The translations under genes were made by a program, and so were the position numbers. This document shows, piece by piece, positions 1-64,000 of a DNA stretch of 64,000 nucleotides. The stretch comes from Marinicella sp. (lineage in GTDB: Bacteria > Pseudomonadota > Gammaproteobacteria > Xanthomonadales > Marinicellaceae): NCBI GenBank assembly GCA_028284365.1, contig JANQRW010000055.1, forward strand, positions 1 through 64,000, given 5' to 3'. Position 1 is the stretch's first letter, and each line of letters starts with the position of its first letter. The notes below the pieces were generated by a model, which saw only the letters and a program-made list of their open reading frames with translations, was not told the origin of the DNA and did no database searches.

Positions 1-7
1 AGTGCAC

Positions 8-73
8 GCATAACAGCATTCAAGCAAGACTTATTGCCTTTCAGGCAAACCGTCATGCTTTCATTGCTTATGC
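8..73. other. attC-like imperfect palindrome (integron cassette recombination site remnant)
   Basis: The outer arms GCATAA (8-13) and TTATGC (68-73) are perfectly complementary, and the left arm reads GCATAAC, the form seen in Vibrio-type attC sites. An AGCATTCAAGC-like segment (15-25) faces GCTTTCATTGC (57-67). The centre is a 6-bp hairpin, TTGCCT/AGGCAA, around a 3-base loop (34-48). Size (66 bp) and layout fit an attC site. However, the right core reads CTTATGC rather than GTTATGC, so the site may be degenerate. No integrase or cassette gene is visible, although the window edge cuts the left side. The rest of 1-296 shows no convincing gene; a 67-codon ORF at 34-237 lies partly on the palindrome and resembles nothing I know. 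Confidence 0.4.
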
Positions 74-296
74 TGGTCAAGCTGCTCAGCAGCTTTCCAC
101 GGGAGTCTTCTTACGCCATAAGTTCGCGCTGTGTCACCATAACTCTTTTGTGGGACAGGTTATGGAAGCTGGCTAAAATGCTTAATTATCCGCAGCCGTG
201 CTTAAGGCACATAACAAGAACCCTTACAAAGTTATAAATCAATAAACAAAGTTAAACCTGTGTCATAATAGTTATTATTGAACAAAGAGAAGAACG

Positions 297-722
297 ATGG
301 CGCAAAACAAAACCCAACCAACTGATGAAAGTGTGATCAAGTTCTTGACTGGAGTGATGCCGGAATCAAAGAGACAGGACGCGTTTAAACTACTGGAAAT
401 GATGGAACGGCTGTCGGGTTATCAGGCGAAAATGTGGGGCCCGAGCATTGTCGGATTTGGTGAATACCATTACAAATACGATTCGGGGCGAGAAGGTGAT
501 TTTATGCGCATAGGGTTTTCGCCGCGCAAAGCCAAGCATTCTCTATACATCATTTCGGGCATTAACCAATACCAGCACTTATTGGACAAATTGGGTAAGC
601 ACAAAACCGGTAAATCGTGTTTATATGTGAATCATTTGAAAGACATTGACTTGAGTGTGCTGGAAGAAATCATCAAGGCTGACTTAGCGCATATGGCCGA
701 AAAATACCCTGAAGGTGTGTAA
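297..722 (+). CDS. DUF1801 domain protein
   Basis: A 141-residue cytoplasmic protein with the signature of the DUF1801 (YdhG/CyaY-like alpha/beta) family: a central 'KMWGPSIVGFGEYHYKY' stretch followed by 'RIGFSPRKAKHSLYI' and a C-terminal 'CLYVNHLKDIDLSVLEEII' segment. The family is small and widespread; no reaction is established, and members are sometimes loosely linked to metal or iron binding by fold. The ATG is preceded by a purine-rich AAAGAGAAG ribosome-binding site at a sensible distance. It stands alone; the next gene starts about 150 bases downstream beyond a palindromic intergenic repeat. Confidence 0.85.
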   Translation: MAQNKTQPTDESVIKFLTGVMPESKRQDAFKLLEMMERLSGYQAKMWGPSIVGFGEYHYKYDSGREGDFMRIGFSPRKAKHSLYIISGINQYQHLLDKLGKHKTGKSCLYVNHLKDIDLSVLEEIIKADLAHMAEKYPEGV

Positions 723-732
723 AAATTAGCGC

Positions 733-803
733 GCTGAGCTTGTCGAAGTGCAACGATGATACTAAACGGTTAAATCTTTTGAAATGGCTTCGACAGGCTC
801 AGC
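733..803. repeat. Intergenic inverted repeat of the CTTCGACAGGCTCAG type
   Basis: The left arm (733-748) is GCTGAGCTTGTCGAAG and the right arm (788-803) is CTTCGACAGGCTCAGC; they are complementary over 16 bases with one G-T wobble and enclose a 39-base spacer. This arm sequence is a widespread intergenic palindrome in many bacterial genomes. I saw only this copy in the window. In RNA it would form a long hairpin between the DUF1801 gene and the hydrolase gene. Confidence 0.75.
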
Positions 804-870
804 CGGCTTTCATTTATAAGGAATTATCAAACTTTAGCAGATGGTTTGTGTTTGGCGTTAAAATACAAGA

Positions 871-1704
871 ATGAACCAACTACCCTACAAAACCTGGGGC
901 GAACCATTAGATGAACAGCCTATCTATTTTGCCCATGCCAATGCCTACCCGCCAGGTAGCTATCAGCCGATTATTGATGCACTGAAAGCCAAAAGACAAG
1001 TGGTGTCTTATTTACAAAGGCCGTTGTGGCAGCCAACACCAGAGCCAGATTCGCTTAAAACGTGGCACCAATTGGCCGATGATGTGATTGAGTTTTTTGA
1101 TCAAAACAAGCTGCGGGACGTGGTTGCGGTGGGCCATTCGTTGGGTTCAGTAACAGCATTTATGGCGGCCCAGAAAAGACCTGATTTAATCAAGGCTTTG
1201 GTGATGATTGAGCCAGTTGCCTTGCCGTGGTTTTTTTGTTGGTTGACCCGTGTGTTTCCGCGGACTGTGAAAAAACGTGTTGCCATCATTAACAAGGCTC
1301 TGAACCGTCCTAATCGATTTGAAAGTCAGCAGGCGGCATTTGATTTTCATCGCAAACCGCGCGCCTTTAAGCGCATCAGTGATGATAACTTGTGGCATTA
1401 CATCAATGCCGGCGTAACAAAGAAGGGTGACGAATATTGTTTGACCTATCCACGTGAATGGGAGGCGCGGGTTTATGCCACCGCCACTTATTTTCGGGGA
1501 CAGTTATTGAGTAGTAAATTGCCCGTTCTCGGTATGCGAGGGGTGTATTCAGACACGATTGATGCCGGTTTCTGGCAAAAGTGGCAGCAGAACCTTAATC
1601 ATAAATTGGTTGATTTTCCAGAGTCGGGGCATTTGTTGCCGCTGGAAAATCCTGCTGGAGTGATTGAGCACATGTTGCCGTTTGTGGAGCAGCATTTGTT
1701 ATGA
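871..1704 (+). CDS. Alpha/beta hydrolase
   Basis: A 277-residue alpha/beta-hydrolase fold protein. The nucleophile elbow G-H-S-L-G places Ser at residue 90, and the catalytic His lies in 'ESGHLLPLENP' around residue 254. An Asp in 'GMRGVYSDTIDAG' (about 225-232) is a plausible third triad member. The N-terminal 'YFAHANAYPPGSYQP' resembles the oxyanion-hole loop of esterase-like family members. No signal peptide, so cytoplasmic. The stop overlaps the next start (ATGA, 1701-1704), so it is translationally coupled to the radical SAM gene. The substrate cannot be read from sequence. Confidence 0.85.
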   Translation: MNQLPYKTWGEPLDEQPIYFAHANAYPPGSYQPIIDALKAKRQVVSYLQRPLWQPTPEPDSLKTWHQLADDVIEFFDQNKLRDVVAVGHSLGSVTAFMAAQKRPDLIKALVMIEPVALPWFFCWLTRVFPRTVKKRVAIINKALNRPNRFESQQAAFDFHRKPRAFKRISDDNLWHYINAGVTKKGDEYCLTYPREWEARVYATATYFRGQLLSSKLPVLGMRGVYSDTIDAGFWQKWQQNLNHKLVDFPESGHLLPLENPAGVIEHMLPFVEQHLL

Positions 1705-3206
1705 GTGCTGTTGTGTTGACCACATTAAACAGTCGCTATATTCATTCTTCTTTTAGTTTGCGCTACCTTTATGCCAATCTGGGTGACTTACAGCAAAAAA
1801 CCATCATCAAAGAATTTACCATCCACGACCGCACCGTCGATATGGCAGAAAAACTGCTGCAACTGTCACCACAAATTATTGGCTTCAGTGTATACATTTG
1901 GAATGTGGTGGAGACAACGGCAGTCATTAAGCTTTTAAAAACAATTCGGCCTGAAATCAAAATTGTACTGGGAGGGCCGGAGGTCAGTCACATACCAGAT
2001 CAGCCTCAGGTGGTTGATGATGTGGATTATGTGATCAAAGGTGCGGGCGAGCTTAGTTTTAAACAACTTTGTAACCAGCTGTTGGCTGGATCAACGCCTC
2101 AGAACAAGGTAATTCAAGGAGTGTCCCAGTCATTGGAAGCGTTGAATATGCCTTATAAGTATTACAGCGACGAAGACATAAAAAACCGCATTATTTATGT
2201 GGAGGCGTCGAGGGGTTGCCCCTTTAAGTGTGAGTTTTGTTTATCATCTTTAGATAAAACATCAAAAACGTTTACACTTGATGGGTTTTTAAAAGAAATG
2301 GATCGTTTGTATCGAAAAGGTGCCCGAAACTTTAAGTTCATTGATCGCACCTTTAACCTAAAAACTGCTCATTCAACCACCATCCTGCAATTCTTTTTAG
2401 ACCGCATGGACCCAGACTTGATGGTACACTTTGAGGTGATTCCTGATCGTTTGCCTGACTCTTTGAAAGAGTTGCTGGTACAATTTCCTGCCAACAGCTT
2501 GCAGTTTGAAGTGGGTGTACAAACTTTTGATCCAGAGGTTCAGGGTCTGATCAGTCGCCGCCAGGACAACATACAAACCAAAGCTAACTTGAAGTGGCTG
2601 CGCCAAGAAACGCAAGCCCACATCCATGCCGATTTGATATTTGGCTTACCTGGAGACACTTTGGATGGTTTTGCTGACAGTTTTGATCAGCTTTATGGGC
2701 TGGGGCCACAAGAGATTCAACTGGGTATTTTGAAGCGTTTGCGTGGTGCGCCAATTAACCGATACACCTCGGCATATCAAATGAAATACTCGCCCTCACC
2801 CCCTTATGCCGTTTTGCAAACCCGCGACATCAGTTTTGAAGCGTTACAGCGAGTGAGTCGGTTTGCACGGTATTGGGATATCATTGGTAATCAAGGCCGT
2901 TTTAAGAATACCCTGCCCTTGTTGATGGGCAAGTCTCCATTCAAAAACTTTTTGGCTTTCTCAGATGCGCTTTTCACACGTGAGAAAAGCACGTGGAAAA
3001 TATCGCTGAAACGTCAGTTTGAACTGATTTTCCGCATTGCGCCAACTTGTCTGGACATTAACTCAGAGGATCTTTCGGCAGCGTTGGCAGTAGATTTCGC
3101 CAGATCTAAGCTCAAAGGGTCATTTGAGCGGGTTATCAACCCAGCATTCAAAACCAACGAAAAGATAAGTCAGACCAATGCCCGGCAAAAACGTCATTTG
3201 TCTTAA
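1701..3206 (+). CDS. B12-binding domain radical SAM protein (DUF4080 type)
   Basis: A 501-residue protein. The N-terminal third has the cobalamin-binding-like Rossmann layout ('IIGFSVYIWN', 'IVLGGPEVSH', 'VIKGAGELSF'). The radical SAM core follows, with the 4Fe-4S motif C-x3-C-x2-C at Cys173, Cys177 and Cys180 within 'GCPFKCEFC'. The C-terminal part, about residues 350-480, matches the DUF4080 extension found in this subfamily. Family members are predicted AdoMet radical enzymes, often methyltransferases; the substrate is unknown. It is coupled to the upstream hydrolase by a 4-base overlap, which suggests a shared process. The start overlaps the preceding stop and is the only sensible one. 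Confidence 0.88.
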   Translation: MSAVVLTTLNSRYIHSSFSLRYLYANLGDLQQKTIIKEFTIHDRTVDMAEKLLQLSPQIIGFSVYIWNVVETTAVIKLLKTIRPEIKIVLGGPEVSHIPDQPQVVDDVDYVIKGAGELSFKQLCNQLLAGSTPQNKVIQGVSQSLEALNMPYKYYSDEDIKNRIIYVEASRGCPFKCEFCLSSLDKTSKTFTLDGFLKEMDRLYRKGARNFKFIDRTFNLKTAHSTTILQFFLDRMDPDLMVHFEVIPDRLPDSLKELLVQFPANSLQFEVGVQTFDPEVQGLISRRQDNIQTKANLKWLRQETQAHIHADLIFGLPGDTLDGFADSFDQLYGLGPQEIQLGILKRLRGAPINRYTSAYQMKYSPSPPYAVLQTRDISFEALQRVSRFARYWDIIGNQGRFKNTLPLLMGKSPFKNFLAFSDALFTREKSTWKISLKRQFELIFRIAPTCLDINSEDLSAALAVDFARSKLKGSFERVINPAFKTNEKISQTNARQKRHLS

Positions 3207-3269
3207 ACATTGTTACTGCATTTCAAGGCTCCAATTGTTCGTAAAGACTGATATAAATGGTCAGTTTTG

Positions 3270-3296
3270 ATGGGCTGGTGCTGTTGATTGGCCCAT
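3270..3296. terminator. Possible weak hairpin after the radical SAM gene
   Basis: ATGGGC (3270-3275) and GCCCAT (3291-3296) are complementary across a 15-base loop, 64 bases after the radical SAM stop. No clear T-run follows (AACGCCTTAAATTTT), so termination is uncertain. The rest of the 239-base gap before the diguanylate cyclase gene is AT-rich, presumably that gene's promoter region, with nothing else recognisable. Confidence 0.25.
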
Positions 3297-3445
3297 AACG
3301 CCTTAAATTTTATTGAAAAGATGTGTTTGAGTACAAAAACGTAAGAAGTTTACAAAAGTTCACGATTCTGGTTTTTGTTAGTAGTGAAAATGGTAGTAAA
3401 GAAAAACAGGAAGTTTAAAAAATTTGACCACAATAACCAAAAAAC

Positions 3446-4570
3446 ATGAACAAAGAACTGAATAACCTAGCGTTTCCCTCCTATTTTAAATATCAAAAAA
3501 GTCGTTTGGCTCAGGTGGCTAAAGTGTTGATTTTGGTGGGTTGTTTATACGTATTTAGTTTTTTGTTTTATGACTATGTTATGTTTCAAGATGATATTGT
3601 CTTCATAGCTGTCATGCGGTTTTTGGTGGTCGCCTCACTGCTATCGGTATACTCACTTTATAGCAAGTGGAACAATGAAAAACACTTTTCATTTGTGTCG
3701 GTAAACTTAACATTGTTGTCTTTTATTTTGTTCTTTTATATGAATTTAGTTATAGAAGACAAAAACCCATTGCTGGTGCTGGTGATCGTTTATTATTTAA
3801 TGGCCTCGTTGTCTTTAAGCCCGTTGATAGAGAAAAAACACTTTGTGTATGGTGCACTGGTTATAACCTTCAGTTCTTATTGGTTGATGTCTCAGTATAT
3901 GACGGATGTTAAATTATTTAAGCTGTTAATCACACACATAGCTTCTTTGTCAGTTTTTACGGTTCTGGTCAGTTTTAAGTTCATTAATTCGGCCAAAGAA
4001 AGTTATGAAATTGCCAAGAAATCGCACAGACTTCAATTTCAAGATGCACTCACAGATGTTTATAACCGCAAAGGTATTATCAGCTGGTGTAAAGAACATC
4101 TAGATAACAAGAAACCAGATGAAAACTTTTCCTTGATTATGATTGATTTAGACTGTTTTAAAAACGTTAATGATCTTTACGGACATGCAATGGGTGATGA
4201 GGTCATTGCCAAAATAGCTGGGCTGATAAAAACGGAATTGGGAAACAGCTCAGAAATAGGCCGATTAGGAGGGGAGGAATTTTTGGTTGCTTTTAGTGAT
4301 ATGGAAAATAAAGAAGTTGAATTGGTGGCGCTGCGTCTGTTGAATAAAGTGAGGTCTTTGGTGTTTAATTCTGACGCTAAAAAAACTTTCAAAATGACTG
4401 CAAGCTTAGGTGTGGCACATCACCAAGGAGAGTCGTTCCGGAAACTATTGGCAGCAGCAGATAAGTTCATGTATTTGGCAAAAAATAATGGTCGTAATCA
4501 GGTGGTTACTCAACAAATCGCCACCCAAGCAAACCAGAGTCAAGCACATACCAGCACGCCCGCTTTATAA
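3446..4570 (+). CDS. Membrane diguanylate cyclase (GGDEF domain)
   Basis: A 374-residue inner-membrane protein. Six hydrophobic segments span about residues 27-180, followed by a short linker helix and a GGDEF domain (about 195-360). The active-site motif is G-G-E-E-F at residues 275-279, an active variant. 'DALTDVYNRKG' and 'MIDLDCFKNVNDLYGH' supply the usual metal- and GTP-contacting residues. The inhibitory RxxD I-site normally five residues before the motif is absent (the sequence there is 'SSEIGR'), so product inhibition may be missing. It makes cyclic di-GMP from two GTP. No Shine-Dalgarno-like site is obvious before the ATG. Confidence 0.93.
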   Translation: MNKELNNLAFPSYFKYQKSRLAQVAKVLILVGCLYVFSFLFYDYVMFQDDIVFIAVMRFLVVASLLSVYSLYSKWNNEKHFSFVSVNLTLLSFILFFYMNLVIEDKNPLLVLVIVYYLMASLSLSPLIEKKHFVYGALVITFSSYWLMSQYMTDVKLFKLLITHIASLSVFTVLVSFKFINSAKESYEIAKKSHRLQFQDALTDVYNRKGIISWCKEHLDNKKPDENFSLIMIDLDCFKNVNDLYGHAMGDEVIAKIAGLIKTELGNSSEIGRLGGEEFLVAFSDMENKEVELVALRLLNKVRSLVFNSDAKKTFKMTASLGVAHHQGESFRKLLAAADKFMYLAKNNGRNQVVTQQIATQANQSQAHTSTPAL

Positions 4571-4610
4571 GTTGTGCTAAAGTGAAGCCAATTCATACTT
4601 AACTTTAATC

Positions 4611-5555
4611 ATGGGTCAAGTGAGCTCAGCACTCAATCTTTGGAAAGAACAGTTGCCACCAACACCTTGTCAAACTATAGAAATGTTGGGTGTTGAGGTT
4701 ATCGTTAAACGAGATGATCTAAACCATGCAGTGGTTCAAGGAAACAAACTGCGCAAACTCAAATACAACTTGTTACAAGCCGTTGAGCAGAATACCGAAA
4801 CAGTGGTGACTTTTGGTGGGGCTTACTCAAATCACCTTTTAGCCACGGCATATGCAGCACGGACTTGCGGCTTAAAAGCAGTGGGTTTTGTTCGAGGTGA
4901 CGAACTGGCCAACCAAACCTCGACTTGGTCTGAATGCCTGAACCAATGTCACCAGCTTGGAATGCAACTGGAGTTTGTTTCCCGCAGTGATTATCGACTT
5001 AAAACAGCGGCCAAGGCCATATCAGAAAAAATCAATGCCCTGGAAGCGGCATTTGTGATCCCGGAAGGAGGCAGTAACCAACTGGCTGTTGATGGTGTGG
5101 CTGAATTGGTTGATGAGTTGGTGACTCAAGTTGATGAACCCACTCACATTGTTTGTCCAGTTGGCACTGGTGGCACGCTTGCAGGAGTGGTGCAAGGTGT
5201 GGCTAACAACAACTGGCGGTGTAAAGTTTTTGGTGTGGCTGTATTGAAAGGTTTACACGGCGTAGAAAGTCAAGTGTATCAATGGCTTACGGATGGTATA
5301 AACCTGCCTGAGTATAAGGTGTTGCACCAATTCAATGGTGGTGGTTATGCTAAAAACACCCAAGAGTTGATTGGGTTTAGCTTGGGGTTTGAGCAAGAAA
5401 CAGGTATCCAATTAGATAAAATTTACAACAGTAAATCATTTTATGCCCTGGCGCAGCTGATCAAAAACCAGCAAATCACAACAAAAGACCTACCTCTTAT
5501 TATTCACACTGGAGGTCTTCAGGGTGGCACCAACCAGATTGGTGACCAGGGGTAA
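4611..5555 (+). CDS. PLP-dependent D-cysteine desulfhydrase / ACC deaminase family protein
   Basis: A 314-residue fold-type II PLP enzyme. The N-terminal 'VIVKRDDLNHAVVQGNKLRKL' contains the PLP-binding lysine in 'GNKLRKLKYN', and 'TFGGAYSNHLLATAYAA' is the substrate-loop signature of the D-cysteine desulfhydrase / 1-aminocyclopropane-1-carboxylate deaminase family. The glycine-rich phosphate cup is 'PVGTGGTLAG' and the C terminus has 'IIHTGGLQGG'. It likely deaminates D-cysteine or a related small amino acid to an oxo acid; which one cannot be told from sequence. Monocistronic-looking, 41 bases after the diguanylate cyclase. Confidence 0.88.
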   Translation: MGQVSSALNLWKEQLPPTPCQTIEMLGVEVIVKRDDLNHAVVQGNKLRKLKYNLLQAVEQNTETVVTFGGAYSNHLLATAYAARTCGLKAVGFVRGDELANQTSTWSECLNQCHQLGMQLEFVSRSDYRLKTAAKAISEKINALEAAFVIPEGGSNQLAVDGVAELVDELVTQVDEPTHIVCPVGTGGTLAGVVQGVANNNWRCKVFGVAVLKGLHGVESQVYQWLTDGINLPEYKVLHQFNGGGYAKNTQELIGFSLGFEQETGIQLDKIYNSKSFYALAQLIKNQQITTKDLPLIIHTGGLQGGTNQIGDQG

Positions 5556-5644
5556 GCGCGGTCGAAAAACCGTGGCTGAATCGGCCCTTAAAAGCCGCTG
5601 TTGGCATGTGTTAAAATTATTACCACTAAAATCAGGAAATTAAC

Positions 5645-6025
5645 ATGAGTCATCAAAATCCAATTGGCTGGATTGAGCTGTATGTACAAGACATGCCAAG
5701 GGCCAAAAAATTCTACGAAACTGTTTTACAGGTTGACTTGAGCGAAATAGAAATACCGGATGCGAACATCGAAATGTATGGCTTTCAACAAAACATGGAA
5801 AGCTATGGTTCATCAGGTGCTCTGATCAAAGCCGAAGGTGTACCCTCTGGTGGTGGCGGCACGTTGGTTTATTTTAGCTGTGAGGACTGTGGAGAAACAG
5901 CCATCCGGGCCAAAGCCAATGGCGGTATCGTTAAACAAGAAAAAATGCAAGTAGGCGAATATGGTTATGTCTGTATTGTGCTGGATACAGAAGGGAATGT
6001 GATTGGTTTACATTCAAATCAATAA
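5645..6025 (+). CDS. VOC-family (glyoxalase/bleomycin-resistance fold) protein
   Basis: A 126-residue single-module vicinal-oxygen-chelate protein: 'IGWIELYVQDMPRAKKFYETVL' is the classic beta-alpha opening, and 'GTLVYFSCEDC' and 'YVCIVLDTEGNVIGLHSNQ' close the fold. Members bind a metal or small ligand; function varies and cannot be assigned. AGGAAATTAAC before the ATG is a good ribosome-binding site. The cupin gene follows 38 bases later, so the two probably form one transcript. Confidence 0.88.
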   Translation: MSHQNPIGWIELYVQDMPRAKKFYETVLQVDLSEIEIPDANIEMYGFQQNMESYGSSGALIKAEGVPSGGGGTLVYFSCEDCGETAIRAKANGGIVKQEKMQVGEYGYVCIVLDTEGNVIGLHSNQ

Positions 6026-6063
6026 GCGAACCAATGAGCATTGGTTAATGCACCGGTGGAAAG

Positions 6064-6426
6064 ATGAAAAATAAAACAGTAAATTTGTTGGATCAGGCCA
6101 GGGCCATAACGAAATATTGGTCGCCTAAAGTGGTGGGTGAAGTTGATGACAGCTACCTCAAGGTTGCTAAAGTTAAAGGTGAGTTCACTTGGCATGATCA
6201 TGAAGAAGATGAGCTTTTTATGGTGTTGGATGGTAGGTTAAAAATTGAAATGGAAGGACAAACAATTCAACTGCAAGCAGGTGAAGTTTATGTGGTGCCT
6301 AAGGGCGTAAAGCACAAGCCGTTAGCGGTTGATGAATGTTTGATTATGCTGTTTGAAAAAAAGACCACATTACACACAGGCAAAACCAGTACAGCATTGA
6401 CCAAAGACATATCAGAGCAACTTTGA
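6064..6426 (+). CDS. Cupin-domain protein
   Basis: A 120-residue single-domain cupin. Cupin motif 1 is visible as 'FTWHDHEEDELFMVLDGRL' (the G-x5-H-x-H-x3,4-E-x6-G pattern, with His-Asp-His and Glu as metal ligands). Motif 2 is 'LQAGEVYVVPKGVKHKPLA', with the fourth ligand His. Small cupins of this type are of unknown specificity and act as metal-dependent enzymes or sugar/ligand binders. GGTGGAAAG directly precedes the ATG. Confidence 0.88.
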   Translation: MKNKTVNLLDQARAITKYWSPKVVGEVDDSYLKVAKVKGEFTWHDHEEDELFMVLDGRLKIEMEGQTIQLQAGEVYVVPKGVKHKPLAVDECLIMLFEKKTTLHTGKTSTALTKDISEQL

Positions 6427-6444
6427 CCCACTGAATTTATAGGC

Positions 6445-6618
6445 ATGACCCAACAAAAAATCAGGGTGTTTGGAAATTCTGGCTCCAGAAAATCCATGCT
6501 GGCTAAAAAGCGCACCAATCAATACGGGTCAGCACAAGATGAGTTTTCTTTCAATGCGCACCAGAACCTATATAATTCATTCAGCAAAAGTAAACAACAA
6601 ATAGTAAAGAACCAGTAA
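6445..6618 (+). pseudogene. Remnant of a P-loop kinase-like ORF, coupled to the thioesterase start
   Basis: An open frame of 57 codons from ATG 6445 fills the gap between the cupin and thioesterase genes; its TAA shares its last base with the thioesterase ATG (TAATG at 6616-6620). The N terminus 'KIRVFGNSGSRKSMLAKK' reads as a Walker A motif of adenylate-kinase-like P-loop proteins (expected G-x-S-G-S-G-K-S-T) in which the third Gly is Arg and the final Thr is Met. The remaining ~37 residues (Ser/Asn/Gln-rich) lack any Walker B or lid. I read it as the decayed, shortened relic of a P-loop NTPase whose ORF still helps couple translation into the thioesterase. A short functional peptide is the alternative. 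Confidence 0.55.
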
Positions 6619-7055
6619 TGAAAACCAAATCAGACTTTGATCAAGCCTTTCCTGTACAGGTCAAGTTACCAGTGCAGTGGGGGGAAATGGATGCGTTTAA
6701 CCATGTTAACAACACCGTTTATTTTAAATATTTTGAGACAGCTCGTTTGGCTTACTTCAATCAGGTGGGTGTTATGGATGGTATGCAAAAAGAGAAAGTC
6801 GGTCCGATTTTGGCAGAAACCAGTTGTCAATTCAGGCGGGCTTTGGTGTTTCCTGACCAAATTGTTGCCGGTGGACAGGTGCTGGAGTACCATGAGTTTG
6901 GTTTTCTGATGCAGTACGGTATCTGGAGTGAACAACAACAAACCATAACCACTTTGGGAACAGGCCGCATTGTTATGGTCGACTATAAAACTGGTAAAAA
7001 AGTAAAACCCAGCGAACAATTGTACACAGCGATTAAAAAACTCCAAAACAGGTAA
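6618..7055 (+). CDS. Acyl-CoA thioesterase (4HBT hotdog family)
   Basis: A 145-residue hotdog-fold protein. 'VQWGEMDAFNHVNNTVYFKYFETARLAYF' carries the 4-hydroxybenzoyl-CoA thioesterase/YbgC-type signature, with the catalytic Asp in the 'W-G-E-M-D-A-F-N-H-V-N' motif. It likely hydrolyses short- or medium-chain acyl-CoA in the cytoplasm. The start overlaps the stop of the decayed P-loop ORF, and its own stop overlaps the next start (TAATG at 7053-7057), so it is translationally linked on both sides. No strong ribosome-binding site of its own is visible, in keeping with coupling. Confidence 0.9.
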   Translation: MKTKSDFDQAFPVQVKLPVQWGEMDAFNHVNNTVYFKYFETARLAYFNQVGVMDGMQKEKVGPILAETSCQFRRALVFPDQIVAGGQVLEYHEFGFLMQYGIWSEQQQTITTLGTGRIVMVDYKTGKKVKPSEQLYTAIKKLQNR

Positions 7056-7516
7056 TGCAAGCACTGGAGCTCAAAGTACCACCGGCCCTACTGATGTTGT
7101 TGTTTGGTTTAATGATGTGGGTAATAGACCACCTGTTGCCACAACTTAAGCAAGACTGGCCATGGCACTTCTGGGTTGCTCGGGGTGTGTTTCTGGTGGC
7201 AATGACATTGATAGCTACTGGGGTGTATGGTTTCAGGGTGGCGAAAACAACAGTTGACCCAACCCAGCCGGAAAATGCTTCATCGGTGGTCACCTCTGGT
7301 GTTTATCGTTTTACAAGAAATCCAATGTATCTGGGTTTCTTGTTGATATTGGTGGCTTTCATGGTTAAATTAGCCAACCCATTAAATGCATTAACGGTTC
7401 CGTTGTTTGTGTTTTACATGAACCAATTTCAGATCAAACCAGAAGAGCGAGCTTTGTTAAGGCTTTTCGGTGAGCCGTATTCCAGCTATTTGCGAAAGGT
7501 CAGGCGCTGGATATAG
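7055..7516 (+). CDS. Isoprenylcysteine carboxyl methyltransferase-like membrane protein
   Basis: A 153-residue integral membrane protein with about four hydrophobic segments. The C-terminal half contains the ICMT/PEMT signature: 'VTSGVYRFTRNPMYLGFLL' (the R-N-P-M-Y motif that binds AdoMet) and 'EERALLRLFGEPYSSYLRKVRRWI'. Bacterial members are predicted AdoMet-dependent methyltransferases acting on membrane or lipid-linked substrates; the actual substrate is unknown. It shares one base with the thioesterase stop, so the two form an operon. Confidence 0.88.
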   Translation: MQALELKVPPALLMLLFGLMMWVIDHLLPQLKQDWPWHFWVARGVFLVAMTLIATGVYGFRVAKTTVDPTQPENASSVVTSGVYRFTRNPMYLGFLLILVAFMVKLANPLNALTVPLFVFYMNQFQIKPEERALLRLFGEPYSSYLRKVRRWI

Positions 7517-7693
7517 GGTGTTGTATATAGAGACAACTGTTTGAGTAAAAGGGACTGACACCAAGCTTACCAACAAGTTTGGATACCTGATAACTTAGGA
7601 TTGAGGCTCTGCCAAAGAATTTGTAGATAGCTGTAACATTTTTGGAATGTAAAGTGTGGTATACAGCCTATCGAGATCATATTAAAGAGAAAA

Positions 7694-9382
7694 ATGATGA
7701 GACCAACTGTTTTTATTTTGGCTGTTATGGCTATGGGGCAAATTCAAGCGGCACCAGCAGATGATTTTGTACTTACTGTGGAAGTTGATGCAGACTCGAA
7801 TAACCGCTTTACCATATTTACCAACCCAGAAGCGTCTAGCTACAACTACAGTGTGGATTGTAATGATGATGGCAATAACGAGGCCAATGGCAGAAACAGT
7901 GATTACACTTGCAACTATAGCTCTTTAGGTGGGCCGGGCACATACACCATCCGAATCAAGGACAACAGTGGTAACGGTACTGGTTATCCTGCCACCTACT
8001 GGGGCATACCCTTGCCAGATGGATCCTCTCCGAACGCCCAGCAGATTGTTGCCTTGAATCAATGGGGAACGCATAAGTGGACCACAATGAACAGTGCTTT
8101 TGAGCGCGCCCGAGAGATGGAAGTGTTCGCCACCGACATACCAGATTTGTCTGGTGTAAATGATGCAACGGCCATGTTTTTATTTGCCTCCAAGGCCAAC
8201 CCTGATACCACCAACTGGAACGTTTCCTCAATCACCAACATGCAACAAATGTTTTCTTTTGCAAAAATGGCCACGCCAAACACCAGCAGTTGGGATGTTT
8301 CTCAGGTAAAAAACATGAGCTTTATGTTCAGCAATACCGACTTGGCTGATCCGGATGTCAGTGGCTGGGTGGTTTCTGGTGTCACTGATATGAGTGGCAT
8401 GTTCAGTAATACAATCATGGCCAATCCAGATGTCAGTAGTTGGGATGTTTCATCGGTGGCGTTGATGGGCAGCATGTTTGATCGAACCAACATGGCTGAG
8501 CCAGATACAAGGTTGTGGGTTGTTAGTAGTCTGACAGGTGCCCGAAGCATGTTTCGACGCAGTCAAAAAGCCAATCCAGATGTCAGTAGCTGGGATGTTT
8601 CAGGCCTCAGGTTCATGTCAGGAATGTTTGAAGACGCGCTGGTGGCAGCACCTGATGTGAGTCATTGGGTGGTCTCTGGAGCGTGGGATATGAGTAGTAT
8701 GTTTGAAGGGGCTCAGGTGGCTAACCCAAACGTCAGTAACTGGAATGTTTCACAAGTTAATTCAATGAGGTCGATGTTTAAGGACACTGCAATCAACCCA
8801 GATGTGCGTCTTTGGATTGTTTCATCAGTGACCAGCATGAACAGCATGTTTGAAAACAACCCCATTGCCGACCCGGATGTCAGTCTATGGAATGTCTCTG
8901 AAGTGAGAGACATGCGCGACATGTTCAAAGAAACCGTTGTGGCCAATCCAGATGTCAGTGAATGGAATGTGTCATCTTTAGTGAGCATGGGTGGTATGTT
9001 TGAAGGCAGCCGGGCGGCTAATCCTGATGTCAGCGATTGGGTTACTATAAATTTGATTCGGGCTGAAGATGTGTTTTCTGGTGCTGGCGCTGCTTTGCCA
9101 GATTTGAGTGGTTGGGATGTTCGCAAACTGGAAACGGCCAGTAACATCTTGGGGACAATAGCTCTTCCTGTTCCTATGTATGATGATTTGCTGATTAGTT
9201 GGAGCCAGCAGGCACTCACGCCAAGGAAAGCGCCAGTACCATTTGGGGCTGGCCTGTCTCAATACTGTGATGGTGAGGCTGCCAGATTGACACTCACAGA
9301 CACCTTTATGTGGAACATCAGTGATGGCGGTTTAAATTGTGATTTCGATTTAATTTTTCGTGACAGTTTTGATACACCATAA
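7694..9382 (+). CDS. Secreted BspA-family (DUF285) repeat protein
   Basis: A 562-residue exported protein. A signal peptide (to about 'MGQIQAAPA', residue 21) is followed by a ~145-residue N-terminal domain with a PKD-like start. Then come 12 full copies plus a partial copy of a 25-residue DUF285 repeat (8195-9151), typical unit A-N-P-D-V-S-S-W-D-V-S-x-V-x-x-M-x-x-M-F. A ~100-residue C-terminal domain ends in 'DLIFRDSFDTP'. BspA-like proteins are surface or secreted proteins tied to adhesion and protein binding. Repeats 2-9 alternate W-D/N-V with W-V/I-V, which suggests doubling of a two-repeat unit. AAAGAGAAAA precedes two adjacent ATG codons (7694, 7697). No partner gene adjoins it. Confidence 0.9.
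   Translation: MMRPTVFILAVMAMGQIQAAPADDFVLTVEVDADSNNRFTIFTNPEASSYNYSVDCNDDGNNEANGRNSDYTCNYSSLGGPGTYTIRIKDNSGNGTGYPATYWGIPLPDGSSPNAQQIVALNQWGTHKWTTMNSAFERAREMEVFATDIPDLSGVNDATAMFLFASKANPDTTNWNVSSITNMQQMFSFAKMATPNTSSWDVSQVKNMSFMFSNTDLADPDVSGWVVSGVTDMSGMFSNTIMANPDVSSWDVSSVALMGSMFDRTNMAEPDTRLWVVSSLTGARSMFRRSQKANPDVSSWDVSGLRFMSGMFEDALVAAPDVSHWVVSGAWDMSSMFEGAQVANPNVSNWNVSQVNSMRSMFKDTAINPDVRLWIVSSVTSMNSMFENNPIADPDVSLWNVSEVRDMRDMFKETVVANPDVSEWNVSSLVSMGGMFEGSRAANPDVSDWVTINLIRAEDVFSGAGAALPDLSGWDVRKLETASNILGTIALPVPMYDDLLISWSQQALTPRKAPVPFGAGLSQYCDGEAARLTLTDTFMWNISDGGLNCDFDLIFRDSFDTP
8195..9151 (+). repeat. Tandem 75-bp (25-residue) DUF285 coding repeats, 12 plus a partial unit
   Basis: Diverged in-frame tandem copies inside the BspA-family gene. 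Twelve units run 8195-9091; unit 8 is one codon short (24 residues); a thirteenth partial unit ends about 9151. Conserved residues per unit are Pro-Asp, Ser, Trp, Val-Ser, Met and Met-Phe. The DNA copies are too different for frequent slippage. Confidence 0.9.
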
Positions 9383-9447
9383 CGACCAGCATTGCCTTTT
9401 GGCTTATCATCCCTGAGTCAATGCTTCGGTTTTATCGTTTCAAATAA

Positions 9448-10689
9448 TCACAGCAAAGCGCTGGCAAATAATGGCGACAAGCTGATTAATGTTTGAATAT
9501 GAGTTTCATCAAAGCCTTGTTTGCTGTTACGAGTAAAGATAAGTACGCCGCTTTTATTGTGTGACTTAATGGGTAAAGACAACACTGAGTTGGCATTTAC
9601 CTGGTTTAATAAATATTTTGCAAAATGTGCTTGTTTGTTACTGACAGTGTGCGAAAGCACATCATTTAATATTAAATACTCATGTAAATGAATGTTTTCA
9701 ATGGTGGTGTCATTGGCCAATAAGGCTTTTCCCTTCAAACCCTCTTGTGGTTGATTCGAGGCGATCAGATTAACAGCGAAAGCATCTTTTTGTGGTAATA
9801 ACAGGTACACACTGGCTACGTTAACAATGGCTTGAGACTCTTGTCGGATAACCTCAAGAGCCTGTTGTTTGGTGGGTGCAATATGTAATTGGTTCAAAAG
9901 ACTGAGGATGCTTTTGGAGCGGCCTGATAAATGGTTAAAATCTTGTACCAACTGGCCTAATTCATCCTGGCTTTGGTCTTTGATTTTCAAGCCATAATTA
10001 CCCAAGGCCACTTCACGACAGCCCTTGGCAACCCTGATTACTCGCTTAACAATGGTTTGGTTAAACCAGATAAAAAGAAGCACCATAACGCCAGCGATCA
10101 AAACTATAGCGAACCAGTTAAATTTCACGGTCGCTTTGCGTTGTGCCTCAACCAAAGACTCAAAGTTCATGTGTGCCGATGAAATACTGGCAAACAACCC
10201 AGAGGTGTCATTGAGTATGTATTCATTGCCCCACTCCAAGCGAGGCTCTTCAGGATTATCTCCAATTTGTTCCTGAAAACCTTGTTCAAAGGCAGTCCAG
10301 GCTTGTTCCATCGTTTTAAATGACTGGATGTTTTTTTCTACCAACATACCATCCAGCAAAATTTCAGCTGAAGCCGAGCGATTGTAATATTGGTGAGCAG
10401 CACTTTCCACCTGAGCGCTCAGGACACTTAGGTTATCTTGTAACTGGGTAAAAAACACTTTTAAGTCACGGTTATAAGATTCATAATCACGAGGAGCATT
10501 TTGCTTGTATTGTGATGACTGCTCGCGCATCAACTGCACCAGCTGCTGCATGTTACTCATGTCTTTGGACAGCCTGATGTCGGAAGATAGCTGTGTGATA
10601 CCTTGATTACTGAACCACAGAATAAGGGCCACGAATAAGAGGGTTATAACGCCCATGGTCATTAATTTTTTATTGAGTCCAAATGTCAT
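9448..10689 (-). CDS. HAMP-GAF membrane protein (sensor without output domain)
   Basis: A 413-residue inner-membrane protein. TM1 lies at about residues 10-30 and a helical periplasmic domain follows to about 185. TM2 is 'FAIVLIAGVMVLLFIWF' at about 190-210. A HAMP domain ('VIRVAKGCREVALGNYGLKI...DELGQLVQDFNHLSG') and a GAF domain (about 260-413) come next. There is no kinase, GGDEF or methyl-accepting domain, so any signal must pass to a partner. It is the last gene of a three-gene minus-strand operon, 20 bases after the Ser/Thr kinase gene, which makes the kinase the obvious partner. The ligand of either sensory domain is unknown. Confidence 0.82.
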   Translation of the reverse strand: MTFGLNKKLMTMGVITLLFVALILWFSNQGITQLSSDIRLSKDMSNMQQLVQLMREQSSQYKQNAPRDYESYNRDLKVFFTQLQDNLSVLSAQVESAAHQYYNRSASAEILLDGMLVEKNIQSFKTMEQAWTAFEQGFQEQIGDNPEEPRLEWGNEYILNDTSGLFASISSAHMNFESLVEAQRKATVKFNWFAIVLIAGVMVLLFIWFNQTIVKRVIRVAKGCREVALGNYGLKIKDQSQDELGQLVQDFNHLSGRSKSILSLLNQLHIAPTKQQALEVIRQESQAIVNVASVYLLLPQKDAFAVNLIASNQPQEGLKGKALLANDTTIENIHLHEYLILNDVLSHTVSNKQAHFAKYLLNQVNANSVLSLPIKSHNKSGVLIFTRNSKQGFDETHIQTLISLSPLFASALL

Positions 10690-10709
10690 TGTTTTTCTCG
10701 GTTGGTTGG

Positions 10710-11813
10710 TTACTTTCTCCAGCGATCAATAAATGCTTCTTTGTTTCCAGGGTGATCCAGCTGCGCAGCAACATTCATCACCAATTGATCGTGAGATTGA
10801 CTGTTTTTCAGGGCCGAGGTCAAAATAAAGTCGGCCATAGGTCCGATTAAATCGGCAAGATCCGCACGCATTTCGGCGAAGACATCATCCTCAACATGCC
10901 AGACCATTTCATTTTGTGTAATTACCGTGCCAGTTGTAAAAATTCCAGAGGTACTGTCAGCGGTTTGGGGCTGATCTTTCAGGGTATTTTTTAAGGTAGC
11001 TATAACTGCCTTCAACGCTTTGCCAACAGCTGCCATATTGGGATAGCGGTCAGCCACACCTGGGTTTAAACCTTTGTATAAAAAGTCATGTAAGGCCTTG
11101 GGAACCAGCAATTCAGGATTAAATTGATTGTGTTTAGCCAGTTGATCAATTTGTGCCAAAGGCATGGCATCATAGTTAGTGGGGTTTCTTAGCTTCGCCA
11201 GGAGATGATATAACAAAACAAAGAGCGCATAAACGTCAGTATGAGGCCCGATTTCGTCTGTACCGAACATTTGTTCTGGAGCCATGTATTTGGGTGTGCC
11301 CATGGTGATTCCCAGTTGTGTCATGTTGGATTGATCATTTCCCCTGGCAATACCGAAATCAGTGAGCTTTAGGCTATGCGGAGTTTTTACCAAAATATTT
11401 TCAGGCTTCAAATCACGGTGAATAATGCCATTGGTGTGAGCTGTGTGTAGCGCTTTTAACAACTGAACAAACAAGTTGATGATTAGTTTTAAGGGCAGCT
11501 TTTTATTTTGTTTCAGCCACTGTTGTAAGTTTGGGCCGTCTATGTATTCCATCACCATATAGGCCAAGTTCTGCTGCTGCCCAAAATCAAGAATGGTCAC
11601 AATGTTGGGATGATTACAGCGAGCCAGTAACCTTGCTTCCTGAACAAACCGCTCAGCAGCATCCTGCAAATACTCTGTATTATTATGGGCTGTTTTAATG
11701 GCAACTTGTCGATTGATGTTGCGATCGACACCAAGATACACCGTTCCCATGGCCCCTGAACCAATGGTATCTAAGATCTCATATTTACCTATTTTTGTGG
11801 GTGTTGATGACAT
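10710..11813 (-). CDS. Soluble Ser/Thr protein kinase (Hanks type)
   Basis: A 367-residue cytoplasmic kinase. All key motifs are intact: Gly loop 'IGSGAMGTVYLG', VAIK lysine at residue 40, catalytic loop 'IIHRDLKPENILV', 'LTDFGIAR', and 'GTPKYMAPEQ'. There is no transmembrane segment or PASTA domain. After the kinase domain (about 10-275), a ~90-residue tail contains 'LADLIGPMADFILTSALKN', which recalls the helical 'IGPxA' module at the C termini of other proteobacterial Ser/Thr kinases (from memory). The gene sits between two HAMP-bearing membrane proteins, 4 bases after the first and 20 before the second, so it probably reads signals from them. No phosphatase is nearby. Confidence 0.93.
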   Translation of the reverse strand: MSSTPTKIGKYEILDTIGSGAMGTVYLGVDRNINRQVAIKTAHNNTEYLQDAAERFVQEARLLARCNHPNIVTILDFGQQQNLAYMVMEYIDGPNLQQWLKQNKKLPLKLIINLFVQLLKALHTAHTNGIIHRDLKPENILVKTPHSLKLTDFGIARGNDQSNMTQLGITMGTPKYMAPEQMFGTDEIGPHTDVYALFVLLYHLLAKLRNPTNYDAMPLAQIDQLAKHNQFNPELLVPKALHDFLYKGLNPGVADRYPNMAAVGKALKAVIATLKNTLKDQPQTADSTSGIFTTGTVITQNEMVWHVEDDVFAEMRADLADLIGPMADFILTSALKNSQSHDQLVMNVAAQLDHPGNKEAFIDRWRK

Positions 11814-11817
11814 GTAA

Positions 11818-12585
11818 TTAGCTCAAATGGTTCATGGCAGCTTGTAAGCTGTTTTGCATGCGGTTGAAGGCCTCAGAAATCATTTTTAATTCGAATGAAG
11901 CAGGTGTTTTAAGTGCTTCAATTTCACGTTCACCACGGCTGATGCTTTGCGCATGTATCGCCGTTTCACTCAAAGGCTTGAACAGGATATAGTGCATGAT
12001 TACATTGATGATGAACCAAATCAGGACAACAACCACAATCATTTGCCACAAAAACTTCAGGTTGGCCTCATCAACGGCTGCTTGGCTTGCTTCTGTTTGA
12101 ATGGTGATCAGTTTGGCACCAACGGCCTGGTTATCATTCACAATGGGGTGAGCCAACACGTAAAAAGGTCCTTGGGCATCACGTAAGTAGGTGGTGATCT
12201 CTGGTAGCTCCGGGTTGTTTTGAAATTGCTCAATCAGCTCACGTTGCCAGGCATTGGCCTGATACCGTGATACCTGTGCTTGGATCAAAGCCACTTGATG
12301 TTGGCTGCGAGCACCCTGATTGCCCGAGTCAAAGACCTGTGTGGCCGCATAAGAGCCAACAGCCTGCGGCAAAAAATCTTGGTCCAGCTGCGCCAATAAA
12401 GGCTGAATTTCTTCAGCAGTGTATTGCCTGATGCGTTCGGAGAGCTGGTATAAGTGCTCCGCTTTTTGCATCAATTGTTTGTCCTTTTGTAAAGCCGTTT
12501 GCTGTTGGTGCAGGTGTTGCACCACCACAACCAACACAATAAGGGAGACAACCAATATCAGATTAAATTTTATTCTCAGTCCCAT
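11818..12585 (-). CDS. Membrane sensor with Tll0287-like (DUF3365) and HAMP domains
   Basis: A 255-residue inner-membrane protein. TM1 is at about residues 8-25. A periplasmic domain (about 30-175) carries the DUF3365/Tll0287-like signature ('YTAEEIQPLLAQLDQDFLPQAVGSYAATQVF' region, then 'ITTYLRDAQGPFYVLAHPI'). TM2 is 'FLWQMIVVVVLIWFIINVIM', and a C-terminal HAMP ('PLSETAIHAQSISRGEREIE') ends without an output domain. Members are often heme- or redox-linked sensory domains by family association. First gene of the operon with the Ser/Thr kinase and HAMP-GAF protein. AGAAAG precedes the ATG. Confidence 0.8.
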   Translation of the reverse strand: MGLRIKFNLILVVSLIVLVVVVQHLHQQQTALQKDKQLMQKAEHLYQLSERIRQYTAEEIQPLLAQLDQDFLPQAVGSYAATQVFDSGNQGARSQHQVALIQAQVSRYQANAWQRELIEQFQNNPELPEITTYLRDAQGPFYVLAHPIVNDNQAVGAKLITIQTEASQAAVDEANLKFLWQMIVVVVLIWFIINVIMHYILFKPLSETAIHAQSISRGEREIEALKTPASFELKMISEAFNRMQNSLQAAMNHLS

Positions 12586-12713
12586 GGTTACTTTCTAACA
12601 TTAACTAAGAAACAGAGAACCGACTGGTTTTAAAAATATGACAATTAATTTTTAAAAATTGATGCGGCGTGTATTTTTATGAACAGAAAACAGTCAGTTA
12701 ACAGCTGTGCTAA

Positions 12714-13142
12714 CTATCTGATTTTCCAGTATTTTTCCATTTCATAAAACAGAAAAGACGCTGACCAAGTTATTAAGACAAGACCGGTTAGAGATTCGAT
12801 GCCGGTGAGGAATCGAATGTGGCCCAATGGTGCAATATCTCCGAACCCCAAGGTGGTGAAAGAAGTGAATGAAAAATAGACACAATCAAGAAGGCTGTTA
12901 TCAAAATTACCTTCAAATGAACCGAATAACTTGCTCTTTAATTTTAAGTAATACGCCACTCCAAAAACCCAAACTTCGATGGCGTGGGCCACCAAACAAC
13001 CAAAGACACCAGCCACTATTCTGAAACTGGGCTTGATTTTCAATGAAGGAATAATTTTTGATATCCAATACAGACACTGGTAATGGACCAACACCACGAG
13101 CGCCACAACAATTACGTTGACTATGCTACTGAAAATTAACAC
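12714..13142 (-). CDS. Small potassium-channel-family protein (Ion_trans_2)
   Basis: A 142-residue membrane protein with about three hydrophobic segments and a pore loop, 'VYFSFTSFTTLGFGDIAPLG', bearing the T-x-G-F-G-D selectivity filter of K+ channels. It lacks a RCK or cyclic-nucleotide domain, so four subunits would make a bare pore. It begins inside the last codons of the HIT gene (7-base overlap at 13136-13142), so the two are co-transcribed. The 128 bases before the next minus-strand gene are AT-rich and hold no clear terminator. Confidence 0.85.
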   Translation of the reverse strand: MLIFSSIVNVIVVALVVLVHYQCLYWISKIIPSLKIKPSFRIVAGVFGCLVAHAIEVWVFGVAYYLKLKSKLFGSFEGNFDNSLLDCVYFSFTSFTTLGFGDIAPLGHIRFLTGIESLTGLVLITWSASFLFYEMEKYWKIR

Positions 13143-13561
13143 CTGGATGCCTTCAGGAGGTGGTGTAAATCACTTCGAATCTGTTCGACTTTTTCTGGTG
13201 TGTAAGTTTTGTTAGGCAAATCATTCCCCCAAACAACATCAGGCCACAGCGGATCTTTGTGATGTCTCCCAATGACATGAATGTGTAGTTGTTGTACTAC
13301 GTTCCCAATGGCTGCAAAATTGATTTTTTCTGTGCCAAAGTTGACTGTGAAATAACGATCGATGACTCTTGTCATAGCCATAATTTCAAGCTGCTCCTGT
13401 TGATTTAAGTCATGAAACTCAAGGGCATCGGTTTGTGGAATGATGATGATCCAGGGCACACTGGCATTATGGTGCAGACACACACCACTGCTGCGCCATT
13501 GAAACAAGGGGTGTGTGTCCTCTGTCAATCGTTGATCTGTATCCTGTGAGTGGTGAACCAT
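13136..13561 (-). CDS. HIT-family (histidine triad) nucleotide-binding protein
   Basis: A 141-residue HIT-fold protein. The histidine triad appears as 'QQLHIHVIGRHH', matching H-x-H-x-x-x-x-H in the bacterial branch where the third triad His is spaced further, and 'VPWIIIIPQTDALEFHDLNQQEQ' is the usual upstream strand. Members hydrolyse or transfer nucleotidyl groups from adenosine derivatives. The C terminus overlaps the start of the potassium-channel gene by 7 bases, an arrangement without an obvious functional reason. Confidence 0.85.
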   Translation of the reverse strand: MVHHSQDTDQRLTEDTHPLFQWRSSGVCLHHNASVPWIIIIPQTDALEFHDLNQQEQLEIMAMTRVIDRYFTVNFGTEKINFAAIGNVVQQLHIHVIGRHHKDPLWPDVVWGNDLPNKTYTPEKVEQIRSDLHHLLKASRC

Positions 13562-13746
13562 ACATTGATTTTAACTGGCACATAATTTTAATTCAGTAAA
13601 TAATACTGATTTTAGCATTGTGGCCCAACATGGAATTGTGGCCTCAGGATAATAGAGCTGCACCTCTTGTCCAAAGGTGTTGCTCAATGGGGTCTTGCTC
13701 CAAAAAGAACCTTGAATGAAAGCAGTTTTTGCTTATGCCAAAGAAA

Positions 13747-13767
13747 AAGGGCTCATCCTGAGCCCTT
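13747..13767 (-). terminator. Rho-independent terminator of the His/Tyr-rich gene
   Basis: Perfect 9-bp stem AAGGGCTCA / TGAGCCCTT with a 3-base loop. Read on the minus strand it is followed by CCCTTTTTCTT, a T-rich tail, 27 bases after the minus-strand stop at 13794. The other ~170 bases to the HIT gene hold no gene; ATTGTGGCC occurs twice near 13617 and 13634, with no known meaning. Confidence 0.85.
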
Positions 13768-13793
13768 AAGTGGGTAGTTATTGTTATCAGTAA

Positions 13794-14540
13794 TTACAAG
13801 TTGAAACTGAACCAGATTCCAAAATCCCCATCACCATGTCTCCAACCGTCATGGTAAGGATAGTAAGAGTAATAATCTTGGTAGAAGTATGGGTCGTGGT
13901 AATCTCTACACCACATGCCTTCATGCCAGTGACCGTAGCCATAACCAGGCCGATCAAAGTAGTGACCTAAACCACGCAATGGGCGGTACCTGTAGTAATC
14001 ATCATAGTAGGCATTGTAGTTGTATAAATGACGGTAGTGATTACGCAGCCATTTGCGGTGTTTTTTCAGACGTTTTTTCCACTTGCGGTAATGTTTCTTT
14101 GGCTTGTAGTAATTGTGTCTGATGTAGCCATTGTTGTAATAGTTGTTGTTATAACCATAGTAGCGATTATCGCGATAGGGGCGCGAGTTGTAGTGGTAAT
14201 TGCGGTTGTCAAAATGACGGTTATCGCGGTAATCACCATTGAAACCTCGTTGGTTGTAATGGTTATGTCGATGATTGTTACCATAGCTGTAGCCATGTTT
14301 TTGGGCACGGGCCTGGTTGCGCGTGCTGTGTGAACCTTGATAATGCTTCTGGTTCACTGCATTGCGATTGTGTTTATGGCCGTTATGCCTTTTGGCATGG
14401 TGCTTGTTGCTGTGTTTTTGGGCCGCATAACTGCGGTTTTTATTGTGGTCATGGTAACCACCATCTCTGGAGCGATCAGCCAGTGCAGATACACTGAACA
14501 CCAGTGCGGTGATGGTTACGTATGTTTTCAAAGATCTCAT
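13794..14540 (-). CDS. Secreted His/Tyr/Asn/Arg-rich protein of unknown function
   Basis: About 248 residues from the ATG at 14540, chosen over an upstream ATG at 14573 because AGGAG lies 8 bases before it and a signal peptide begins there ('MRSLKTYVTITALVFSVSALA'). The mature protein is low complexity: His/Lys/Asn-rich first third, then runs of Tyr, Asn, Arg and Asp, and a basic stretch 'KHYRKWKKRLKKHRKWLRNHY'. The last ~60 residues are Tyr/His/Asp/Gly-rich ('GYGHWHEGMWCRDYHDPYF'). Metal (Zn, Cu, Ni) binding is plausible from composition alone; such proteins are seen in many proteobacteria without an assigned role. The opposite strand shows long Val/Ile-rich ORFs that are shadows of TAC/AAC codons. 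Confidence 0.75.
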   Translation of the reverse strand: MRSLKTYVTITALVFSVSALADRSRDGGYHDHNKNRSYAAQKHSNKHHAKRHNGHKHNRNAVNQKHYQGSHSTRNQARAQKHGYSYGNNHRHNHYNQRGFNGDYRDNRHFDNRNYHYNSRPYRDNRYYGYNNNYYNNGYIRHNYYKPKKHYRKWKKRLKKHRKWLRNHYRHLYNYNAYYDDYYRYRPLRGLGHYFDRPGYGYGHWHEGMWCRDYHDPYFYQDYYSYYPYHDGWRHGDGDFGIWFSFNL

Positions 14541-14601
14541 GGTTGAATCTCCTGTTGTTACTGTGCCATCCAATTTACGTAATCTGACTGAATCAAAACT
14601 G

Positions 14602-14629
14602 AACGCTAAAATTCTGTTCAGATAGCGTT
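14602..14629. promoter_or_regulatory. Inverted repeat in divergent promoter region (possible operator)
   Basis: AACGCTA (14602-14608) and TAGCGTT (14623-14629) form a perfect 7-bp inverted repeat around 14 bases that themselves contain CTGTTCAGA. It lies in the 190-base space between the divergent His/Tyr-rich gene (start 14540, minus) and the amidohydrolase gene (start 14731, plus), where a regulator could control both. No T-run follows on either strand, so it is not a terminator. Confidence 0.4.
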
Positions 14630-14730
14630 AAGCTTATAAAGACTGAGCCCATAAGAGAGTGGCATGATTATCAGTGGTTAATTGAGGTGTCGATTGATAC
14701 AATCAGTGAGATTTTTAACCGAATGGAACC

Positions 14731-16209
14731 ATGAAACTATTTGTCTTGTTGTTAACCTTTTACGCCTTTGATGTTTTTGCTGAAGTCAGTCTGCACAACC
14801 AAAAACATGATGAACTTTTAGTTACCAATGCCATGATAGTGGTCGGAGTAGGCACACCCGCTGAAGGTCCTTATGATATTCATATCAAAGGCGGCCGCAT
14901 TCATGCTTTAAGTGCTGCTGCAGAGGACGCCAATGTTCGCACTTTGGGTTTGGTACAACTGGATGCCAAAGGAAGTTATGTGTTGCCTGGTTTTATCAAC
15001 ATGCACGCACACACCATGTACACCCGAGCTGGTATTGATATGCCTCAGCCATACCAGCACTATTTGTGGTTGGCCAGTGGCATCACCACCATTCGTGACT
15101 TGGGCAGTGATACCAAAGTAACTTTGAAAGAAAAAGAGTTAAGTGAAAAAGGTGAAATCATTGCGCCGAGGATGTTTGTTTATCCCGGAATATGGGGCAA
15201 CCATCATGAGAAAGACCTTGAGAAAAAGATAACTGACTATCACAAACAAGGTGTGGATGGCCTGAAATTTGGGATGATGGATAAGCAAACTTTTCATCAA
15301 GCATCAAAAATAGCTGCTAAATATGATTTAAAAATTGCCAATCATGTGGGAGTAGAAGACATGACTGCCTGGGATAACATTGAGGCAAGAACCACCACCA
15401 TTGAACATTGGTATGGTGTGCCAGATGCGGCTTTAAACGGAGTTCAAAGCTTTCCTCCGGAGATGAACTATTCCAATGAATTACACCGTTTTCGCTATGC
15501 CGGGCGGTTGTGGCGTGAAGCGGATCAAGAAAAATTACAACGAGTTCTTCAGGGCATGGTTGATGCTGGTGTTGCCTGGGATCCCACGCTGGTGATTTAT
15601 GAGGCCTCTCGTGATTTACAACGAGCAACCTCTTCACCGTGGTTCAAAGATTATCTGCATCCAGGCCTGGAAAAGTTTTTTAGGCCCAGTGCCGACTCGC
15701 ATGGTTCTTTCTTTTGGGGCTGGACCTCAACCGATGAGGTGTATTGGAAAAACAACTATCAAATTTGGTTCAAAGCGTTAAGAGACTTTGAAGACAAAGG
15801 TGGCATCATTACCACTGGTGAAGACGGGGGGTACATTTATCAGCTCTATGGTTTTGGTTATTTGCGTGAACTGATGTTACACCAGGAAGCGGGTTTTCAT
15901 CCTTTGGAAGTGATTAAGCATGCAACTGTTAACTCAGCAAAAGTTTTGGGTCAGCAGGATATGCTTGGACAAATTAGAATCGGGTATACCGCTGATTTGG
16001 TGATAGTCAATGGTAACCCTTTGGCTGACTTAAATGTTCTGTTTCCTAGAAACATTAAACCTTTAACTGGTGATGAATCTACTGGCGGAATTATCTGGAC
16101 CATAAAAGGTGGTACTCCTTACCATGCCCCAACCATGCTCAAAGCTGTGCGAGAGATGGTTCAGGAATCAAGAAAAGATAACCCGATTAATTATTTAGTC
16201 ACCAACTGA
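14731..16209 (+). CDS. Secreted amidohydrolase-family protein
   Basis: A 492-residue enzyme with an N-terminal signal peptide (MKLFVLLLTFYAFDVFA, cut after residue 17), so probably periplasmic. The TIM-barrel amidohydrolase set is present: H-x-H in 'FINMHAHTMYTR', a Lys region 'GVDGLKFGMMD', His in 'IANHVGVED' and 'TTIEHWYG', and Asp in 'TTGEDGG'. The C-terminal small beta-domain is typical ('IRIGYTADLVIVNGNPLADL'). Members include imidazolonepropionase-like and dipeptidase-like hydrolases; the substrate is not readable. Divergent from the His/Tyr-rich gene and convergent with the next. Confidence 0.88.
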   Translation: MKLFVLLLTFYAFDVFAEVSLHNQKHDELLVTNAMIVVGVGTPAEGPYDIHIKGGRIHALSAAAEDANVRTLGLVQLDAKGSYVLPGFINMHAHTMYTRAGIDMPQPYQHYLWLASGITTIRDLGSDTKVTLKEKELSEKGEIIAPRMFVYPGIWGNHHEKDLEKKITDYHKQGVDGLKFGMMDKQTFHQASKIAAKYDLKIANHVGVEDMTAWDNIEARTTTIEHWYGVPDAALNGVQSFPPEMNYSNELHRFRYAGRLWREADQEKLQRVLQGMVDAGVAWDPTLVIYEASRDLQRATSSPWFKDYLHPGLEKFFRPSADSHGSFFWGWTSTDEVYWKNNYQIWFKALRDFEDKGGIITTGEDGGYIYQLYGFGYLRELMLHQEAGFHPLEVIKHATVNSAKVLGQQDMLGQIRIGYTADLVIVNGNPLADLNVLFPRNIKPLTGDESTGGIIWTIKGGTPYHAPTMLKAVREMVQESRKDNPINYLVTN

Positions 16210-16222
16210 TTCAGTAATACGT

Positions 16223-17899
16223 TTAGTCAGAACATAAGTAGTTGAATGAAGTATTGTCGATGCGAACTAAGTTTATGGTTCGAGGGTTTGTTGCTGCTTG
16301 ATTAAAAGTGGCTTTTAAACCATCGCAAGCAGTCATTTCAAGGGTAATTGTGCCCCAGGGAATATTGGTGGGGTTGGTTTCTGGTTCGAAGAAATTGGTG
16401 TCTTCAAATTGTGAAAGCTCAACTTCAATGGATGCTTGGGGAAGCTCGATGTCAGCCACACCAGCTAACCATAAAGGGCTCCCGTTTTCTTGGGTGTAGA
16501 CTGAGACAAATAAATAATTTGAGCCATTGGCGCGCTGTCCCTGGTTGATAACCAGACCTTGATTTTTAATGACGGGATCATGCCAAATGCCAGCAGTAGT
16601 CAGGTTGATATGAGGTGTATCAGCCACTTTAACGATAGATGTTTTGCCAAAACGCCGATCAGAAATTTTCAAAAACACATCGTTTGAATCAGGGCTGGTG
16701 ATTACATCGCGAATAAAACTATCGGAGATTTGTAAGTCCACCGATGATTCTAGGTCTGGGTTTTGGCTCAGTATCCACCTGGAGGGAGTATTACCGTACA
16801 AATGCGCGGAAAAGCGTTCACCTCCAGCGGTTTCATGAACTGTTGGAAAAGGTGCGTGAGCCCCTCCGAGTGACTCATTGTGATTAAGGTCAAAGTCTAA
16901 ATAAAAAACCGTATTTACCGTGGGTGATACATTAGGGATTGTGGTTTGGGTGATGATGTATTCATCAGTAAAGCCCAGGTTTCGCGTAATGACGGCGAAA
17001 TAACCGGGAAATGAAAAACTGGCATCAAAACCGGTTAGTTCGGTATTGAAGCGGTTAAGATTATAGGTGTTTTCATCTGCGGATGTTGACATCGCGTAAA
17101 GGCGGTTTTGGTAACGAAAAATTTTGAATATTTCTGATAGATCTACTTGTTGGCTGAGGTATTTCACTTCACCAGCTTCAGTCACCATGAAAAGCTCTTT
17201 GTTACCATCAAAGCTGTGAGCCAAAACATAACAAGCATCACCCAGAGTGATGCTGTTGCCTGGTCTGACTTCAAATGCAACGGAAAAGTCGGCAGATAAG
17301 TTGGTTATTTCCCTGGCGTGAGAGCGAACCAGAACGGTGTCTTCGCTGCTGTATTGGTTAAGTACTGCCAAAACATCATCAGTAGCGATTGGACAAATAG
17401 AGTTTATGGCTGGTAGGTTAATCATGTGCTCGTAAACTTCTGTACCATTGGTACTGAGCAGGGTATTATCGATTGACCAACCAAATAAATACCCATCAAC
17501 CTGGCTGTGTGTTGAAAACATCGGTTTTAAATCTAATGCTTCAGTGCCTGCAGGCGTGCCATCTGTTTTCCAGAACCTGAATTGTTCGCCAGAAGCTCCA
17601 GCGAAATAAGCAAAGTCGCCAATGGTATAAATGTAGTCAGTAACAAATGTAAACTGATTCAGCGCGCCAGTAAATAGCAGGGTTCTTTCAAAAGAGACCG
17701 TGTTATATGACCACAATTGGCTTTCATCATCATTTTTTGTTTGATAAAGAATGTAATTACCAACCAAAACAGCATTGGCATTTCCAAACTGATGTTCGGG
17801 GGTGGCCTCAAGCAACACATTTCTGGTTTTGGCTGTAGATGTTTCTGTACTCAGCAATAGGGCAGATGCAAACAAGGCCAAAAACACAGTTTTGTTCAT
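16223..17899 (-). CDS. Large secreted protein with ELWxTDGT-like segment and C-terminal beta domain
   Basis: A 558-residue protein with a signal peptide to about residue 24 ('ALFASALLLSTETSTAKT'). The body looks like a beta-propeller: repeated short strands ending in aromatic-Asp motifs, and an 'FRFWKTDGTPAGTEALD' segment like the ELWxTDGTxxGT repeat of secreted proteins. The last ~125 residues follow the pattern 'GIWHDPVIKNQGLVINQGQ...LFVSVYTQENGSPLWLAG...', which I recognise as a C-terminal domain common in secreted proteins of this branch of gammaproteobacteria. No enzyme motif is visible. It ends 14 bases from the convergent amidohydrolase stop. Confidence 0.7.
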   Translation of the reverse strand: MNKTVFLALFASALLLSTETSTAKTRNVLLEATPEHQFGNANAVLVGNYILYQTKNDDESQLWSYNTVSFERTLLFTGALNQFTFVTDYIYTIGDFAYFAGASGEQFRFWKTDGTPAGTEALDLKPMFSTHSQVDGYLFGWSIDNTLLSTNGTEVYEHMINLPAINSICPIATDDVLAVLNQYSSEDTVLVRSHAREITNLSADFSVAFEVRPGNSITLGDACYVLAHSFDGNKELFMVTEAGEVKYLSQQVDLSEIFKIFRYQNRLYAMSTSADENTYNLNRFNTELTGFDASFSFPGYFAVITRNLGFTDEYIITQTTIPNVSPTVNTVFYLDFDLNHNESLGGAHAPFPTVHETAGGERFSAHLYGNTPSRWILSQNPDLESSVDLQISDSFIRDVITSPDSNDVFLKISDRRFGKTSIVKVADTPHINLTTAGIWHDPVIKNQGLVINQGQRANGSNYLFVSVYTQENGSPLWLAGVADIELPQASIEVELSQFEDTNFFEPETNPTNIPWGTITLEMTACDGLKATFNQAATNPRTINLVRIDNTSFNYLCSD

Positions 17900-18034
17900 A
17901 ATGATTTCCCGGTTGGTTCTGACAGCATTTTAACAAATAGGTAAACCAATAGAGTTAAAAAAGAGATTAAAGCACAACCATGAAAATAGTCACAATGTGA
18001 TAACATCTCACTGAATTTAACCAATACCATTCAA

Positions 18035-18457
18035 ATGAAGTATTTACACAGCATGATTCGGGTCAGTAATTTAAATGATACCGTTGACTTTTTTGTTAAT
18101 AAATTGGGCTTCGTTGAGCGCAGCAGGAGAGAAGTTGAGACTGGTCGATTTACCCTGGTGTTTTTGCATGCACCCGGTGACGAATCGGCTGAAGTGGAGT
18201 TGACTTATAACTGGGATGAAACAGGCGGTTATTCAGAAGGACGTAACTTCGGACACTTGGCTTATTTGGTGGATGATATATATGCATTGTGCCAAAACCT
18301 GATGGATCAGGGGGTAACCATTAATCGCCCACCCAGAGATGGTCATATGGCTTTTATTCGTACGCCTGATAATATTTCGATTGAACTCATTCAAAAAGGG
18401 GATGCTTTACCTGAGCAAGAGCCTTGGGCATCTATGGAGAATGTGGGCAGTTGGTAA
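18035..18457 (+). CDS. gloA: Lactoylglutathione lyase (glyoxalase I)
   Basis: A 140-residue VOC protein close to bacterial GloA in length and pattern: 'YLHSMIRVSNLNDTVDFFVNKLGF', 'EVELTYNWDETGGYSEGRNFGHLAYLVDDI', 'PPRDGHMAFIRTPDNISIELIQ'. The four metal ligands are in place as His5, Glu55, His74 and Glu117. The enzyme isomerises the methylglyoxal-glutathione hemithioacetal to S-lactoylglutathione. Cytoplasmic. It stands alone, converging on dgkA 8 bases downstream, with no terminator in that space. Confidence 0.93.
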   Translation: MKYLHSMIRVSNLNDTVDFFVNKLGFVERSRREVETGRFTLVFLHAPGDESAEVELTYNWDETGGYSEGRNFGHLAYLVDDIYALCQNLMDQGVTINRPPRDGHMAFIRTPDNISIELIQKGDALPEQEPWASMENVGSW

Positions 18458-18464
18458 GCTTGGG

Positions 18465-18842
18465 TTAAATTATTAAGTTATGGCAGCTGATCACACCCCA
18501 AGCCAACAAGACAAGCATTTGGGCCATAAAAACTGCCGCTGAACCCATGTCTTTGGCGCGGCCAGCCAATTCATGTCGCTCATCACCACAGACCAAATCA
18601 ACCACTGCTTCAATGGCTGAATTAATGATTTCAACCAATAACACCAACAGACATGAACCTATCAGGAGAATCAACTCGATGCCAGATTGGGCGAGCCAGA
18701 AAGACAAAGGCAATAAGATGATACAGAGGTAAACTTCCATTCGAAAAGAGGCTTCAGCAACATAAGTTGCTTTAAGCCCCTTGAATGACCACTTCATGGC
18801 TTCATAGATTTGTTTGGGTCCGCGGAATCCTGAATCGGCCAT
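18465..18842 (-). CDS. dgkA: Diacylglycerol kinase (prokaryotic, DgkA)
   Basis: A 125-residue inner-membrane enzyme with three transmembrane helices. Conserved DgkA residues are present: 'AEASFRMEVYLC', 'EIINSAIEAVVDLV' and 'HELAGRAKDMGSAAVFMA'. It phosphorylates diacylglycerol to phosphatidate, recycling lipid released by oligosaccharide or envelope modification. It begins 5 bases after gcvPB, so it sits in a minus-strand run TonB receptor - gcvPB - dgkA whose members share no obvious pathway. Confidence 0.96.
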   Translation of the reverse strand: MADSGFRGPKQIYEAMKWSFKGLKATYVAEASFRMEVYLCIILLPLSFWLAQSGIELILLIGSCLLVLLVEIINSAIEAVVDLVCGDERHELAGRAKDMGSAAVFMAQMLVLLAWGVISCHNLII

Positions 18843-18847
18843 ATTGA

Positions 18848-20302
18848 TTATGAAGCGTTTATTTTGTATACCACATTGGGTTGTTTAACTGCCTTCACTT
18901 CATCCATGCGTCTCACTGGTGTGGTGTATGGTGCCTGTTTCAAACAATCCATATTGGTTTTGGCTTTTTCAAGTATTTTTGCCATGGCTTCTACAAAAGC
19001 GTCAATGGACTGTTTGGATTCAGTTTCGGTTGGTTCAATCAATAAACATTCAGCCACCAATAATGGGAAATAAACGGTGGGTGCATGCATGTCTTCATCC
19101 AATAGGGCTTTAGCTAAATCAGAAGCAGTTAAGCCCAACTCTTTGGCCTGTTTTTTTAAAGTCACAATAAACTCATGGCTGGCACGGCGGTTTTTAAAAG
19201 CCAGATCAAAGCCAACTGCTTCCAAGCGTTTCATCAGGTAGTTGGCATTCAAGGTTGCGAATTCGGAAATGCGTTGCATCCCTTGTTTTCCATTGAGTAA
19301 AGCATAAACATAGGCACGGAGGTTTACCCCTGCATTGCCAGCAAAAGCTGAGAGTTGGCCTATGGTTTTGGGCGCTTCTTTTGCGGTAACAAAATGATAC
19401 TCATCACCCCTCTTGCCAACGTAGGGAACTGGCATAAAAGGTAACAAACGCTCACTGACACCAATGGCCCCGGAACCAGGTCCACCACCACCATGTGGTG
19501 TCGAGAAGGTTTTGTGGAGGTTCATGTGGATCACATCAAAACCCATTATGCCGGGATTGGTTTTACCTAAAATGGCATTCAAATTGGCCCCGTCGTAATA
19601 CAACAACCCGCCTGCAGCATGGACTTTCTCAGCGATGACTTTGATTTTACTTTCAAACACGCCTAAAGTTGAAGGGTTGGTGAGCATGATGCCTGCAGTT
19701 TGTGGTCCCAGTACGGCATCCAAGGCATCTAAATCAACATTACCATCTTCATCGGTACGAATCTCTTTGACCTTATAGCCACACATGATGGCGGTGGCTG
19801 GGTTGGTTCCATGTGCTGCATCTGGAACAATGATTTCTCGTCGTTCAAAGTCTTGACGATCATCGTGATAGGCTTTGATCATCGCCACCCCGGAAAACTC
19901 ACCTTGTGCACCAGCCATTGGGGTCAGTGAAACACCCTTCATATTGGTCACGGATTGTAAGATTTGCTGTAAGTGAAACATACAGGCCAAATAGCCTTGT
20001 GACAACCTGGCGTGGGCCAATGGGTGTCTGGCCAAAAACTCATCTTTCATGGCCAAAGAATTACAAGCCCTTGGGTTGTATTTCATGGTGCATGAGCCAA
20101 GCGGATAAAAGTTGGTATCGATGGAAAAATTCTTTTGACTCAGTTTTGTGTAGTGTCTTACCACATCTAATTCGCTGGCTTGTGGCATTCCTAAACGGCT
20201 GCCACGCTGGAATTGTTGAGGAATTAAATGACGGACATCGACTTCGTCAGGAGATTGTGCAGTGGCATTTCTGCCAGGCATGGATTTGTCAAAAATGAGC
20301 AT
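18848..20302 (-). CDS. gcvPB: Glycine dehydrogenase (decarboxylating) subunit 2
   Basis: A 484-residue P-protein beta subunit of the split (alpha/beta) glycine cleavage type. The PLP lysine lies in '[18 protein letters not shown]' (about residue 264). '[18 protein letters not shown]' near the start and '[14 protein letters not shown]' are conserved. With GcvPA, GcvH and GcvT it oxidatively decarboxylates glycine. No other gcv gene occurs in the window; the gene upstream is a TonB receptor 10 bases away, so gcvPA lies elsewhere. Length and motifs suggest it is intact. Confidence 0.96.
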
Positions 20303-20312
20303 GATTTAACCC

Positions 20313-22367
20313 TTAAAAATCATAATAAAACGAAGCATGATAATTTCTGCCAGGTGCGTCTAAACCTGAAGCATGTTCGCGGTATTTTTTATCAAAAATA
20401 TTCTCAACCCCCAGTCGAATTTGGCTGTTAATGGCTGGGCGCCAAGTAAAGTGGGTATCATATACCACAAAGCCACCTGTGCCAAATGGATTGAGACGAG
20501 CATCGCGTAAATCTCGGGCACTTAATCGATCTTGAGTTTCTGCAAAACGAACCTGTGATCGGAGGTTCCACTTGGCACTGATGTCTTGTTGATAACCAAT
20601 CACCCCGAAAGTGGGTGGAATTCTGTCGGCAGGCCCCTCGTTACCGTCAGTTTCTTCGGTGCCATGGGTGTGGGTCACATTAACAAATAAGAGGCCACCG
20701 TTGTCAAAATAATAATTTAATTCAGATTCTATGCCGTAAATGTCAACTTCGTTGATGTTTTGTGATTGCACAACATTGCGACCATCGTTGGTGACTTCTC
20801 CAGTTTCAACCGAAGCGATCACGTCTTGGTATCTGGATACAAAGGCAACAATTTCAGCCTGCCAGCCATTGCCAGCATGTTTAAAACCTAAATCAAAAGA
20901 CAGCACCGACTCAGGGTCTAAACTTGGGTTGATGACATTGAAGCGGTTGCCGGAGCGTTCACCAACCTGGCCCAGGTCAAAAATGTTGGGTGGCCTGAAG
21001 CCGCGTCCCACGTTGGCAAAAACGCGATCAGCGTCATTGATTTTATATAACCAGCTCACATGCCAGGTGAAATCAGTGAGGTTGAGTTGGTCATTACTGA
21101 TTTGTGGGCTATTCAAGTCAATGTCATAATCACTGAAACGCCCTCCCAGAGTCAGTTCATGATCACCCAAATATTGATGCCAGTCAGCGTAAATGGCTAT
21201 TTGTTGCATCTTTGATTGATCTGGATATCTTGGGTTTCTGGGAACATTGGTGCCATCAGCCAGCACCCGTTGTCTGGCGCTTGAAATGGTGTCAACAAAG
21301 GTGTCAAAACCATATACCAACAGGTTGGTGTCATTCAGTGCTTTGTTCCAATCAGCCTGTAAGCTCAACAGTTCACTGTTGTTTTGTTCGGTATCAGTAC
21401 GACTACCTGATAGTGGTTGGCTGAATCGATTGTCTGTGATTTTTTGGTAAGCCACATGAAAGTTAGCCATGTCATACCAGTTAGTGGCATTGGCGGTGGT
21501 GTATTTTAAATGTGAAAATAACCTTTCATTGGGTTGGAATTCAAAAATACGAGACTCAGGCTCGGTTTCACCAAAACCAGCTACCAAGTTATCTACACGA
21601 GGTGTTGATGGCTGGTGAGTGTATTGGATATCAAAGATCCAGTTAGATGTATCTGATGTGTTGAAAACCCACTTGTTGTTTATAGAGCGTGAAGTATAAG
21701 CAGTGAAGGGAATGGTTTGACCAGAACCGGTGGTTCTTTGTCCTATATCTTGATAACTGATGCCTATGGTTGAAGCGACTTTATTGTTTCCAAAATCAAG
21801 ACCTGCATGTGATATCCATTTTTCATCAGCAGAATCCCAGGAAGTATATATCTGGCCAGTGATGTCCCACTCATTGGTAAAAAACTCTGGGGTGTGGGTA
21901 AGGACGTTGACCACGCCACCAAGTGCATCGCCACCATATAAAACTGATGATGGGCCACGTACCACTTCAATCTGAGAAGTCATGAATGAATCAACCAATG
22001 CCAGATACTGGTTGGGTGCATTGCGGAAAAAAGCTGTGTTTAAACGCATACCATCAACCAAATGGACGTTTTGCGAACCTTTTAAACCGCGGATAATGGG
22101 TATGGCTTGTCCCGGAGTGGTTTGCTGTATGTAAACACCAGACTCCTGGCGCAATAAGTCGGGTAATAACGTATTGGGTTTGTTTTTTATTTCATCACGG
22201 GTTACTACTGAGACTGCGGTGGCAGAGTCGTTGGTTGAAGTCGCGGTTTTACTGGCAGTTACTTGTAGTGGTGCCAGCGATTCAATGTCTTGGTCATCCA
22301 GTTCTTCCATACCGTCCTGGGCTAAGGCATGGTTAGCAAAAAACAACAGTAAAATACAATGCTTCAT
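20313..22367 (-). CDS. TonB-dependent outer-membrane receptor
   Basis: About 684 residues from ATG 22367 (an in-frame TTG lies at 22385). A signal peptide 'MKHCILLLFFANHALAQ' precedes a plug domain (about 40-155) with 'GVYIQQTTPGQAIPIIRGLKG' and 'VRGPSSVLYGGDALGGVVNV'. A 22-strand barrel follows and ends in 'YHASFYYDF', with a terminal Phe. 'FRPPNIFDL' and 'PESVLSFDLGFKH' are typical of the heme/siderophore branch. A TonB box-like 'LAPLQVTASK' follows the signal peptide. The Fur-like box 42 bases upstream supports iron-regulated uptake of a siderophore or heme; the ligand is not determinable. gcvPB follows in the same direction. Confidence 0.92.
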   Translation of the reverse strand: MKHCILLLFFANHALAQDGMEELDDQDIESLAPLQVTASKTATSTNDSATAVSVVTRDEIKNKPNTLLPDLLRQESGVYIQQTTPGQAIPIIRGLKGSQNVHLVDGMRLNTAFFRNAPNQYLALVDSFMTSQIEVVRGPSSVLYGGDALGGVVNVLTHTPEFFTNEWDITGQIYTSWDSADEKWISHAGLDFGNNKVASTIGISYQDIGQRTTGSGQTIPFTAYTSRSINNKWVFNTSDTSNWIFDIQYTHQPSTPRVDNLVAGFGETEPESRIFEFQPNERLFSHLKYTTANATNWYDMANFHVAYQKITDNRFSQPLSGSRTDTEQNNSELLSLQADWNKALNDTNLLVYGFDTFVDTISSARQRVLADGTNVPRNPRYPDQSKMQQIAIYADWHQYLGDHELTLGGRFSDYDIDLNSPQISNDQLNLTDFTWHVSWLYKINDADRVFANVGRGFRPPNIFDLGQVGERSGNRFNVINPSLDPESVLSFDLGFKHAGNGWQAEIVAFVSRYQDVIASVETGEVTNDGRNVVQSQNINEVDIYGIESELNYYFDNGGLLFVNVTHTHGTEETDGNEGPADRIPPTFGVIGYQQDISAKWNLRSQVRFAETQDRLSARDLRDARLNPFGTGGFVVYDTHFTWRPAINSQIRLGVENIFDKKYREHASGLDAPGRNYHASFYYDF

Positions 22368-22408
22368 GGGTTCGTTTTTGGTCAAAGGCAGGGTAATTTA
22401 CTATGGCT

Positions 22409-22427
22409 GAGAATGAGAATCAATAGA
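22409..22427 (-). promoter_or_regulatory. Fur-box-like operator upstream of the TonB receptor
   Basis: GAGAATGAGAATCAATAGA on the plus strand matches the 19-base Fur consensus (GATAATGATAATCATTATC) at 14 of 19 positions, including both GA-x-AAT hexamers. It lies 42-60 bases before the receptor ATG, where Fur with Fe2+ would block transcription. The remaining ~110 bases to the histidine kinase stop hold nothing recognised. Confidence 0.6.
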
Positions 22428-22536
22428 AGATGGTCTTTCGATGGTAAGACTGCGATAAAGGTGCGCTTATCTGAACGGGAGCTGAATGACATGGCGTCCA
22501 CAACAACATTGTAGGGGTGCATTTGATGTCATCGAT

Positions 22537-25203
22537 TTAGGATTCGTTCGTGTTTTTATGTTCCTGATACTTTTTAATTTCCTTTACCGTCAAGACGTAA
22601 GCTTTGCGAGCGTTTTGAATATTCTTCAGTACGACAGCTGCGTTTTCTTCAATGGCTGCTGCTTCGACTTGTTTGCAGTAGTGACTGAATCCACTGGCAC
22701 CGATGTTGGCACCGGTTGATTTAAGGGTATGTGCAATTTGTCTGGCTTCGCTGAAGTCTTGGGTTTCGGTAAAGGTGTTGAGCTGGTTCAACATATTAGG
22801 TGACTCTTGTTGGAACAAGTCCAACAGAGAATTGGTTTCGTCGCCCATAAACGACTGAATTTCTGCCAACGATTTAATGTTCAGCCATTTGGCATTAATT
22901 TCTGGTACATTATTTTCAGCTTTGTTGGTTGTCAGTTTCGCTGATTTGATCGTTTTTTTTTGAGCCGCCAATGGATCCCACTTTTTCAAAGTTTTTTCCA
23001 ATATATAACGGTTCAAGGGTTTGGACATGTAGTCGTCCATACCTGCATCGAGGCATTTTTCTTTATCGCCCAACATGGCATTGGCAGTCATGGCAATAAT
23101 GGGCGTGTGATTGAGCTTGTTGTTTTTTTCGTATTTACGAATTCTCTTGGTACAGAAGTAGCCATCCATAACCGGCATCTGGCAATCCATCAATATCAGT
23201 CGGTAACGGGTTTTCTTGGCTTTGTTGAGTGCGATCATGCCATTTTCAGCGACATCAAAAGGAAAGCCAATGTAATCAATCAACTTCTGTGCGACTTTGA
23301 GGTTCACCTCATTGTCTTCGACCAATAAAATGGTATCAGATATATCAGAGAGACCTTGATCGACTTCATGCTCCTGGTCGCCATCTTCATTGGTATCGTC
23401 ATCACCATCACGGTCATAGGATTCGTCATTGACTGCTTGTTCCTCGTCAAGCTCCAGAACCTCTTCGGGATAAAAACGCCTTTCAAACTCACCAATGACC
23501 AGCTCAATGTCTTTGTCTGGGTGCATGATCTGAATGTTTTTGAATTGTTTAACACCAGCAATGTGACCCCCAGTGGTTATGGCACAAACCCACACATCGT
23601 CCAGCTCACCTTTTTCTACCAAGAGCAGCATTTGTCTGAATACTTTGGCGTTGGTATCAAAATCAACAAACAGGAGGGAGGTTTTGCCATCCTGGATACC
23701 TCGAGCGGCTTGTATTCGTGAGAGCGCATGTTGGTAATTCAAAGATGTTTGCACTGGTAATGCAGCTTTCTCCAGTCCTGCCTGAATCCGCTTAAACAAA
23801 ACAGGGCTGGTGTTCAGTAAGATGGCTTGATGTTGGTGGATTTCGGTGCCGCCGTGAATGGCATCACCGGCAGATTTGCCTAAAGGGATTTCAAACCAAA
23901 AGGTACTGCCGACCCCTTGTTTAGATTCAACACCCATTTGACCTTTCAACAACTCAACAATCTTTTTACTGATGGCCAAGCCCAAGCCAGTACCACCAAA
24001 CTTTCTGGTAGAAGATGTATCGCCTTGGGTGAAAGCGTTGAATAATTTCTCGGTTTGGTCTGGTGAAATACCTATGCCCTGGTCTTTTACAGAAAAGCGC
24101 ACCAGCTCTTTGGTGCTGAAGTTTTTAATTTTTTTCACATCAACCACAATCTTTCCATGATCTGAAAACTTAATGGCGTTAGACAGTATATTGGTGAGCA
24201 CCTGTCTGATGCGAATAGGATCGCCACGAAGCAATGGGCTGATCTGATCATCTATGTTCACAGAAATATCCAGGCCTTTTCTTTCTGCGGATGAGCTGAG
24301 GCTGTCCATAACTTCTTCAACCACTTTTCTAACCTTAAGGCCAGTGATCTCTGTGGTTAGTTTGCCAGCTTCAACTTTAGAATAATCTAACAAATCATCA
24401 ATCAACTTTTGCATTTGGGTGGCAGAAGTGTAAGCGGTCGTTAAATAATCTTTTTGAAAGGCATTGAGTTCCGTATCCATGACTATGTCAATTAAGGGCA
24501 CTATACCATTCAGTGGTGTCCGTATTTCATGGCTCATGGTCGCCAAAAATTCCATTTTGGCCATCTCTGCGGCAGATAAATCAACTTTCAGTTTTTTGAT
24601 TTGCTCCTTCAGCACATTAGCTTCATAGGCGGCATCTTCTGCTTTCTTTATCTGTTTGGCAAGGCTGGCGGGTAATGGGTCGTTATTTTTCTTCTTTTGA
24701 GGGGGTTCTTCTAAAACCAGAAAAACTTTAGCGGCAGCAAGAAAAAAAGCGAGAATCAGCAAAGTGATGCAAGCATACAGCAAAGGGCTTGACAGCCCCA
24801 GTTGCTGGCTAGGCTCAAGTAACAAAAGAACAATAAAGCTCAAACCTGGTAAAGCCATACTGATAGCGATTTTTTTCAAACCCAATTCGGCAAAAAGTAA
24901 CAAGCTTGTGAGCCAGGACAATAACAGCACGGTCATTAATGCTGCGTGGGTTTGGTCGGCCATCCAGAAGCTTAAAGCCAGCCATACACTGGCAATTGTA
25001 GGAATGACCCAACGTACTTGGTTGGCAAAAACTTGGTCAAAGCGATTGCTGATAATGGGAAGTGAGAAAGCATAACCGGCAGCGAGGGTTAATAAGAACA
25101 AAAGCATACTGATTTGAAATTGGCTGGTTTCTATCCATGCCAGTAACAACATCAACAAAGCTGATATACAAGTCAATAATGTTTTACTCTTTAAATGACC
25201 CAT
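22537..25203 (-). CDS. Hybrid sensor histidine kinase (HisKA-HATPase-REC-Hpt)
   Basis: An 888-residue inner-membrane sensor. About six to seven hydrophobic helices (10-175) replace any periplasmic domain. A coiled linker is followed by HisKA 'MATMSHEIRTPLNGIV' (phospho-His near 225), then HATPase_c with 'DQGIGISPDQTEKLF' and 'GTGLGLAISKKI'. A degenerate receiver-like stretch runs about 460-570. A true receiver comes next ('ILLVEDNEVNLK', phospho-Asp near 671 in 'LILMDCQMPVMDG'), then an Hpt domain ('IAHTLKSTGANIG', His near 823). This is a BarA/ArcB-like phosphorelay. An acidic linker (about 575-605) precedes the receiver. No response regulator adjoins, so the partner is elsewhere. Confidence 0.93.
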   Translation of the reverse strand: MGHLKSKTLLTCISALLMLLLAWIETSQFQISMLLFLLTLAAGYAFSLPIISNRFDQVFANQVRWVIPTIASVWLALSFWMADQTHAALMTVLLLSWLTSLLLFAELGLKKIAISMALPGLSFIVLLLLEPSQQLGLSSPLLYACITLLILAFFLAAAKVFLVLEEPPQKKKNNDPLPASLAKQIKKAEDAAYEANVLKEQIKKLKVDLSAAEMAKMEFLATMSHEIRTPLNGIVPLIDIVMDTELNAFQKDYLTTAYTSATQMQKLIDDLLDYSKVEAGKLTTEITGLKVRKVVEEVMDSLSSSAERKGLDISVNIDDQISPLLRGDPIRIRQVLTNILSNAIKFSDHGKIVVDVKKIKNFSTKELVRFSVKDQGIGISPDQTEKLFNAFTQGDTSSTRKFGGTGLGLAISKKIVELLKGQMGVESKQGVGSTFWFEIPLGKSAGDAIHGGTEIHQHQAILLNTSPVLFKRIQAGLEKAALPVQTSLNYQHALSRIQAARGIQDGKTSLLFVDFDTNAKVFRQMLLLVEKGELDDVWVCAITTGGHIAGVKQFKNIQIMHPDKDIELVIGEFERRFYPEEVLELDEEQAVNDESYDRDGDDDTNEDGDQEHEVDQGLSDISDTILLVEDNEVNLKVAQKLIDYIGFPFDVAENGMIALNKAKKTRYRLILMDCQMPVMDGYFCTKRIRKYEKNNKLNHTPIIAMTANAMLGDKEKCLDAGMDDYMSKPLNRYILEKTLKKWDPLAAQKKTIKSAKLTTNKAENNVPEINAKWLNIKSLAEIQSFMGDETNSLLDLFQQESPNMLNQLNTFTETQDFSEARQIAHTLKSTGANIGASGFSHYCKQVEAAAIEENAAVVLKNIQNARKAYVLTVKEIKKYQEHKNTNES

Positions 25204-25262
25204 TCACATTTACTCCTTATCGCTCAATCAACAGTTATTAAGGCCCTATTAAAACCGCTGAT

Positions 25263-25283
25263 TATGTGGAACGTATCCACATA
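25263..25283. promoter_or_regulatory. Perfect 8-bp inverted repeat upstream of the hybrid kinase (operator candidate)
   Basis: TATGTGGA (25263-25270) and TCCACATA (25276-25283) are perfectly complementary around ACGTA. The repeat lies 60-80 bases before the hybrid kinase ATG and about 120 bases after the glycosyltransferase stop, in a 198-base gap that has no other feature. No T-run follows on the minus strand, so an operator is more likely than a terminator. Confidence 0.45.
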
Positions 25284-25401
25284 TTTACCTCTCTAAATTT
25301 AAGATTGTAGCTAAATATCAATGTACTCGATAGTGTTTTTTAATCACAAATTGAAAAATAATGCCCAAATCATTGTATTTGGTGAAGAAAAGAGCATTGT
25401 T

Positions 25402-28400
25402 TTATGGTGAAACTAGCTTGGTAATGACATTTTTTGCAGCATTGAATGAAAACCATTTTTTGACATTATCAATACCACCTTGGGATACCTGATGCCAAAG
25501 AGGTGCATTTTGGTAAAGCGCTATGACCTCTTCGGCGAATGTCTCGGCATCATCTGCCATAATCACGTCTTTTCGGTGTTCAGTATACATACCTTCCACT
25601 GCAACTTTAGTACCAACCACTGGTTGGCCATAGCTCATGCTCATGTTGACTTTGCCTTTGACACCTGCACCAAATCGAAGTGGTGCCACTGCTATTCGAA
25701 CATTACGCATCATCGGTTCAATGTCTTCTACAAAGCCATGAAACACTATGTTTGGATGATCACCCAGTGCGACGATTTGTGGTGGTGCTTTTGAGCCTAC
25801 CACATGTAGTTTAATGTCCGGGAGGGCGTTTATGATTTGTGGAAAAGCCTCTTCCACAAACCACATCAGACCGTCAACATTTGGTGTGTGTTGATAGCCA
25901 CCAATGAACAATAAATCTTTACTGTTCGCATAACCAGCATGACCACCGTGGATTTCATGTATGTTTGATAAAACAGCAACATTCAAAGCAGGCTTTTCTT
26001 CGGCCAGAACTTGTTGTTCATATGGGCTAACCACCAGAGTCAGGTCACAGCCTTCAGCAATCTGTAGTTCCTTGATTTTGGTTTTTTCAGCAGCTTTGAG
26101 TGCAGCACCATCGCTTTCTAATTCAGCCATGCGGGTTTCACGCAGGTAGTGTAAGTCGACGGTATCAAACCAAACTTTGGCGTCTGTACAGTAAGATTGA
26201 AGTATTGGCATCAAAGGTTCAGCGACATAATAGCGGCTGAGGATGATGATGTCATAATAACCACCCTTGGCTTTTAAGTATTCAACTGGTGAGCTGTACT
26301 TAGGGGCATAAACACAATTGATACCTAATTTTTGTAAATCATGGGTGTAGTGTTCAAAATGAGCCATGTTTTCTGGAACAAAACTGACTTGATGGCCAAG
26401 CTCGATGAAAATTTTCATCAGGTTCAACATCCGCAAAGAACCTGAGTCTTGATCTGGTGTTGGTGTACAGGCATCGAAAATCAACACCCGTGAAGGTTTG
26501 TTTTGAAAACGTGCCAGTTCAATATCAGAACCAGGTGCCGGTTGTTGTTGAAGTTCCTGTTGCCACTTGTCTAAGAACTTTTGTTGGTTAATAACCTGGT
26601 ATTTTTTTGTACCAGAGGATAAATCAGTACCTGAAGAAATACCTTCAAAATGTATCACTTTGCTCAATGGCTGATAATATACTTTCAGGCCAGCTTTGCG
26701 TACTGCAAATGCCAAATCGGTATCTTCATAATAAGCCGGCTTATAACGCTGATCAAATTGACCCAAATGTTCAAACAGTTCTTTTCGAACCATGATGCTG
26801 GCGCCGCTGATGTAAGTGACTTCACGTAAATGCTGATATTCAGGAACTTCTGGGTTCTCTAGGCGGCCATAGTTCCAGCCAGAACCATCATTGAACACGA
26901 TGCCTCCAGCTTCTTGTAGCCTGCCATCAGGATACAGCAGCTGGCTACCAACCAAGCCGGCTTCAGATTGGGTAGCAAAGGTTTGGATTAAGTTATCTAA
27001 CCAACCATTGAGTACTTCTGTGTCGTTGTTGAGAAACACCAAAAACTCGCTTTTTGCCATACTGGCACCAGTATTACAGGACTCAATAAAACCACCATTT
27101 TCGGCTTGTCGATGATAATTGATACCTGAGATGTTTTTGATTGCCTGTTCGGTTTCATCATTTGAGCAGTCATCAATAACGATCACTTCAAACGGTGTTT
27201 CATCAGCCAATCGGGCTATCGACTCAAGACAATGATAAGTGTGCTTGAACTGGTTAAACACAGGAATGATGATGCTGGCCTTGGGCTGGGCATGCTTTGG
27301 TATTGTGATGGCATCAAACACATCGACCACCTCATGTGCCTGAGGAGCCTCAGATACTTCGGGTTTCTTCAGTTTGTTTTTAGCGATTAGAACCGTTTGT
27401 TTAAAGCCCCTGGAGCGCAAGCTGTTGACCACCCTTTTAGGTAAACCTTTAATTTGTGAGTAACGAAAGCGCAGGGCATTTCTTTTGTGTCTGGTGTAGG
27501 TTGTAAAACGACGCAATGGTTTGGTGAAGCGCCATGAGCGGCTGTTTTTCATTTGTTCTATTTGGTTTAAAGCCACTTCGAGGCCGTGTTGTGCTTTTTT
27601 TAAATTGGTTTCAACTTTTTCTTTATCTGTTGCTAATTGGGTTTTTTGGGTTGCAAGCTGGTCACGGATTTGATGCAAAGCCACAATTTCACTGTTTAGT
27701 TTTTCGAGGTGGCTTTGAATTTCAGAGTTCTGCACTCCAAGTTCGGTTATTTTTTCATTGTACTGCTGGGCTTGTGAATGAAAGCTGGTCTTGAGGTGTT
27801 TAACTTCATGGCGCTCTAACTCAAGGTTTTTTTCTAAATGCTGAACTTGTGAGGTTAATTCCTTAGCCCAAGCTGTTTTTTCTTTAAGGTCAACGGTTGT
27901 TGCACGAACTTCTGTTCTCAATATGGCATTGTTAGCCTTAGCTGTTTGTAAGTGTTTTACTACTGGGAGAGGTGACAACAAGCCGTTGGTGGTGTATTTA
28001 TTGTCCAGTTTATCAAATTTAAACAGTTTTTGATAAAGGGATTTGTTTTCTTCTCTGGTTGTTTGTTTGGTTGTGAGGGCAGCTCGGTGAAGTTGCTTGA
28101 GCTGCTCAGGTTTTTCTTTTAAACTTAAAATTTGTTGGGTAATTAATTTGGTTTTTGGTTCGACCAATAGGCCGGTTTTGCCATTTAAAATCCTATTGCG
28201 AAAGGCTCCTCTGTTGGTTGCCACAACAGGAATACCACTCATTTGTAGCTCACTCAAGGTGTAGCTGAAGGTTTCCGAAGTTTCCGAAGCCAATAAGGCC
28301 AACTGTGGTGAGACCGTGTTTAAAATTTGGGTGAGTTCTTGGATGTCATAATTCTTCATGACATCTGTGTTTGAATATGCCTCAAAGCATTTGCCATTGA

Positions 28401-29787
28401 CGCCAGCACCCAACAGCACGAAACGAAAACCACTGTTGTCATGAAAAAACTCAATGCATTCCTTAATTAGATCCTGTCCTTTGGGTTGGCTGATTCTACC
28501 CAGCACCAACACAGTAAATGGGTTGGCAGAGGCTTTGTAATCAATCGCTTCAAGCGTCTTGGCAGCATGGGGGATGATGGTTGTTTTGGCAAAAACTTCA
28601 GCTCTTGGAAGCTTGAGCAAATTCTCTTTCACAGAAACATCAGGAGCAACAATGCTTATATTATTTTGAGCCAACAGTTCAGCTTGCTTGGTTTGCCACT
28701 GCTCCAATTGTGTGGCATTGATTTGACCAAATGGCTCGTTGAGTGAAGCTTCCAAAGCGCTATCAATGTCTTGCTTGCTGACGACATCAGTGTCTAACTG
28801 GGCATTTAACAGTGGCCAATGTGGAAAATAATCATGCAAAACCCGCAAGGTTGGCAAGCCAGTGTTTAAACAATCCATGGCATGTCCAATTAATGAAGAG
28901 ATCACCATGAGTTTTACCCCCCACCGTTTTTCTAGGGAGCTTAATATACTTTGATATTGAGTGTGATGTATGGTGGTACTGCTGATGGGGGCAGCCAAAT
29001 GAAACTGGTCTAAGCACAAGCCACCGGTGCCCTGCCAATGCAAAGTGTATTGTTCACCGTGTTGTTGGCGGTAAAACTCACCATGACTGAGTAACACCAA
29101 ATGATTCAGTTCTGAATGGTTTTGTATAAAGTCGTTGACCCATTGGTGCACACCACCGCCCCAATCCATGACCACATGCAATGCAACGGGTTTTTTATCA
29201 AATATTGGGTAACTGAGTTTTTTAGGGGATATGTCAACTGTTTCAAGTTTTAGGTGCAATGTTGCCAAAGGGTGTGCTGGCAAAGGATGCTGATCACCAA
29301 TATCAGGAAAAGTAGGGGCGACAATTTTTTCACCGTTTAAAGCTTCATCGACCACCAGATTATTAACCGCATATCGCTCAAGTTCTAGATCCAGACAATT
29401 AATGTTTTTAATGGCAAAACAATGCGGATTAAGGCTGTTGGACTGAAAATACTTAGGTTCTTGTAACAAATAAATGGTGTTGTCTAAATCTGTTAAAGAA
29501 CCTCTGAAATCATGAGTGATGGGTGATAATTGATAATCTGAGGTATTCAGCGCACTGGTGCATTGAGTGGTTTGGTTTTCCAGAAAGGGTTGTAACAACC
29601 TGGCCTGCCAATGAGGAGGCAGTTGTGCTTTGTTGTTGATAACAATGATTGGGTCGTCATCTTGAATTTCAGCACGAAGCTGTGCTTTGAGGGTTTGATT
29701 AAATGAATCACAGGTGCTGAAAAACTCATACCCGTCACGCTTGTTTTCGGTGCAATTATAGAATACCTTGTGAACAAATTTAAACAT
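25402..29787 (-). CDS. Multidomain glycosyltransferase (GT4 - coiled coil - GT2 - GT4)
   Basis: A 1461-residue cytoplasmic protein. About residues 200-590 form a GT-B glycosyltransferase ('TVLVLGRISQPKGQDLI', 'LQMSGIPVVATNRGAF', family 4/1-like). About 620-770 is a long coiled coil ending in 'NSRSWRFTKPLRRF', a linker often seen in such fusions. About 845-1090 is a GT-A family 2 domain ('ASIIIPVFNQFKHTYHCLES', 'VIVIDDCSNDETE', 'EFLVFLNNDTEVLNGW', acceptor 'YYEDTDLAFAVRKAG'). About 1125-1461 is a second GT-B ('DLLFIGGYQHTPNVDGLMWF', 'APLRFGAGVKGKVNMSMSYG'). It likely builds O-antigen or another surface glycan by adding several sugars. It stands alone, without sugar-nucleotide genes beside it. 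Confidence 0.88.
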   Translation of the reverse strand: MFKFVHKVFYNCTENKRDGYEFFSTCDSFNQTLKAQLRAEIQDDDPIIVINNKAQLPPHWQARLLQPFLENQTTQCTSALNTSDYQLSPITHDFRGSLTDLDNTIYLLQEPKYFQSNSLNPHCFAIKNINCLDLELERYAVNNLVVDEALNGEKIVAPTFPDIGDQHPLPAHPLATLHLKLETVDISPKKLSYPIFDKKPVALHVVMDWGGGVHQWVNDFIQNHSELNHLVLLSHGEFYRQQHGEQYTLHWQGTGGLCLDQFHLAAPISSTTIHHTQYQSILSSLEKRWGVKLMVISSLIGHAMDCLNTGLPTLRVLHDYFPHWPLLNAQLDTDVVSKQDIDSALEASLNEPFGQINATQLEQWQTKQAELLAQNNISIVAPDVSVKENLLKLPRAEVFAKTTIIPHAAKTLEAIDYKASANPFTVLVLGRISQPKGQDLIKECIEFFHDNSGFRFVLLGAGVNGKCFEAYSNTDVMKNYDIQELTQILNTVSPQLALLASETSETFSYTLSELQMSGIPVVATNRGAFRNRILNGKTGLLVEPKTKLITQQILSLKEKPEQLKQLHRAALTTKQTTREENKSLYQKLFKFDKLDNKYTTNGLLSPLPVVKHLQTAKANNAILRTEVRATTVDLKEKTAWAKELTSQVQHLEKNLELERHEVKHLKTSFHSQAQQYNEKITELGVQNSEIQSHLEKLNSEIVALHQIRDQLATQKTQLATDKEKVETNLKKAQHGLEVALNQIEQMKNSRSWRFTKPLRRFTTYTRHKRNALRFRYSQIKGLPKRVVNSLRSRGFKQTVLIAKNKLKKPEVSEAPQAHEVVDVFDAITIPKHAQPKASIIIPVFNQFKHTYHCLESIARLADETPFEVIVIDDCSNDETEQAIKNISGINYHRQAENGGFIESCNTGASMAKSEFLVFLNNDTEVLNGWLDNLIQTFATQSEAGLVGSQLLYPDGRLQEAGGIVFNDGSGWNYGRLENPEVPEYQHLREVTYISGASIMVRKELFEHLGQFDQRYKPAYYEDTDLAFAVRKAGLKVYYQPLSKVIHFEGISSGTDLSSGTKKYQVINQQKFLDKWQQELQQQPAPGSDIELARFQNKPSRVLIFDACTPTPDQDSGSLRMLNLMKIFIELGHQVSFVPENMAHFEHYTHDLQKLGINCVYAPKYSSPVEYLKAKGGYYDIIILSRYYVAEPLMPILQSYCTDAKVWFDTVDLHYLRETRMAELESDGAALKAAEKTKIKELQIAEGCDLTLVVSPYEQQVLAEEKPALNVAVLSNIHEIHGGHAGYANSKDLLFIGGYQHTPNVDGLMWFVEEAFPQIINALPDIKLHVVGSKAPPQIVALGDHPNIVFHGFVEDIEPMMRNVRIAVAPLRFGAGVKGKVNMSMSYGQPVVGTKVAVEGMYTEHRKDVIMADDAETFAEEVIALYQNAPLWHQVSQGGIDNVKKWFSFNAAKNVITKLVSP

Positions 29788-29842
29788 CCGCGCATTCTAC
29801 CAAAATTCATGCCCTTGAGTTGTTTAAAAAAACTGGATAACC

Positions 29843-29870
29843 AAAAAGCCCCGCCAGGTAGCGAGGCTTT
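29843..29870 (-). terminator. Rho-independent terminator of the DUF4412 gene
   Basis: On the minus strand AAAGCC and GGCTTT close an imperfect stem (with further GC pairing inside) around CTACCTG, followed by CTTTTTGG. It lies 24 bases after the minus-strand stop at 29894 and before the glycosyltransferase start. Confidence 0.75.
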
Positions 29871-29893
29871 CATGTGTTGTCATTTGCCTTTGT

Positions 29894-30649
29894 TTATTGA
29901 AACAGTTCTTTAGGTAGCGACTCTTTTTTATAGCCTGAGGGAACTTGAAACACACTGGAGTCCAGGTCTTTGTTGTCAACGTGAGTTAAATACCCCTTTT
30001 GATCACCCATGTCATAATAAACAGGAAGCTTTTGACCCAAAGAATCGAAATTCATACTCTGATCGTGGCCAAACTGTGAAGCCAGTTTTTCTGCCACTTT
30101 CATGAACTTATTGATGCTTGCATACTCATCGGCCTTAACACCAAGTTTTTGGTAGTCAGCCACGCAAAAAGAACCTGATTTTTTGCCATCAACTAATTTG
30201 ACCGCTTCTTGACATTCAAAACCATTGTAAGATTTGGCTTTGCCGCTTAATTCGTACTCGGGTGCTACAGCCTGTTTGGGCATTTGTTTTTGCATCATTG
30301 ACTTAATCATACCGCGCATTTGTGCCCGCTGTGATTCAGGCATTTGAGCCAACTGCTCTTCTACCATGCGATCAACCATGGCGGCAACATCCCCTAAGGC
30401 AGCAATTTCTTTTTCACCAAAAACCATATAACTCTTATCTTGGTGGTTAAGGATGGTGAATGAGTTGTTCTTGGCATTGAAGATCAAAGCCGTACTGACG
30501 TCAATGTCGTTGGTCATTTTAGCCATGCCATCAGTCAGATACATTTTGCTGTGTTCTTGGCCATCTGCGTTGTTATATATCAATGTGGTATCTGCCATAA
30601 CAGCTCCGCTGATTAAAGTTGTGCTTAAAATCAGTTGTTTTAGTTTCAT
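29894..30649 (-). CDS. Periplasmic DUF4412-like protein
   Basis: About 251 residues from ATG 30649, chosen over 30691 because it starts a clean signal peptide ('MKLKQLILSTTLISGAVMA') with TTAGGAAC before it. The mature part begins 'DTTLIYNNADGQEHSKMYLTDGMAKM', continues 'STALIFNAKNNSFTILNHQDKSYM', and has 'YELSGKAKSYNGFECQEAVKLV', the DUF4412 pattern (beta-rich, with an F-E-C motif). The middle is a Met/Gln-rich helical segment. The family is uncharacterised. It is divergent from mrcB, with 81 bases between the starts. Confidence 0.72.
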   Translation of the reverse strand: MKLKQLILSTTLISGAVMADTTLIYNNADGQEHSKMYLTDGMAKMTNDIDVSTALIFNAKNNSFTILNHQDKSYMVFGEKEIAALGDVAAMVDRMVEEQLAQMPESQRAQMRGMIKSMMQKQMPKQAVAPEYELSGKAKSYNGFECQEAVKLVDGKKSGSFCVADYQKLGVKADEYASINKFMKVAEKLASQFGHDQSMNFDSLGQKLPVYYDMGDQKGYLTHVDNKDLDSSVFQVPSGYKKESLPKELFQ

Positions 30650-30704
30650 GTTCCAGTTCCTAAGTTTTAAGAAAGACACCATTGTAGTCACAAAGGTTTA
30701 ATCT

Positions 30705-30716
30705 CATGTTAACATG
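30705..30716. promoter_or_regulatory. Perfect 12-base palindrome in the divergent DUF4412/mrcB promoter region
   Basis: CATGTTAACATG is a perfect dyad 15 bases before the GTG start of mrcB and 56 bases from the DUF4412 start. A regulator bound there could control both genes. No known family site is recognised, and the length is compatible with chance. Confidence 0.3.
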
Positions 30717-30730
30717 CGGCATATATTTTT

Positions 30731-32833
30731 GTGAACTTCATCAAAGCCGCTGTGGCGAAAAAGAAACAGCTTCAAAAAAAACGAAACCCAAACCAACCCA
30801 AAAGGTTACGCGCTTGGTTTATAAAGATTATACTGTTTGGCTTTGGTCTGATGGCCGGCTTGTTTGTGCCTTGGTATTTCTATATTAACTACATCACCGA
30901 CACCATCGTTCAAGATCAGTGGGATGTACCCTCTGTGGCTTATGCCAGACCTTTGGAGTTGTATGAAGGGCTCAACCTGTCACCGGAAGCGCTGACGTTT
31001 GAGTTGGACTTATTAGGTTACCAATCAACTTCCAGTGCCCCACAAACCGGCCAGTACTTGTTTAATAACAACACCTTCACTATCCAGAGCAAAGGCTTTC
31101 AATTTCCAGACTTGAGCACTCCAGCACAGAAAATATCATTAACCATTCAAAACGACAAAGTGGTTTCAGTGACACCCAGGTTGGCACGATTGGAACCGCA
31201 CATCATTGGGCGTTTCTTTACCAGCGACTTTGAAAACCGTTTGCCGATTGTCCTGAATGCGATTCCTGACACCATGATCAAAGGTTTACAAGCTGTTGAG
31301 GACCGCGATTTCAAAAATCACCATGGTGTTTCCTGGTTTGGTATTCTCAGGGCTGCGGTGAAAAACATCTTGGCTGGTGAGGTGGTTCAAGGTGGTAGCA
31401 CCATCACCCAGCAGTTGGTCAAAAACAAACTCCGTTATCACCAAACCAGCTTCCTGCGCAAGGCGCATGAAGCACTGGCTGCATCCATTTTAGAAACCAA
31501 GATGACCAAAGCCGAAATTCTCGAAAGTTACTTCAATGAGGTTTATTGGGGTCAAGACGGTAAGGTCGCAGTTCATGGTGTGGTAGAGGCTGCACAGTTT
31601 TATTTTGCTAAGCCTGTGTCACAACTGAATGTGGCTGACCAAGCTTTGTTGATAGGGGTCATCAAGGGCCCTTCCTGGTACAACCCATATCGACAAACCA
31701 AACGTGCCTTGTTACGTCGAGATGTGGTGCTTGATGTCTGGTTAGAAACTGGTGTGATCAATGCCAAACAACACCAACTGGCTAAAAAAACACCATTGGG
31801 CTTATCGAAAAGTCGCCAGTTGAAAACCAACTTCGATGACTTTATGGATGTGGTTAGACAACAAATTAAAAAACAATTCTCACTGGGCGACTTAAAGCGA
31901 GATGGTTTGCGTATTTTTACCACCATGGATCCTTATGTACAATATAAAACAACCCAGACGGCAAGAAAAACCAGCCAGTGGTTGGATGCTGAAGTAGAGA
32001 GTGCCATTTTGGTCAGTGGTGCAAAAAGCGGTGAGTTACTTGCTGTCTCAGGTTCCAAAACAGCGGCCTCTCAATATAACAGGGCTTTGTTTGCTAAAAG
32101 GCAAATAGGTTCATTAATCAAACCTTTGGTTTATTTGTCCGGATTGGAACTGCTGCCAACTTTTGATTTGAACTCAACACTTAAAGACATGCCTCTGACC
32201 GTCCCAACCAATGATCAGAAAATATGGCAACCCAAGAATTGGGATGGTAATGCCCTGGGTCCAATTTCAGCCACCCAAGCTTTGGTACAATCCCGCAACC
32301 AAGCAACGGTTGATCTGGGTTTAAAAATCACTTTACGTAAATTTATTAATTTCTTAAAGCAAATGGGCATACAGGTACAACGTAACCGCCACCCAGCGTT
32401 GTTTTTAGGTGCGATTGAGCTGACACCATTTGAAGTACAGCATGTGTTTGGAATTTTTTCATCAAGAGGGGCCAATCAATTCGTTAATGCCATCAGATAC
32501 GTAGCGGATCAGGACAATAAAATCCTCGGTCGCTCTCAACAGTCAACCAGTCACCAGTTAGCCACTCAGAATATTGACAGCATCAACCAAGCCATGCATC
32601 AAGTAACGACAGAAGGCACGGCCAGAAAATTAACCAGCACGTTTCAATTATCTGGTCCACTGTTTGGTAAAACCGGCACCACTAATGCCGGCAAAGACAG
32701 CTGGTATGCCGGTTTTGATCACCACTATTTAGCCACTGTTTGGGTTGGTCGAGATGATAACAGGGCCACGCCCTACTCAGGCAGCAATGGTGCTTTGGTT
32801 TTATGGGGTCACTTGTTTAAAAACTTGTATTAG
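30731..32833 (+). CDS. mrcB: Penicillin-binding protein 1B (bifunctional peptidoglycan synthase)
   Basis: A 700-residue inner-membrane class A PBP with a GTG start. A short basic N terminus and one transmembrane helix (about 32-55) are followed by a UB2H-like region ('LYEGLNLSPEALTFELDLLGY'). The GT51 transglycosylase has catalytic Glu190 in 'QAVEDRDFKNHHGVS' and 'QGGSTITQQLVKN'. The transpeptidase has S-x-x-K at Ser461 ('GSLIKP'), S-R-N in 'QSRNQATVDLGL', and K-T-G at Lys647 ('GKTGTTN'). It polymerises lipid II and crosslinks peptide stems. It is somewhat shorter than E. coli PBP1B because the C terminus stops soon after the transpeptidase. Confidence 0.95.
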   Translation: MNFIKAAVAKKKQLQKKRNPNQPKRLRAWFIKIILFGFGLMAGLFVPWYFYINYITDTIVQDQWDVPSVAYARPLELYEGLNLSPEALTFELDLLGYQSTSSAPQTGQYLFNNNTFTIQSKGFQFPDLSTPAQKISLTIQNDKVVSVTPRLARLEPHIIGRFFTSDFENRLPIVLNAIPDTMIKGLQAVEDRDFKNHHGVSWFGILRAAVKNILAGEVVQGGSTITQQLVKNKLRYHQTSFLRKAHEALAASILETKMTKAEILESYFNEVYWGQDGKVAVHGVVEAAQFYFAKPVSQLNVADQALLIGVIKGPSWYNPYRQTKRALLRRDVVLDVWLETGVINAKQHQLAKKTPLGLSKSRQLKTNFDDFMDVVRQQIKKQFSLGDLKRDGLRIFTTMDPYVQYKTTQTARKTSQWLDAEVESAILVSGAKSGELLAVSGSKTAASQYNRALFAKRQIGSLIKPLVYLSGLELLPTFDLNSTLKDMPLTVPTNDQKIWQPKNWDGNALGPISATQALVQSRNQATVDLGLKITLRKFINFLKQMGIQVQRNRHPALFLGAIELTPFEVQHVFGIFSSRGANQFVNAIRYVADQDNKILGRSQQSTSHQLATQNIDSINQAMHQVTTEGTARKLTSTFQLSGPLFGKTGTTNAGKDSWYAGFDHHYLATVWVGRDDNRATPYSGSNGALVLWGHLFKNLY

Positions 32834-32932
32834 GAGCCATGCTTGATTTTGAAGCAAACAGGGGTTTTAATACCAAGCCTTGAATTCAATAACGGCGTGA
32901 TTAATTTCTGCCAAAAGTTATGATTGAGCTTT

Positions 32933-33430
32933 ATGCAAAACCACAATACAAATAAAACACTTCTTGCTGCCTTAATGGCATGCTTATTATTCACCAGCTG
33001 CAGTAACCGCAAGGTTGTTGATGTAGATGAGACGATTCGTGACCCCTCAGCAGAAAATGGTTCTTTGATTCAGGTTAATCCGATGATTCCCAATGCGGTC
33101 AGTTTGTTGTTATTGGAATCCGATGAGTTGGTCAGCCAAGGTCAAGCCACACAGGCCATTTTGACTTTGAAGCGGGCACTGTCAATCAGCCCAGGGTCGG
33201 CTTTGGTACAGCAGCATTTGGCTGAAGTTTATCTGGTCGAAGCTGCCTACAAAGAAGCCATGTACTGGTCAACATTGGTGGTGAACCAAGGACCGGATCA
33301 AGGTGAATTATGCGAGCGTTCACGCCGCACCCAAGCCCTTGCTGCAGAATTATTGGGTCAGGTCGAAGTACAGGCACGGGCGTTGGAATCTATTGACAGT
33401 TGTACCACAGCCAAACCTGCACAGTATTGA
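32933..33430 (+). CDS. TPR-like lipoprotein
   Basis: About 165 residues from ATG 32933; a TTG 9 bases upstream is less likely. The lipobox 'LLFTSC' near residue 24 makes it a lipoprotein. The mature part holds two TPR-like helix pairs ('DELVSQGQATQAILTLKRALSISPGSALVQQHLAEVYLVEAAYKEAMYWSTLV' region). Probably an outer-membrane periplasmic scaffold. Its stop overlaps the yoaA start (TGATG at 33428-33432), and it follows mrcB by 100 bases, where an envelope role would fit. Confidence 0.78.
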   Translation: MQNHNTNKTLLAALMACLLFTSCSNRKVVDVDETIRDPSAENGSLIQVNPMIPNAVSLLLLESDELVSQGQATQAILTLKRALSISPGSALVQQHLAEVYLVEAAYKEAMYWSTLVVNQGPDQGELCERSRRTQALAAELLGQVEVQARALESIDSCTTAKPAQY

Positions 33431-35349
33431 TGTCAGCATTTCAAAAGCTACTGGGTGATGATGGCTTGTTCGCACAACAGTTCGAATCATTCAAATCTCG
33501 TCCACAACAAATTGAAATGGCAGAGAAAATTGCCCAGGCCATTGAACAACAATCAGCTTTAATTGTTGAAGCGGGTACCGGCACTGGTAAAACCTTTGCA
33601 TATTTATTACCAGCTTTGGTGTCACAACAAAAAATAATTGTCTCAACAGGGACTAAAACCCTACAAGACCAGCTTTTCACCAAAGACATTCCAATGTTAT
33701 TGGACTTATTGGAGATAAAACCCAAGGTCAGGTTGCTCAAAGGTCGGAGTAATTACCTGTGTTTGGAGCGTTACCACAAAGCAGCTTTGATGCCGGTTAG
33801 TCGCTATGCCGATAACAAACCACTGTTTCAAAAGCTCAAGAGCTGGATTCACCAAACGGCTCACGGTGAAATTTCAGAACTGGCAGAATACATTGAAAAC
33901 CGCATGATGGTGTCCAACATCACTTCTACACCAGAAAACTGCTTGGGTGCAGAGTGCGACCACTATAACGATTGTTTTATGTATAAAGCCAGACGCAGGG
34001 CTCTTGATGCTGATTTATTGGTGATTAACCACCATTTATTGTTTGCTGATATGGCAATAAAACAAGGTGGTTTTGGAGAGTTATTACCAAAAACCGATGT
34101 GGTGGTATTGGATGAATCACACCAGATTCCCGAAATAGCTGGCCGCTTCTTTAGCCACCTATTCAGTTCCAGACAATGTACTGAAATCCTCAATGATTTG
34201 ATGACCGAGGCCGGTGAGGTGGATGCTGCCTTTGCGACGATTGCTCAACAGCATGAGCAAATGAAACGTGCTTTGCGTGATGCCATGCTCGCAATGAGCC
34301 AGATGCCCGAAAGAGAAAGCTCACATCGTTTGTTCCAAACTGAAATAATTATTGAGGCTTTTGATTTGTTGGCCCACCAGATGAACTTATTAATCGAAGG
34401 GTTGGAACCCTTGGTGGTGCAGTCTACGGGTCTGCAAAACTGTTATCTGCGCTTGACAGCAATGGGTGATTTGCTGCAAGACATGATACAACAAAGTGAA
34501 CCAAACTTTATTTATTGGTTCGAAGCCCGTGAAAAGTATTTTGCCTTACATAAATCGCCGCTCGAAATTGCTGATCCTTTGACCGAATTCAGAACAGCGT
34601 TTGAGACCAGTTGGATACTGACTTCAGCAACCTTGACAGTCAACCAGCAGTTTGAACACTATCAAAAGCAAACGGGCTTTAATGATGCAGAGACCTTGCT
34701 ATTGGACAGTCCTTTTGACTACGAAAAACAAGCTTTACTGTTGTTGCCTAAGTGCTTGCCAGAGCCCAACGATTTTGAGTTTAATCCGAGCATGTTTGAA
34801 TATGTTTTACCTTTGGTTCAACAAGCAAAAGGAGGTGTTTTCTTTTTATTTACTTCGCATCGTTCGTTACAAATGGCTGCCTACTATTTTAAGGGTAAGC
34901 TCAATAAGCCAATTTTTGTTCAAGGTCAAAGTGACCGCAACCAAATGCTTGAGGACTTCAGAAGAGCAGGTAACGGTTTACTGCTGGGTGCAGCCAGCTT
35001 TTGGGAAGGCGTTGATGTATCAGGTACTAGTTTAAGTTGTGTTATTATTGATAAACTACCTTTCGCTCACCCCAGCGATCCGGTTTTGAAGGCTAAAATT
35101 GAACACATCAACAAAAACGGTGGTAAAGCTTTTTATGACTTACAAATCCCCAAAGCCATCATTGCGCTGAAGCAAGGAGCTGGTCGGTTGATCCGTGGAG
35201 AGAATGACCAAGGGGTATTGGTTATTTGTGATCGCCGCATCACCAGCAAAGGTTATGGTCAAAGTTTTTTAAAGTCTTTGCCAGCTATGAAAACAACTCA
35301 TGAAAGACAAGATGCCATTGATTTTTTGAATAAAATACAGGACGACTGA
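33430..35349 (+). CDS. yoaA: ATP-dependent DNA helicase YoaA (DinG/XPD family)
   Basis: About 639 residues from ATG 33430, which overlaps the preceding stop. Walker A is 'VEAGTGTGKTFAY' (about residues 43-55) and the DEAH-type box is 'VVVLDESHQIPE'. Four cysteines suited to a 4Fe-4S cluster occur in 'NYLCLER' and 'NCLGAECDHYNDCF', as in DinG/YoaA/XPD. Later motifs are 'LTSATLTV', 'LFTSHRSLQMAA' and 'GAGRLIRGENDQGV'. A 5'-to-3' helicase that in E. coli works with the replication clamp-loader subunit chi in damage tolerance. Confidence 0.93.
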   Translation: MSAFQKLLGDDGLFAQQFESFKSRPQQIEMAEKIAQAIEQQSALIVEAGTGTGKTFAYLLPALVSQQKIIVSTGTKTLQDQLFTKDIPMLLDLLEIKPKVRLLKGRSNYLCLERYHKAALMPVSRYADNKPLFQKLKSWIHQTAHGEISELAEYIENRMMVSNITSTPENCLGAECDHYNDCFMYKARRRALDADLLVINHHLLFADMAIKQGGFGELLPKTDVVVLDESHQIPEIAGRFFSHLFSSRQCTEILNDLMTEAGEVDAAFATIAQQHEQMKRALRDAMLAMSQMPERESSHRLFQTEIIIEAFDLLAHQMNLLIEGLEPLVVQSTGLQNCYLRLTAMGDLLQDMIQQSEPNFIYWFEAREKYFALHKSPLEIADPLTEFRTAFETSWILTSATLTVNQQFEHYQKQTGFNDAETLLLDSPFDYEKQALLLLPKCLPEPNDFEFNPSMFEYVLPLVQQAKGGVFFLFTSHRSLQMAAYYFKGKLNKPIFVQGQSDRNQMLEDFRRAGNGLLLGAASFWEGVDVSGTSLSCVIIDKLPFAHPSDPVLKAKIEHINKNGGKAFYDLQIPKAIIALKQGAGRLIRGENDQGVLVICDRRITSKGYGQSFLKSLPAMKTTHERQDAIDFLNKIQDD

Positions 35350-35426
35350 CATGATACTTTCCTAAAAACGAACCATTAAACTCATAATTCACAGAAATTT
35401 AAGCCAATCCATGTTATTTTCATGTT

Positions 35427-37571
35427 ATGAAGTTTACTTTCACAATTTTGCTTTCATTGTGGCTGTTATCAGGCCAAACACAGATACAAACGCTGGCTGA
35501 TGGTTGGGTGGTTGAAAACATCCATGGCCCATCCCAAGTCGGGATAGTTGATACGATTCCAGTGGACTTAAACAAGGATGGTTTAATGGATGTAGTCTCT
35601 GTCTCAATTGAAGATGGTCATTTAAGAGCTTATATCAACCAGGGAAGTTTAGAGTTTGAGCAAGCCTACATCAGCACCGATGTTTTGGGAGCCTTTCGAG
35701 TTTCTGCCACTGATTTTAATAATGATAATGAGGTGGACTTTTTAATTCCTTCAATCGAAACCCAAGAAATCATCGCTCTCATTCATGATTCAAATGCCGA
35801 ACCTTATGGTTATCGTAGGCAAACCATAGCTGAAAATATACTTTTGCCAACCGATGCTCAAGCAGGTGACTTCAATAACGATGGCTTGATGGATGTGGTG
35901 AGCTTGTCTTTCGAAGAAAATGTGGTGTTGTTACACACTCAAAATAAACAAGGTGAGTTTATTTCTTCAGTCCTTTCAGAAGCACCCCTGCGACCAAGAA
36001 AGGTAATTGTAGAAGATTTTAATAATGACCAAAACCTAGATTTTTTGGTGGCATCAGAAGAAGATAACAGTGTCCGGTTATTTAATGGTGAAGGCGATAC
36101 AACGTTTACGGAAATGTTAATTAGCAACCAATTAACAGGCATCAGATACATAGCCAAGTGTGATGATGTCAGCGCCGATTACCCAAGCTTTGTTGCAAGT
36201 GTGACAGGGGCCAGTCAAGCGATGCTTTTCGTTAATCAAGAAAACAATTCGTTCTCTGGAAAATTGATAGATTCTGATTTACCTGGGGCCAATGCAATGC
36301 ATTGTGCAGATGTTGATCTCGACGGCGTGTTAGAGCTGATTGCTGTTTCAGCTGCTCAAGGCAGTATTTATGTGTATGAGCTACAGATGGAGGTAACTAA
36401 ACAGCTTATTGCCAGTATCAGAGATGGTTACGTCACAGTTTCTTTCGCCAGCTTTGAAAATGGAACTCAGCCCAAAATCCTGACACAGGCTTTTTTTGAG
36501 AGTCGAAACTTGTTTTATGACCCATCCATAACCAATTTTGAAAAAGTTGTGTGGGAAGATTTTCCAGATGGTGCATTCTTTGTTGAGGTAGGAGATGTAG
36601 ATGCCGACGGTGATATGGATGTGGTTTACGCTGCATTCACTGGTGACACGATTTATTGGTCTGAGCAGTCAGATGGTGGTGTGTATTTGACTCATGTACT
36701 TCAGGAAGGCGTTGATGGGGCCCAAAGTGTGACATTGTCTGACATTGATTCAGATGATGATCTAGATGTCATCTCCGCCAGCGCATGGGGGGATATGTTC
36801 TGGTTTAATGAGAATAATGGACATGGTCTTTTTGAGGCCAATGTCATTACCAGTAACTCCAATAATGCTTCTAGAAGTGTAGCGGTTGATATAAATGATG
36901 ATGACATTCTGGAGGTTATTGGTACATCTGTTCTTGATGATTCTGTTAGGCTGTTCAGTAAATCAGAGAATAATCAGTTTGATGTAGAAGACATCTCAAC
37001 CTCTATGGATGGTGCTTACGCCATAGCCGCTGGTGACACCAGCGGTAATACAGATAAAGATTTGTTGGTTTCTAATTTTTTTGGTAATAATGTAAAGTTG
37101 CTTATCAATAGGGGCATGGGGTTGTTCAATGAGTTGCTCATTATAGACCAGATAACAAAGCCAAATTCAACAGCAATTTGTGATATCAATAATGACCAGC
37201 GTCTGGATTTAGTCTTTGCGTCTTCTGTAGAAAATAGTTTATGGCTTGCAGAAAACCTGGGTAACAACAGTTTTGATCCTCAACTTTTATCTGCTTCAGT
37301 ATTGGGCATTATGGATGTTAAATGTAAAGACATAGACCAAAACGGGTGGGCAGATATTATTACTGTCAGCGAAGCTGATCAATTGGTCCAAATATTCTTT
37401 AACTCCCAAAGCACTTTTCAAAGCAAGGTTTTGGCAGCAGGCATAAGTTATAGATCAATAGATGTTGAGCAACAAAATCATGTCAGTCGTTTCTATGCAG
37501 CATCTTATGCTAACAATTCTGTTGTGGTGATAAAAAAAGCTGACTTGGTTTTTTTCAGTGGTTTTGATTAA
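35427..37571 (+). CDS. Secreted FG-GAP/VCBS-type repeat protein
   Basis: A 714-residue protein with a signal peptide ('ILLSLWLLSGQTQIQT'). At least eleven calcium-loop repeats of D-x-(D/N)-x-D-G-x-x-D type appear at intervals ('DLNKDGLMDVV', 'DFNNDGLMDVV', 'DVDADGDMDVV', 'DIDSDDDLDVI', 'DINNDQRLDLV'), as in FG-GAP propellers. It ends 'ADLVFFSGFD', like the tail of the BspA-family protein at 7694-9382. Surface or secreted; adhesion or binding is likely by family. It has its own short promoter gap after yoaA. Confidence 0.85.
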   Translation: MKFTFTILLSLWLLSGQTQIQTLADGWVVENIHGPSQVGIVDTIPVDLNKDGLMDVVSVSIEDGHLRAYINQGSLEFEQAYISTDVLGAFRVSATDFNNDNEVDFLIPSIETQEIIALIHDSNAEPYGYRRQTIAENILLPTDAQAGDFNNDGLMDVVSLSFEENVVLLHTQNKQGEFISSVLSEAPLRPRKVIVEDFNNDQNLDFLVASEEDNSVRLFNGEGDTTFTEMLISNQLTGIRYIAKCDDVSADYPSFVASVTGASQAMLFVNQENNSFSGKLIDSDLPGANAMHCADVDLDGVLELIAVSAAQGSIYVYELQMEVTKQLIASIRDGYVTVSFASFENGTQPKILTQAFFESRNLFYDPSITNFEKVVWEDFPDGAFFVEVGDVDADGDMDVVYAAFTGDTIYWSEQSDGGVYLTHVLQEGVDGAQSVTLSDIDSDDDLDVISASAWGDMFWFNENNGHGLFEANVITSNSNNASRSVAVDINDDDILEVIGTSVLDDSVRLFSKSENNQFDVEDISTSMDGAYAIAAGDTSGNTDKDLLVSNFFGNNVKLLINRGMGLFNELLIIDQITKPNSTAICDINNDQRLDLVFASSVENSLWLAENLGNNSFDPQLLSASVLGIMDVKCKDIDQNGWADIITVSEADQLVQIFFNSQSTFQSKVLAAGISYRSIDVEQQNHVSRFYAASYANNSVVVIKKADLVFFSGFD

Positions 37572-37624
37572 TGTTTTTGAGTGATACGCTCCAAGGGGAG
37601 TGAAATAAAACCAGACACATTTCT

Positions 37625-38416
37625 TTATGTTTTGGTTTGTGTCATGTACTCATCAAGCGCACTAATCAGTTCTTTTGGAATATCGATTATTTTTGATTTG
37701 CCAACCACATCTTGTTTTACTATTTTTGTCCAGTTTCTGAGATTGTCTTGAGAAGCATTCACACCGATAAAGTCAAAAATTTTTGACATAATTAAAACAG
37801 GGTTTTCGATAAACTGACTTTGTTGGATATCAAGCCATTGGCTTGGATCAATCTTGCTTTTTAGTTGGGTGTTGGTTTGATCATTTTCGATGAACCTTTT
37901 AAGGTGGTTCATGCCAATAGGTTCATCCCAGTAGTAAGCATACGCAGCAATGATATCCAGTGGATTTCTGTGCACATTGATGATTTTCAGTTCGTTCTGG
38001 TAACAGTCAAGCAGGCGATCTAAGATATTTGGGTTTTTCATGATTAAGCGAGTTGTGGCTCCACCTTTTTTATCTCCAATGACAAGAGGTTGAGTGGTTT
38101 CTCCTTGGTGGCCACCTGGGACGTTGTATTTATATTCCGTGTTGTGCCAAGCGGTCACTTCATTGTTTTTTTGGGAATAGTAGTAAAGGACAGCTTCAAT
38201 CTCGGCTTTTGATAAGTCATGATCACGAATTAATTTGGCCAGGTTAACTTCATTTGAAATACATACATCAGGGTGTGCATCCATAATGGCTCCAATGATG
38301 CTGTGGCCGCTGTGGGCGTGCCCAAGAAAGATAACCAAAGACCTAACTTGTGAAAGCATTTCTTTGTTGGTGTTTTGGACTATTGTTTGCAGTTGTGCTT
38401 TATCTATATGTAGCAT
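37625..38416 (-). CDS. Sulfotransferase-family protein
   Basis: A 263-residue protein. 'SLVIFLGHAHSGHSIIGAIMDAHPDVCISNEVNL' is the PAPS-binding 5'-phosphosulfate loop of carbohydrate/tyrosylprotein-type sulfotransferases, in a variant with G-H-A-H-S-G-H instead of the usual G-x-x-K-S/T-G-T. 'KIINVHRNPLDIIAAYAYYW' is the 3'-phosphate site with Arg and Ser-like contacts. Transfer of sulfate to a glycan or protein is likely. Third gene of a minus-strand operon after the DUF4915 gene. The loop Lys is replaced by His, so activity is not certain. Confidence 0.8.
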   Translation of the reverse strand: MLHIDKAQLQTIVQNTNKEMLSQVRSLVIFLGHAHSGHSIIGAIMDAHPDVCISNEVNLAKLIRDHDLSKAEIEAVLYYYSQKNNEVTAWHNTEYKYNVPGGHQGETTQPLVIGDKKGGATTRLIMKNPNILDRLLDCYQNELKIINVHRNPLDIIAAYAYYWDEPIGMNHLKRFIENDQTNTQLKSKIDPSQWLDIQQSQFIENPVLIMSKIFDFIGVNASQDNLRNWTKIVKQDVVGKSKIIDIPKELISALDEYMTQTKT

Positions 38417-38451
38417 CAGTGGATTTCCATTAAATCAATAAAAAACATTAA

Positions 38452-39345
38452 CTATCTGGAGTGATCAAGGTTAATAATTTCAAACACTTCGGTGGCAATG
38501 TGTTCAAGGTTGATAAATTGGTTGTTTTCAGTTTCTTTATAAAAAACATTAATACCACATACGCCTCCCATCATTCCTGAGTCTGACTTATTGCTGATTT
38601 TTACACCCGTTGAGTGCGATACTTGGCGACCTAAAGAACTGCCACACACAATATAACTGTCATCTATAAAAAGTCCTCTGGCATAGCCGGGGATGTTGCC
38701 TAAAATGGTGTTTCCATTCTGGGCAACAACCCTTTGGTTGGTTGAATCACAACAAAAAAGTTGGTTTTGGTGGTTAAATAATGAATGGGGGTGCCAAATG
38801 TTAGTAAGCAGTTTTTCATTGGTGTTGGTGTTGAAAATATAACCAGATTGAGCACTTGACCAAAGTTTAGATGACTTCGGGCCAAATGCTGTGGCATACA
38901 ATTCATCTCCAACCAAACAGATACTGTTTAAATGAATGGTGTCTTTTTCTGTGTCACTGCTCCAGACGATGTTGCTGTTTAGATCTTGGTTGATTTTGAC
39001 TATCTTGTCTTGGTTGGTTACAGATAAATACAGATTAGAGCCATCGGAGATAATGGTGTGTACACCTGATATGTCTTTCAAGGTGTTGTGGTGTTTGTAG
39101 TTGAGTTTACTGTCTAAATAGACAAGAATAGATGGAGTGTTCTGTAATAGCAGTACTAAGCGGTCTTTTACCATGCACATTCCAGTAATGCCGTTACCGC
39201 TTAAACCTTCAGGTAAGTCAAGTGAAATGTTCTTCAGACTGCTTTTTTGAGTACTGGCGTCTATAGAAAGCAGTCCAATATAACCAGTGTTACCTTTAAT
39301 GTACTTTTTGTTGTTACAAAATGAAATGAGAAATTGGTTAATCAT
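38452..39345 (-). CDS. DUF4915-like beta-propeller protein
   Basis: A 297-residue protein without signal peptide. The repeated short beta blades ('TGMCMVKDRLVLLLQNTPSI', 'VHTIISDGSNLYLSVTNQDK', 'IHLNSICLVGDELYATAFGP', 'WHPHSLFNHQNQLFCCDSTN') fit a six- or seven-blade propeller. The 'HPHS' and 'RGL' positions match the DUF4915 family, often found in glycan or sulfotransferase clusters. Function unknown. It lies 8 bases after the 151-residue ORF and 35 bases before the sulfotransferase, so the three form one operon. Confidence 0.72.
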   Translation of the reverse strand: MINQFLISFCNNKKYIKGNTGYIGLLSIDASTQKSSLKNISLDLPEGLSGNGITGMCMVKDRLVLLLQNTPSILVYLDSKLNYKHHNTLKDISGVHTIISDGSNLYLSVTNQDKIVKINQDLNSNIVWSSDTEKDTIHLNSICLVGDELYATAFGPKSSKLWSSAQSGYIFNTNTNEKLLTNIWHPHSLFNHQNQLFCCDSTNQRVVAQNGNTILGNIPGYARGLFIDDSYIVCGSSLGRQVSHSTGVKISNKSDSGMMGGVCGINVFYKETENNQFINLEHIATEVFEIINLDHSR

Positions 39346-39353
39346 GATTGGTG

Positions 39354-39809
39354 CTAAGTTGTTAGTTTTCTTAATAGGTTTAATTTGCCTTGTTGTAAGT
39401 AGTTTTTGATGAGGTATCTTGTGTTGATATCAATAATGGGTATGCCCTGATGTGCTTTTGCCTGAAAACCACTCAAGGGACCATTTAACTGATGCCCAGT
39501 TAGAAGATAATGTGTGCCCTGGTTTTTGGTTAAGTGTTGCAAGAGCAAAATATGGGGTTCAATTTTTCTGTTTGAGGGGTGAAAATATAAATGTAAATTA
39601 GGTGGTTTTTTTTGTATGATCTCCCTCAGGCTTTCAATTTGAAAATCACCTTCAAAATTAAATACAATTGAAAATTTGATTCTCGGGTTATTGTTTGATA
39701 ACTCATTGATGGCACTTAACTTTTGGACGTGGTTCGCTTGATGTGCAAAAGTAATGACTTCTTTGTTTGTTTTTAATAACCTTGAAATGAAAGAACCTAT
39801 ATTTAACAT
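39354..39809 (-). CDS. Unknown 151-residue protein at head of the sulfotransferase operon
   Basis: A 151-residue cytoplasmic protein, not recognised. The pattern alternates strands and helices ('EVITFAHQANHVQKLSAINEL', 'IKFSIVFNFEGDF', 'NLHLYFHPSN', 'PHILLLQHLTKNQGTHYLLTG'), suggesting a Rossmann-like alpha/beta fold. It may be a shortened glycosyltransferase- or CDP-glycerol-like domain, though no motif supports that. It has a single possible Met start (39809), which lies inside the start of the opposite-strand glycosyltransferase, overlapping by 23 bases. It has the same direction and close spacing (8 bases) as the DUF4915 gene. Confidence 0.55.
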   Translation of the reverse strand: MLNIGSFISRLLKTNKEVITFAHQANHVQKLSAINELSNNNPRIKFSIVFNFEGDFQIESLREIIQKKPPNLHLYFHPSNRKIEPHILLLQHLTKNQGTHYLLTGHQLNGPLSGFQAKAHQGIPIIDINTRYLIKNYLQQGKLNLLRKLTT

Positions 39810-40800
39810 AATTTATATTCCTGACACAGTGGCCTACCAATCAGTGGCCCTGATTTCATTGCTATTAAACTCTACGTTCTCATTTAGGTTAGTTGGAAAC
39901 TCATTGTGTGAAGAAGAAGCACTTTTGTTAGAAGCCATTGCAAACTGCTCAGACAGGTTGGATTTCATAAACTTCGAAAGCGATTCTATTATACCTCATG
40001 GGACTTTGCTAGATTTATTGTTTCATTCAGAAGAACACCCGTTGTTTTGTTTTTGTGATTCGGACATTTTTTTATTTGAAGCGTTGGCCAAGTCTCCAGC
40101 ACAACTGATAGGCGAGCACCAAGTGTTCTCTTCTGCAGGCAGGGTAGAAAATGATGCTGCTGCTGTTTATACAGGGTTTAAAGGGGGAGCTACCACGGTA
40201 AGCCCTGATTTGAAAATTCCTCTGGCAACATCATTCTTTTGTATTTACAAAAGGAATGATCTGAGTGCCATAATAGATAAATATAAAGTGGGTTTTGAGC
40301 AATACAGAGACATCAAGCAAGTTCCCCCCAAGGCGCAAAAAAAGCTGATAGATTTAGCCATTGATTTCACCATGTTTGATACGGGAAAATTGCTGAGTGT
40401 ATTGTTGTATTGTCATGGTAAAAAAGGGCATTATCAGGAAGTTAGTGGTTTGATACACATTGGCGGGATGAGTGGTAGGTATTTACAACATATCCGGGTT
40501 GACGAGGCTCAAATTGTTGTTGAAAAACAAAGCGATGTTGTTATCAAGAGTGACAGCAAAGTTAAGCAAAGGTCAAAATCTGAAATGTCATTAAAAAAAC
40601 TGTATGGAAAATATTTTTATATTTACCTCCATCACCTTATTGGCAAAGGGGTTCAACCACAACTGAAAGTGACTGATTCAAGCATATCAACTACGATTAG
40701 AAACATCGAAAAGAGCATTGAAAGGACTGTGGCTGAGGCACAGAAGGTTAGCGACTTGCGGCATATTTTTAATCTTTTGAAAGAGGCTCCAATTAAGTGA
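39787..40800 (+). CDS. Glycosyltransferase-like protein (DxD motif)
   Basis: About 337 residues from ATG 39787, taken because the coding pattern ('FNIIYIPDTVAYQSVALISLLLNSTFSFRLVG') begins there; an upstream ATG at 39754 is less likely. 'PLFCFCDSDIFLFEAL' has the D-x-D metal/nucleotide-sugar motif of GT-A enzymes, and a conserved Gly-rich stretch with 'HIGGMSGRYLQHI' lies later. The substrate is unknown. The start overlaps the divergent 151-residue ORF. The stop overlaps the next gene (GTGA, 40797-40800), opening a plus-strand operon. Confidence 0.65.
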   Translation: MKEPIFNIIYIPDTVAYQSVALISLLLNSTFSFRLVGNSLCEEEALLLEAIANCSDRLDFINFESDSIIPHGTLLDLLFHSEEHPLFCFCDSDIFLFEALAKSPAQLIGEHQVFSSAGRVENDAAAVYTGFKGGATTVSPDLKIPLATSFFCIYKRNDLSAIIDKYKVGFEQYRDIKQVPPKAQKKLIDLAIDFTMFDTGKLLSVLLYCHGKKGHYQEVSGLIHIGGMSGRYLQHIRVDEAQIVVEKQSDVVIKSDSKVKQRSKSEMSLKKLYGKYFYIYLHHLIGKGVQPQLKVTDSSISTTIRNIEKSIERTVAEAQKVSDLRHIFNLLKEAPIK

Positions 40801-41492
40801 AAAACTGTGTTGTATATACAGCCATTACTGAGGGCTATGATAATTTAAAAGAACCTCAAGTGCAGCAAGATGAGGACATTGACTTTGTTTGCTTTACAGA
40901 TGATGGTCGGTTGCAATCAGAAAAATGGGACATCAAAATGATGGATGTTCCTGTTGTTGAGAGCACCAGAAAAGCCAGGTATTTAAAGACCCACCCACAT
41001 TTGTGTTTTCCAAATTATCGTTACAGCATTTGGGTTGATGGAAGTTTATCGATTGTCGGCAATATGAAACATTTACTTGAAGAAGTGATCAACCAGTCGA
41101 CATTGGGAGTTTATGCCCATGCAAAAAGAGGTTGTTTATACAGCGCTGCCTTGAACTGTATTGAGAAACAGAAAGATAATAAAAACATAATTGAAAAACA
41201 GATGAACCAATACCGACAGGCCAACTACCCAGCCAATAATGGCTTGGTTGCCAGTGGTGCGTTAGTCAGAGATCATCACAACAGTGATGTAGTGGATTTG
41301 ATGACCCAATGGTGGGATCAAATTTATCAGTTCAGTAAACGTGATCAACTTAGTTTTAATTATATTTGTTGGCAGCTGGGGTTTGAATATTATGCCATTC
41401 CCGAAAGGATCGGTGATGGCCGATACTTCAGAAGAAACCCTCACACGCAGGTCAGTAACAACGCTCTACTCTTCAACAATGAAGAGTGTTGA
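40797..41492 (+). CDS. DUF616 (TOD1/MUCI70-like) glycosyltransferase-type protein
   Basis: A 231-residue protein with a GTG start overlapping the previous stop. 'NCVVYTAITEGYDNLKEP', 'IDFVCFTDD', 'STRKARYLKTHPHLCFPNYRYSIWVDGSL' and 'HAKRGCLYSAA' are the DUF616 landmarks, with 'W-V-D-G-S' as the likely donor-binding acidic motif. DUF616 proteins are predicted glycosyltransferases in bacterial surface glycan loci and plant cell walls. It is followed 36 bases later by the membrane protein gene. Confidence 0.85.
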   Translation: MKNCVVYTAITEGYDNLKEPQVQQDEDIDFVCFTDDGRLQSEKWDIKMMDVPVVESTRKARYLKTHPHLCFPNYRYSIWVDGSLSIVGNMKHLLEEVINQSTLGVYAHAKRGCLYSAALNCIEKQKDNKNIIEKQMNQYRQANYPANNGLVASGALVRDHHNSDVVDLMTQWWDQIYQFSKRDQLSFNYICWQLGFEYYAIPERIGDGRYFRRNPHTQVSNNALLFNNEEC

Positions 41493-41528
41493 TGTACGAG
41501 TTGTTTTTATGAAAGTGAGGCATAAGAC

Positions 41529-43085
41529 GTGAGCAAACGAATTTTTTGGCTGCTGTTTTCTTTGGTATTACTGATATTAAACAGCTATTGTTTGAGGATA
41601 AACTTAAATGCCGACTCTCTTTTTCCTTACCGGTATGCACATGCTCTTTTAGAATATCAAACCAGTCATTTGGTCGTGCAACCCGGGATGAGGATATTCC
41701 CAGAATGGTTGTATGGTCTGATTGGATACATGTTTACTACAGATATGATCCTGTGGAGCCGAGTGGTTATATTGATCAATACATTAATTCTGGGTTTATC
41801 TCTGGTGTTCTTTTTTCATACACTGAACTTTGAAAGAAAACAGAGTTTGTTGTACACATCAATCATGTTGTTAACCGTGCCAATTCTCAATTTATTACAC
41901 TTGAATGTGTTGGTTTATTTGGTGTTTTCGCCAGGGATACATGGATTTATGATCCCTTATGCAATCATCTGTTTAGCTATTTTATTCAGGTGGTTGATAA
42001 ACAAAGAAGTAAGTGTCAGCTCTGCCGCTGTGTTTATTCTGATAGGTGGTGTGGTGATATCTTCTAACATAAACTTTATCATTATGTTATTGGCCCCCGC
42101 TGCTTTTGTTTGTGTCTTCATACTCATAAAAGACAGGCTCCAAAAAGTTATTGTTATCAAAATTTTTGGAGTTTTGGCCTGTTCCCTTTTTGCTGGTTTG
42201 TTGTTAACTCAATTGATCTATAACAGTTTGGATCAGATGATTTTTTTAAGAAATCAATTCAGTTTTTTTCAACAAAGTATTTTGGATTGGATGAGTGGTA
42301 ATGAGCTGTTTTATGAAATGACTTCACTGAACAGAAGCGGCTACTTTTTTTATATTTTGATTGCCTCTTCGTTGTTATCTTGTTGGTTTATTTTTAAACA
42401 AAGGTATAAAAAAACGGAGCCAATTTACTTGCTCAATGTATATGTGGTATCGATATTCCCTATTTTTATGTTTGTTGCCTGGGCTGTCGATAAAAGCTTG
42501 TTGAGGCTGATGCCGCATGTGATTTTTTTCTGTCAAGGGCTGTTGTTTGTCAATTTAGGTCATGCCTTTGCGAAAAGAATTAATTTAAATATTTTGATTT
42601 TGACCGTCCTCATGGCTGGGATAGTTGTTACTGTAAAATATTACAGTGATAAAAGTCCGTATATCCAGCATCATAGCATCATCAGCTTTCTTGATGGTTT
42701 AAGAGCTAACGGGGAAATCAAGGAAGACGGATTATCAGATTATTGGATCGGTAATGCATTGCTTAATAGTAACAATACATTGTTGCCGATACATTATAAT
42801 GGGTTGCCAATGTTGTATGCGATCGATGCGAATGCTTTTTGGGAGAAAGGTGGTAAAGAAAGAAAAATTGATCACATTGTCAACACGAAAACCAGAAGTT
42901 CAGATGAGTGGATATTGAATGAAAAACGAATAGCCAGAACTTTTGGTGAATGGTCATCTGTTAAAAAATATGAGCTAAAAAACCGAATGTATAGCGTTTA
43001 CATTTACCCCAATGGTATCAATACCGAGGCTTTTTATCAAAGCATAGAGAGCGAACTTAACAGGATCAGATCAAGGTTTGAATGA
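41529..43085 (+). CDS. Polytopic membrane protein, GT-C-like
   Basis: A 518-residue inner-membrane protein with about ten to eleven hydrophobic helices (residues 5-385) and a ~130-residue C-terminal soluble domain. The first periplasmic loop has 'LRINLNADSLFPYRYAHALLE', where the acidic Asp recalls the catalytic loop of GT-C glycosyltransferases using polyprenyl-phosphate sugars. It could instead be a GtrII-like or unknown membrane protein. GTG start. The stop overlaps the next ATG (ATGA, 43082-43085), coupling it to the methyltransferase. Confidence 0.65.
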   Translation: MSKRIFWLLFSLVLLILNSYCLRINLNADSLFPYRYAHALLEYQTSHLVVQPGMRIFPEWLYGLIGYMFTTDMILWSRVVILINTLILGLSLVFFFHTLNFERKQSLLYTSIMLLTVPILNLLHLNVLVYLVFSPGIHGFMIPYAIICLAILFRWLINKEVSVSSAAVFILIGGVVISSNINFIIMLLAPAAFVCVFILIKDRLQKVIVIKIFGVLACSLFAGLLLTQLIYNSLDQMIFLRNQFSFFQQSILDWMSGNELFYEMTSLNRSGYFFYILIASSLLSCWFIFKQRYKKTEPIYLLNVYVVSIFPIFMFVAWAVDKSLLRLMPHVIFFCQGLLFVNLGHAFAKRINLNILILTVLMAGIVVTVKYYSDKSPYIQHHSIISFLDGLRANGEIKEDGLSDYWIGNALLNSNNTLLPIHYNGLPMLYAIDANAFWEKGGKERKIDHIVNTKTRSSDEWILNEKRIARTFGEWSSVKKYELKNRMYSVYIYPNGINTEAFYQSIESELNRIRSRFE

Positions 43086-43813
43086 ATAAAGATGCCTACA
43101 AAACGATGGCCACTCATGAGAATTCATTTTGGTGGTATGTTGCCAGAAGGAAAATAATCAAGAAGGTGATTACTGGACTGAGTTTGCCAAGCTCAAAGAT
43201 TTTAGAGATTGGTTCTGGAACAGGTGGCAATGTCGATATGTTAAGCCGCCTGGGTGACTACACAGGCATAGAAAAAGAGTCTTTGGCAATTGATTTGGCG
43301 GTAAAGAAAAACCCAAAAACAACATTTATTAAGGGCAGTATTCCAGAGAAACTTGATGAAGTTACTGAAACATATGATTTGATTGCTCTGTTAGATGTTA
43401 TCGAACACATTGAAGACGACCTGACAACTTTAGAAAAAGCCCAATCAAAACTTGGGGCTAACGGTTCTATTGTGATAACGGTGCCAGCACACCAATATTT
43501 ATGGAGCTATCATGATGTCACCCATCACCACCATAGACGATATTCTAAAAAGGATTTACGACGCTTAGCTAAAGACGCAGGATTATCCATCACATACATG
43601 TCTTATTATAATTTTTTCTTATTTCCTGTGGTTTTATTAACGCGATGTTTTTTTAAAATATTCAAGAACAGAACAACAGACGATGTACCAACAAGCCGAT
43701 TCGTCAATGGGCTATTAAAGAAAATATTTGGGGCAGAAGCCTTGTTCCTGCCTCGACTCAAATTGCCAATTGGAGTTTCTTTGATAATTATTTTAAAAAA
43801 AGTGACCGAATAA
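43082..43813 (+). CDS. Class I SAM-dependent methyltransferase
   Basis: A 243-residue protein. Motif I 'KILEIGSGTGGNVDMLS' (about residues 38-54), 'DYTGIEKE' (acidic ribose contact), 'DLIALLDVIEHIEDD' (motif IV) and 'NGSIVITVPAHQYLWSYHD' are the Rossmann methyltransferase landmarks, of the UbiG/bacterial glycan-methyltransferase type. A hydrophobic region with 'YNFFLFPVVLLTRCFF' near residue 180 suggests membrane association. Fourth gene of the plus-strand run that starts at 39787. Confidence 0.85.
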   Translation: MNKDAYKTMATHENSFWWYVARRKIIKKVITGLSLPSSKILEIGSGTGGNVDMLSRLGDYTGIEKESLAIDLAVKKNPKTTFIKGSIPEKLDEVTETYDLIALLDVIEHIEDDLTTLEKAQSKLGANGSIVITVPAHQYLWSYHDVTHHHHRRYSKKDLRRLAKDAGLSITYMSYYNFFLFPVVLLTRCFFKIFKNRTTDDVPTSRFVNGLLKKIFGAEALFLPRLKLPIGVSLIIILKKVTE

Positions 43814-43814
43814 A

Positions 43815-43832
43815 TTACAATGTACGTTGTAA
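43815..43832 (+). promoter_or_regulatory. Dyad TTACAA...TTGTAA upstream of the secreted six-cysteine protein
   Basis: TTACAA (43815-43820) and TTGTAA (43827-43832) form an 18-base dyad around TGTACG, broken only by one T-G pair. It lies 33-50 bases before the ATG of the secreted protein gene and directly after the methyltransferase stop, a sensible place for a transcription-factor operator. Confidence 0.5.
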
Positions 43833-43864
43833 CTATAAACAATGAAAAATTTTAGGAGACAACA

Positions 43865-44674
43865 ATGAAAAAATTAGTATTAACTAGTATGTTATTTTCA
43901 GGAGCGGCTTTCGCTGGTGGTACTTGTGACATTACAAATGCTCAAAACGCATGGGATAATGTTCGTGAAGATGTGGCCACTCAAATGGATGTAACTGCTC
44001 CAGGCTTGGAAGGCACAGCTTGTAAGTTGGTGGTTAATTCTACTGCTGACAACGCTGACAGAGCTCGTGTACAGGATCAAACTCCAGCATGTGAGGCTTC
44101 TTTCAGAGCGCGCTTCGTATTCAATGCTGATGCAGTTACTGCAGCAGGTTCTTTAGGTAATGGCGCCATGGAGCGCAGAGATCGAAATAAACTTTTTAAT
44201 GCTCAATGTATCACAGCAGCGCCAGGTAATGGTGGAGAAGGTGCTGGTGGTGCTGATTGTGCTGGTATTGGTGTTATTCAACTGCGTTTACAAGGCGATG
44301 ATTTTATCGTTAATGAGCCAGATGCTCCAGGTGAAAATATCCTATTCAGCTTCGTAGCTGACGAAAACCAATTCGATTTACGTAAAAGATTTAAAATGGT
44401 TCTTCAACCAGGTGTTAACGTTGTTGAAATGGAATGGAAAAGAGCATCTGGCCCAGGAGTTTCTGATGGCGTATTTCGTGGCTGGTACAACAACACAGCT
44501 TTGGCCACACCAGATACTGAGTTTACTGACCTGAATAACTATAACTACTGCATTGACCAAACAAACTTAGGTTTGATTAAAGCCACTCAACGTTGGGCTA
44601 ATGCATATGAAGGTTTGAACATTGAAATTGATGAGTATGAGTCTCGCAGACAAACTCCAATTGGTTTGAACTAA
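43865..44674 (+). CDS. Unknown secreted protein with six cysteines
   Basis: A 269-residue protein with a clean signal peptide 'MKKLVLTSMLFSGAAFA' (cut after 17). The mature sequence has Cys at about 21, 53, 76, 115, 132 and 230, suited to three disulfides, plus a Gly/Glu-rich loop 'GNGGEGAGGADC' (121-132). A probable beta-rich core follows ('IGVIQLRLQGDDFIV', 'ILFSFVADENQFDLRKRFKMVLQPGVNVVEM'). I do not recognise the family. It has a strong site (TAGGAGACAACAATG), an upstream dyad and a strong terminator, so it looks like an independently and highly expressed single gene set in the glycan region. Confidence 0.75.
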   Translation: MKKLVLTSMLFSGAAFAGGTCDITNAQNAWDNVREDVATQMDVTAPGLEGTACKLVVNSTADNADRARVQDQTPACEASFRARFVFNADAVTAAGSLGNGAMERRDRNKLFNAQCITAAPGNGGEGAGGADCAGIGVIQLRLQGDDFIVNEPDAPGENILFSFVADENQFDLRKRFKMVLQPGVNVVEMEWKRASGPGVSDGVFRGWYNNTALATPDTEFTDLNNYNYCIDQTNLGLIKATQRWANAYEGLNIEIDEYESRRQTPIGLN

Positions 44675-44702
44675 TTTAAATATAAGTTTAGTTAACTATT
44701 TG

Positions 44703-44736
44703 AAAGCCTGTGAATGTAATGTTTACAGGCTTTTTT
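44703..44736 (+). terminator. Strong rho-independent terminator
   Basis: Perfect 9-bp stem AAAGCCTGT / ACAGGCTTT with a 13-base loop followed by a T-run (TTTTTT within 44731-44736), 29 bases after the secreted six-cysteine protein stop. Confidence 0.92.
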
Positions 44737-44783
44737 GTGTCTAAAAGGATGTATGCTGATCAGGTAAGAAAGAGGTAAAACCA

Positions 44784-45548
44784 TCAATTAAACAATAAGC
44801 AGTAAGTTTTAAGATACTCTGGGTTAACAGTTTTGATGATATTTTTTCTGTTCTTATCCATGTGATCGTAGTCCCAGCCATCGATGTCATCAATGCTGTA
44901 ATCAAGCTGGTCGAATTTAGGGGTATGCTCATCATCAAAAAGATTGGACTTACTGATGATACCTAACCCGCTGTCGTGATCTATAACAAATACATCCAGC
45001 TCAGGATGTTCTTTGGTTAGCCTGGGAATTATTTTCCAAACATCGCCACTCCACAAGCCATCAAACCCAGGAGGCGGGTTTTTTTTGACCTCATCAATAG
45101 AGTTTGCTGGGCAAGCAGCGGCAGCGGATTTAGGGCTACAGTCATGAACCAATATGACACCGCTACTTTTCAACAGTGGGAGGGTGTTTTCAATGTCTTT
45201 GTATGTTTGCTCATAGGTGTGCAAGCCATCAATAAAAGCGAGATCTAGTGTGGATTTTTTGATGGTGTGTTCACAATGTTTTTCAAAAAACTCATCACTG
45301 GTGCATGGAAAATATTTGGCAAACATGTTGAAAGGGTATTTCCATATTTGACTTTTTTTATAGGCCGCTTTAATCGTAAAATTAGGGTCAACAGCGTATT
45401 TTTTTCTGACCCTGATGGGCAGGAATGTTTTACCACCTTTCACACCGATTTCTAAGTAACTTTTAGCTTTTAGTTTTCGTGCCAATAAAGGCAACAAATT
45501 TCTGCGGTGAGTAAACGCTTCAGCTTCCATAAACTTTAAAGTTCTCAT
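44784..45548 (-). CDS. Class I SAM-dependent methyltransferase (macrocin-O-methyltransferase type)
   Basis: A 254-residue protein. 'KSYLEIGVKGGKTFLPI' is motif I of the Methyltransf_24 / macrocin O-methyltransferase type. 'DLAFIDGLHTYEQTYKDIENTLPLLKSSGVILVHDCSPKS' gives the conserved catalytic and metal region (D-G-x-H, V-H-D-C). A basic C-terminal half lacks further motifs. A sugar or small-molecule O-methylation is likely. Monocistronic on the minus strand, divergent from the sulfotransferase. Confidence 0.82.
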   Translation of the reverse strand: MRTLKFMEAEAFTHRRNLLPLLARKLKAKSYLEIGVKGGKTFLPIRVRKKYAVDPNFTIKAAYKKSQIWKYPFNMFAKYFPCTSDEFFEKHCEHTIKKSTLDLAFIDGLHTYEQTYKDIENTLPLLKSSGVILVHDCSPKSAAAACPANSIDEVKKNPPPGFDGLWSGDVWKIIPRLTKEHPELDVFVIDHDSGLGIISKSNLFDDEHTPKFDQLDYSIDDIDGWDYDHMDKNRKNIIKTVNPEYLKTYCLLFN

Positions 45549-45619
45549 ATATAATTGGCTAATTATATGGGTATATTTTAATTTTGCTTACATTTATTGA
45601 AAGGAATGATCCAAAAAAC

Positions 45620-46471
45620 ATGAAAAAGCTATTGTTTATAGTAGGAATGCAAAAATCAGGTACATCTTTATTGAATAGAATTTTGATGGAGCAAGATTTT
45701 ATCAGTAATCCTTTTTTACCTGAAGGCAAGTTTTTTTGGGGAGATAATCCACCATTTAACCCTGTAGATAAACCGTGTGGGGAGATTTTTCAGAGCTACT
45801 CCGGAAAACGTGGACATGCACTTTATGAAGAAGACTTTTCGAGTACAGATCAGAAATTATTGCAACAAAGAATAGTGGATGCTGAAGTTGATGCCCCTGT
45901 GATTTTAAGCAAAAACCCCTACAACTCAGTTAGATTGCCCTGGTTAAAGCGTATGTTTCCAGAGTCGGTTATTGTTGCCATGTACAGGGCCCCCGTTTCG
46001 AATGTTTATTCACTGCTAAAAAAATACCATAAGAGTCATGTTATCCCAGAGGATGGTTGGTGGGGAATCAAACCACATACTTGGCAAAATCTGGTTTCCA
46101 GTGATAAGTTAACCCAATGCGCAAATCAGTGGAATGAAGTTAATAAGCAGCTATTGAATAATCGGAGCCGGGTTGACCTGTTTATAAATTACAAAGACCT
46201 GTGCAATGACCCTAATGGTATTTTATGGCACATCACTTCTTTGCTAAATATAAAGGAAAAAACCAAAGCGATACCAACTTTATTAAACCTGGATGATGAA
46301 TATTTAAGAGGCAGTAGAATAGAATCCAAAAACAAAGAAATGCGAACGAACAAAGGGTTTCAACTGAAACACTTGCAAGAGGAGCTAGAGTTTCCTCCGT
46401 TCACGAAATCAGAAACCGCCCAAGTTAAAACCATTTGTTCAGGCGTCTTAGGTCAGTTTCTGTTAGTGTAA
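45620..46471 (+). CDS. Sulfotransferase-family protein
   Basis: About 283 residues from ATG 45620, preferred over a TTG at 45584 since 'MKKLLFIVGMQKSGTSLLNRIL' begins the fold and AAGGAATGAT lies before it. 'GMQKSGTSL' is a canonical PAPS 5'-phosphosulfate-binding loop, with the Lys that the gene at 37625 lacks. 'VIVAMYRAPVSNVYSLLKKYH' is the 3'-phosphate-binding region. Sulfation of a glycan is the likely role. It is divergent from the methyltransferase at 44784. Confidence 0.88.
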   Translation: MKKLLFIVGMQKSGTSLLNRILMEQDFISNPFLPEGKFFWGDNPPFNPVDKPCGEIFQSYSGKRGHALYEEDFSSTDQKLLQQRIVDAEVDAPVILSKNPYNSVRLPWLKRMFPESVIVAMYRAPVSNVYSLLKKYHKSHVIPEDGWWGIKPHTWQNLVSSDKLTQCANQWNEVNKQLLNNRSRVDLFINYKDLCNDPNGILWHITSLLNIKEKTKAIPTLLNLDDEYLRGSRIESKNKEMRTNKGFQLKHLQEELEFPPFTKSETAQVKTICSGVLGQFLLV

Positions 46472-46542
46472 ATGGCTGTAAAGTCAGCGAAACTTTTGAT
46501 GACCGATTGGCGAGTAATCTGAAATGATATGACTTATAATGA

Positions 46543-46558
46543 AACCCAAAGATGGGTT
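46543..46558 (+). terminator. Weak hairpin after the sulfotransferase gene
   Basis: AACCCA and TGGGTT form a 6-bp stem with a 4-base loop, followed by AACAAATTTCTTTT, 71 bases after the stop at 46471. It is a poor terminator. The rest of the 170-base gap before the epimerase gene holds nothing else that I recognise. Confidence 0.3.
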
Positions 46559-46641
46559 AACAAATTTCTTTTGGTGGTTAAAATATGGAAGAAGTAACTA
46601 ACCAATAAAACAATTCACCTTACGTAGCCGCGAATAAACCT

Positions 46642-47625
46642 ATGCAAAAACTTATACTATTTGGAGGAACCGGCTTTATAGGTAGCCATTTGTGCGATGA
46701 TTTGATTATGCACAATAGTTATGATGTATATCTTTGTTCACGCACCCCCCCCAAAGAAGACTTTTGGTTACAGCAAAAGCATGGACGTGATCAAATTAAA
46801 CATGTTATCTGCGATTTACGGTCACAAGATCAGATTGCCGCATGTTTAACTACAATAAAACCAGAAAAAGTTGTCTATTGTGTAGGCGAAAACCCAACCA
46901 ATACACCAAAAGATAGCACCCGTTTTATTGATGGGAATATCATCAGCTCCTACAATTTTTTAAACAATTGTAAAGATTATTTTGGACAACTGAATGCAAA
47001 GGCCAGAGAACAATTTAAAATTTTGAATGTGTCGTCGTACGAGATATACGAGTTTGATCCGCCTAGCACCGATTTACGAATTTTTCCTAAAACCATATAC
47101 AGCGCATCCAAGGCTGCTTCTCTCCATTTATTCGAAGCTTGGAAAAATACATATAACTTGCCTGTTGTGTCAGCAATTTGTTCAAATAACTATGGCATGA
47201 ACCAAGGCAGTGATAAATTGATACCCTTAACCATCAATAACATCTTTAAAAACCACCCCATACATCTGTTCCAGCAAGGAGCCTGCCAACGCAACTGGGT
47301 TCACGTCAGGGATACGTCTGCGGCATTGGCATTGATTCTGAGAGCGGGTAAGGTCGGATCTGTTTACAACATCTCTTCGAATGCTTTGCTTTCAAATAAA
47401 CAATTGGTTAATAGAGTCATTAACAGCTATGTAAAATTAACTGGCAAAAGCAAAGAACAGGTTGAGCGGTTGATTGTTATGGTGAATTCAATGGAACATT
47501 CGGCGAACAGCCATGATTGTCAATACAATAAACTGGCTGAAGAATTTGGCTGGGAACCAAAAGTATCAATTGATTCAGGCCTGTTAGAAACAACACAGTT
47601 TTATTTACAGAATCAGAGGATTTAA
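46642..47625 (+). CDS. NAD-dependent epimerase/dehydratase
   Basis: A 327-residue extended-SDR protein. 'LILFGGTGFIGSHLCDDL' is the NAD-binding G-x-x-G-x-x-G. 'IYSASKAASLHLFEAW' carries catalytic Y-x-x-x-K at Tyr153 and Lys157. 'SNNYGMNQGSDKLIPLTI' and 'RNWVHVRDTSAALALIL' are the sugar-nucleotide-binding regions of GalE/RmlB-like enzymes. It likely modifies a nucleotide sugar. It is followed directly (no gap) by the next gene. Confidence 0.88.
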   Translation: MQKLILFGGTGFIGSHLCDDLIMHNSYDVYLCSRTPPKEDFWLQQKHGRDQIKHVICDLRSQDQIAACLTTIKPEKVVYCVGENPTNTPKDSTRFIDGNIISSYNFLNNCKDYFGQLNAKAREQFKILNVSSYEIYEFDPPSTDLRIFPKTIYSASKAASLHLFEAWKNTYNLPVVSAICSNNYGMNQGSDKLIPLTINNIFKNHPIHLFQQGACQRNWVHVRDTSAALALILRAGKVGSVYNISSNALLSNKQLVNRVINSYVKLTGKSKEQVERLIVMVNSMEHSANSHDCQYNKLAEEFGWEPKVSIDSGLLETTQFYLQNQRI

Positions 47626-48558
47626 ATGCATCAATTAGCCATTGTAATGATCGCAGAGCAGGATATATATGAACAACAAGCACGGTTGCTGTGTGAGTCA
47701 ATATTTAAGTTTGCAAATCAAGAGGTGGATTTTGATATATTTGTGTTTTCACCCCGAAAAGACAAGAAGCCTAACAGTCAAACCGCTGCCTATTTTAAAC
47801 AACATAATATTTTCCATTCGACGGAAGACTTAAATGTTGATTTTGATTACTTTCCGTTAGCCAACTCATTGTTTGCAGCGGATTACTTTGAGAAAAATTT
47901 CAAAGAATATAAGCACATACTGTTATGTGATTGTGACACTGTTTTTCTGAATTCATTTCAACCTGAATTATTGGCAGGAGAAACAGTTTACGCAAAAATA
48001 GTAGACAACATTGGTGTTGGCAGTGGGGGAGACGGGCATAAGAACGACCCATTTTGGCAACAAATATTTCGATATTTCAAGCTTCCTCTGACAGAACCTA
48101 ACCATGAAACAACGGTGAGGGTTGAACCGATCAGACCATATTTTAATTCAGGCTTTGTATTAGCGAATAATATGCATGGTTTTTTTCAACAATGGTTGCA
48201 GGACTTTATCACATTGATGAACTCAGGAATTAAGCCAGATTATTACGGCAGGGATGGAACAAACTTTGGTTTTTATGAACAATTGGCCTTGTCAATCACC
48301 TTAGCAAAATATGACAATAATTTCAGTTTACTACCTCTTGCTTATAACTACCCGATTCCATTTCAGCCATTCCTTTCAGAACAAGTGAATCATATTGCTT
48401 TTGATGAGCTTGTACACATTCATTATCATAAATGGTTTCAACACCCAGGGTTCCTGGATCACATCACAACGGAACAAGATAAGAGCACTGAACAGTATTT
48501 ATGGCTTAGAGATCGGTTACCATTAGCACCTAAGATCAGTGGCGAATTTAAATGTTAA
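47626..48558 (+). CDS. Glycosyltransferase-like protein (DxD)
   Basis: A 310-residue protein starting on the base after the epimerase stop. 'YKHILLCDCDTVFLNSFQP' (about residues 95-113) has the D-x-D of GT-A/GT8-like enzymes, with 'VKIVDNIGVGSGGDGHKN'-like glycine-rich residues and 'PYFNSGFVLANN' (the N-S-G-x-x acceptor motif) downstream. It probably adds a sugar to a surface glycan; donor and acceptor are unknown. Co-transcribed with the epimerase and the FkbM methyltransferase. Confidence 0.75.
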   Translation: MHQLAIVMIAEQDIYEQQARLLCESIFKFANQEVDFDIFVFSPRKDKKPNSQTAAYFKQHNIFHSTEDLNVDFDYFPLANSLFAADYFEKNFKEYKHILLCDCDTVFLNSFQPELLAGETVYAKIVDNIGVGSGGDGHKNDPFWQQIFRYFKLPLTEPNHETTVRVEPIRPYFNSGFVLANNMHGFFQQWLQDFITLMNSGIKPDYYGRDGTNFGFYEQLALSITLAKYDNNFSLLPLAYNYPIPFQPFLSEQVNHIAFDELVHIHYHKWFQHPGFLDHITTEQDKSTEQYLWLRDRLPLAPKISGEFKC

Positions 48559-48579
48559 TTAAATAATCTAGAGCTGTAA

Positions 48580-49464
48580 ATGATGAACAACGAACTATTT
48601 GGAAATCTAAACAAATTTAAATTAGGACGGTTGAGAAAATTTGCATGGCGCCATGAAAATATCAGGGCCATAAGCAGTAAGTGTCATAATGCTTATTTGG
48701 GAGGTTGGCAGTCAGTTTGTAGGGTATTAGGTCGTTTCCTTGTCTATGTGGATACCAGGGACAGAACCCTGGGCGTTCAGTTACTCATGAATGGCTACTG
48801 GGAAATGGAAATCACTGAATGTATCGCACAACATGTCAAACCGGGAATGAGGGTGATAGATATCGGTGCAAATTATGGCTATTTTTCTCTGCTCATGGCA
48901 GGGTTGGTAGGCAATAAAACCGGTAGGGTATATTCAATAGAAGCCAACCCCAATATTTACCAACTGCTCAAAAACACAATCAAAATAAATGGTCTGAGAA
49001 ATAAGGTCGTAACTCATAATCTTGCCATATCGGATGCTGACGAAAAGGAAATGATGTTCAATTATGCTGATGAAAGAGGCATGAATGGTCATTTGGCTGT
49101 ACAAAAAGAGATCAGGGCAGATGAACGTTCAATACCTGTATTGAGCAATAAATTAGATAACATCATCAAATCAGGAGAGCAGATAGATTTTATTAAAGTA
49201 GATATCGAAGGTGCTGAAAAAATGTTTTGGGATGGCAGCTGCAGAGTGAGGAGAGAAAATCCTCAGCTGAAAATTTTAATGGAGTTTAATGCCAAAAGAT
49301 ATCACAAAGCTTCTTTATTTGTCGAAGACATCATTAATGAAGGCTTTCAGGTCATGTGGATAAAGTCACAACCAAGTAAAAACCAATACTTAAATAAGGA
49401 ACAACTGATGGCTATACCAACTGATAAGCATGTGATGTTATTACTTGAGAAAGCAGCTGAGTAA
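48580..49464 (+). CDS. FkbM-family SAM-dependent methyltransferase
   Basis: A 294-residue protein. 'MRVIDIGANYGYFSLLMAGL' (motif I, about residues 88-107), 'GRVYSIEANPNIYQLLKNTI' (motif II) and 'IDFIKVDIEGAEKMFWDGS' (the FkbM hallmark V-D-I-E-G-A-E) assign it firmly. FkbM enzymes O-methylate sugars or other natural-product hydroxyls. The N-terminal ~70 residues are extra relative to the core. Last gene of the epimerase operon. Confidence 0.9.
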   Translation: MMNNELFGNLNKFKLGRLRKFAWRHENIRAISSKCHNAYLGGWQSVCRVLGRFLVYVDTRDRTLGVQLLMNGYWEMEITECIAQHVKPGMRVIDIGANYGYFSLLMAGLVGNKTGRVYSIEANPNIYQLLKNTIKINGLRNKVVTHNLAISDADEKEMMFNYADERGMNGHLAVQKEIRADERSIPVLSNKLDNIIKSGEQIDFIKVDIEGAEKMFWDGSCRVRRENPQLKILMEFNAKRYHKASLFVEDIINEGFQVMWIKSQPSKNQYLNKEQLMAIPTDKHVMLLLEKAAE

Positions 49465-49487
49465 AGTTTCTAACGGGTGCTCGCAAA

Positions 49488-50597
49488 TCATTTTACGGCG
49501 GGCTTATTTGAGAGCATCATAAAGAAATAAATTAGGTTCATTGCATAAAAGCCAATAAAAAAACGCTTCCATACAGCAGGGAAAAGCAGTACGTGTATCA
49601 CTACATAAAGCATAGGTATCATCACAAACAGCCAGAAAGTCCAGTTCATGAAAATCGACTTTTTATCATTTTCAGTGAGCCAAGCGTTAAGTAAAAAGAT
49701 TCCCATATTGATGATCAAGGGATACTCTCTTAATGCTTTCCAGAGGCTGTTATATGCCATGTTTAAGTAGTCAGCAGCCGTAATTACAACATTGACATCA
49801 GCAGGAGCACTGGTTCTGTGCAGAAAAGAAACATAAACCAATGTACTCCAAGGATAACTGTCATAAAAGTGGTTTACGCCATAATAGAGAATTACAGTGG
49901 CGATCATCACCATTAAACTGGTAAACCTAAGTTTTGGTTGGAAAAAAAGTATCGCAACCAAAGTTAAAAAAACAAAAATGACCAAATCAGTGCGAACCAA
50001 CACACACAATGGTAATAAGACTAAAGCAGTGAAGGTACGTTTTTGGTTAAAAAGAAAAGCAAAAAGGCTCAGACATAAAAAACTTAAACCATCAGGAGTG
50101 CTGAGTTGGGCAATTGAGAGCAGCCCTATTCCACACAAAAACACAGGAAGGATGTATAACAGAAGTGGGTCAATTGAATTTCTGAAGCCTATGAAGATGA
50201 GAAAAACCCCTAAACACACACAAATGGCTGAAACCAAATAAGTTGCTTCAAATATATTAACCCCAGTTTTAGAAAGTAACAGTATGCTTAGGTTATATAC
50301 AGGTCGAATATCAAAAAATGGCAGCTGTTGATAAAACAGCTGTGGGTCATTAGCAATATCAGCGCGCCTTTGGTTGAGCCCGGTTAACCTTTCATAGTCA
50401 CTTTTTGTGACAGTTTGTTTTAACTCAGTATAGATGAAGTTATGTAATTTGACAGGGTCGTTGATTTCGTAGTTTTTGGCTGAAGCAGCATAACCAACCA
50501 TATCCCAGTTTAAAGTTGGCTTATAAATACCCAGAAGCAGGATACTTCCACAAAAAACCAGATAGTAAAAGTTTAAATGTTTAAAGGTATTGTTCAT
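49488..50597 (-). CDS. Polytopic membrane protein, GT-C-like
   Basis: A 369-residue inner-membrane protein with about nine to ten hydrophobic helices. The first periplasmic loop begins 'PTLNWDMVGYAASAKNYE', where an Asp after the first helix recalls the catalytic loop of GT-C glycosyltransferases. No ArnT or PMT signature is complete. Probably a polyprenyl-sugar-dependent transferase or an unclassified glycan protein. It lies 40 bases after the acyltransferase gene on the same strand. Confidence 0.6.
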   Translation of the reverse strand: MNNTFKHLNFYYLVFCGSILLLGIYKPTLNWDMVGYAASAKNYEINDPVKLHNFIYTELKQTVTKSDYERLTGLNQRRADIANDPQLFYQQLPFFDIRPVYNLSILLLSKTGVNIFEATYLVSAICVCLGVFLIFIGFRNSIDPLLLYILPVFLCGIGLLSIAQLSTPDGLSFLCLSLFAFLFNQKRTFTALVLLPLCVLVRTDLVIFVFLTLVAILFFQPKLRFTSLMVMIATVILYYGVNHFYDSYPWSTLVYVSFLHRTSAPADVNVVITAADYLNMAYNSLWKALREYPLIINMGIFLLNAWLTENDKKSIFMNWTFWLFVMIPMLYVVIHVLLFPAVWKRFFIGFYAMNLIYFFMMLSNKPAVK

Positions 50598-50637
50598 GCT
50601 TTTAATTGTTCATTGTTCAGAGGATATAATCAAGGCT

Positions 50638-52605
50638 TCATAATAGATCACCTATGGTATTTATCACTTTTTGGGCACCATGGATGCTCAGGTGGTTATT
50701 ATCAATGTATAAGGCTTTGCCATCCATAACAGATGAACAAAAGCCATCGTGACAAAGTACATCAAATGGTTTGATGGCATGTAACTTATCGTCATATGGT
50801 AAAGCATCTAGTTTTTCTAAAATATATTGATGCCTTTTGAAATAATAATCTGTGGTGGTGGAATGTTCCAGATTCACTAAAGTTTCGTGATTAAAAATAG
50901 AAAAGGGAGAAACCACTTTTTCAATGTGAATGGGCAACTCTGGAATAGGGTAAATCACAAAGACATTTTTTTTAAGGCGCTTAAGTTCTAAAATGGTGTC
51001 CTTTAAACTAAGCCAGTAGTTGTGGCGAGCACTACCAACCATGTTGTTTTTATATTCGGGTGTGAAGTTATTTATTGGGTTTACATTTGGAGTTTCCGGA
51101 TATGTCTTAACATGATTTCCAAATAAGTGATAACTGTATCTAAAGCTAAGCACAACGTTTTCTATAGATGTTCGCTGTTTAAGCACTTGCATCGCTTCAT
51201 CGAACCAGGGTTTACACCCCGGAGGTTTAATGATATCAACCGTCAATGCAGCTGGACAAGCACTGAAACTAAGATGAAGTAAGCCTTCACCATTTTTTTC
51301 TAGTTTTTTAGCCAAAGCATAAGCTGGTTCAACAACATGTGAGTCTCCGAGCGCGGCCCATTTTACGTCTTTGCCAAAGTATTCACATGATTTGTCAGGT
51401 GGTAAATAATGATGACCTTGGGTGTGGCATTTTTGCCTGATGGGGCTTCTGGTTATGCTGTCAGAGTAGTCTGTGGTGGTGAATCTTTGAGGAAGTCCAT
51501 TGTTTAAATACCCGGTTGAACCAAATACAACAAATAGCAAGAGCATCGATAAAAGCAGCCTATAAAACTTAGGCCTGTTAAATGGTTTTTGTTTATTGCG
51601 AAAAGGCCGTTCAATATACTTCCAGCTTAAATATGCCATAACAACAGAAATCATGATAGCCACAAAAACCAAACCATCTTCTGGATGGCCTATTGATTTC
51701 ATTTTTAAGAAAGCCAACAAAGGTTGATGCCACAGGTAAAGAGAGTATGAAATCAAGCCTATTTGAACAAGTACACCACTGGCAAGAATACGCCCAACCA
51801 AACTGCTGTTGGTTGAGAATAACAGGATCAAGCCAGTACCCAGAACGGGAACAAGTGTATAAAAACCAGGGAAAGGCGTTTTGTCGGTATAGAAAACAAG
51901 GGCATATGCAATCATTAAAAACCCGAGCACTTCAAGCCCCTGTCTAACTGGCGCATTAAACAGTTCTTTTTTTGGGAAATTCAAAGCTATGATAACACCT
52001 GCCAACAATTCCCAAAAACGGCTGTAAATCAGGTAAAAGTTAGCTTTATGAATACCTAATGTAGCCAAATGTTGAGCCCACATGAGAGAACAAAGTGCAA
52101 TCACAATTAAAACAGCAGTTAAGCTTTTTCTGCCTAAAAACCAAAGGCCAACCAACATAAATGGCAAGAGCAAATAAAATTGTTCTTCAACCGAAAGACT
52201 CCATGTGTGTATCAATGGCACTTCTTCAGTCCTGGTGGCAAAATAACCACTGTTAAATCTAAAGTAAATATTAGAAAAGAAGCCGATAACACTGATTAAA
52301 CTCATCGAGTATGATTTGAGTAACCCTGATGACATAAATATCAGTGACAATATTGAGGTAATCAGCAGAACAAAGAACAAAGCTGGCAAAATTCTTCTGG
52401 CGCGGCGTTCATAAAAGTTTAAAACAGAAAATTTTTTTTGTTTGATTTCTTCGGTGATAATGGAGGTGATTAAAAAACCACTGATCACAAAAAAAACATC
52501 AACACCCACATAGCCACCACTGAAAAAATTTAAGCCACTGTGAAACAGTACCACAGGAATAACAGCAATGGCTCTGAGGCCATCTATTTCTTTTCTATAT
52601 TGCAC
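50638..52605 (-). CDS. OafA/YrhL-type acyltransferase with C-terminal SGNH domain
   Basis: A 655-residue protein. The N-terminal acyltransferase-3 domain (about 1-340, ten hydrophobic helices) starts 'YRKEIDGLRAIAVIPVVLFHSG' and has 'GGYVGVDVFFVISGFLIT' and 'TWSLSVEEQFYLLLPFML'. The C-terminal periplasmic SGNH hydrolase domain has 'WAALGDSHVVEPAY' (nucleophile Ser near 420) and 'IDNNHLSIHGAQ' (catalytic His with Asp three residues before). This fusion O-acetylates surface polysaccharides such as O-antigens, passing acetyl across the membrane. It overlaps no neighbour; the kelch gene is divergent from it. Confidence 0.93.
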   Translation of the reverse strand: MQYRKEIDGLRAIAVIPVVLFHSGLNFFSGGYVGVDVFFVISGFLITSIITEEIKQKKFSVLNFYERRARRILPALFFVLLITSILSLIFMSSGLLKSYSMSLISVIGFFSNIYFRFNSGYFATRTEEVPLIHTWSLSVEEQFYLLLPFMLVGLWFLGRKSLTAVLIVIALCSLMWAQHLATLGIHKANFYLIYSRFWELLAGVIIALNFPKKELFNAPVRQGLEVLGFLMIAYALVFYTDKTPFPGFYTLVPVLGTGLILLFSTNSSLVGRILASGVLVQIGLISYSLYLWHQPLLAFLKMKSIGHPEDGLVFVAIMISVVMAYLSWKYIERPFRNKQKPFNRPKFYRLLLSMLLLFVVFGSTGYLNNGLPQRFTTTDYSDSITRSPIRQKCHTQGHHYLPPDKSCEYFGKDVKWAALGDSHVVEPAYALAKKLEKNGEGLLHLSFSACPAALTVDIIKPPGCKPWFDEAMQVLKQRTSIENVVLSFRYSYHLFGNHVKTYPETPNVNPINNFTPEYKNNMVGSARHNYWLSLKDTILELKRLKKNVFVIYPIPELPIHIEKVVSPFSIFNHETLVNLEHSTTTDYYFKRHQYILEKLDALPYDDKLHAIKPFDVLCHDGFCSSVMDGKALYIDNNHLSIHGAQKVINTIGDLL

Positions 52606-52822
52606 AACAATAATCAGGTTGGAATTTTATTTTTGAATAATGCTTCATAGAATGGTGTATTAATTATCTCTTAATAAACATGCGCAAACAGTGTGTATTT
52701 GATTTGTCATAGTAAAAATTGGCTTTAACTTTCAATGGTATTGTAACTGTAATTTTAACGATTATCGTAACTTAAAAGGTTTATTGGTTGAGGCCTTTGT
52801 TTTGATACAATGATCGAATCTA

Positions 52823-54550
52823 ATGGTTTTGAAATGTGTGCCTTATATGAGATTTCTGACTTTTGTACAGAGAAATAGGTTGTTTTTCGGCTTTATTTTC
52901 ACTTTGCTTTTCACCATAAGCGGTTTTGCTGAAAAGAATGCCTCAAAAAGTGATTACATGTCTTACTACCTTAAGTGTCATCAACTGTACCTGAGCCATA
53001 AGTGGTCTCAACAATATTGGCCCACTGAAAACAAACAAACCAAGCCAAAATTTTCACAGGTGTATAGTCAAGAGCATGTGACTGAAATGATCACTGATAG
53101 TTGGATGATGGAAAGAGCGCTATCAGAATTATTTAGTTATAAAATCATTCGCACAATGCTTCAGGCTGACTTAAACCGCATGGCTAAAAATTCTCGTGAC
53201 CCATCAGGTCTTAAGGCATTATTCAATGCGATGAAAGATGATCCTGAATTGATAGCTAATTGTGTTTCCAGGCCTTATCTTATCAAAAAGAAGTTGCGAG
53301 ATAAATTTGCATGGAGCAAAAAACAACACATGGAAACCAACCGTAAGGCTAATTTAGAAATGGATAGACTCCTCACCCACGGCCAAACAGAAGAAGGTGT
53401 TTTATCAGAAAAGACCTATCAACTTCATGAACAACACAAGGAAGGAGAACCGCAGCATAAGTTTTCAGGAGAAGTTCAGCTTTTAGATAAAGCGGCGTTT
53501 GAGCAGTTCATGCTGATAGCAAAACAACCAAACCAAAAGCCAACGATACTGGAGAGCAAGGACTCTTTTTTTTATGAGCGGCTTAAATTCCTTGATCATC
53601 AGTCAATCACCTTTGAGAAAACCAGCTGGCCAAAGGAAGCGTTTGATGATTGGTGGAAAAACAACAGGCATCAGTGGCAGCTTACTCCTAAAAAAAACCT
53701 TAACGCACCATTGAAGAACTTTAAGTTGCCAAGAATAAGTTCTCAATTTAAACCAGATTCAAAAGCTGTTGCTGGTAATGAATTATGGGTGTTAAATGAC
53801 ATGCCTGTTCATCGGTTTTATCACTCTGCGGTTTGGACTGGTAGTGAAATGATTATTTGGGGAGGGGGTTATAAATCAGGGGCACGGTATAACCCAGCCA
53901 GTGACAGCTGGGTGCCTTTACCTTTTGAGAATGCACCAGTACAAAGGTCGAGACACCACGCATTTTGGACAGGAACAGAAATGTTGATTTGGGGCGGGTT
54001 TCAAGATGGGCGTTTAAACTCAGGTGGTCGTTATAGTTTAGAAAACGATGAATGGATTAATATTAATTTGACTGACGCACCGGCTGCAAGAGCAGGTCAT
54101 CAGTCAGTTTGGTGTGGCAGCAAGATGTTGGTTATAGGCGGTAGTGGTGAATCTACTTCTTTAGATAGCACTGGTTATGACCCGGTCAGTGATGTGTGGA
54201 GCGAAATCAGCTTGACAGGGCTTGACCATGCCGGAGCTGTTAATGGTGCGATATGTACTGGTGATGAGTTATTTGTGTGGGCTGGTGAGTTTTCTTCAGG
54301 AGCTATGTACTCACTGACCGATGAAGTATGGCGTGATATTGATTTGAGTTTGGCACCAAGCCCTCGCAGAGATTATTCAATAATATGGAGTGGTGAGGAT
54401 GTCATTATCTGGGGTGGCAGGATTGGCACGACACCACTTGATACAGGTGCCCCTTACAACCCAAGCAACAATAAATGGCAAAAAACCTACACAAAAAATG
54501 TGCTCGCACCTAAGCAAGATCCGGTTTCAATATGGACAGGAAATGGATGA
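52823..54550 (+). CDS. Secreted kelch-repeat protein, with in-frame stop in the last repeat
   Basis: A 575-residue product with an N-terminal signal or anchor ('FFGFIFTLLFTISGFAEKNASK'; ATG 52823 or 52847). A helical ~270-residue N-terminal part precedes kelch-type repeats of 'W-T-G-S-E-M-I-I-W-G-G-G' form (from about residue 330), as in galactose oxidase/kelch propellers. It ends 'SIWTGNG' at TGA 54548-54550. In the same frame the DNA goes on with 'LDVFGGGVLTNLSQ' to TAA 54593-54595, completing the repeat. A TGG or similar codon has likely become TGA. The truncation would unseal the propeller, so it may be a recent pseudogene or a readthrough site. The 217-base gap to the acyltransferase holds only AT-rich sequence and the small dyad ACGAT/ATCGT near 52758. 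Confidence 0.75.
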   Translation: MVLKCVPYMRFLTFVQRNRLFFGFIFTLLFTISGFAEKNASKSDYMSYYLKCHQLYLSHKWSQQYWPTENKQTKPKFSQVYSQEHVTEMITDSWMMERALSELFSYKIIRTMLQADLNRMAKNSRDPSGLKALFNAMKDDPELIANCVSRPYLIKKKLRDKFAWSKKQHMETNRKANLEMDRLLTHGQTEEGVLSEKTYQLHEQHKEGEPQHKFSGEVQLLDKAAFEQFMLIAKQPNQKPTILESKDSFFYERLKFLDHQSITFEKTSWPKEAFDDWWKNNRHQWQLTPKKNLNAPLKNFKLPRISSQFKPDSKAVAGNELWVLNDMPVHRFYHSAVWTGSEMIIWGGGYKSGARYNPASDSWVPLPFENAPVQRSRHHAFWTGTEMLIWGGFQDGRLNSGGRYSLENDEWININLTDAPAARAGHQSVWCGSKMLVIGGSGESTSLDSTGYDPVSDVWSEISLTGLDHAGAVNGAICTGDELFVWAGEFSSGAMYSLTDEVWRDIDLSLAPSPRRDYSIIWSGEDVIIWGGRIGTTPLDTGAPYNPSNNKWQKTYTKNVLAPKQDPVSIWTGNG

Positions 54551-54620
54551 CTTGATGTTTTTGGTGGTGGAGTGTTGACTAATTTATCACAATAATTTGG
54601 TTTTGATGATCTAAAAGCAT

Positions 54621-56015
54621 ATGGACTTTACCAGCGCACCATTTTTAATCTTAATAACCCTTTTCTATTTAGGGCTGGCCTTGATCCGGTGGCTGGTTGA
54701 TGCCCAAAAAGAAATCGATGTTATTTTGTCTTATATTGCGCTGTGTTCGCTGGTTCTTTTCGGTTTGTGGAGTCCAGCTTCATTGGTGGTTATTATATAT
54801 GTAACTGTAATCACAGTGCTGTGGGTTCAGTTATTTCAAAACAATAAATTAACCGCCAGGCCATTCTTTATAACAGCCATCATTCTGGTCGTTTTGCCGT
54901 TGTTGAACTTTAAATATACTGGCTTTATAGTCAGTACTCTGGGTTTGGATTTATCAGTTAATAACTGGTTATTACCATTAGGAATCTCGTTTTATGTGTT
55001 CACTTCAATAGGTGTCATGGCTGATGTGTTTACAGGTAAGGAGAGGAAAAAGCTATCGGCTCTTGAGTTGGTTTTGTTGATTTCATACTGGCCACATTTA
55101 GCTGCTGGACCTATCTTAAGATCAAGCTTTATCACTGACCATAAATACAGCTTTAAATTTAAAAGAAACATTCCTTATGGCATTTTATTTATCGCCGCTG
55201 GTGCGGGAAAAAAGCTACTCATTGCTGATAATCTAGGGGCTTATGTTAACTACAATTTATCTCAAGGCATAGAAAACATGGATGCTGTAACGGCAGCGCT
55301 TACCATGACAGGCTTTGGTGGTCAAATATATGCTGATTTCAGCGGATACTCTGAAATGGCGATTGGTTTTTCATTGTTGATTGGCTTGAATATTCCCGTT
55401 AATTTTAATTTTCCGTATGTTGCACATTCGATTTCTGAGTTTTGGCGCCGGTGGCACATCAGTCTTTCTACATGGTTCAGAGACTATATTTATATTCCGC
55501 TGGGAGGAAATCGCAGTGGTAAGTTATTTATATATTTTAATATTTTGTTGGTCTTTACCGTTTCAGGAATTTGGCACGGTTCTTCTTTAAACTTTTTGTA
55601 CTGGGGTTTTATTCATGGTGTTCTATTAATCATCAATAGACTGTATCGACAATACATTGGTATTAATCTGGGTTGGTTTGCCTGGCTATTGACGTTCATC
55701 AGTGTCAATATAGCCTGGAGCTTTTTTCGCTTGGAAACAGATGCTGCCATTCAAATTAACAGTATTGTTTTTAATTTGGAGAATTGGTTTAAATTTGAAT
55801 TAGATTCGGTGTTTTATGTGGTACCAATATTAGTTATGCTGTTTTTAGTGTATGTTGATCACAAGTTTAAATACTATGCCATCAATGAAAAAGGTACAGT
55901 AGAGGTGTTTAAAAAACATTCTAAACCACTTACTTATTTTTATGCTTGGGCTTTATTCACCCTCGCCATGTTTTTCAGTGGAGAGCGTATTCCATTTATA
56001 TACTTTGAGTTCTGA
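54621..56015 (+). CDS. MBOAT-family O-acyltransferase (AlgI-like)
   Basis: A 464-residue inner-membrane protein with about eleven hydrophobic helices. 'ISEFWRRWHISLSTWFRDYIYIPLGG' is the AlgI/PatA-type signature. The catalytic His is residue 319 in 'SGIWHGSSLNFLYWGFIHG'. These enzymes move acyl (usually acetyl) groups across the membrane for polysaccharide O-acetylation, and need an SGNH partner. The partner gene follows with a 1-base overlap (TGATG at 56013-56017). Confidence 0.93.
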   Translation: MDFTSAPFLILITLFYLGLALIRWLVDAQKEIDVILSYIALCSLVLFGLWSPASLVVIIYVTVITVLWVQLFQNNKLTARPFFITAIILVVLPLLNFKYTGFIVSTLGLDLSVNNWLLPLGISFYVFTSIGVMADVFTGKERKKLSALELVLLISYWPHLAAGPILRSSFITDHKYSFKFKRNIPYGILFIAAGAGKKLLIADNLGAYVNYNLSQGIENMDAVTAALTMTGFGGQIYADFSGYSEMAIGFSLLIGLNIPVNFNFPYVAHSISEFWRRWHISLSTWFRDYIYIPLGGNRSGKLFIYFNILLVFTVSGIWHGSSLNFLYWGFIHGVLLIINRLYRQYIGINLGWFAWLLTFISVNIAWSFFRLETDAAIQINSIVFNLENWFKFELDSVFYVVPILVMLFLVYVDHKFKYYAINEKGTVEVFKKHSKPLTYFYAWALFTLAMFFSGERIPFIYFEF

Positions 56016-57151
56016 TGAAAGATTTGTTATTTATCATTGGCGTCGTATTTTCTGTGGTGTTGAGTGTTGGTTTGTCGTATCAGAAACAAAGGCAAAACCA
56101 GGGAACTGACATATTGTCTAAGCAGTTTGAAAACCCAATACTACCAAGAATTGAGCAGTTCGAGCGAAGCTACGATGTCAATTTGTCCACGGTTAAACAG
56201 TTGGTGCCCGGTGACTTGTTTTCACCGCACGACATCAGTTTGTTGCATGATCTTGAGAAAAATTATGATGTACTGATATTTGGAGACAGTTCTGTGTACA
56301 TGGGTTTTTCGCCACAGGTACTAAGACAGATAACCAACAAAAAGGTTGGAATATTTTCTTATGCAGCTTTAAGCATGAATGAAAAACTAATTGATTTCAT
56401 TGCATATACGTCAGATGCACTGCTTAAAAAGAATGGACTTATTTTATTTGTTTTCAATCATGCTTTTTGGGGCAAGGGATTTCAAACCGAGCAAGAAAAC
56501 CCAGAATTAGAGCAGCTGATAAATCAAAGAGACTTATATGATGGTAACCAAGGGTGCTTTTTTTGTGCCTTTAATCAGAAAAGACACTTTGAAGTATTTG
56601 AAAAAAGCATCATGAATTATTTTGGGTTGCCAGAAAAAACACTTATCTCGTTCAGTTTTTATAACGATCACCTGGCTCAGTATGTGACCCCCAACTATCA
56701 TGCCAAAAAAACCAAAAACTTAAATAACCGACTCAGGCGTGGTCGATATATCTTTGATAAGAGTTTTGTATTTGTGCACATGCAATCCCCTAATATGATT
56801 CAAAAGAAGCCGCCGTTTTCAGAGTTAAAGCCCTATAAAAACAATAACATTCAAATGACAGCGAATCAGCTAGAAGCTAACAAATTTAACTTTGCTTTTG
56901 TCATTCCACTTACTACTGATGATTCCATGAGAGAGTCTCTCCATCGGATTTATGAAACTTATTTTACTGGCCGATTGATGGCAGATATGAACCAACTGAT
57001 GCCGGATGATTGGGTTATAGAGGGGCAGAACTTAACCCATATGTCCAACTTAGGTTCTTTCAGACAAGCGGTACTTTTATCACAGTGGTTAAACAGGTAT
57101 TACGCAGGTGAAACAGTGCAAGCAGAATTAAACCGAGTGATTAAGCACTAG
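56015..57151 (+). CDS. SGNH-hydrolase-like partner of the MBOAT acyltransferase
   Basis: A 378-residue protein with an N-terminal transmembrane anchor ('LLFIIGVVFSVVLSVGLSY') and a periplasmic domain. 'YDVLIFGDSSVYMGFSPQVL' is the G-D-S block with the nucleophile Ser. 'NLTHMSNLGSFRQAVLLSQWLNRYY' supplies the block V His (with Asn at the usual Asp position three residues before). Such AlgJ/PatB/DltD-like partners take the acyl group from MBOAT proteins and put it onto a polysaccharide. One-base overlap couples translation with the MBOAT gene. Confidence 0.75.
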   Translation: MKDLLFIIGVVFSVVLSVGLSYQKQRQNQGTDILSKQFENPILPRIEQFERSYDVNLSTVKQLVPGDLFSPHDISLLHDLEKNYDVLIFGDSSVYMGFSPQVLRQITNKKVGIFSYAALSMNEKLIDFIAYTSDALLKKNGLILFVFNHAFWGKGFQTEQENPELEQLINQRDLYDGNQGCFFCAFNQKRHFEVFEKSIMNYFGLPEKTLISFSFYNDHLAQYVTPNYHAKKTKNLNNRLRRGRYIFDKSFVFVHMQSPNMIQKKPPFSELKPYKNNNIQMTANQLEANKFNFAFVIPLTTDDSMRESLHRIYETYFTGRLMADMNQLMPDDWVIEGQNLTHMSNLGSFRQAVLLSQWLNRYYAGETVQAELNRVIKH

Positions 57152-57167
57152 CTACTTTAGCTAAGGC

Positions 57168-59237
57168 TCAGAGAGTTATGGTTATGTTTTTGGTGGTGGG
57201 CTTCAGTATTAATCTGTTTTTTGTGTAGTCAATCACTTCAGAGCCAATGACTTTTTGAGGTTTACGGCGTGTCACAAAAACCAATGCAGATTGGCTGTTT
57301 ACTTTTTCAAGAGATATACCAACCCCATTGTTTTTGTAGGTGATTTTTACAGGCATGAGATCAACTACTTTATTGACATAAAAGTCTCTCGGCGAGGTTG
57401 GTGTCAGAGTGGCTTCATTTATTATTTGGTATTTGTGACGATAACTTAACAGATCAATGGTTTCACCTTCATAGGTGGCCACGGCATTTCTTACCTGCCA
57501 CTGAACATTTTTTATTTTTATTACACAGGAAAGTGACCGATCACCACTGTAAACCAGAGGAGCTTGACCGCTGCTGGTTAATTCATCTTGCTTAATTGAA
57601 AAGTTCTTTTTCTCAGATATATTGAACTCCTTTGAATTGACAAGCAAGGTTTGGGGTTCATTGGGTTCGGTTACTTTCTCTAAAGCAAGTTGGGACAGGA
57701 TGAATTTTTTTGGATGGTTTTCAAAAACAAAACTGAGTTTTAAATATTTGGATATGCCCTCAGATAGTTCTGGAATAGAAAATGTTGTCTTAAAGTGTCC
57801 CGGCGTATCACCATCCATGACAGCGACTGCAGATTCATATAGGGTGTTGTGTTTTGAATCCAGAACCCGAAAACTGTATTTAACCTTGCCATCAGTAATT
57901 TCATCCTTAACTGGTAGGGTGTTCAGCTTTACAGCAAAGCGATCTGATGACTCACATCTGAAATAGCTACCTCTTTCTAGATAGTTAAATTTGTTGGTTC
58001 TTTGTGATGGCAAGTTCACTACCAGGTTTTCATCAGTTGGGTTGGTTAGTTTTAAACCTTGTTTTGTGGTTTTTCTGTGTACTGTTTTGGGTATTATCTG
58101 ATAACCCACGGTCTTATTCATCCGCTTGCCAACGAAAAACAACTCGCTGGTCAAGTTGAATTTTGAGTTGTCATTCATGACAGGGCTTTGAATGGTCCGG
58201 GTAAATACTGTGGCATCGCTTTTGGACAAAAAGTGATTGGTCATTTGGTGTTTGACATTGTTAGTTAGTTTGCCATGACCATAATAATAATGCATTTGAG
58301 CCGCTGGGTTAAATGTAGTTTCTACATTAAGCTGGTCAGATAAATTAGGAAAACCAAGGTTGGCTAAAAAGTCTTTTTTGGTTGCACTGTAAGACTTAAC
58401 TACCAGGCCTTTTTTGCTGATGGCAAAATAGATACCACCCAAGTGACCATGCCCATAAGGCCCCCATTCTTCAGGTGGGTTAAACCCACCAATCCTACCA
58501 TTAGAGACATACAACCTTTGGTCTCTTTTTACTATTTCATAGAGATGATTATGCCCATGCAACCAAGCAATAACATTGTTGTGTTTGTTGATTACACTGA
58601 GAACTTGATGACTGTTAATCACTGTGCGGTAGCCATTTTCACCATTGTCGTAAGTGGTGTCTTTGATGCTGTTATGCGACAGGATTATTGTGGTTTTGTT
58701 TTTGTTTATTTGTAAATCGTGCTTTAGCCAGTTAATGGTTTCCTGATTGACCAATATGGTATCCAGTAGCTGTGGTACAGAAATGAAATGAATACCGTTG
58801 TAGTCAAAACTATAATAAGGCCTTAAATTTTGGCTGCCAATTTGAGAGGCCACCAGTTCTGTGTCAGAAGGTCCTCTTCCCAGTTCGTGATTTCCAGGTA
58901 CGTAATGAAACATCTTTTCTGAAAACGGGCTGATAAAATGTGTAAGCCATTGATTTCTAGCGATGTTTCTTTCTGTTTCATTTAAATAACCATGATGCAG
59001 GTCACCGGTATCAAAGATCAAGTCAATATTTGGGAATTGGGATTTGATGGTTTGAATGGCTTGGCTTTGTTCTTCAATTGATGGCTGATCAGCTCCTCTC
59101 CAACCAATGTGCGCGTCTGAAAATATGAAGCCGGATAGGTAGGTTTTTTCAGGAGCTTTTACAGTAGAGCACGAGGATAAGAAACTTGCTGTTGAAGCCA
59201 AAATAATTGGTGATTTTAGAACGGTTCTTCTTTTCAT
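57168..59237 (-). CDS. Lipoprotein metallophosphoesterase with large C-terminal extension
   Basis: A 689-residue protein. A basic N terminus and hydrophobic stretch end in lipobox 'FLSSC' (about Cys 23). The calcineurin-type phosphoesterase domain (about 35-290) has 'FSDAHIGW', 'FDTGDLHHG', 'YVPGNHELG', 'IILSHNS' and 'WLHGHNHLY', the full metal-binding set (D-x-H, G-D, G-N-H-E, H, G-H-x-H). A ~390-residue beta-rich C-terminal part is unassigned. A phosphate ester from a glycan or nucleotide is a likely substrate. It converges with the SGNH gene, 16 bases apart. Confidence 0.88.
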   Translation of the reverse strand: MKRRTVLKSPIILASTASFLSSCSTVKAPEKTYLSGFIFSDAHIGWRGADQPSIEEQSQAIQTIKSQFPNIDLIFDTGDLHHGYLNETERNIARNQWLTHFISPFSEKMFHYVPGNHELGRGPSDTELVASQIGSQNLRPYYSFDYNGIHFISVPQLLDTILVNQETINWLKHDLQINKNKTTIILSHNSIKDTTYDNGENGYRTVINSHQVLSVINKHNNVIAWLHGHNHLYEIVKRDQRLYVSNGRIGGFNPPEEWGPYGHGHLGGIYFAISKKGLVVKSYSATKKDFLANLGFPNLSDQLNVETTFNPAAQMHYYYGHGKLTNNVKHQMTNHFLSKSDATVFTRTIQSPVMNDNSKFNLTSELFFVGKRMNKTVGYQIIPKTVHRKTTKQGLKLTNPTDENLVVNLPSQRTNKFNYLERGSYFRCESSDRFAVKLNTLPVKDEITDGKVKYSFRVLDSKHNTLYESAVAVMDGDTPGHFKTTFSIPELSEGISKYLKLSFVFENHPKKFILSQLALEKVTEPNEPQTLLVNSKEFNISEKKNFSIKQDELTSSGQAPLVYSGDRSLSCVIKIKNVQWQVRNAVATYEGETIDLLSYRHKYQIINEATLTPTSPRDFYVNKVVDLMPVKITYKNNGVGISLEKVNSQSALVFVTRRKPQKVIGSEVIDYTKNRLILKPTTKNITITL

Positions 59238-59406
59238 TGTTAATGAAATGGCTTATGAGAGAAAACAAGGTGTCATTTTGGTGCTTTACTACAATCGAGT
59301 CAAGCAGCTAATCTAAAAAACGGAGGATACTTGATAATGGCTTATTTTGATTGGAGCTTATATCAAAGTTTAGGCGGCAAGGGTGAATGTGTCTTGGAAA
59401 CACGAC

Positions 59407-59435
59407 CAAAACACAGGCCAGATTAAGGCCAGTGT
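59407..59435 (-). terminator. Rho-independent terminator of the S74-domain gene
   Basis: On the minus strand ACAC-T-GGCC pairs with GGCC-T-GTGT (8 pairs, one central mismatch) around a 7-base loop, and TTTT follows. It starts 25 bases after the stop of the gene ending at 59460. The remaining ~170 bases to the phosphoesterase start are AT-rich with nothing else recognised. Confidence 0.75.
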
Positions 59436-59459
59436 TTTGATTACAGTGTTTCTGTGTCT

Positions 59460-61058
59460 TTACTTAGTTAATAGCTGCTCTAACTTCTCTATTCTTTCTA
59501 ACAGTTCCTTATTACTGGCTTTGAGTTTTTTGATGTCTTTATCTTTTTCAACAACCCTAGATCCAAGCTCCTGTAATGCGGCGATTGTAACTCCAGCAGT
59601 GTCGATCATTGAGATTTTATCTTCTCTGTTACCTAGGTTAAAAGTGTGGAAGAAGTCTTGAGCCATCGGACCCAAGTGCTTATTGTTATCTTCATCAAAT
59701 TCATAGTTCCAGATGGTAACAGGTAAACTCATTAATTTATCAAAGATTATTTTTGTATCTATTGGTGTGATGTTTTCCTTGGTGTTAACATCTGAGTTTT
59801 GTGATAATGCTCCCCGTATAGTCATGTTCCCATTGCTGTCCATTGACAAGTTGGTGGCTCCCGCACCTACACTCGACTGAATCTCCATCTCACCAGTATT
59901 AGAAACAGTAAATTCAGGGACTCCTGAACCGATTTGAGATATCTCAAACACATTCGAATTATTAGTAAATTTCCAGGTCGAACTCGTGTCCAGATTTTCC
60001 AGTCTAATGGTTGCATTTCCCGTGGGCTTGGTAACGTGTAATTCAGCTTTTGGGTCATTTGTTCCAAAACCAAATCTGTTGTCATTATCGAAGACAACGG
60101 TGTTGTTTAAAAATTCAAGACCATCTGCTTGAATATCAATAGAACTGGATGGTGCACCTGGTCTTATTCTGAATGGTAATTTACTTCCATTGGTTACATC
60201 TCTGACAAAGAAGTTTGCTTCATTGCCAGCCACATCCCATGTCTGTGGTGTCCAGCCGTTGGAACCATTTTGTTCTAACCTGAGGGTTGGGGTGTCACCA
60301 TCAACAACGTGAGTCTCGACCACTGGATTGTTCGTGCCAAAACCGATCTTACCCCCATTGTCGATATATAAGGCATTGTTTCTGGCACCTGCTTCAACGG
60401 TAAACGGTGTGCGGCCGCCATCAATGTCAGTGATCGAGAACCTGTTGGCACCGCCGTTGTTGCTGTCATTAGCGGTTAATTCCCAGTCATTGCTTGGAAA
60501 GCTGGCCGAGACACTGGTGTCTTGAAAACGGATTCTTAGGTTGTTTTCTTTGAGTCTTATGGTATCAAAGCCAAAACTTTCACCATTGACACAATCCTGT
60601 CCAACACACAGTGAGTTCAGAACGATTAAATCATCATTAATTTGTTGGTCTCTGGTTGCTTCATCCTGATCTACCACGGATTTACCGTTTTTAACCGAAA
60701 AAGTGCCACTCAGAGAAGTTAAGTTTTGGTTTTCTGGTTCTTCAGTTGTTAAATCTGTATCCCTTTCAGTTTTAAGTCGAAAATCAACAATTGGCATCAA
60801 TTCGTATTTGTATTGTCCATCGTTAAAGCCTTTCAAATCAAGGTCTTTGGCATCAACTAAAATGCCGGCATTGCCGCTGAAGTTAATGCTCTTTAATTCT
60901 CCACCAGGTGTTTGAATCTTTAGTTGGTATGTAAACTCTGGGTTGAGTCCAGTCATTTCCAATTGTTGATTTTGGACGGTTGTGTTGACCTCAGTCAGTC
61001 CAGTGATTGAAAAACCCAATAGCCCAATGAGCCTGATTGTTTTGATGAAGGCATTCAT
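59460..61058 (-). CDS. Secreted beta-repeat protein with C-terminal S74 (tail-spike chaperone) domain
   Basis: A 532-residue protein with a signal peptide ('TIRLIGLLGFSITGLTEVNT'). The body repeats units like 'RLEQNGSNGWTPQTWDVAGNEANFFVRDVTNGSKLPFRIRPGA' and 'KIGFGTNNPVVETHVVDGDT', typical of S74-bearing secreted beta-helix proteins. The C-terminal intramolecular chaperone (about 425-532) has 'NSDVNTKENITPIDTKIIFDKL', with the Ser-x4-Lys dyad (S-D-V-N-T-K) needed for self-cleavage, and a trimerising coiled coil ('VVEKDKDIKKLKASNKELLERIEKLEQ'). No phage genes adjoin, so it is a bacterial surface or secreted protein. AAGGGGAAACT precedes the ATG. Confidence 0.85.
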   Translation of the reverse strand: MNAFIKTIRLIGLLGFSITGLTEVNTTVQNQQLEMTGLNPEFTYQLKIQTPGGELKSINFSGNAGILVDAKDLDLKGFNDGQYKYELMPIVDFRLKTERDTDLTTEEPENQNLTSLSGTFSVKNGKSVVDQDEATRDQQINDDLIVLNSLCVGQDCVNGESFGFDTIRLKENNLRIRFQDTSVSASFPSNDWELTANDSNNGGANRFSITDIDGGRTPFTVEAGARNNALYIDNGGKIGFGTNNPVVETHVVDGDTPTLRLEQNGSNGWTPQTWDVAGNEANFFVRDVTNGSKLPFRIRPGAPSSSIDIQADGLEFLNNTVVFDNDNRFGFGTNDPKAELHVTKPTGNATIRLENLDTSSTWKFTNNSNVFEISQIGSGVPEFTVSNTGEMEIQSSVGAGATNLSMDSNGNMTIRGALSQNSDVNTKENITPIDTKIIFDKLMSLPVTIWNYEFDEDNNKHLGPMAQDFFHTFNLGNREDKISMIDTAGVTIAALQELGSRVVEKDKDIKKLKASNKELLERIEKLEQLLTK

Positions 61059-61165
61059 AGTTTCCCCTTGTTTGTTTTTAGTAATACCAATTTATCATAG
61101 CCTAAGCATGAATCAATGTCATGTTTTTTTGAGCCTTATGCCATTCAAAAAACTTATATCTTAGC

Positions 61166-61179
61166 GTTACAGACGTAAC
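61166..61179. promoter_or_regulatory. Short inverted repeat upstream of polA
   Basis: GTTAC (61166-61170) and GTAAC (61175-61179) surround AGAC, 49 bases before the polA ATG, within the 169-base gap shared with the divergent S74-domain gene. Too short to assign to a regulator. Confidence 0.2.
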
Positions 61180-61227
61180 TAAAAAGGATACAATTTAAAC
61201 CACTCTTTTGGTTCCCAACGCATAAAA

Positions 61228-63915
61228 ATGGCAAATAAAACACTCTACCTGGTTGATGGCTCTTCATACTTATTTCGAGCATTTTTCTCACCAGGGCTTA
61301 ATCGCCTAACCAGTAAAGAAGGGCACCCAACGGGTGTCATGTACGGTGTGACTAATATGTTGCAACGAATGCTAGATGAATATGGTCCAGAGTATATGGT
61401 GGTGGTGTTTGATGCGAAGGGTAAGACATTTCGTCATGATATGTATCCAGAATATAAAGCCAACCGGCCACCGATGCCGGATGAGTTGCGCGTGCAATTG
61501 CAACCCACCAAAGACTTGATTCAAGCCATGGGCATTCCAATGCTTGAGGTCCCACATGTAGAGGCAGATGATGTGATTGGGACGCTGGTTAAAAAGGCAG
61601 AAAAATTAGGTGTTGAAACACTGGTTTCTACCAGTGACAAGGATTTGGCACAACTGGTGTCAAAACATGTGACCTTGGTTAATACCATGTCCGATTATGT
61701 CATGGATGAAGCGGGAGTGATGGAAAAGTTTGGGGTCAGGCCTGATCAAATTATTGATTATCTGGCATTGATTGGTGACTCATCTGACAACATTCCAGGA
61801 GTGAATAAAGTTGGCCCTAAAACAGCTGTTAAGTGGTTACAAGAGTACGAAACAGTGGATAATATCATCATTCATGCAGATGGCTTTAAAGGTAAAGTGG
61901 GTGAATATCTGCGTGAAGGGATTGAACAACTGAAATTGTCACGCGAACTGGTGGTGATTAAAAAAGATTGTGATGTCAGCTACCAAGTAGGTGATTTTGA
62001 GTTACAACCCAAGGACATCAAAAGCCTCAATGAGATTGGCAACAAATTTAATATGAAGCGTTTTGCTGAGTTGTCAGTTACTGATACAGAAGATGAAAAA
62101 ACACCTGAAAAGATTGAATATACCTGCATTAGGGATATGGAGAGCTTAAAGGAGTGGTTGGTACAAATTAAACAAGCTGGTTTGGTGGCTTTTGATTTAG
62201 AGACGGATTCTCTCAATCCAATTGGTGCCAATATCATTGGCATGTCATTCTCATATGAAGCTGGTGATGCTGCTTATGTGCCCATTGGCCATGTAAGTAT
62301 GGATAATGAAAAACCAGCCAATCAACTTAATCTTGGTGAGGTACTGGCTGAGGTTATACCTGTGCTACAGCAAGTTGAGGTAGTCGGGCAGCACTTTAAA
62401 TATGATTTGAATGTGTTGTCGAATTATGGTGTTGATTTGAGCGCTCAAAAGTTCGATACCATGTTGGAATCTTATGTGCTCAATGCTTCGGCATCAAGAC
62501 ATGATATGGATTCATTGGCTGAGCTGTACCTGAACAAAAAGACAGTTAAGTACGAAGAGATTTGTGGTAAAGGCGCTAAACAGATTCCGTTCGCACAAGT
62601 GTCAATCGATGATGCCACGCATTACGCGGCAGAAGATGCTGATATCACTTTACAGCTGCATTATGAGCTGTGGAGCCAGCTCGAACAAGCCGATCAAGTT
62701 AAAGTTTTTACTGAGCTTGAAATGCCATTGGTTCAGGTTTTGGCGGGCATGGAGCAGACCGGTGTGTTGATTGACCGGGTTGAACTGGTCAGACAAAGTA
62801 GACACCTTGAGTTGAGCATGAATAAATTACAACTCAAAGCTTATGAGTTGGCAGGTAAGGAATTTAATCTAGGCTCTCCTAAGCAGCTCCAGGTTATTTT
62901 GTTTGAGGAACAAGGCATTCCGGTGTTGAAAAAAACGGCAACTGGTCAAGCATCAACAGCTGAGGATGTTTTACAAGACTTATCGACTGATTACGAGTTG
63001 CCTGCAGTTATTTTGGAGTACCGTTCTTTAAGTAAACTTAAAAGCACTTACACCGACAAACTACCCTTAGAAATTAATAATAAAACAGGTCGGGTGCACA
63101 CTTCTTACCATCAGGCAGTTGCAATTACGGGCCGTTTGTCATCATCAAATCCAAACTTACAAAACATTCCGATTCGTACCGAGGAAGGGCGAAAAGTTCG
63201 CAAGGCTTTTATAGCACCTGAAGGTTGGCAGTTGATGGCTTCAGACTATTCACAAATTGAATTGCGAATTATGGCACATTTATCTCAGGATGAGAACTTA
63301 TTAAAAGCGTTCAATGATGGTGTTGATGTGCATAGTCAGACTGCATCGCAAGTTTTTGATACAACACTGGATGAAGTGAGTGCAGAACAAAGACGAGCAG
63401 CCAAAGCCATCAACTTTGGACTCATGTATGGCATGAGTGCATTTGGTCTAAGTAAGCAGCTACACATTGCTCGCAAAGAAGCATCAAATTACATGAAGCA
63501 GTACTTTGCTCAATATCCTAAAGTAAAAGGTTTTATTGATTCAGTAAAAGCACAAGCAGCCGAGCAAGGTTATTTAGATACCTTGTTTGGGCGAAGGTTG
63601 TACTTTCCAGAAATCAATAACCGCAACGCCCGGGTCAGAGCCGGGGCTGAACGCGCAGCGATCAACGCACCCATGCAAGGCACAGCTGCTGATATCATTA
63701 AAAAAGCCATGCTGGCGGTTTATAAAGAAGTTAAAGGTGCTGATGATATTCGTGTCATCATGCAAGTTCACGATGAACTGGTCTTTGAGGTTAAGCAAGA
63801 GGTAGCACAACAGTGGGCTAAAAAAATTAAAAGCATTATGGAATCAGTGGTTAAGTTAGATGTTCCTCTGGCGGTGGACTATGGCATAGGTGCTAACTGG
63901 GATGAAGCGCACTGA
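61228..63915 (+). CDS. polA: DNA polymerase I
   Basis: An 895-residue complete PolA. The 5' nuclease domain is at about 1-290 ('YLVDGSSYLFRAFFSP', 'SDKDLAQLVS', 'GDSSDNIPGVNKVGPKTA'). The 3'-5' exonuclease keeps D and E in 'AFDLETDSLNP' and 'ISIDDATHYAAEDADITLQL'. Polymerase motifs follow: A 'ASDYSQIELRIMAHLS', B 'RRAAKAINFGLMYGMSAFG', C 'QVHDELVFEV'. It processes Okazaki fragments and repairs DNA. The last 85 bases of the window after the stop show no gene. Confidence 0.98.
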   Translation: MANKTLYLVDGSSYLFRAFFSPGLNRLTSKEGHPTGVMYGVTNMLQRMLDEYGPEYMVVVFDAKGKTFRHDMYPEYKANRPPMPDELRVQLQPTKDLIQAMGIPMLEVPHVEADDVIGTLVKKAEKLGVETLVSTSDKDLAQLVSKHVTLVNTMSDYVMDEAGVMEKFGVRPDQIIDYLALIGDSSDNIPGVNKVGPKTAVKWLQEYETVDNIIIHADGFKGKVGEYLREGIEQLKLSRELVVIKKDCDVSYQVGDFELQPKDIKSLNEIGNKFNMKRFAELSVTDTEDEKTPEKIEYTCIRDMESLKEWLVQIKQAGLVAFDLETDSLNPIGANIIGMSFSYEAGDAAYVPIGHVSMDNEKPANQLNLGEVLAEVIPVLQQVEVVGQHFKYDLNVLSNYGVDLSAQKFDTMLESYVLNASASRHDMDSLAELYLNKKTVKYEEICGKGAKQIPFAQVSIDDATHYAAEDADITLQLHYELWSQLEQADQVKVFTELEMPLVQVLAGMEQTGVLIDRVELVRQSRHLELSMNKLQLKAYELAGKEFNLGSPKQLQVILFEEQGIPVLKKTATGQASTAEDVLQDLSTDYELPAVILEYRSLSKLKSTYTDKLPLEINNKTGRVHTSYHQAVAITGRLSSSNPNLQNIPIRTEEGRKVRKAFIAPEGWQLMASDYSQIELRIMAHLSQDENLLKAFNDGVDVHSQTASQVFDTTLDEVSAEQRRAAKAINFGLMYGMSAFGLSKQLHIARKEASNYMKQYFAQYPKVKGFIDSVKAQAAEQGYLDTLFGRRLYFPEINNRNARVRAGAERAAINAPMQGTAADIIKKAMLAVYKEVKGADDIRVIMQVHDELVFEVKQEVAQQWAKKIKSIMESVVKLDVPLAVDYGIGANWDEAH

Positions 63916-64000
63916 GTTCTGTCATCGGTGCAATCAGATTTTATACCTGTTTTAAAGATTCAAAAAAACTAACCAACCAGGCGCTCATTAGCAGAGACAA

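Follow-up and report, generated by a model that had tools for sequence, protein, structure and literature searches.

A soluble Ser/Thr kinase between two output-less HAMP sensors in Marinicella: a probable split transmembrane receptor kinase with a shared C-terminal tail

Three adjoining genes of a Marinicella genome, encoding two membrane sensors that end without an enzymatic domain (S1 and S2) and, between them, a soluble Hanks-type Ser/Thr kinase (K), probably specify a single transmembrane receptor kinase that is split over three proteins and in which K serves, via its C-terminal tail, as the common output of both sensors. While the combination of a membrane transmitter with a soluble kinase is known, a coupling of HAMP domain and tail apparently has no precedent in the literature searched, where no paper joining DUF3365 with a protein kinase was found.

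The window, that is, the whole stretch of DNA analysed, comprises 64,000 nucleotides. All three reading frames are open at the coordinates listed below. They share the minus strand, where S1 comes first, K second and S2 third, and the compact trio that the first-pass annotation had described, its genes 4 and 20 bases apart, is thereby confirmed; a consensus scan found no terminator-like site in either the S1-K or the K-S2 gap.

11818 to 12585, minus strand: S1, 255 aa; first TM helix, heme-less Tll0287-like/Cache periplasmic domain, second TM helix, HAMP, end
12136 to 12486, minus strand: Tll0287-like region of S1, residues 34-150; Pfam profile positions 4-99 of 144
11839 to 11985, minus strand: HAMP, the last domain of S1, residues 201-249; Pfam match and profile matches to HAMP structures
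11814 to 11817, minus strand: gap of 4 bases between the S1 stop and the K start
10710 to 11813, minus strand: K, 367 aa; soluble Ser/Thr kinase of the Hanks type, tail at the C-terminus
11046 to 11783, minus strand: kinase domain of K; VAIK, HRDLKPEN, DFG and APE intact, Pkinase match
10908 to 10973, minus strand: linker of K, residues 281-302; predicted disordered, pLDDT <50
10716 to 10889, minus strand: tail domain of K, residues 309-366; three-helix fold in the model, with a GP motif; putative module for coupling to the sensors
10690 to 10709, minus strand: gap of 20 bases between the K stop and the S2 start
9448 to 10689, minus strand: S2, 413 aa; first TM helix, helical periplasmic domain, second TM helix, HAMP, GAF, end
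10135 to 10593, minus strand: periplasmic domain of S2; all-helical in the model (moderate confidence), with a conserved NAPRDYESYNRD stretch
9919 to 10068, minus strand: HAMP of S2, residues 208-257; Pfam match
9454 to 9867, minus strand: C-terminal GAF of S2, residues 275-412; Pfam match below the cut-off

The description of both sensors as output-less likewise holds, as S1 stops at its HAMP domain and S2 at its GAF domain, and Pfam found in neither the HisKA or HATPase domains of a two-component histidine kinase. In S1 (N-terminus MGLRIKFN), two hydrophobic, putatively membrane-spanning segments flank a periplasmic domain that Pfam assigns to the Tll0287-like family (E 4.6e-7, 30.8 bits against a cut-off of 24.1). 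The HAMP match of S1 (E 4.8e-5, 24.0 bits) is slightly below Pfam's 25 and is backed by profile matches to HAMP structures; the C-terminus, RMQNSLQAAMNHLS, follows directly after it. In a 2026 preprint, the heme-c motif CxxCH is given as the defining feature of the sCache_heme/DUF3365/Tll0287 family, and a TM-HAMP protein of this family from P. azotoformans is reported to have bound NO via heme c (PMC12889525). S1 resembles the P. azotoformans protein in its two TM helices, Tll0287-like periplasmic domain and C-terminal HAMP, but differs from the NO sensors of the family in that the Marinicella protein lacks the very CxxCH that the preprint calls defining; in the parts of it that were consulted, a soluble partner of the sensor is not mentioned (PMC12889525). 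Alignment to the S1 proteins of two gammaproteobacterial MAGs (L046 and L047) and a CxxCH census revealed that the motif is missing in all five S1 proteins from Marinicella, having been lost with a deletion of about 29 residues near the end of the Tll0287-like region. One further S1 protein (G322, L230) is likewise devoid of it, and nearly all other full-length S1 relatives contain it. An assignment of Marinicella S1 as a sensor of heme or NO is therefore not warranted and was rejected. Neither the missing heme motif nor the conserved tail of K and the outputs carried by other members of the S2 family had been part of the first-pass annotation.

S2 also has two hydrophobic (TM) segments, and its HAMP domain is matched with an E-value of 4.1e-7 (Pfam). 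Its own GAF match falls below the Pfam cut-off; a relative (L129) passes the GAF cut-off, and the best PDB matches of the S2 model mostly contain GAF domains. Across 369 evenly sampled gammaproteobacterial genomes, the relatives of S2 are about 640-860 residues long, and all four that were scanned for domains are fused to HisKA/HATPase or HD-GYP. S2 aligns over nearly its full length with the N-terminal ~415 residues of most of these HAMP-GAF histidine kinases and HD-GYP receptors but ends after the GAF domain, and from its sequence it thus looks like an output-less form of an ordinary receptor.

The kinase itself is a clear Hanks-type Ser/Thr kinase (Pkinase, E 2.9e-52, Pfam) with a G-loop, catalytic motifs that are kept across nine homologs and an AlphaFold2 model (mean pLDDT 74.9, tail blocks 68-86) that matches PknA, PknB and Stk1. 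Although its kinase domain is closest to the PknB/Stk1 group, K differs from these PASTA kinases by having neither a hydrophobic or TM segment nor PASTA repeats (no Pfam match), and it reaches 240.6 bits against the NCBIfam model PknB_PASTA_kin, the cut-off of which is 450. With the defining domains missing, both PASTA kinase and two-component system were rejected as labels for the trio. The same Marinicella genome holds 12 kinase loci above the Pkinase cut-off and one PP2C_2 match.

Within the genus, S1 was found in 5 of 18 genomes. The same five encode close S2 homologs and a tail-bearing kinase, and the other 13 have none of the trio. Separation of the genes among relatives had been named beforehand as an observation that would refute the idea of a shared output. 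The idea passed this test: the order is S1-K-S2 in all five S1-bearing genomes. The HIT and ion-channel genes upstream of the trio are widespread in Marinicella, and one genome (G005, L254) presents a syntenic empty site, where relatives of the genes that lie beyond the trio in the window come directly after the ion-channel gene. From this all-or-none presence and the empty site it follows that the trio is accessory in Marinicella and was moved or lost as a unit. As to the immediate surroundings, a gene for a secreted-looking DUF285 (BspA-like) repeat protein (7694 to 9382, plus strand) is convergent with the operon in the window. In three of the five genomes, the trio is followed by a gene for a regulator of the AraC type, the N-terminal part of which includes a hydrophobic stretch (L124:4587-5729, L126:9105-10238 and L127:6322-7446; HTH confirmed in L124). 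It is missing in the window, and the idea that this membrane regulator is a conserved downstream substrate was not pressed.

Beyond the genus, parts of the arrangement recur in different combinations. S1 and K without S2 occur in the two MAGs L046 and L047, and K and S2 without S1 in two genomes of Marinicella's order (G047 = L129 and G056 = L130). S1 was detected in 29 of the 369 gammaproteobacterial genomes, where its relatives mostly adjoin a soluble kinase, encoded before or after it, and otherwise a class III adenylate cyclase. In two genomes (G152, L213, and G272, L211), one S1 gene is flanked by genes for a kinase and an adenylate cyclase with two tails each, and a single sensor may thus serve two outputs. 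Distant genomes also keep genes of this kind together, as S1 with K, K with S2, and S1 with tail-bearing kinases or cyclases, and this modular linkage across Proteobacteria supports a split receptor.

The outputs of S1-K relatives probably differ by lineage. A divergent cyclase gene stands beside S1-K in both MAGs (L046:374-1291 and L047:3069-3986) and includes, in L046, an FHA domain, a reader of phosphothreonine, which suggests a link from the kinase to cAMP. At further loci (L214:7011-7625 and L150:2379-2957, the latter in L150/L215), S1 or the K-S1 pair has a gene for an ECF sigma factor (PF07638) as its neighbour. Upstream of S1, some genomes encode a recurrent protein of 200 aa, for which the one member scanned gave no Pfam match. 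On plasmids of Caballeronia, Paraburkholderia and Skermanella, a DUF3365-HAMP gene is directly followed by a gene for a serine/threonine kinase with two tails, and these pairs (L268, L269, L271 and L273) are located within type VI secretion clusters or next to them; the Caballeronia pair has genes for a PP2C phosphatase and a FecR-like protein nearby, and TssM and TagF are encoded near a further DUF3365-HAMP/tail-kinase pair (L241, G654). In their proximity to type VI secretion genes and, in Caballeronia, to a PP2C phosphatase, the plasmid pairs are reminiscent of the PpkA-PppA-Fha pathway, by which type VI secretion is subject to threonine phosphorylation, but PpkA of A. citrulli is itself a membrane protein (PMC12607579), whereas K is soluble. 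For Marinicella, a role as type VI secretion regulator was rejected even though the pairs of its relatives do sit in such clusters: the genome, which is 99.8% complete, gave no match to the sheath gene (VipB/TssC).

The feature that connects these diverse loci is the tail, a C-terminal helical segment of about 56 residues, which AlphaFold2 predicts to form three helices after a disordered linker and the family consensus of which reads LxxxLAxYIGPLAxxLVKKAxxxAxSxEELxxxLAxEIPDxxERxxFL. Searches of Pfam, NCBIfam and PDB with single sequences, the consensus and all 46 members returned no match, and the tail was accordingly rejected as a known domain. It is common to different enzymes and proteins encoded beside S1, namely kinases, class III cyclases and small DUF4388-like proteins (for example in L233, where the tail motif was recognised by eye). 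When searched for by itself, the tail was found in 29 of the 369 gammaproteobacterial genomes, 25 of which also encode S1 (about 2.3 expected); the hypergeometric p of ~1e-30 ignores phylogeny and is to be read as "not chance" only. According to our own count in this sample, a HAMP-ended sensor adjoins 29 of 32 tail-effector loci; two of the three exceptions are on short contigs, and the third (G342) has S1 elsewhere in the genome. The rule also extends beyond S1, as output-less dCache-HAMP sensors are encoded next to proteins of 193-194 aa that end in the tail (L238 and L239). In a control of 88 kinase loci, in which 10 of 10 positive controls were detected, HAMP proteins flanked all five tail kinases as compared to none of the 83 others (Fisher p 2.6e-8), and a Pseudomonadota-wide sample of 299 genomes added three further genomes with the tail, all of them beside S1. 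Among the loci read, the seven S2-linked kinases each carry one tail, and 33 kinases without S2 carry two in tandem.

The nearest precedent is the GlnH-GlnX-PknG system of Corynebacterium and Mycobacterium, in which a soluble kinase and a membrane transmitter are encoded in a putative operon and mutants of glnH and glnX resemble those of pknG (PMC9769921, PMC6069109). GlnX, a membrane transmitter with four TM helices and tandem four-helix bundles but no HAMP, controls the soluble kinase PknG (PMC9769921). K is similarly soluble and genetically linked to a membrane transmitter. The Marinicella system differs in that HAMP or HAMP-GAF forms the end of each sensor and that the trio includes no gene for a binding protein; moreover, PknG is thought to be contacted via TPR repeats, instead of which K carries the tail (no TPR match at E up to 1). 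The first-pass annotation had set the layout apart from PASTA kinases and two-component systems, and the distinction from both was borne out, as K has no TM segment or PASTA repeats and the sensors no HisKA or HATPase. The layout is not unique to this operon: it is met with again in other Proteobacteria, and with GlnH-GlnX-PknG a split receptor for a soluble kinase has already been studied.

Because of the co-occurrence, the domain logic and this precedent, the following mechanism is proposed. S1 and S2 would each pass a signal through the membrane to their HAMP domain (in S2, plus GAF) without an enzyme of their own, S2 providing a second input beside S1. The most likely docking site for the tail of K is the HAMP region of S1 and S2, and this contact would bring K to the membrane, where a rearrangement of HAMP could switch its position or activity, and K would combine the two inputs into Ser/Thr phosphorylation. 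That the kinase is the common output of both sensors, as originally suggested, is well supported by the conservation of the genes; control by the sensors and its direction, the docking of the tail, the signals and the substrates are the parts that we infer. Some observations count against a split receptor: S1 and the tail kinase are about 260 kb apart in G342, the tail is divergent and has no GP motif in the two genomes with only K and S2 (L129 and L130), one genome (G030) has an S2 homolog (L128:5950-7206, 42% identity) and no tail kinase, and the trio, being accessory, is missing from 13 of 18 congeners.

Adjacency, moreover, gives no direction, and S1 and S2 might conversely be substrates of K that are tuned by phosphorylation, with the real output partner of these receptors encoded elsewhere; relatives of S2 do carry histidine kinase or HD-GYP outputs, and a truncated receptor could find its partner in a paralogue acting in trans. 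We consider this unlikely, as adenylate cyclases, enzymes without phosphorylating activity, are likewise partners of S1 and carry the same tail, and a tail common to different enzymes fits the docking of effectors better than the recognition of substrates. Unlikely, too, is a role of the tail as a dimerisation or autoinhibitory domain, with the sensors acting by a different route, either another contact or a third protein that has escaped notice: the usual tandem arrangement (33 kinases with two tails versus 7 with one in the loci read) is compatible with self-association, and models of single chains are unable to position the tail on HAMP, but self-association alone leaves unexplained why the tail is almost absent where there is no HAMP-ended neighbour. 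It is very improbable that the kinase came to lie by chance among unrelated membrane genes and works independently of both. The 12 Pkinase loci of the genome and the 13 of 18 congeners without the trio could be cited in favour of this, whereas it is contradicted by inheritance as a block within the genus, by the reappearance of the arrangement in distant genomes and by genome-wide co-occurrence.

With a split receptor kinase as the preferred explanation for the Marinicella trio, a wider proposal, which we regard as evenly poised, is that the tail acts in Proteobacteria as a general domain for coupling receptors to their effectors, by which HAMP-ended sensors plug non-covalently into soluble, tail-bearing effectors. 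Should this hold, periplasmic signals such as NO would be converted into Ser/Thr phosphorylation and cAMP, type VI secretion clusters would be included among the sites of such coupling, and the Marinicella kinase would integrate the inputs of two sensors, a Cache type devoid of heme and a helical-GAF type. To the question of how signals reach soluble bacterial Ser/Thr kinases, a recurrent answer would be offered by HAMP-ended sensors that are separate proteins and are linked to kinases and cyclases through an undescribed tail common to both. Such sensors would also provide a candidate output for those periplasmic heme-c NO sensors that have been reported with HAMP but no enzyme, and the tail may serve as a simple rule for finding the partners of output-less HAMP receptors in genomes.
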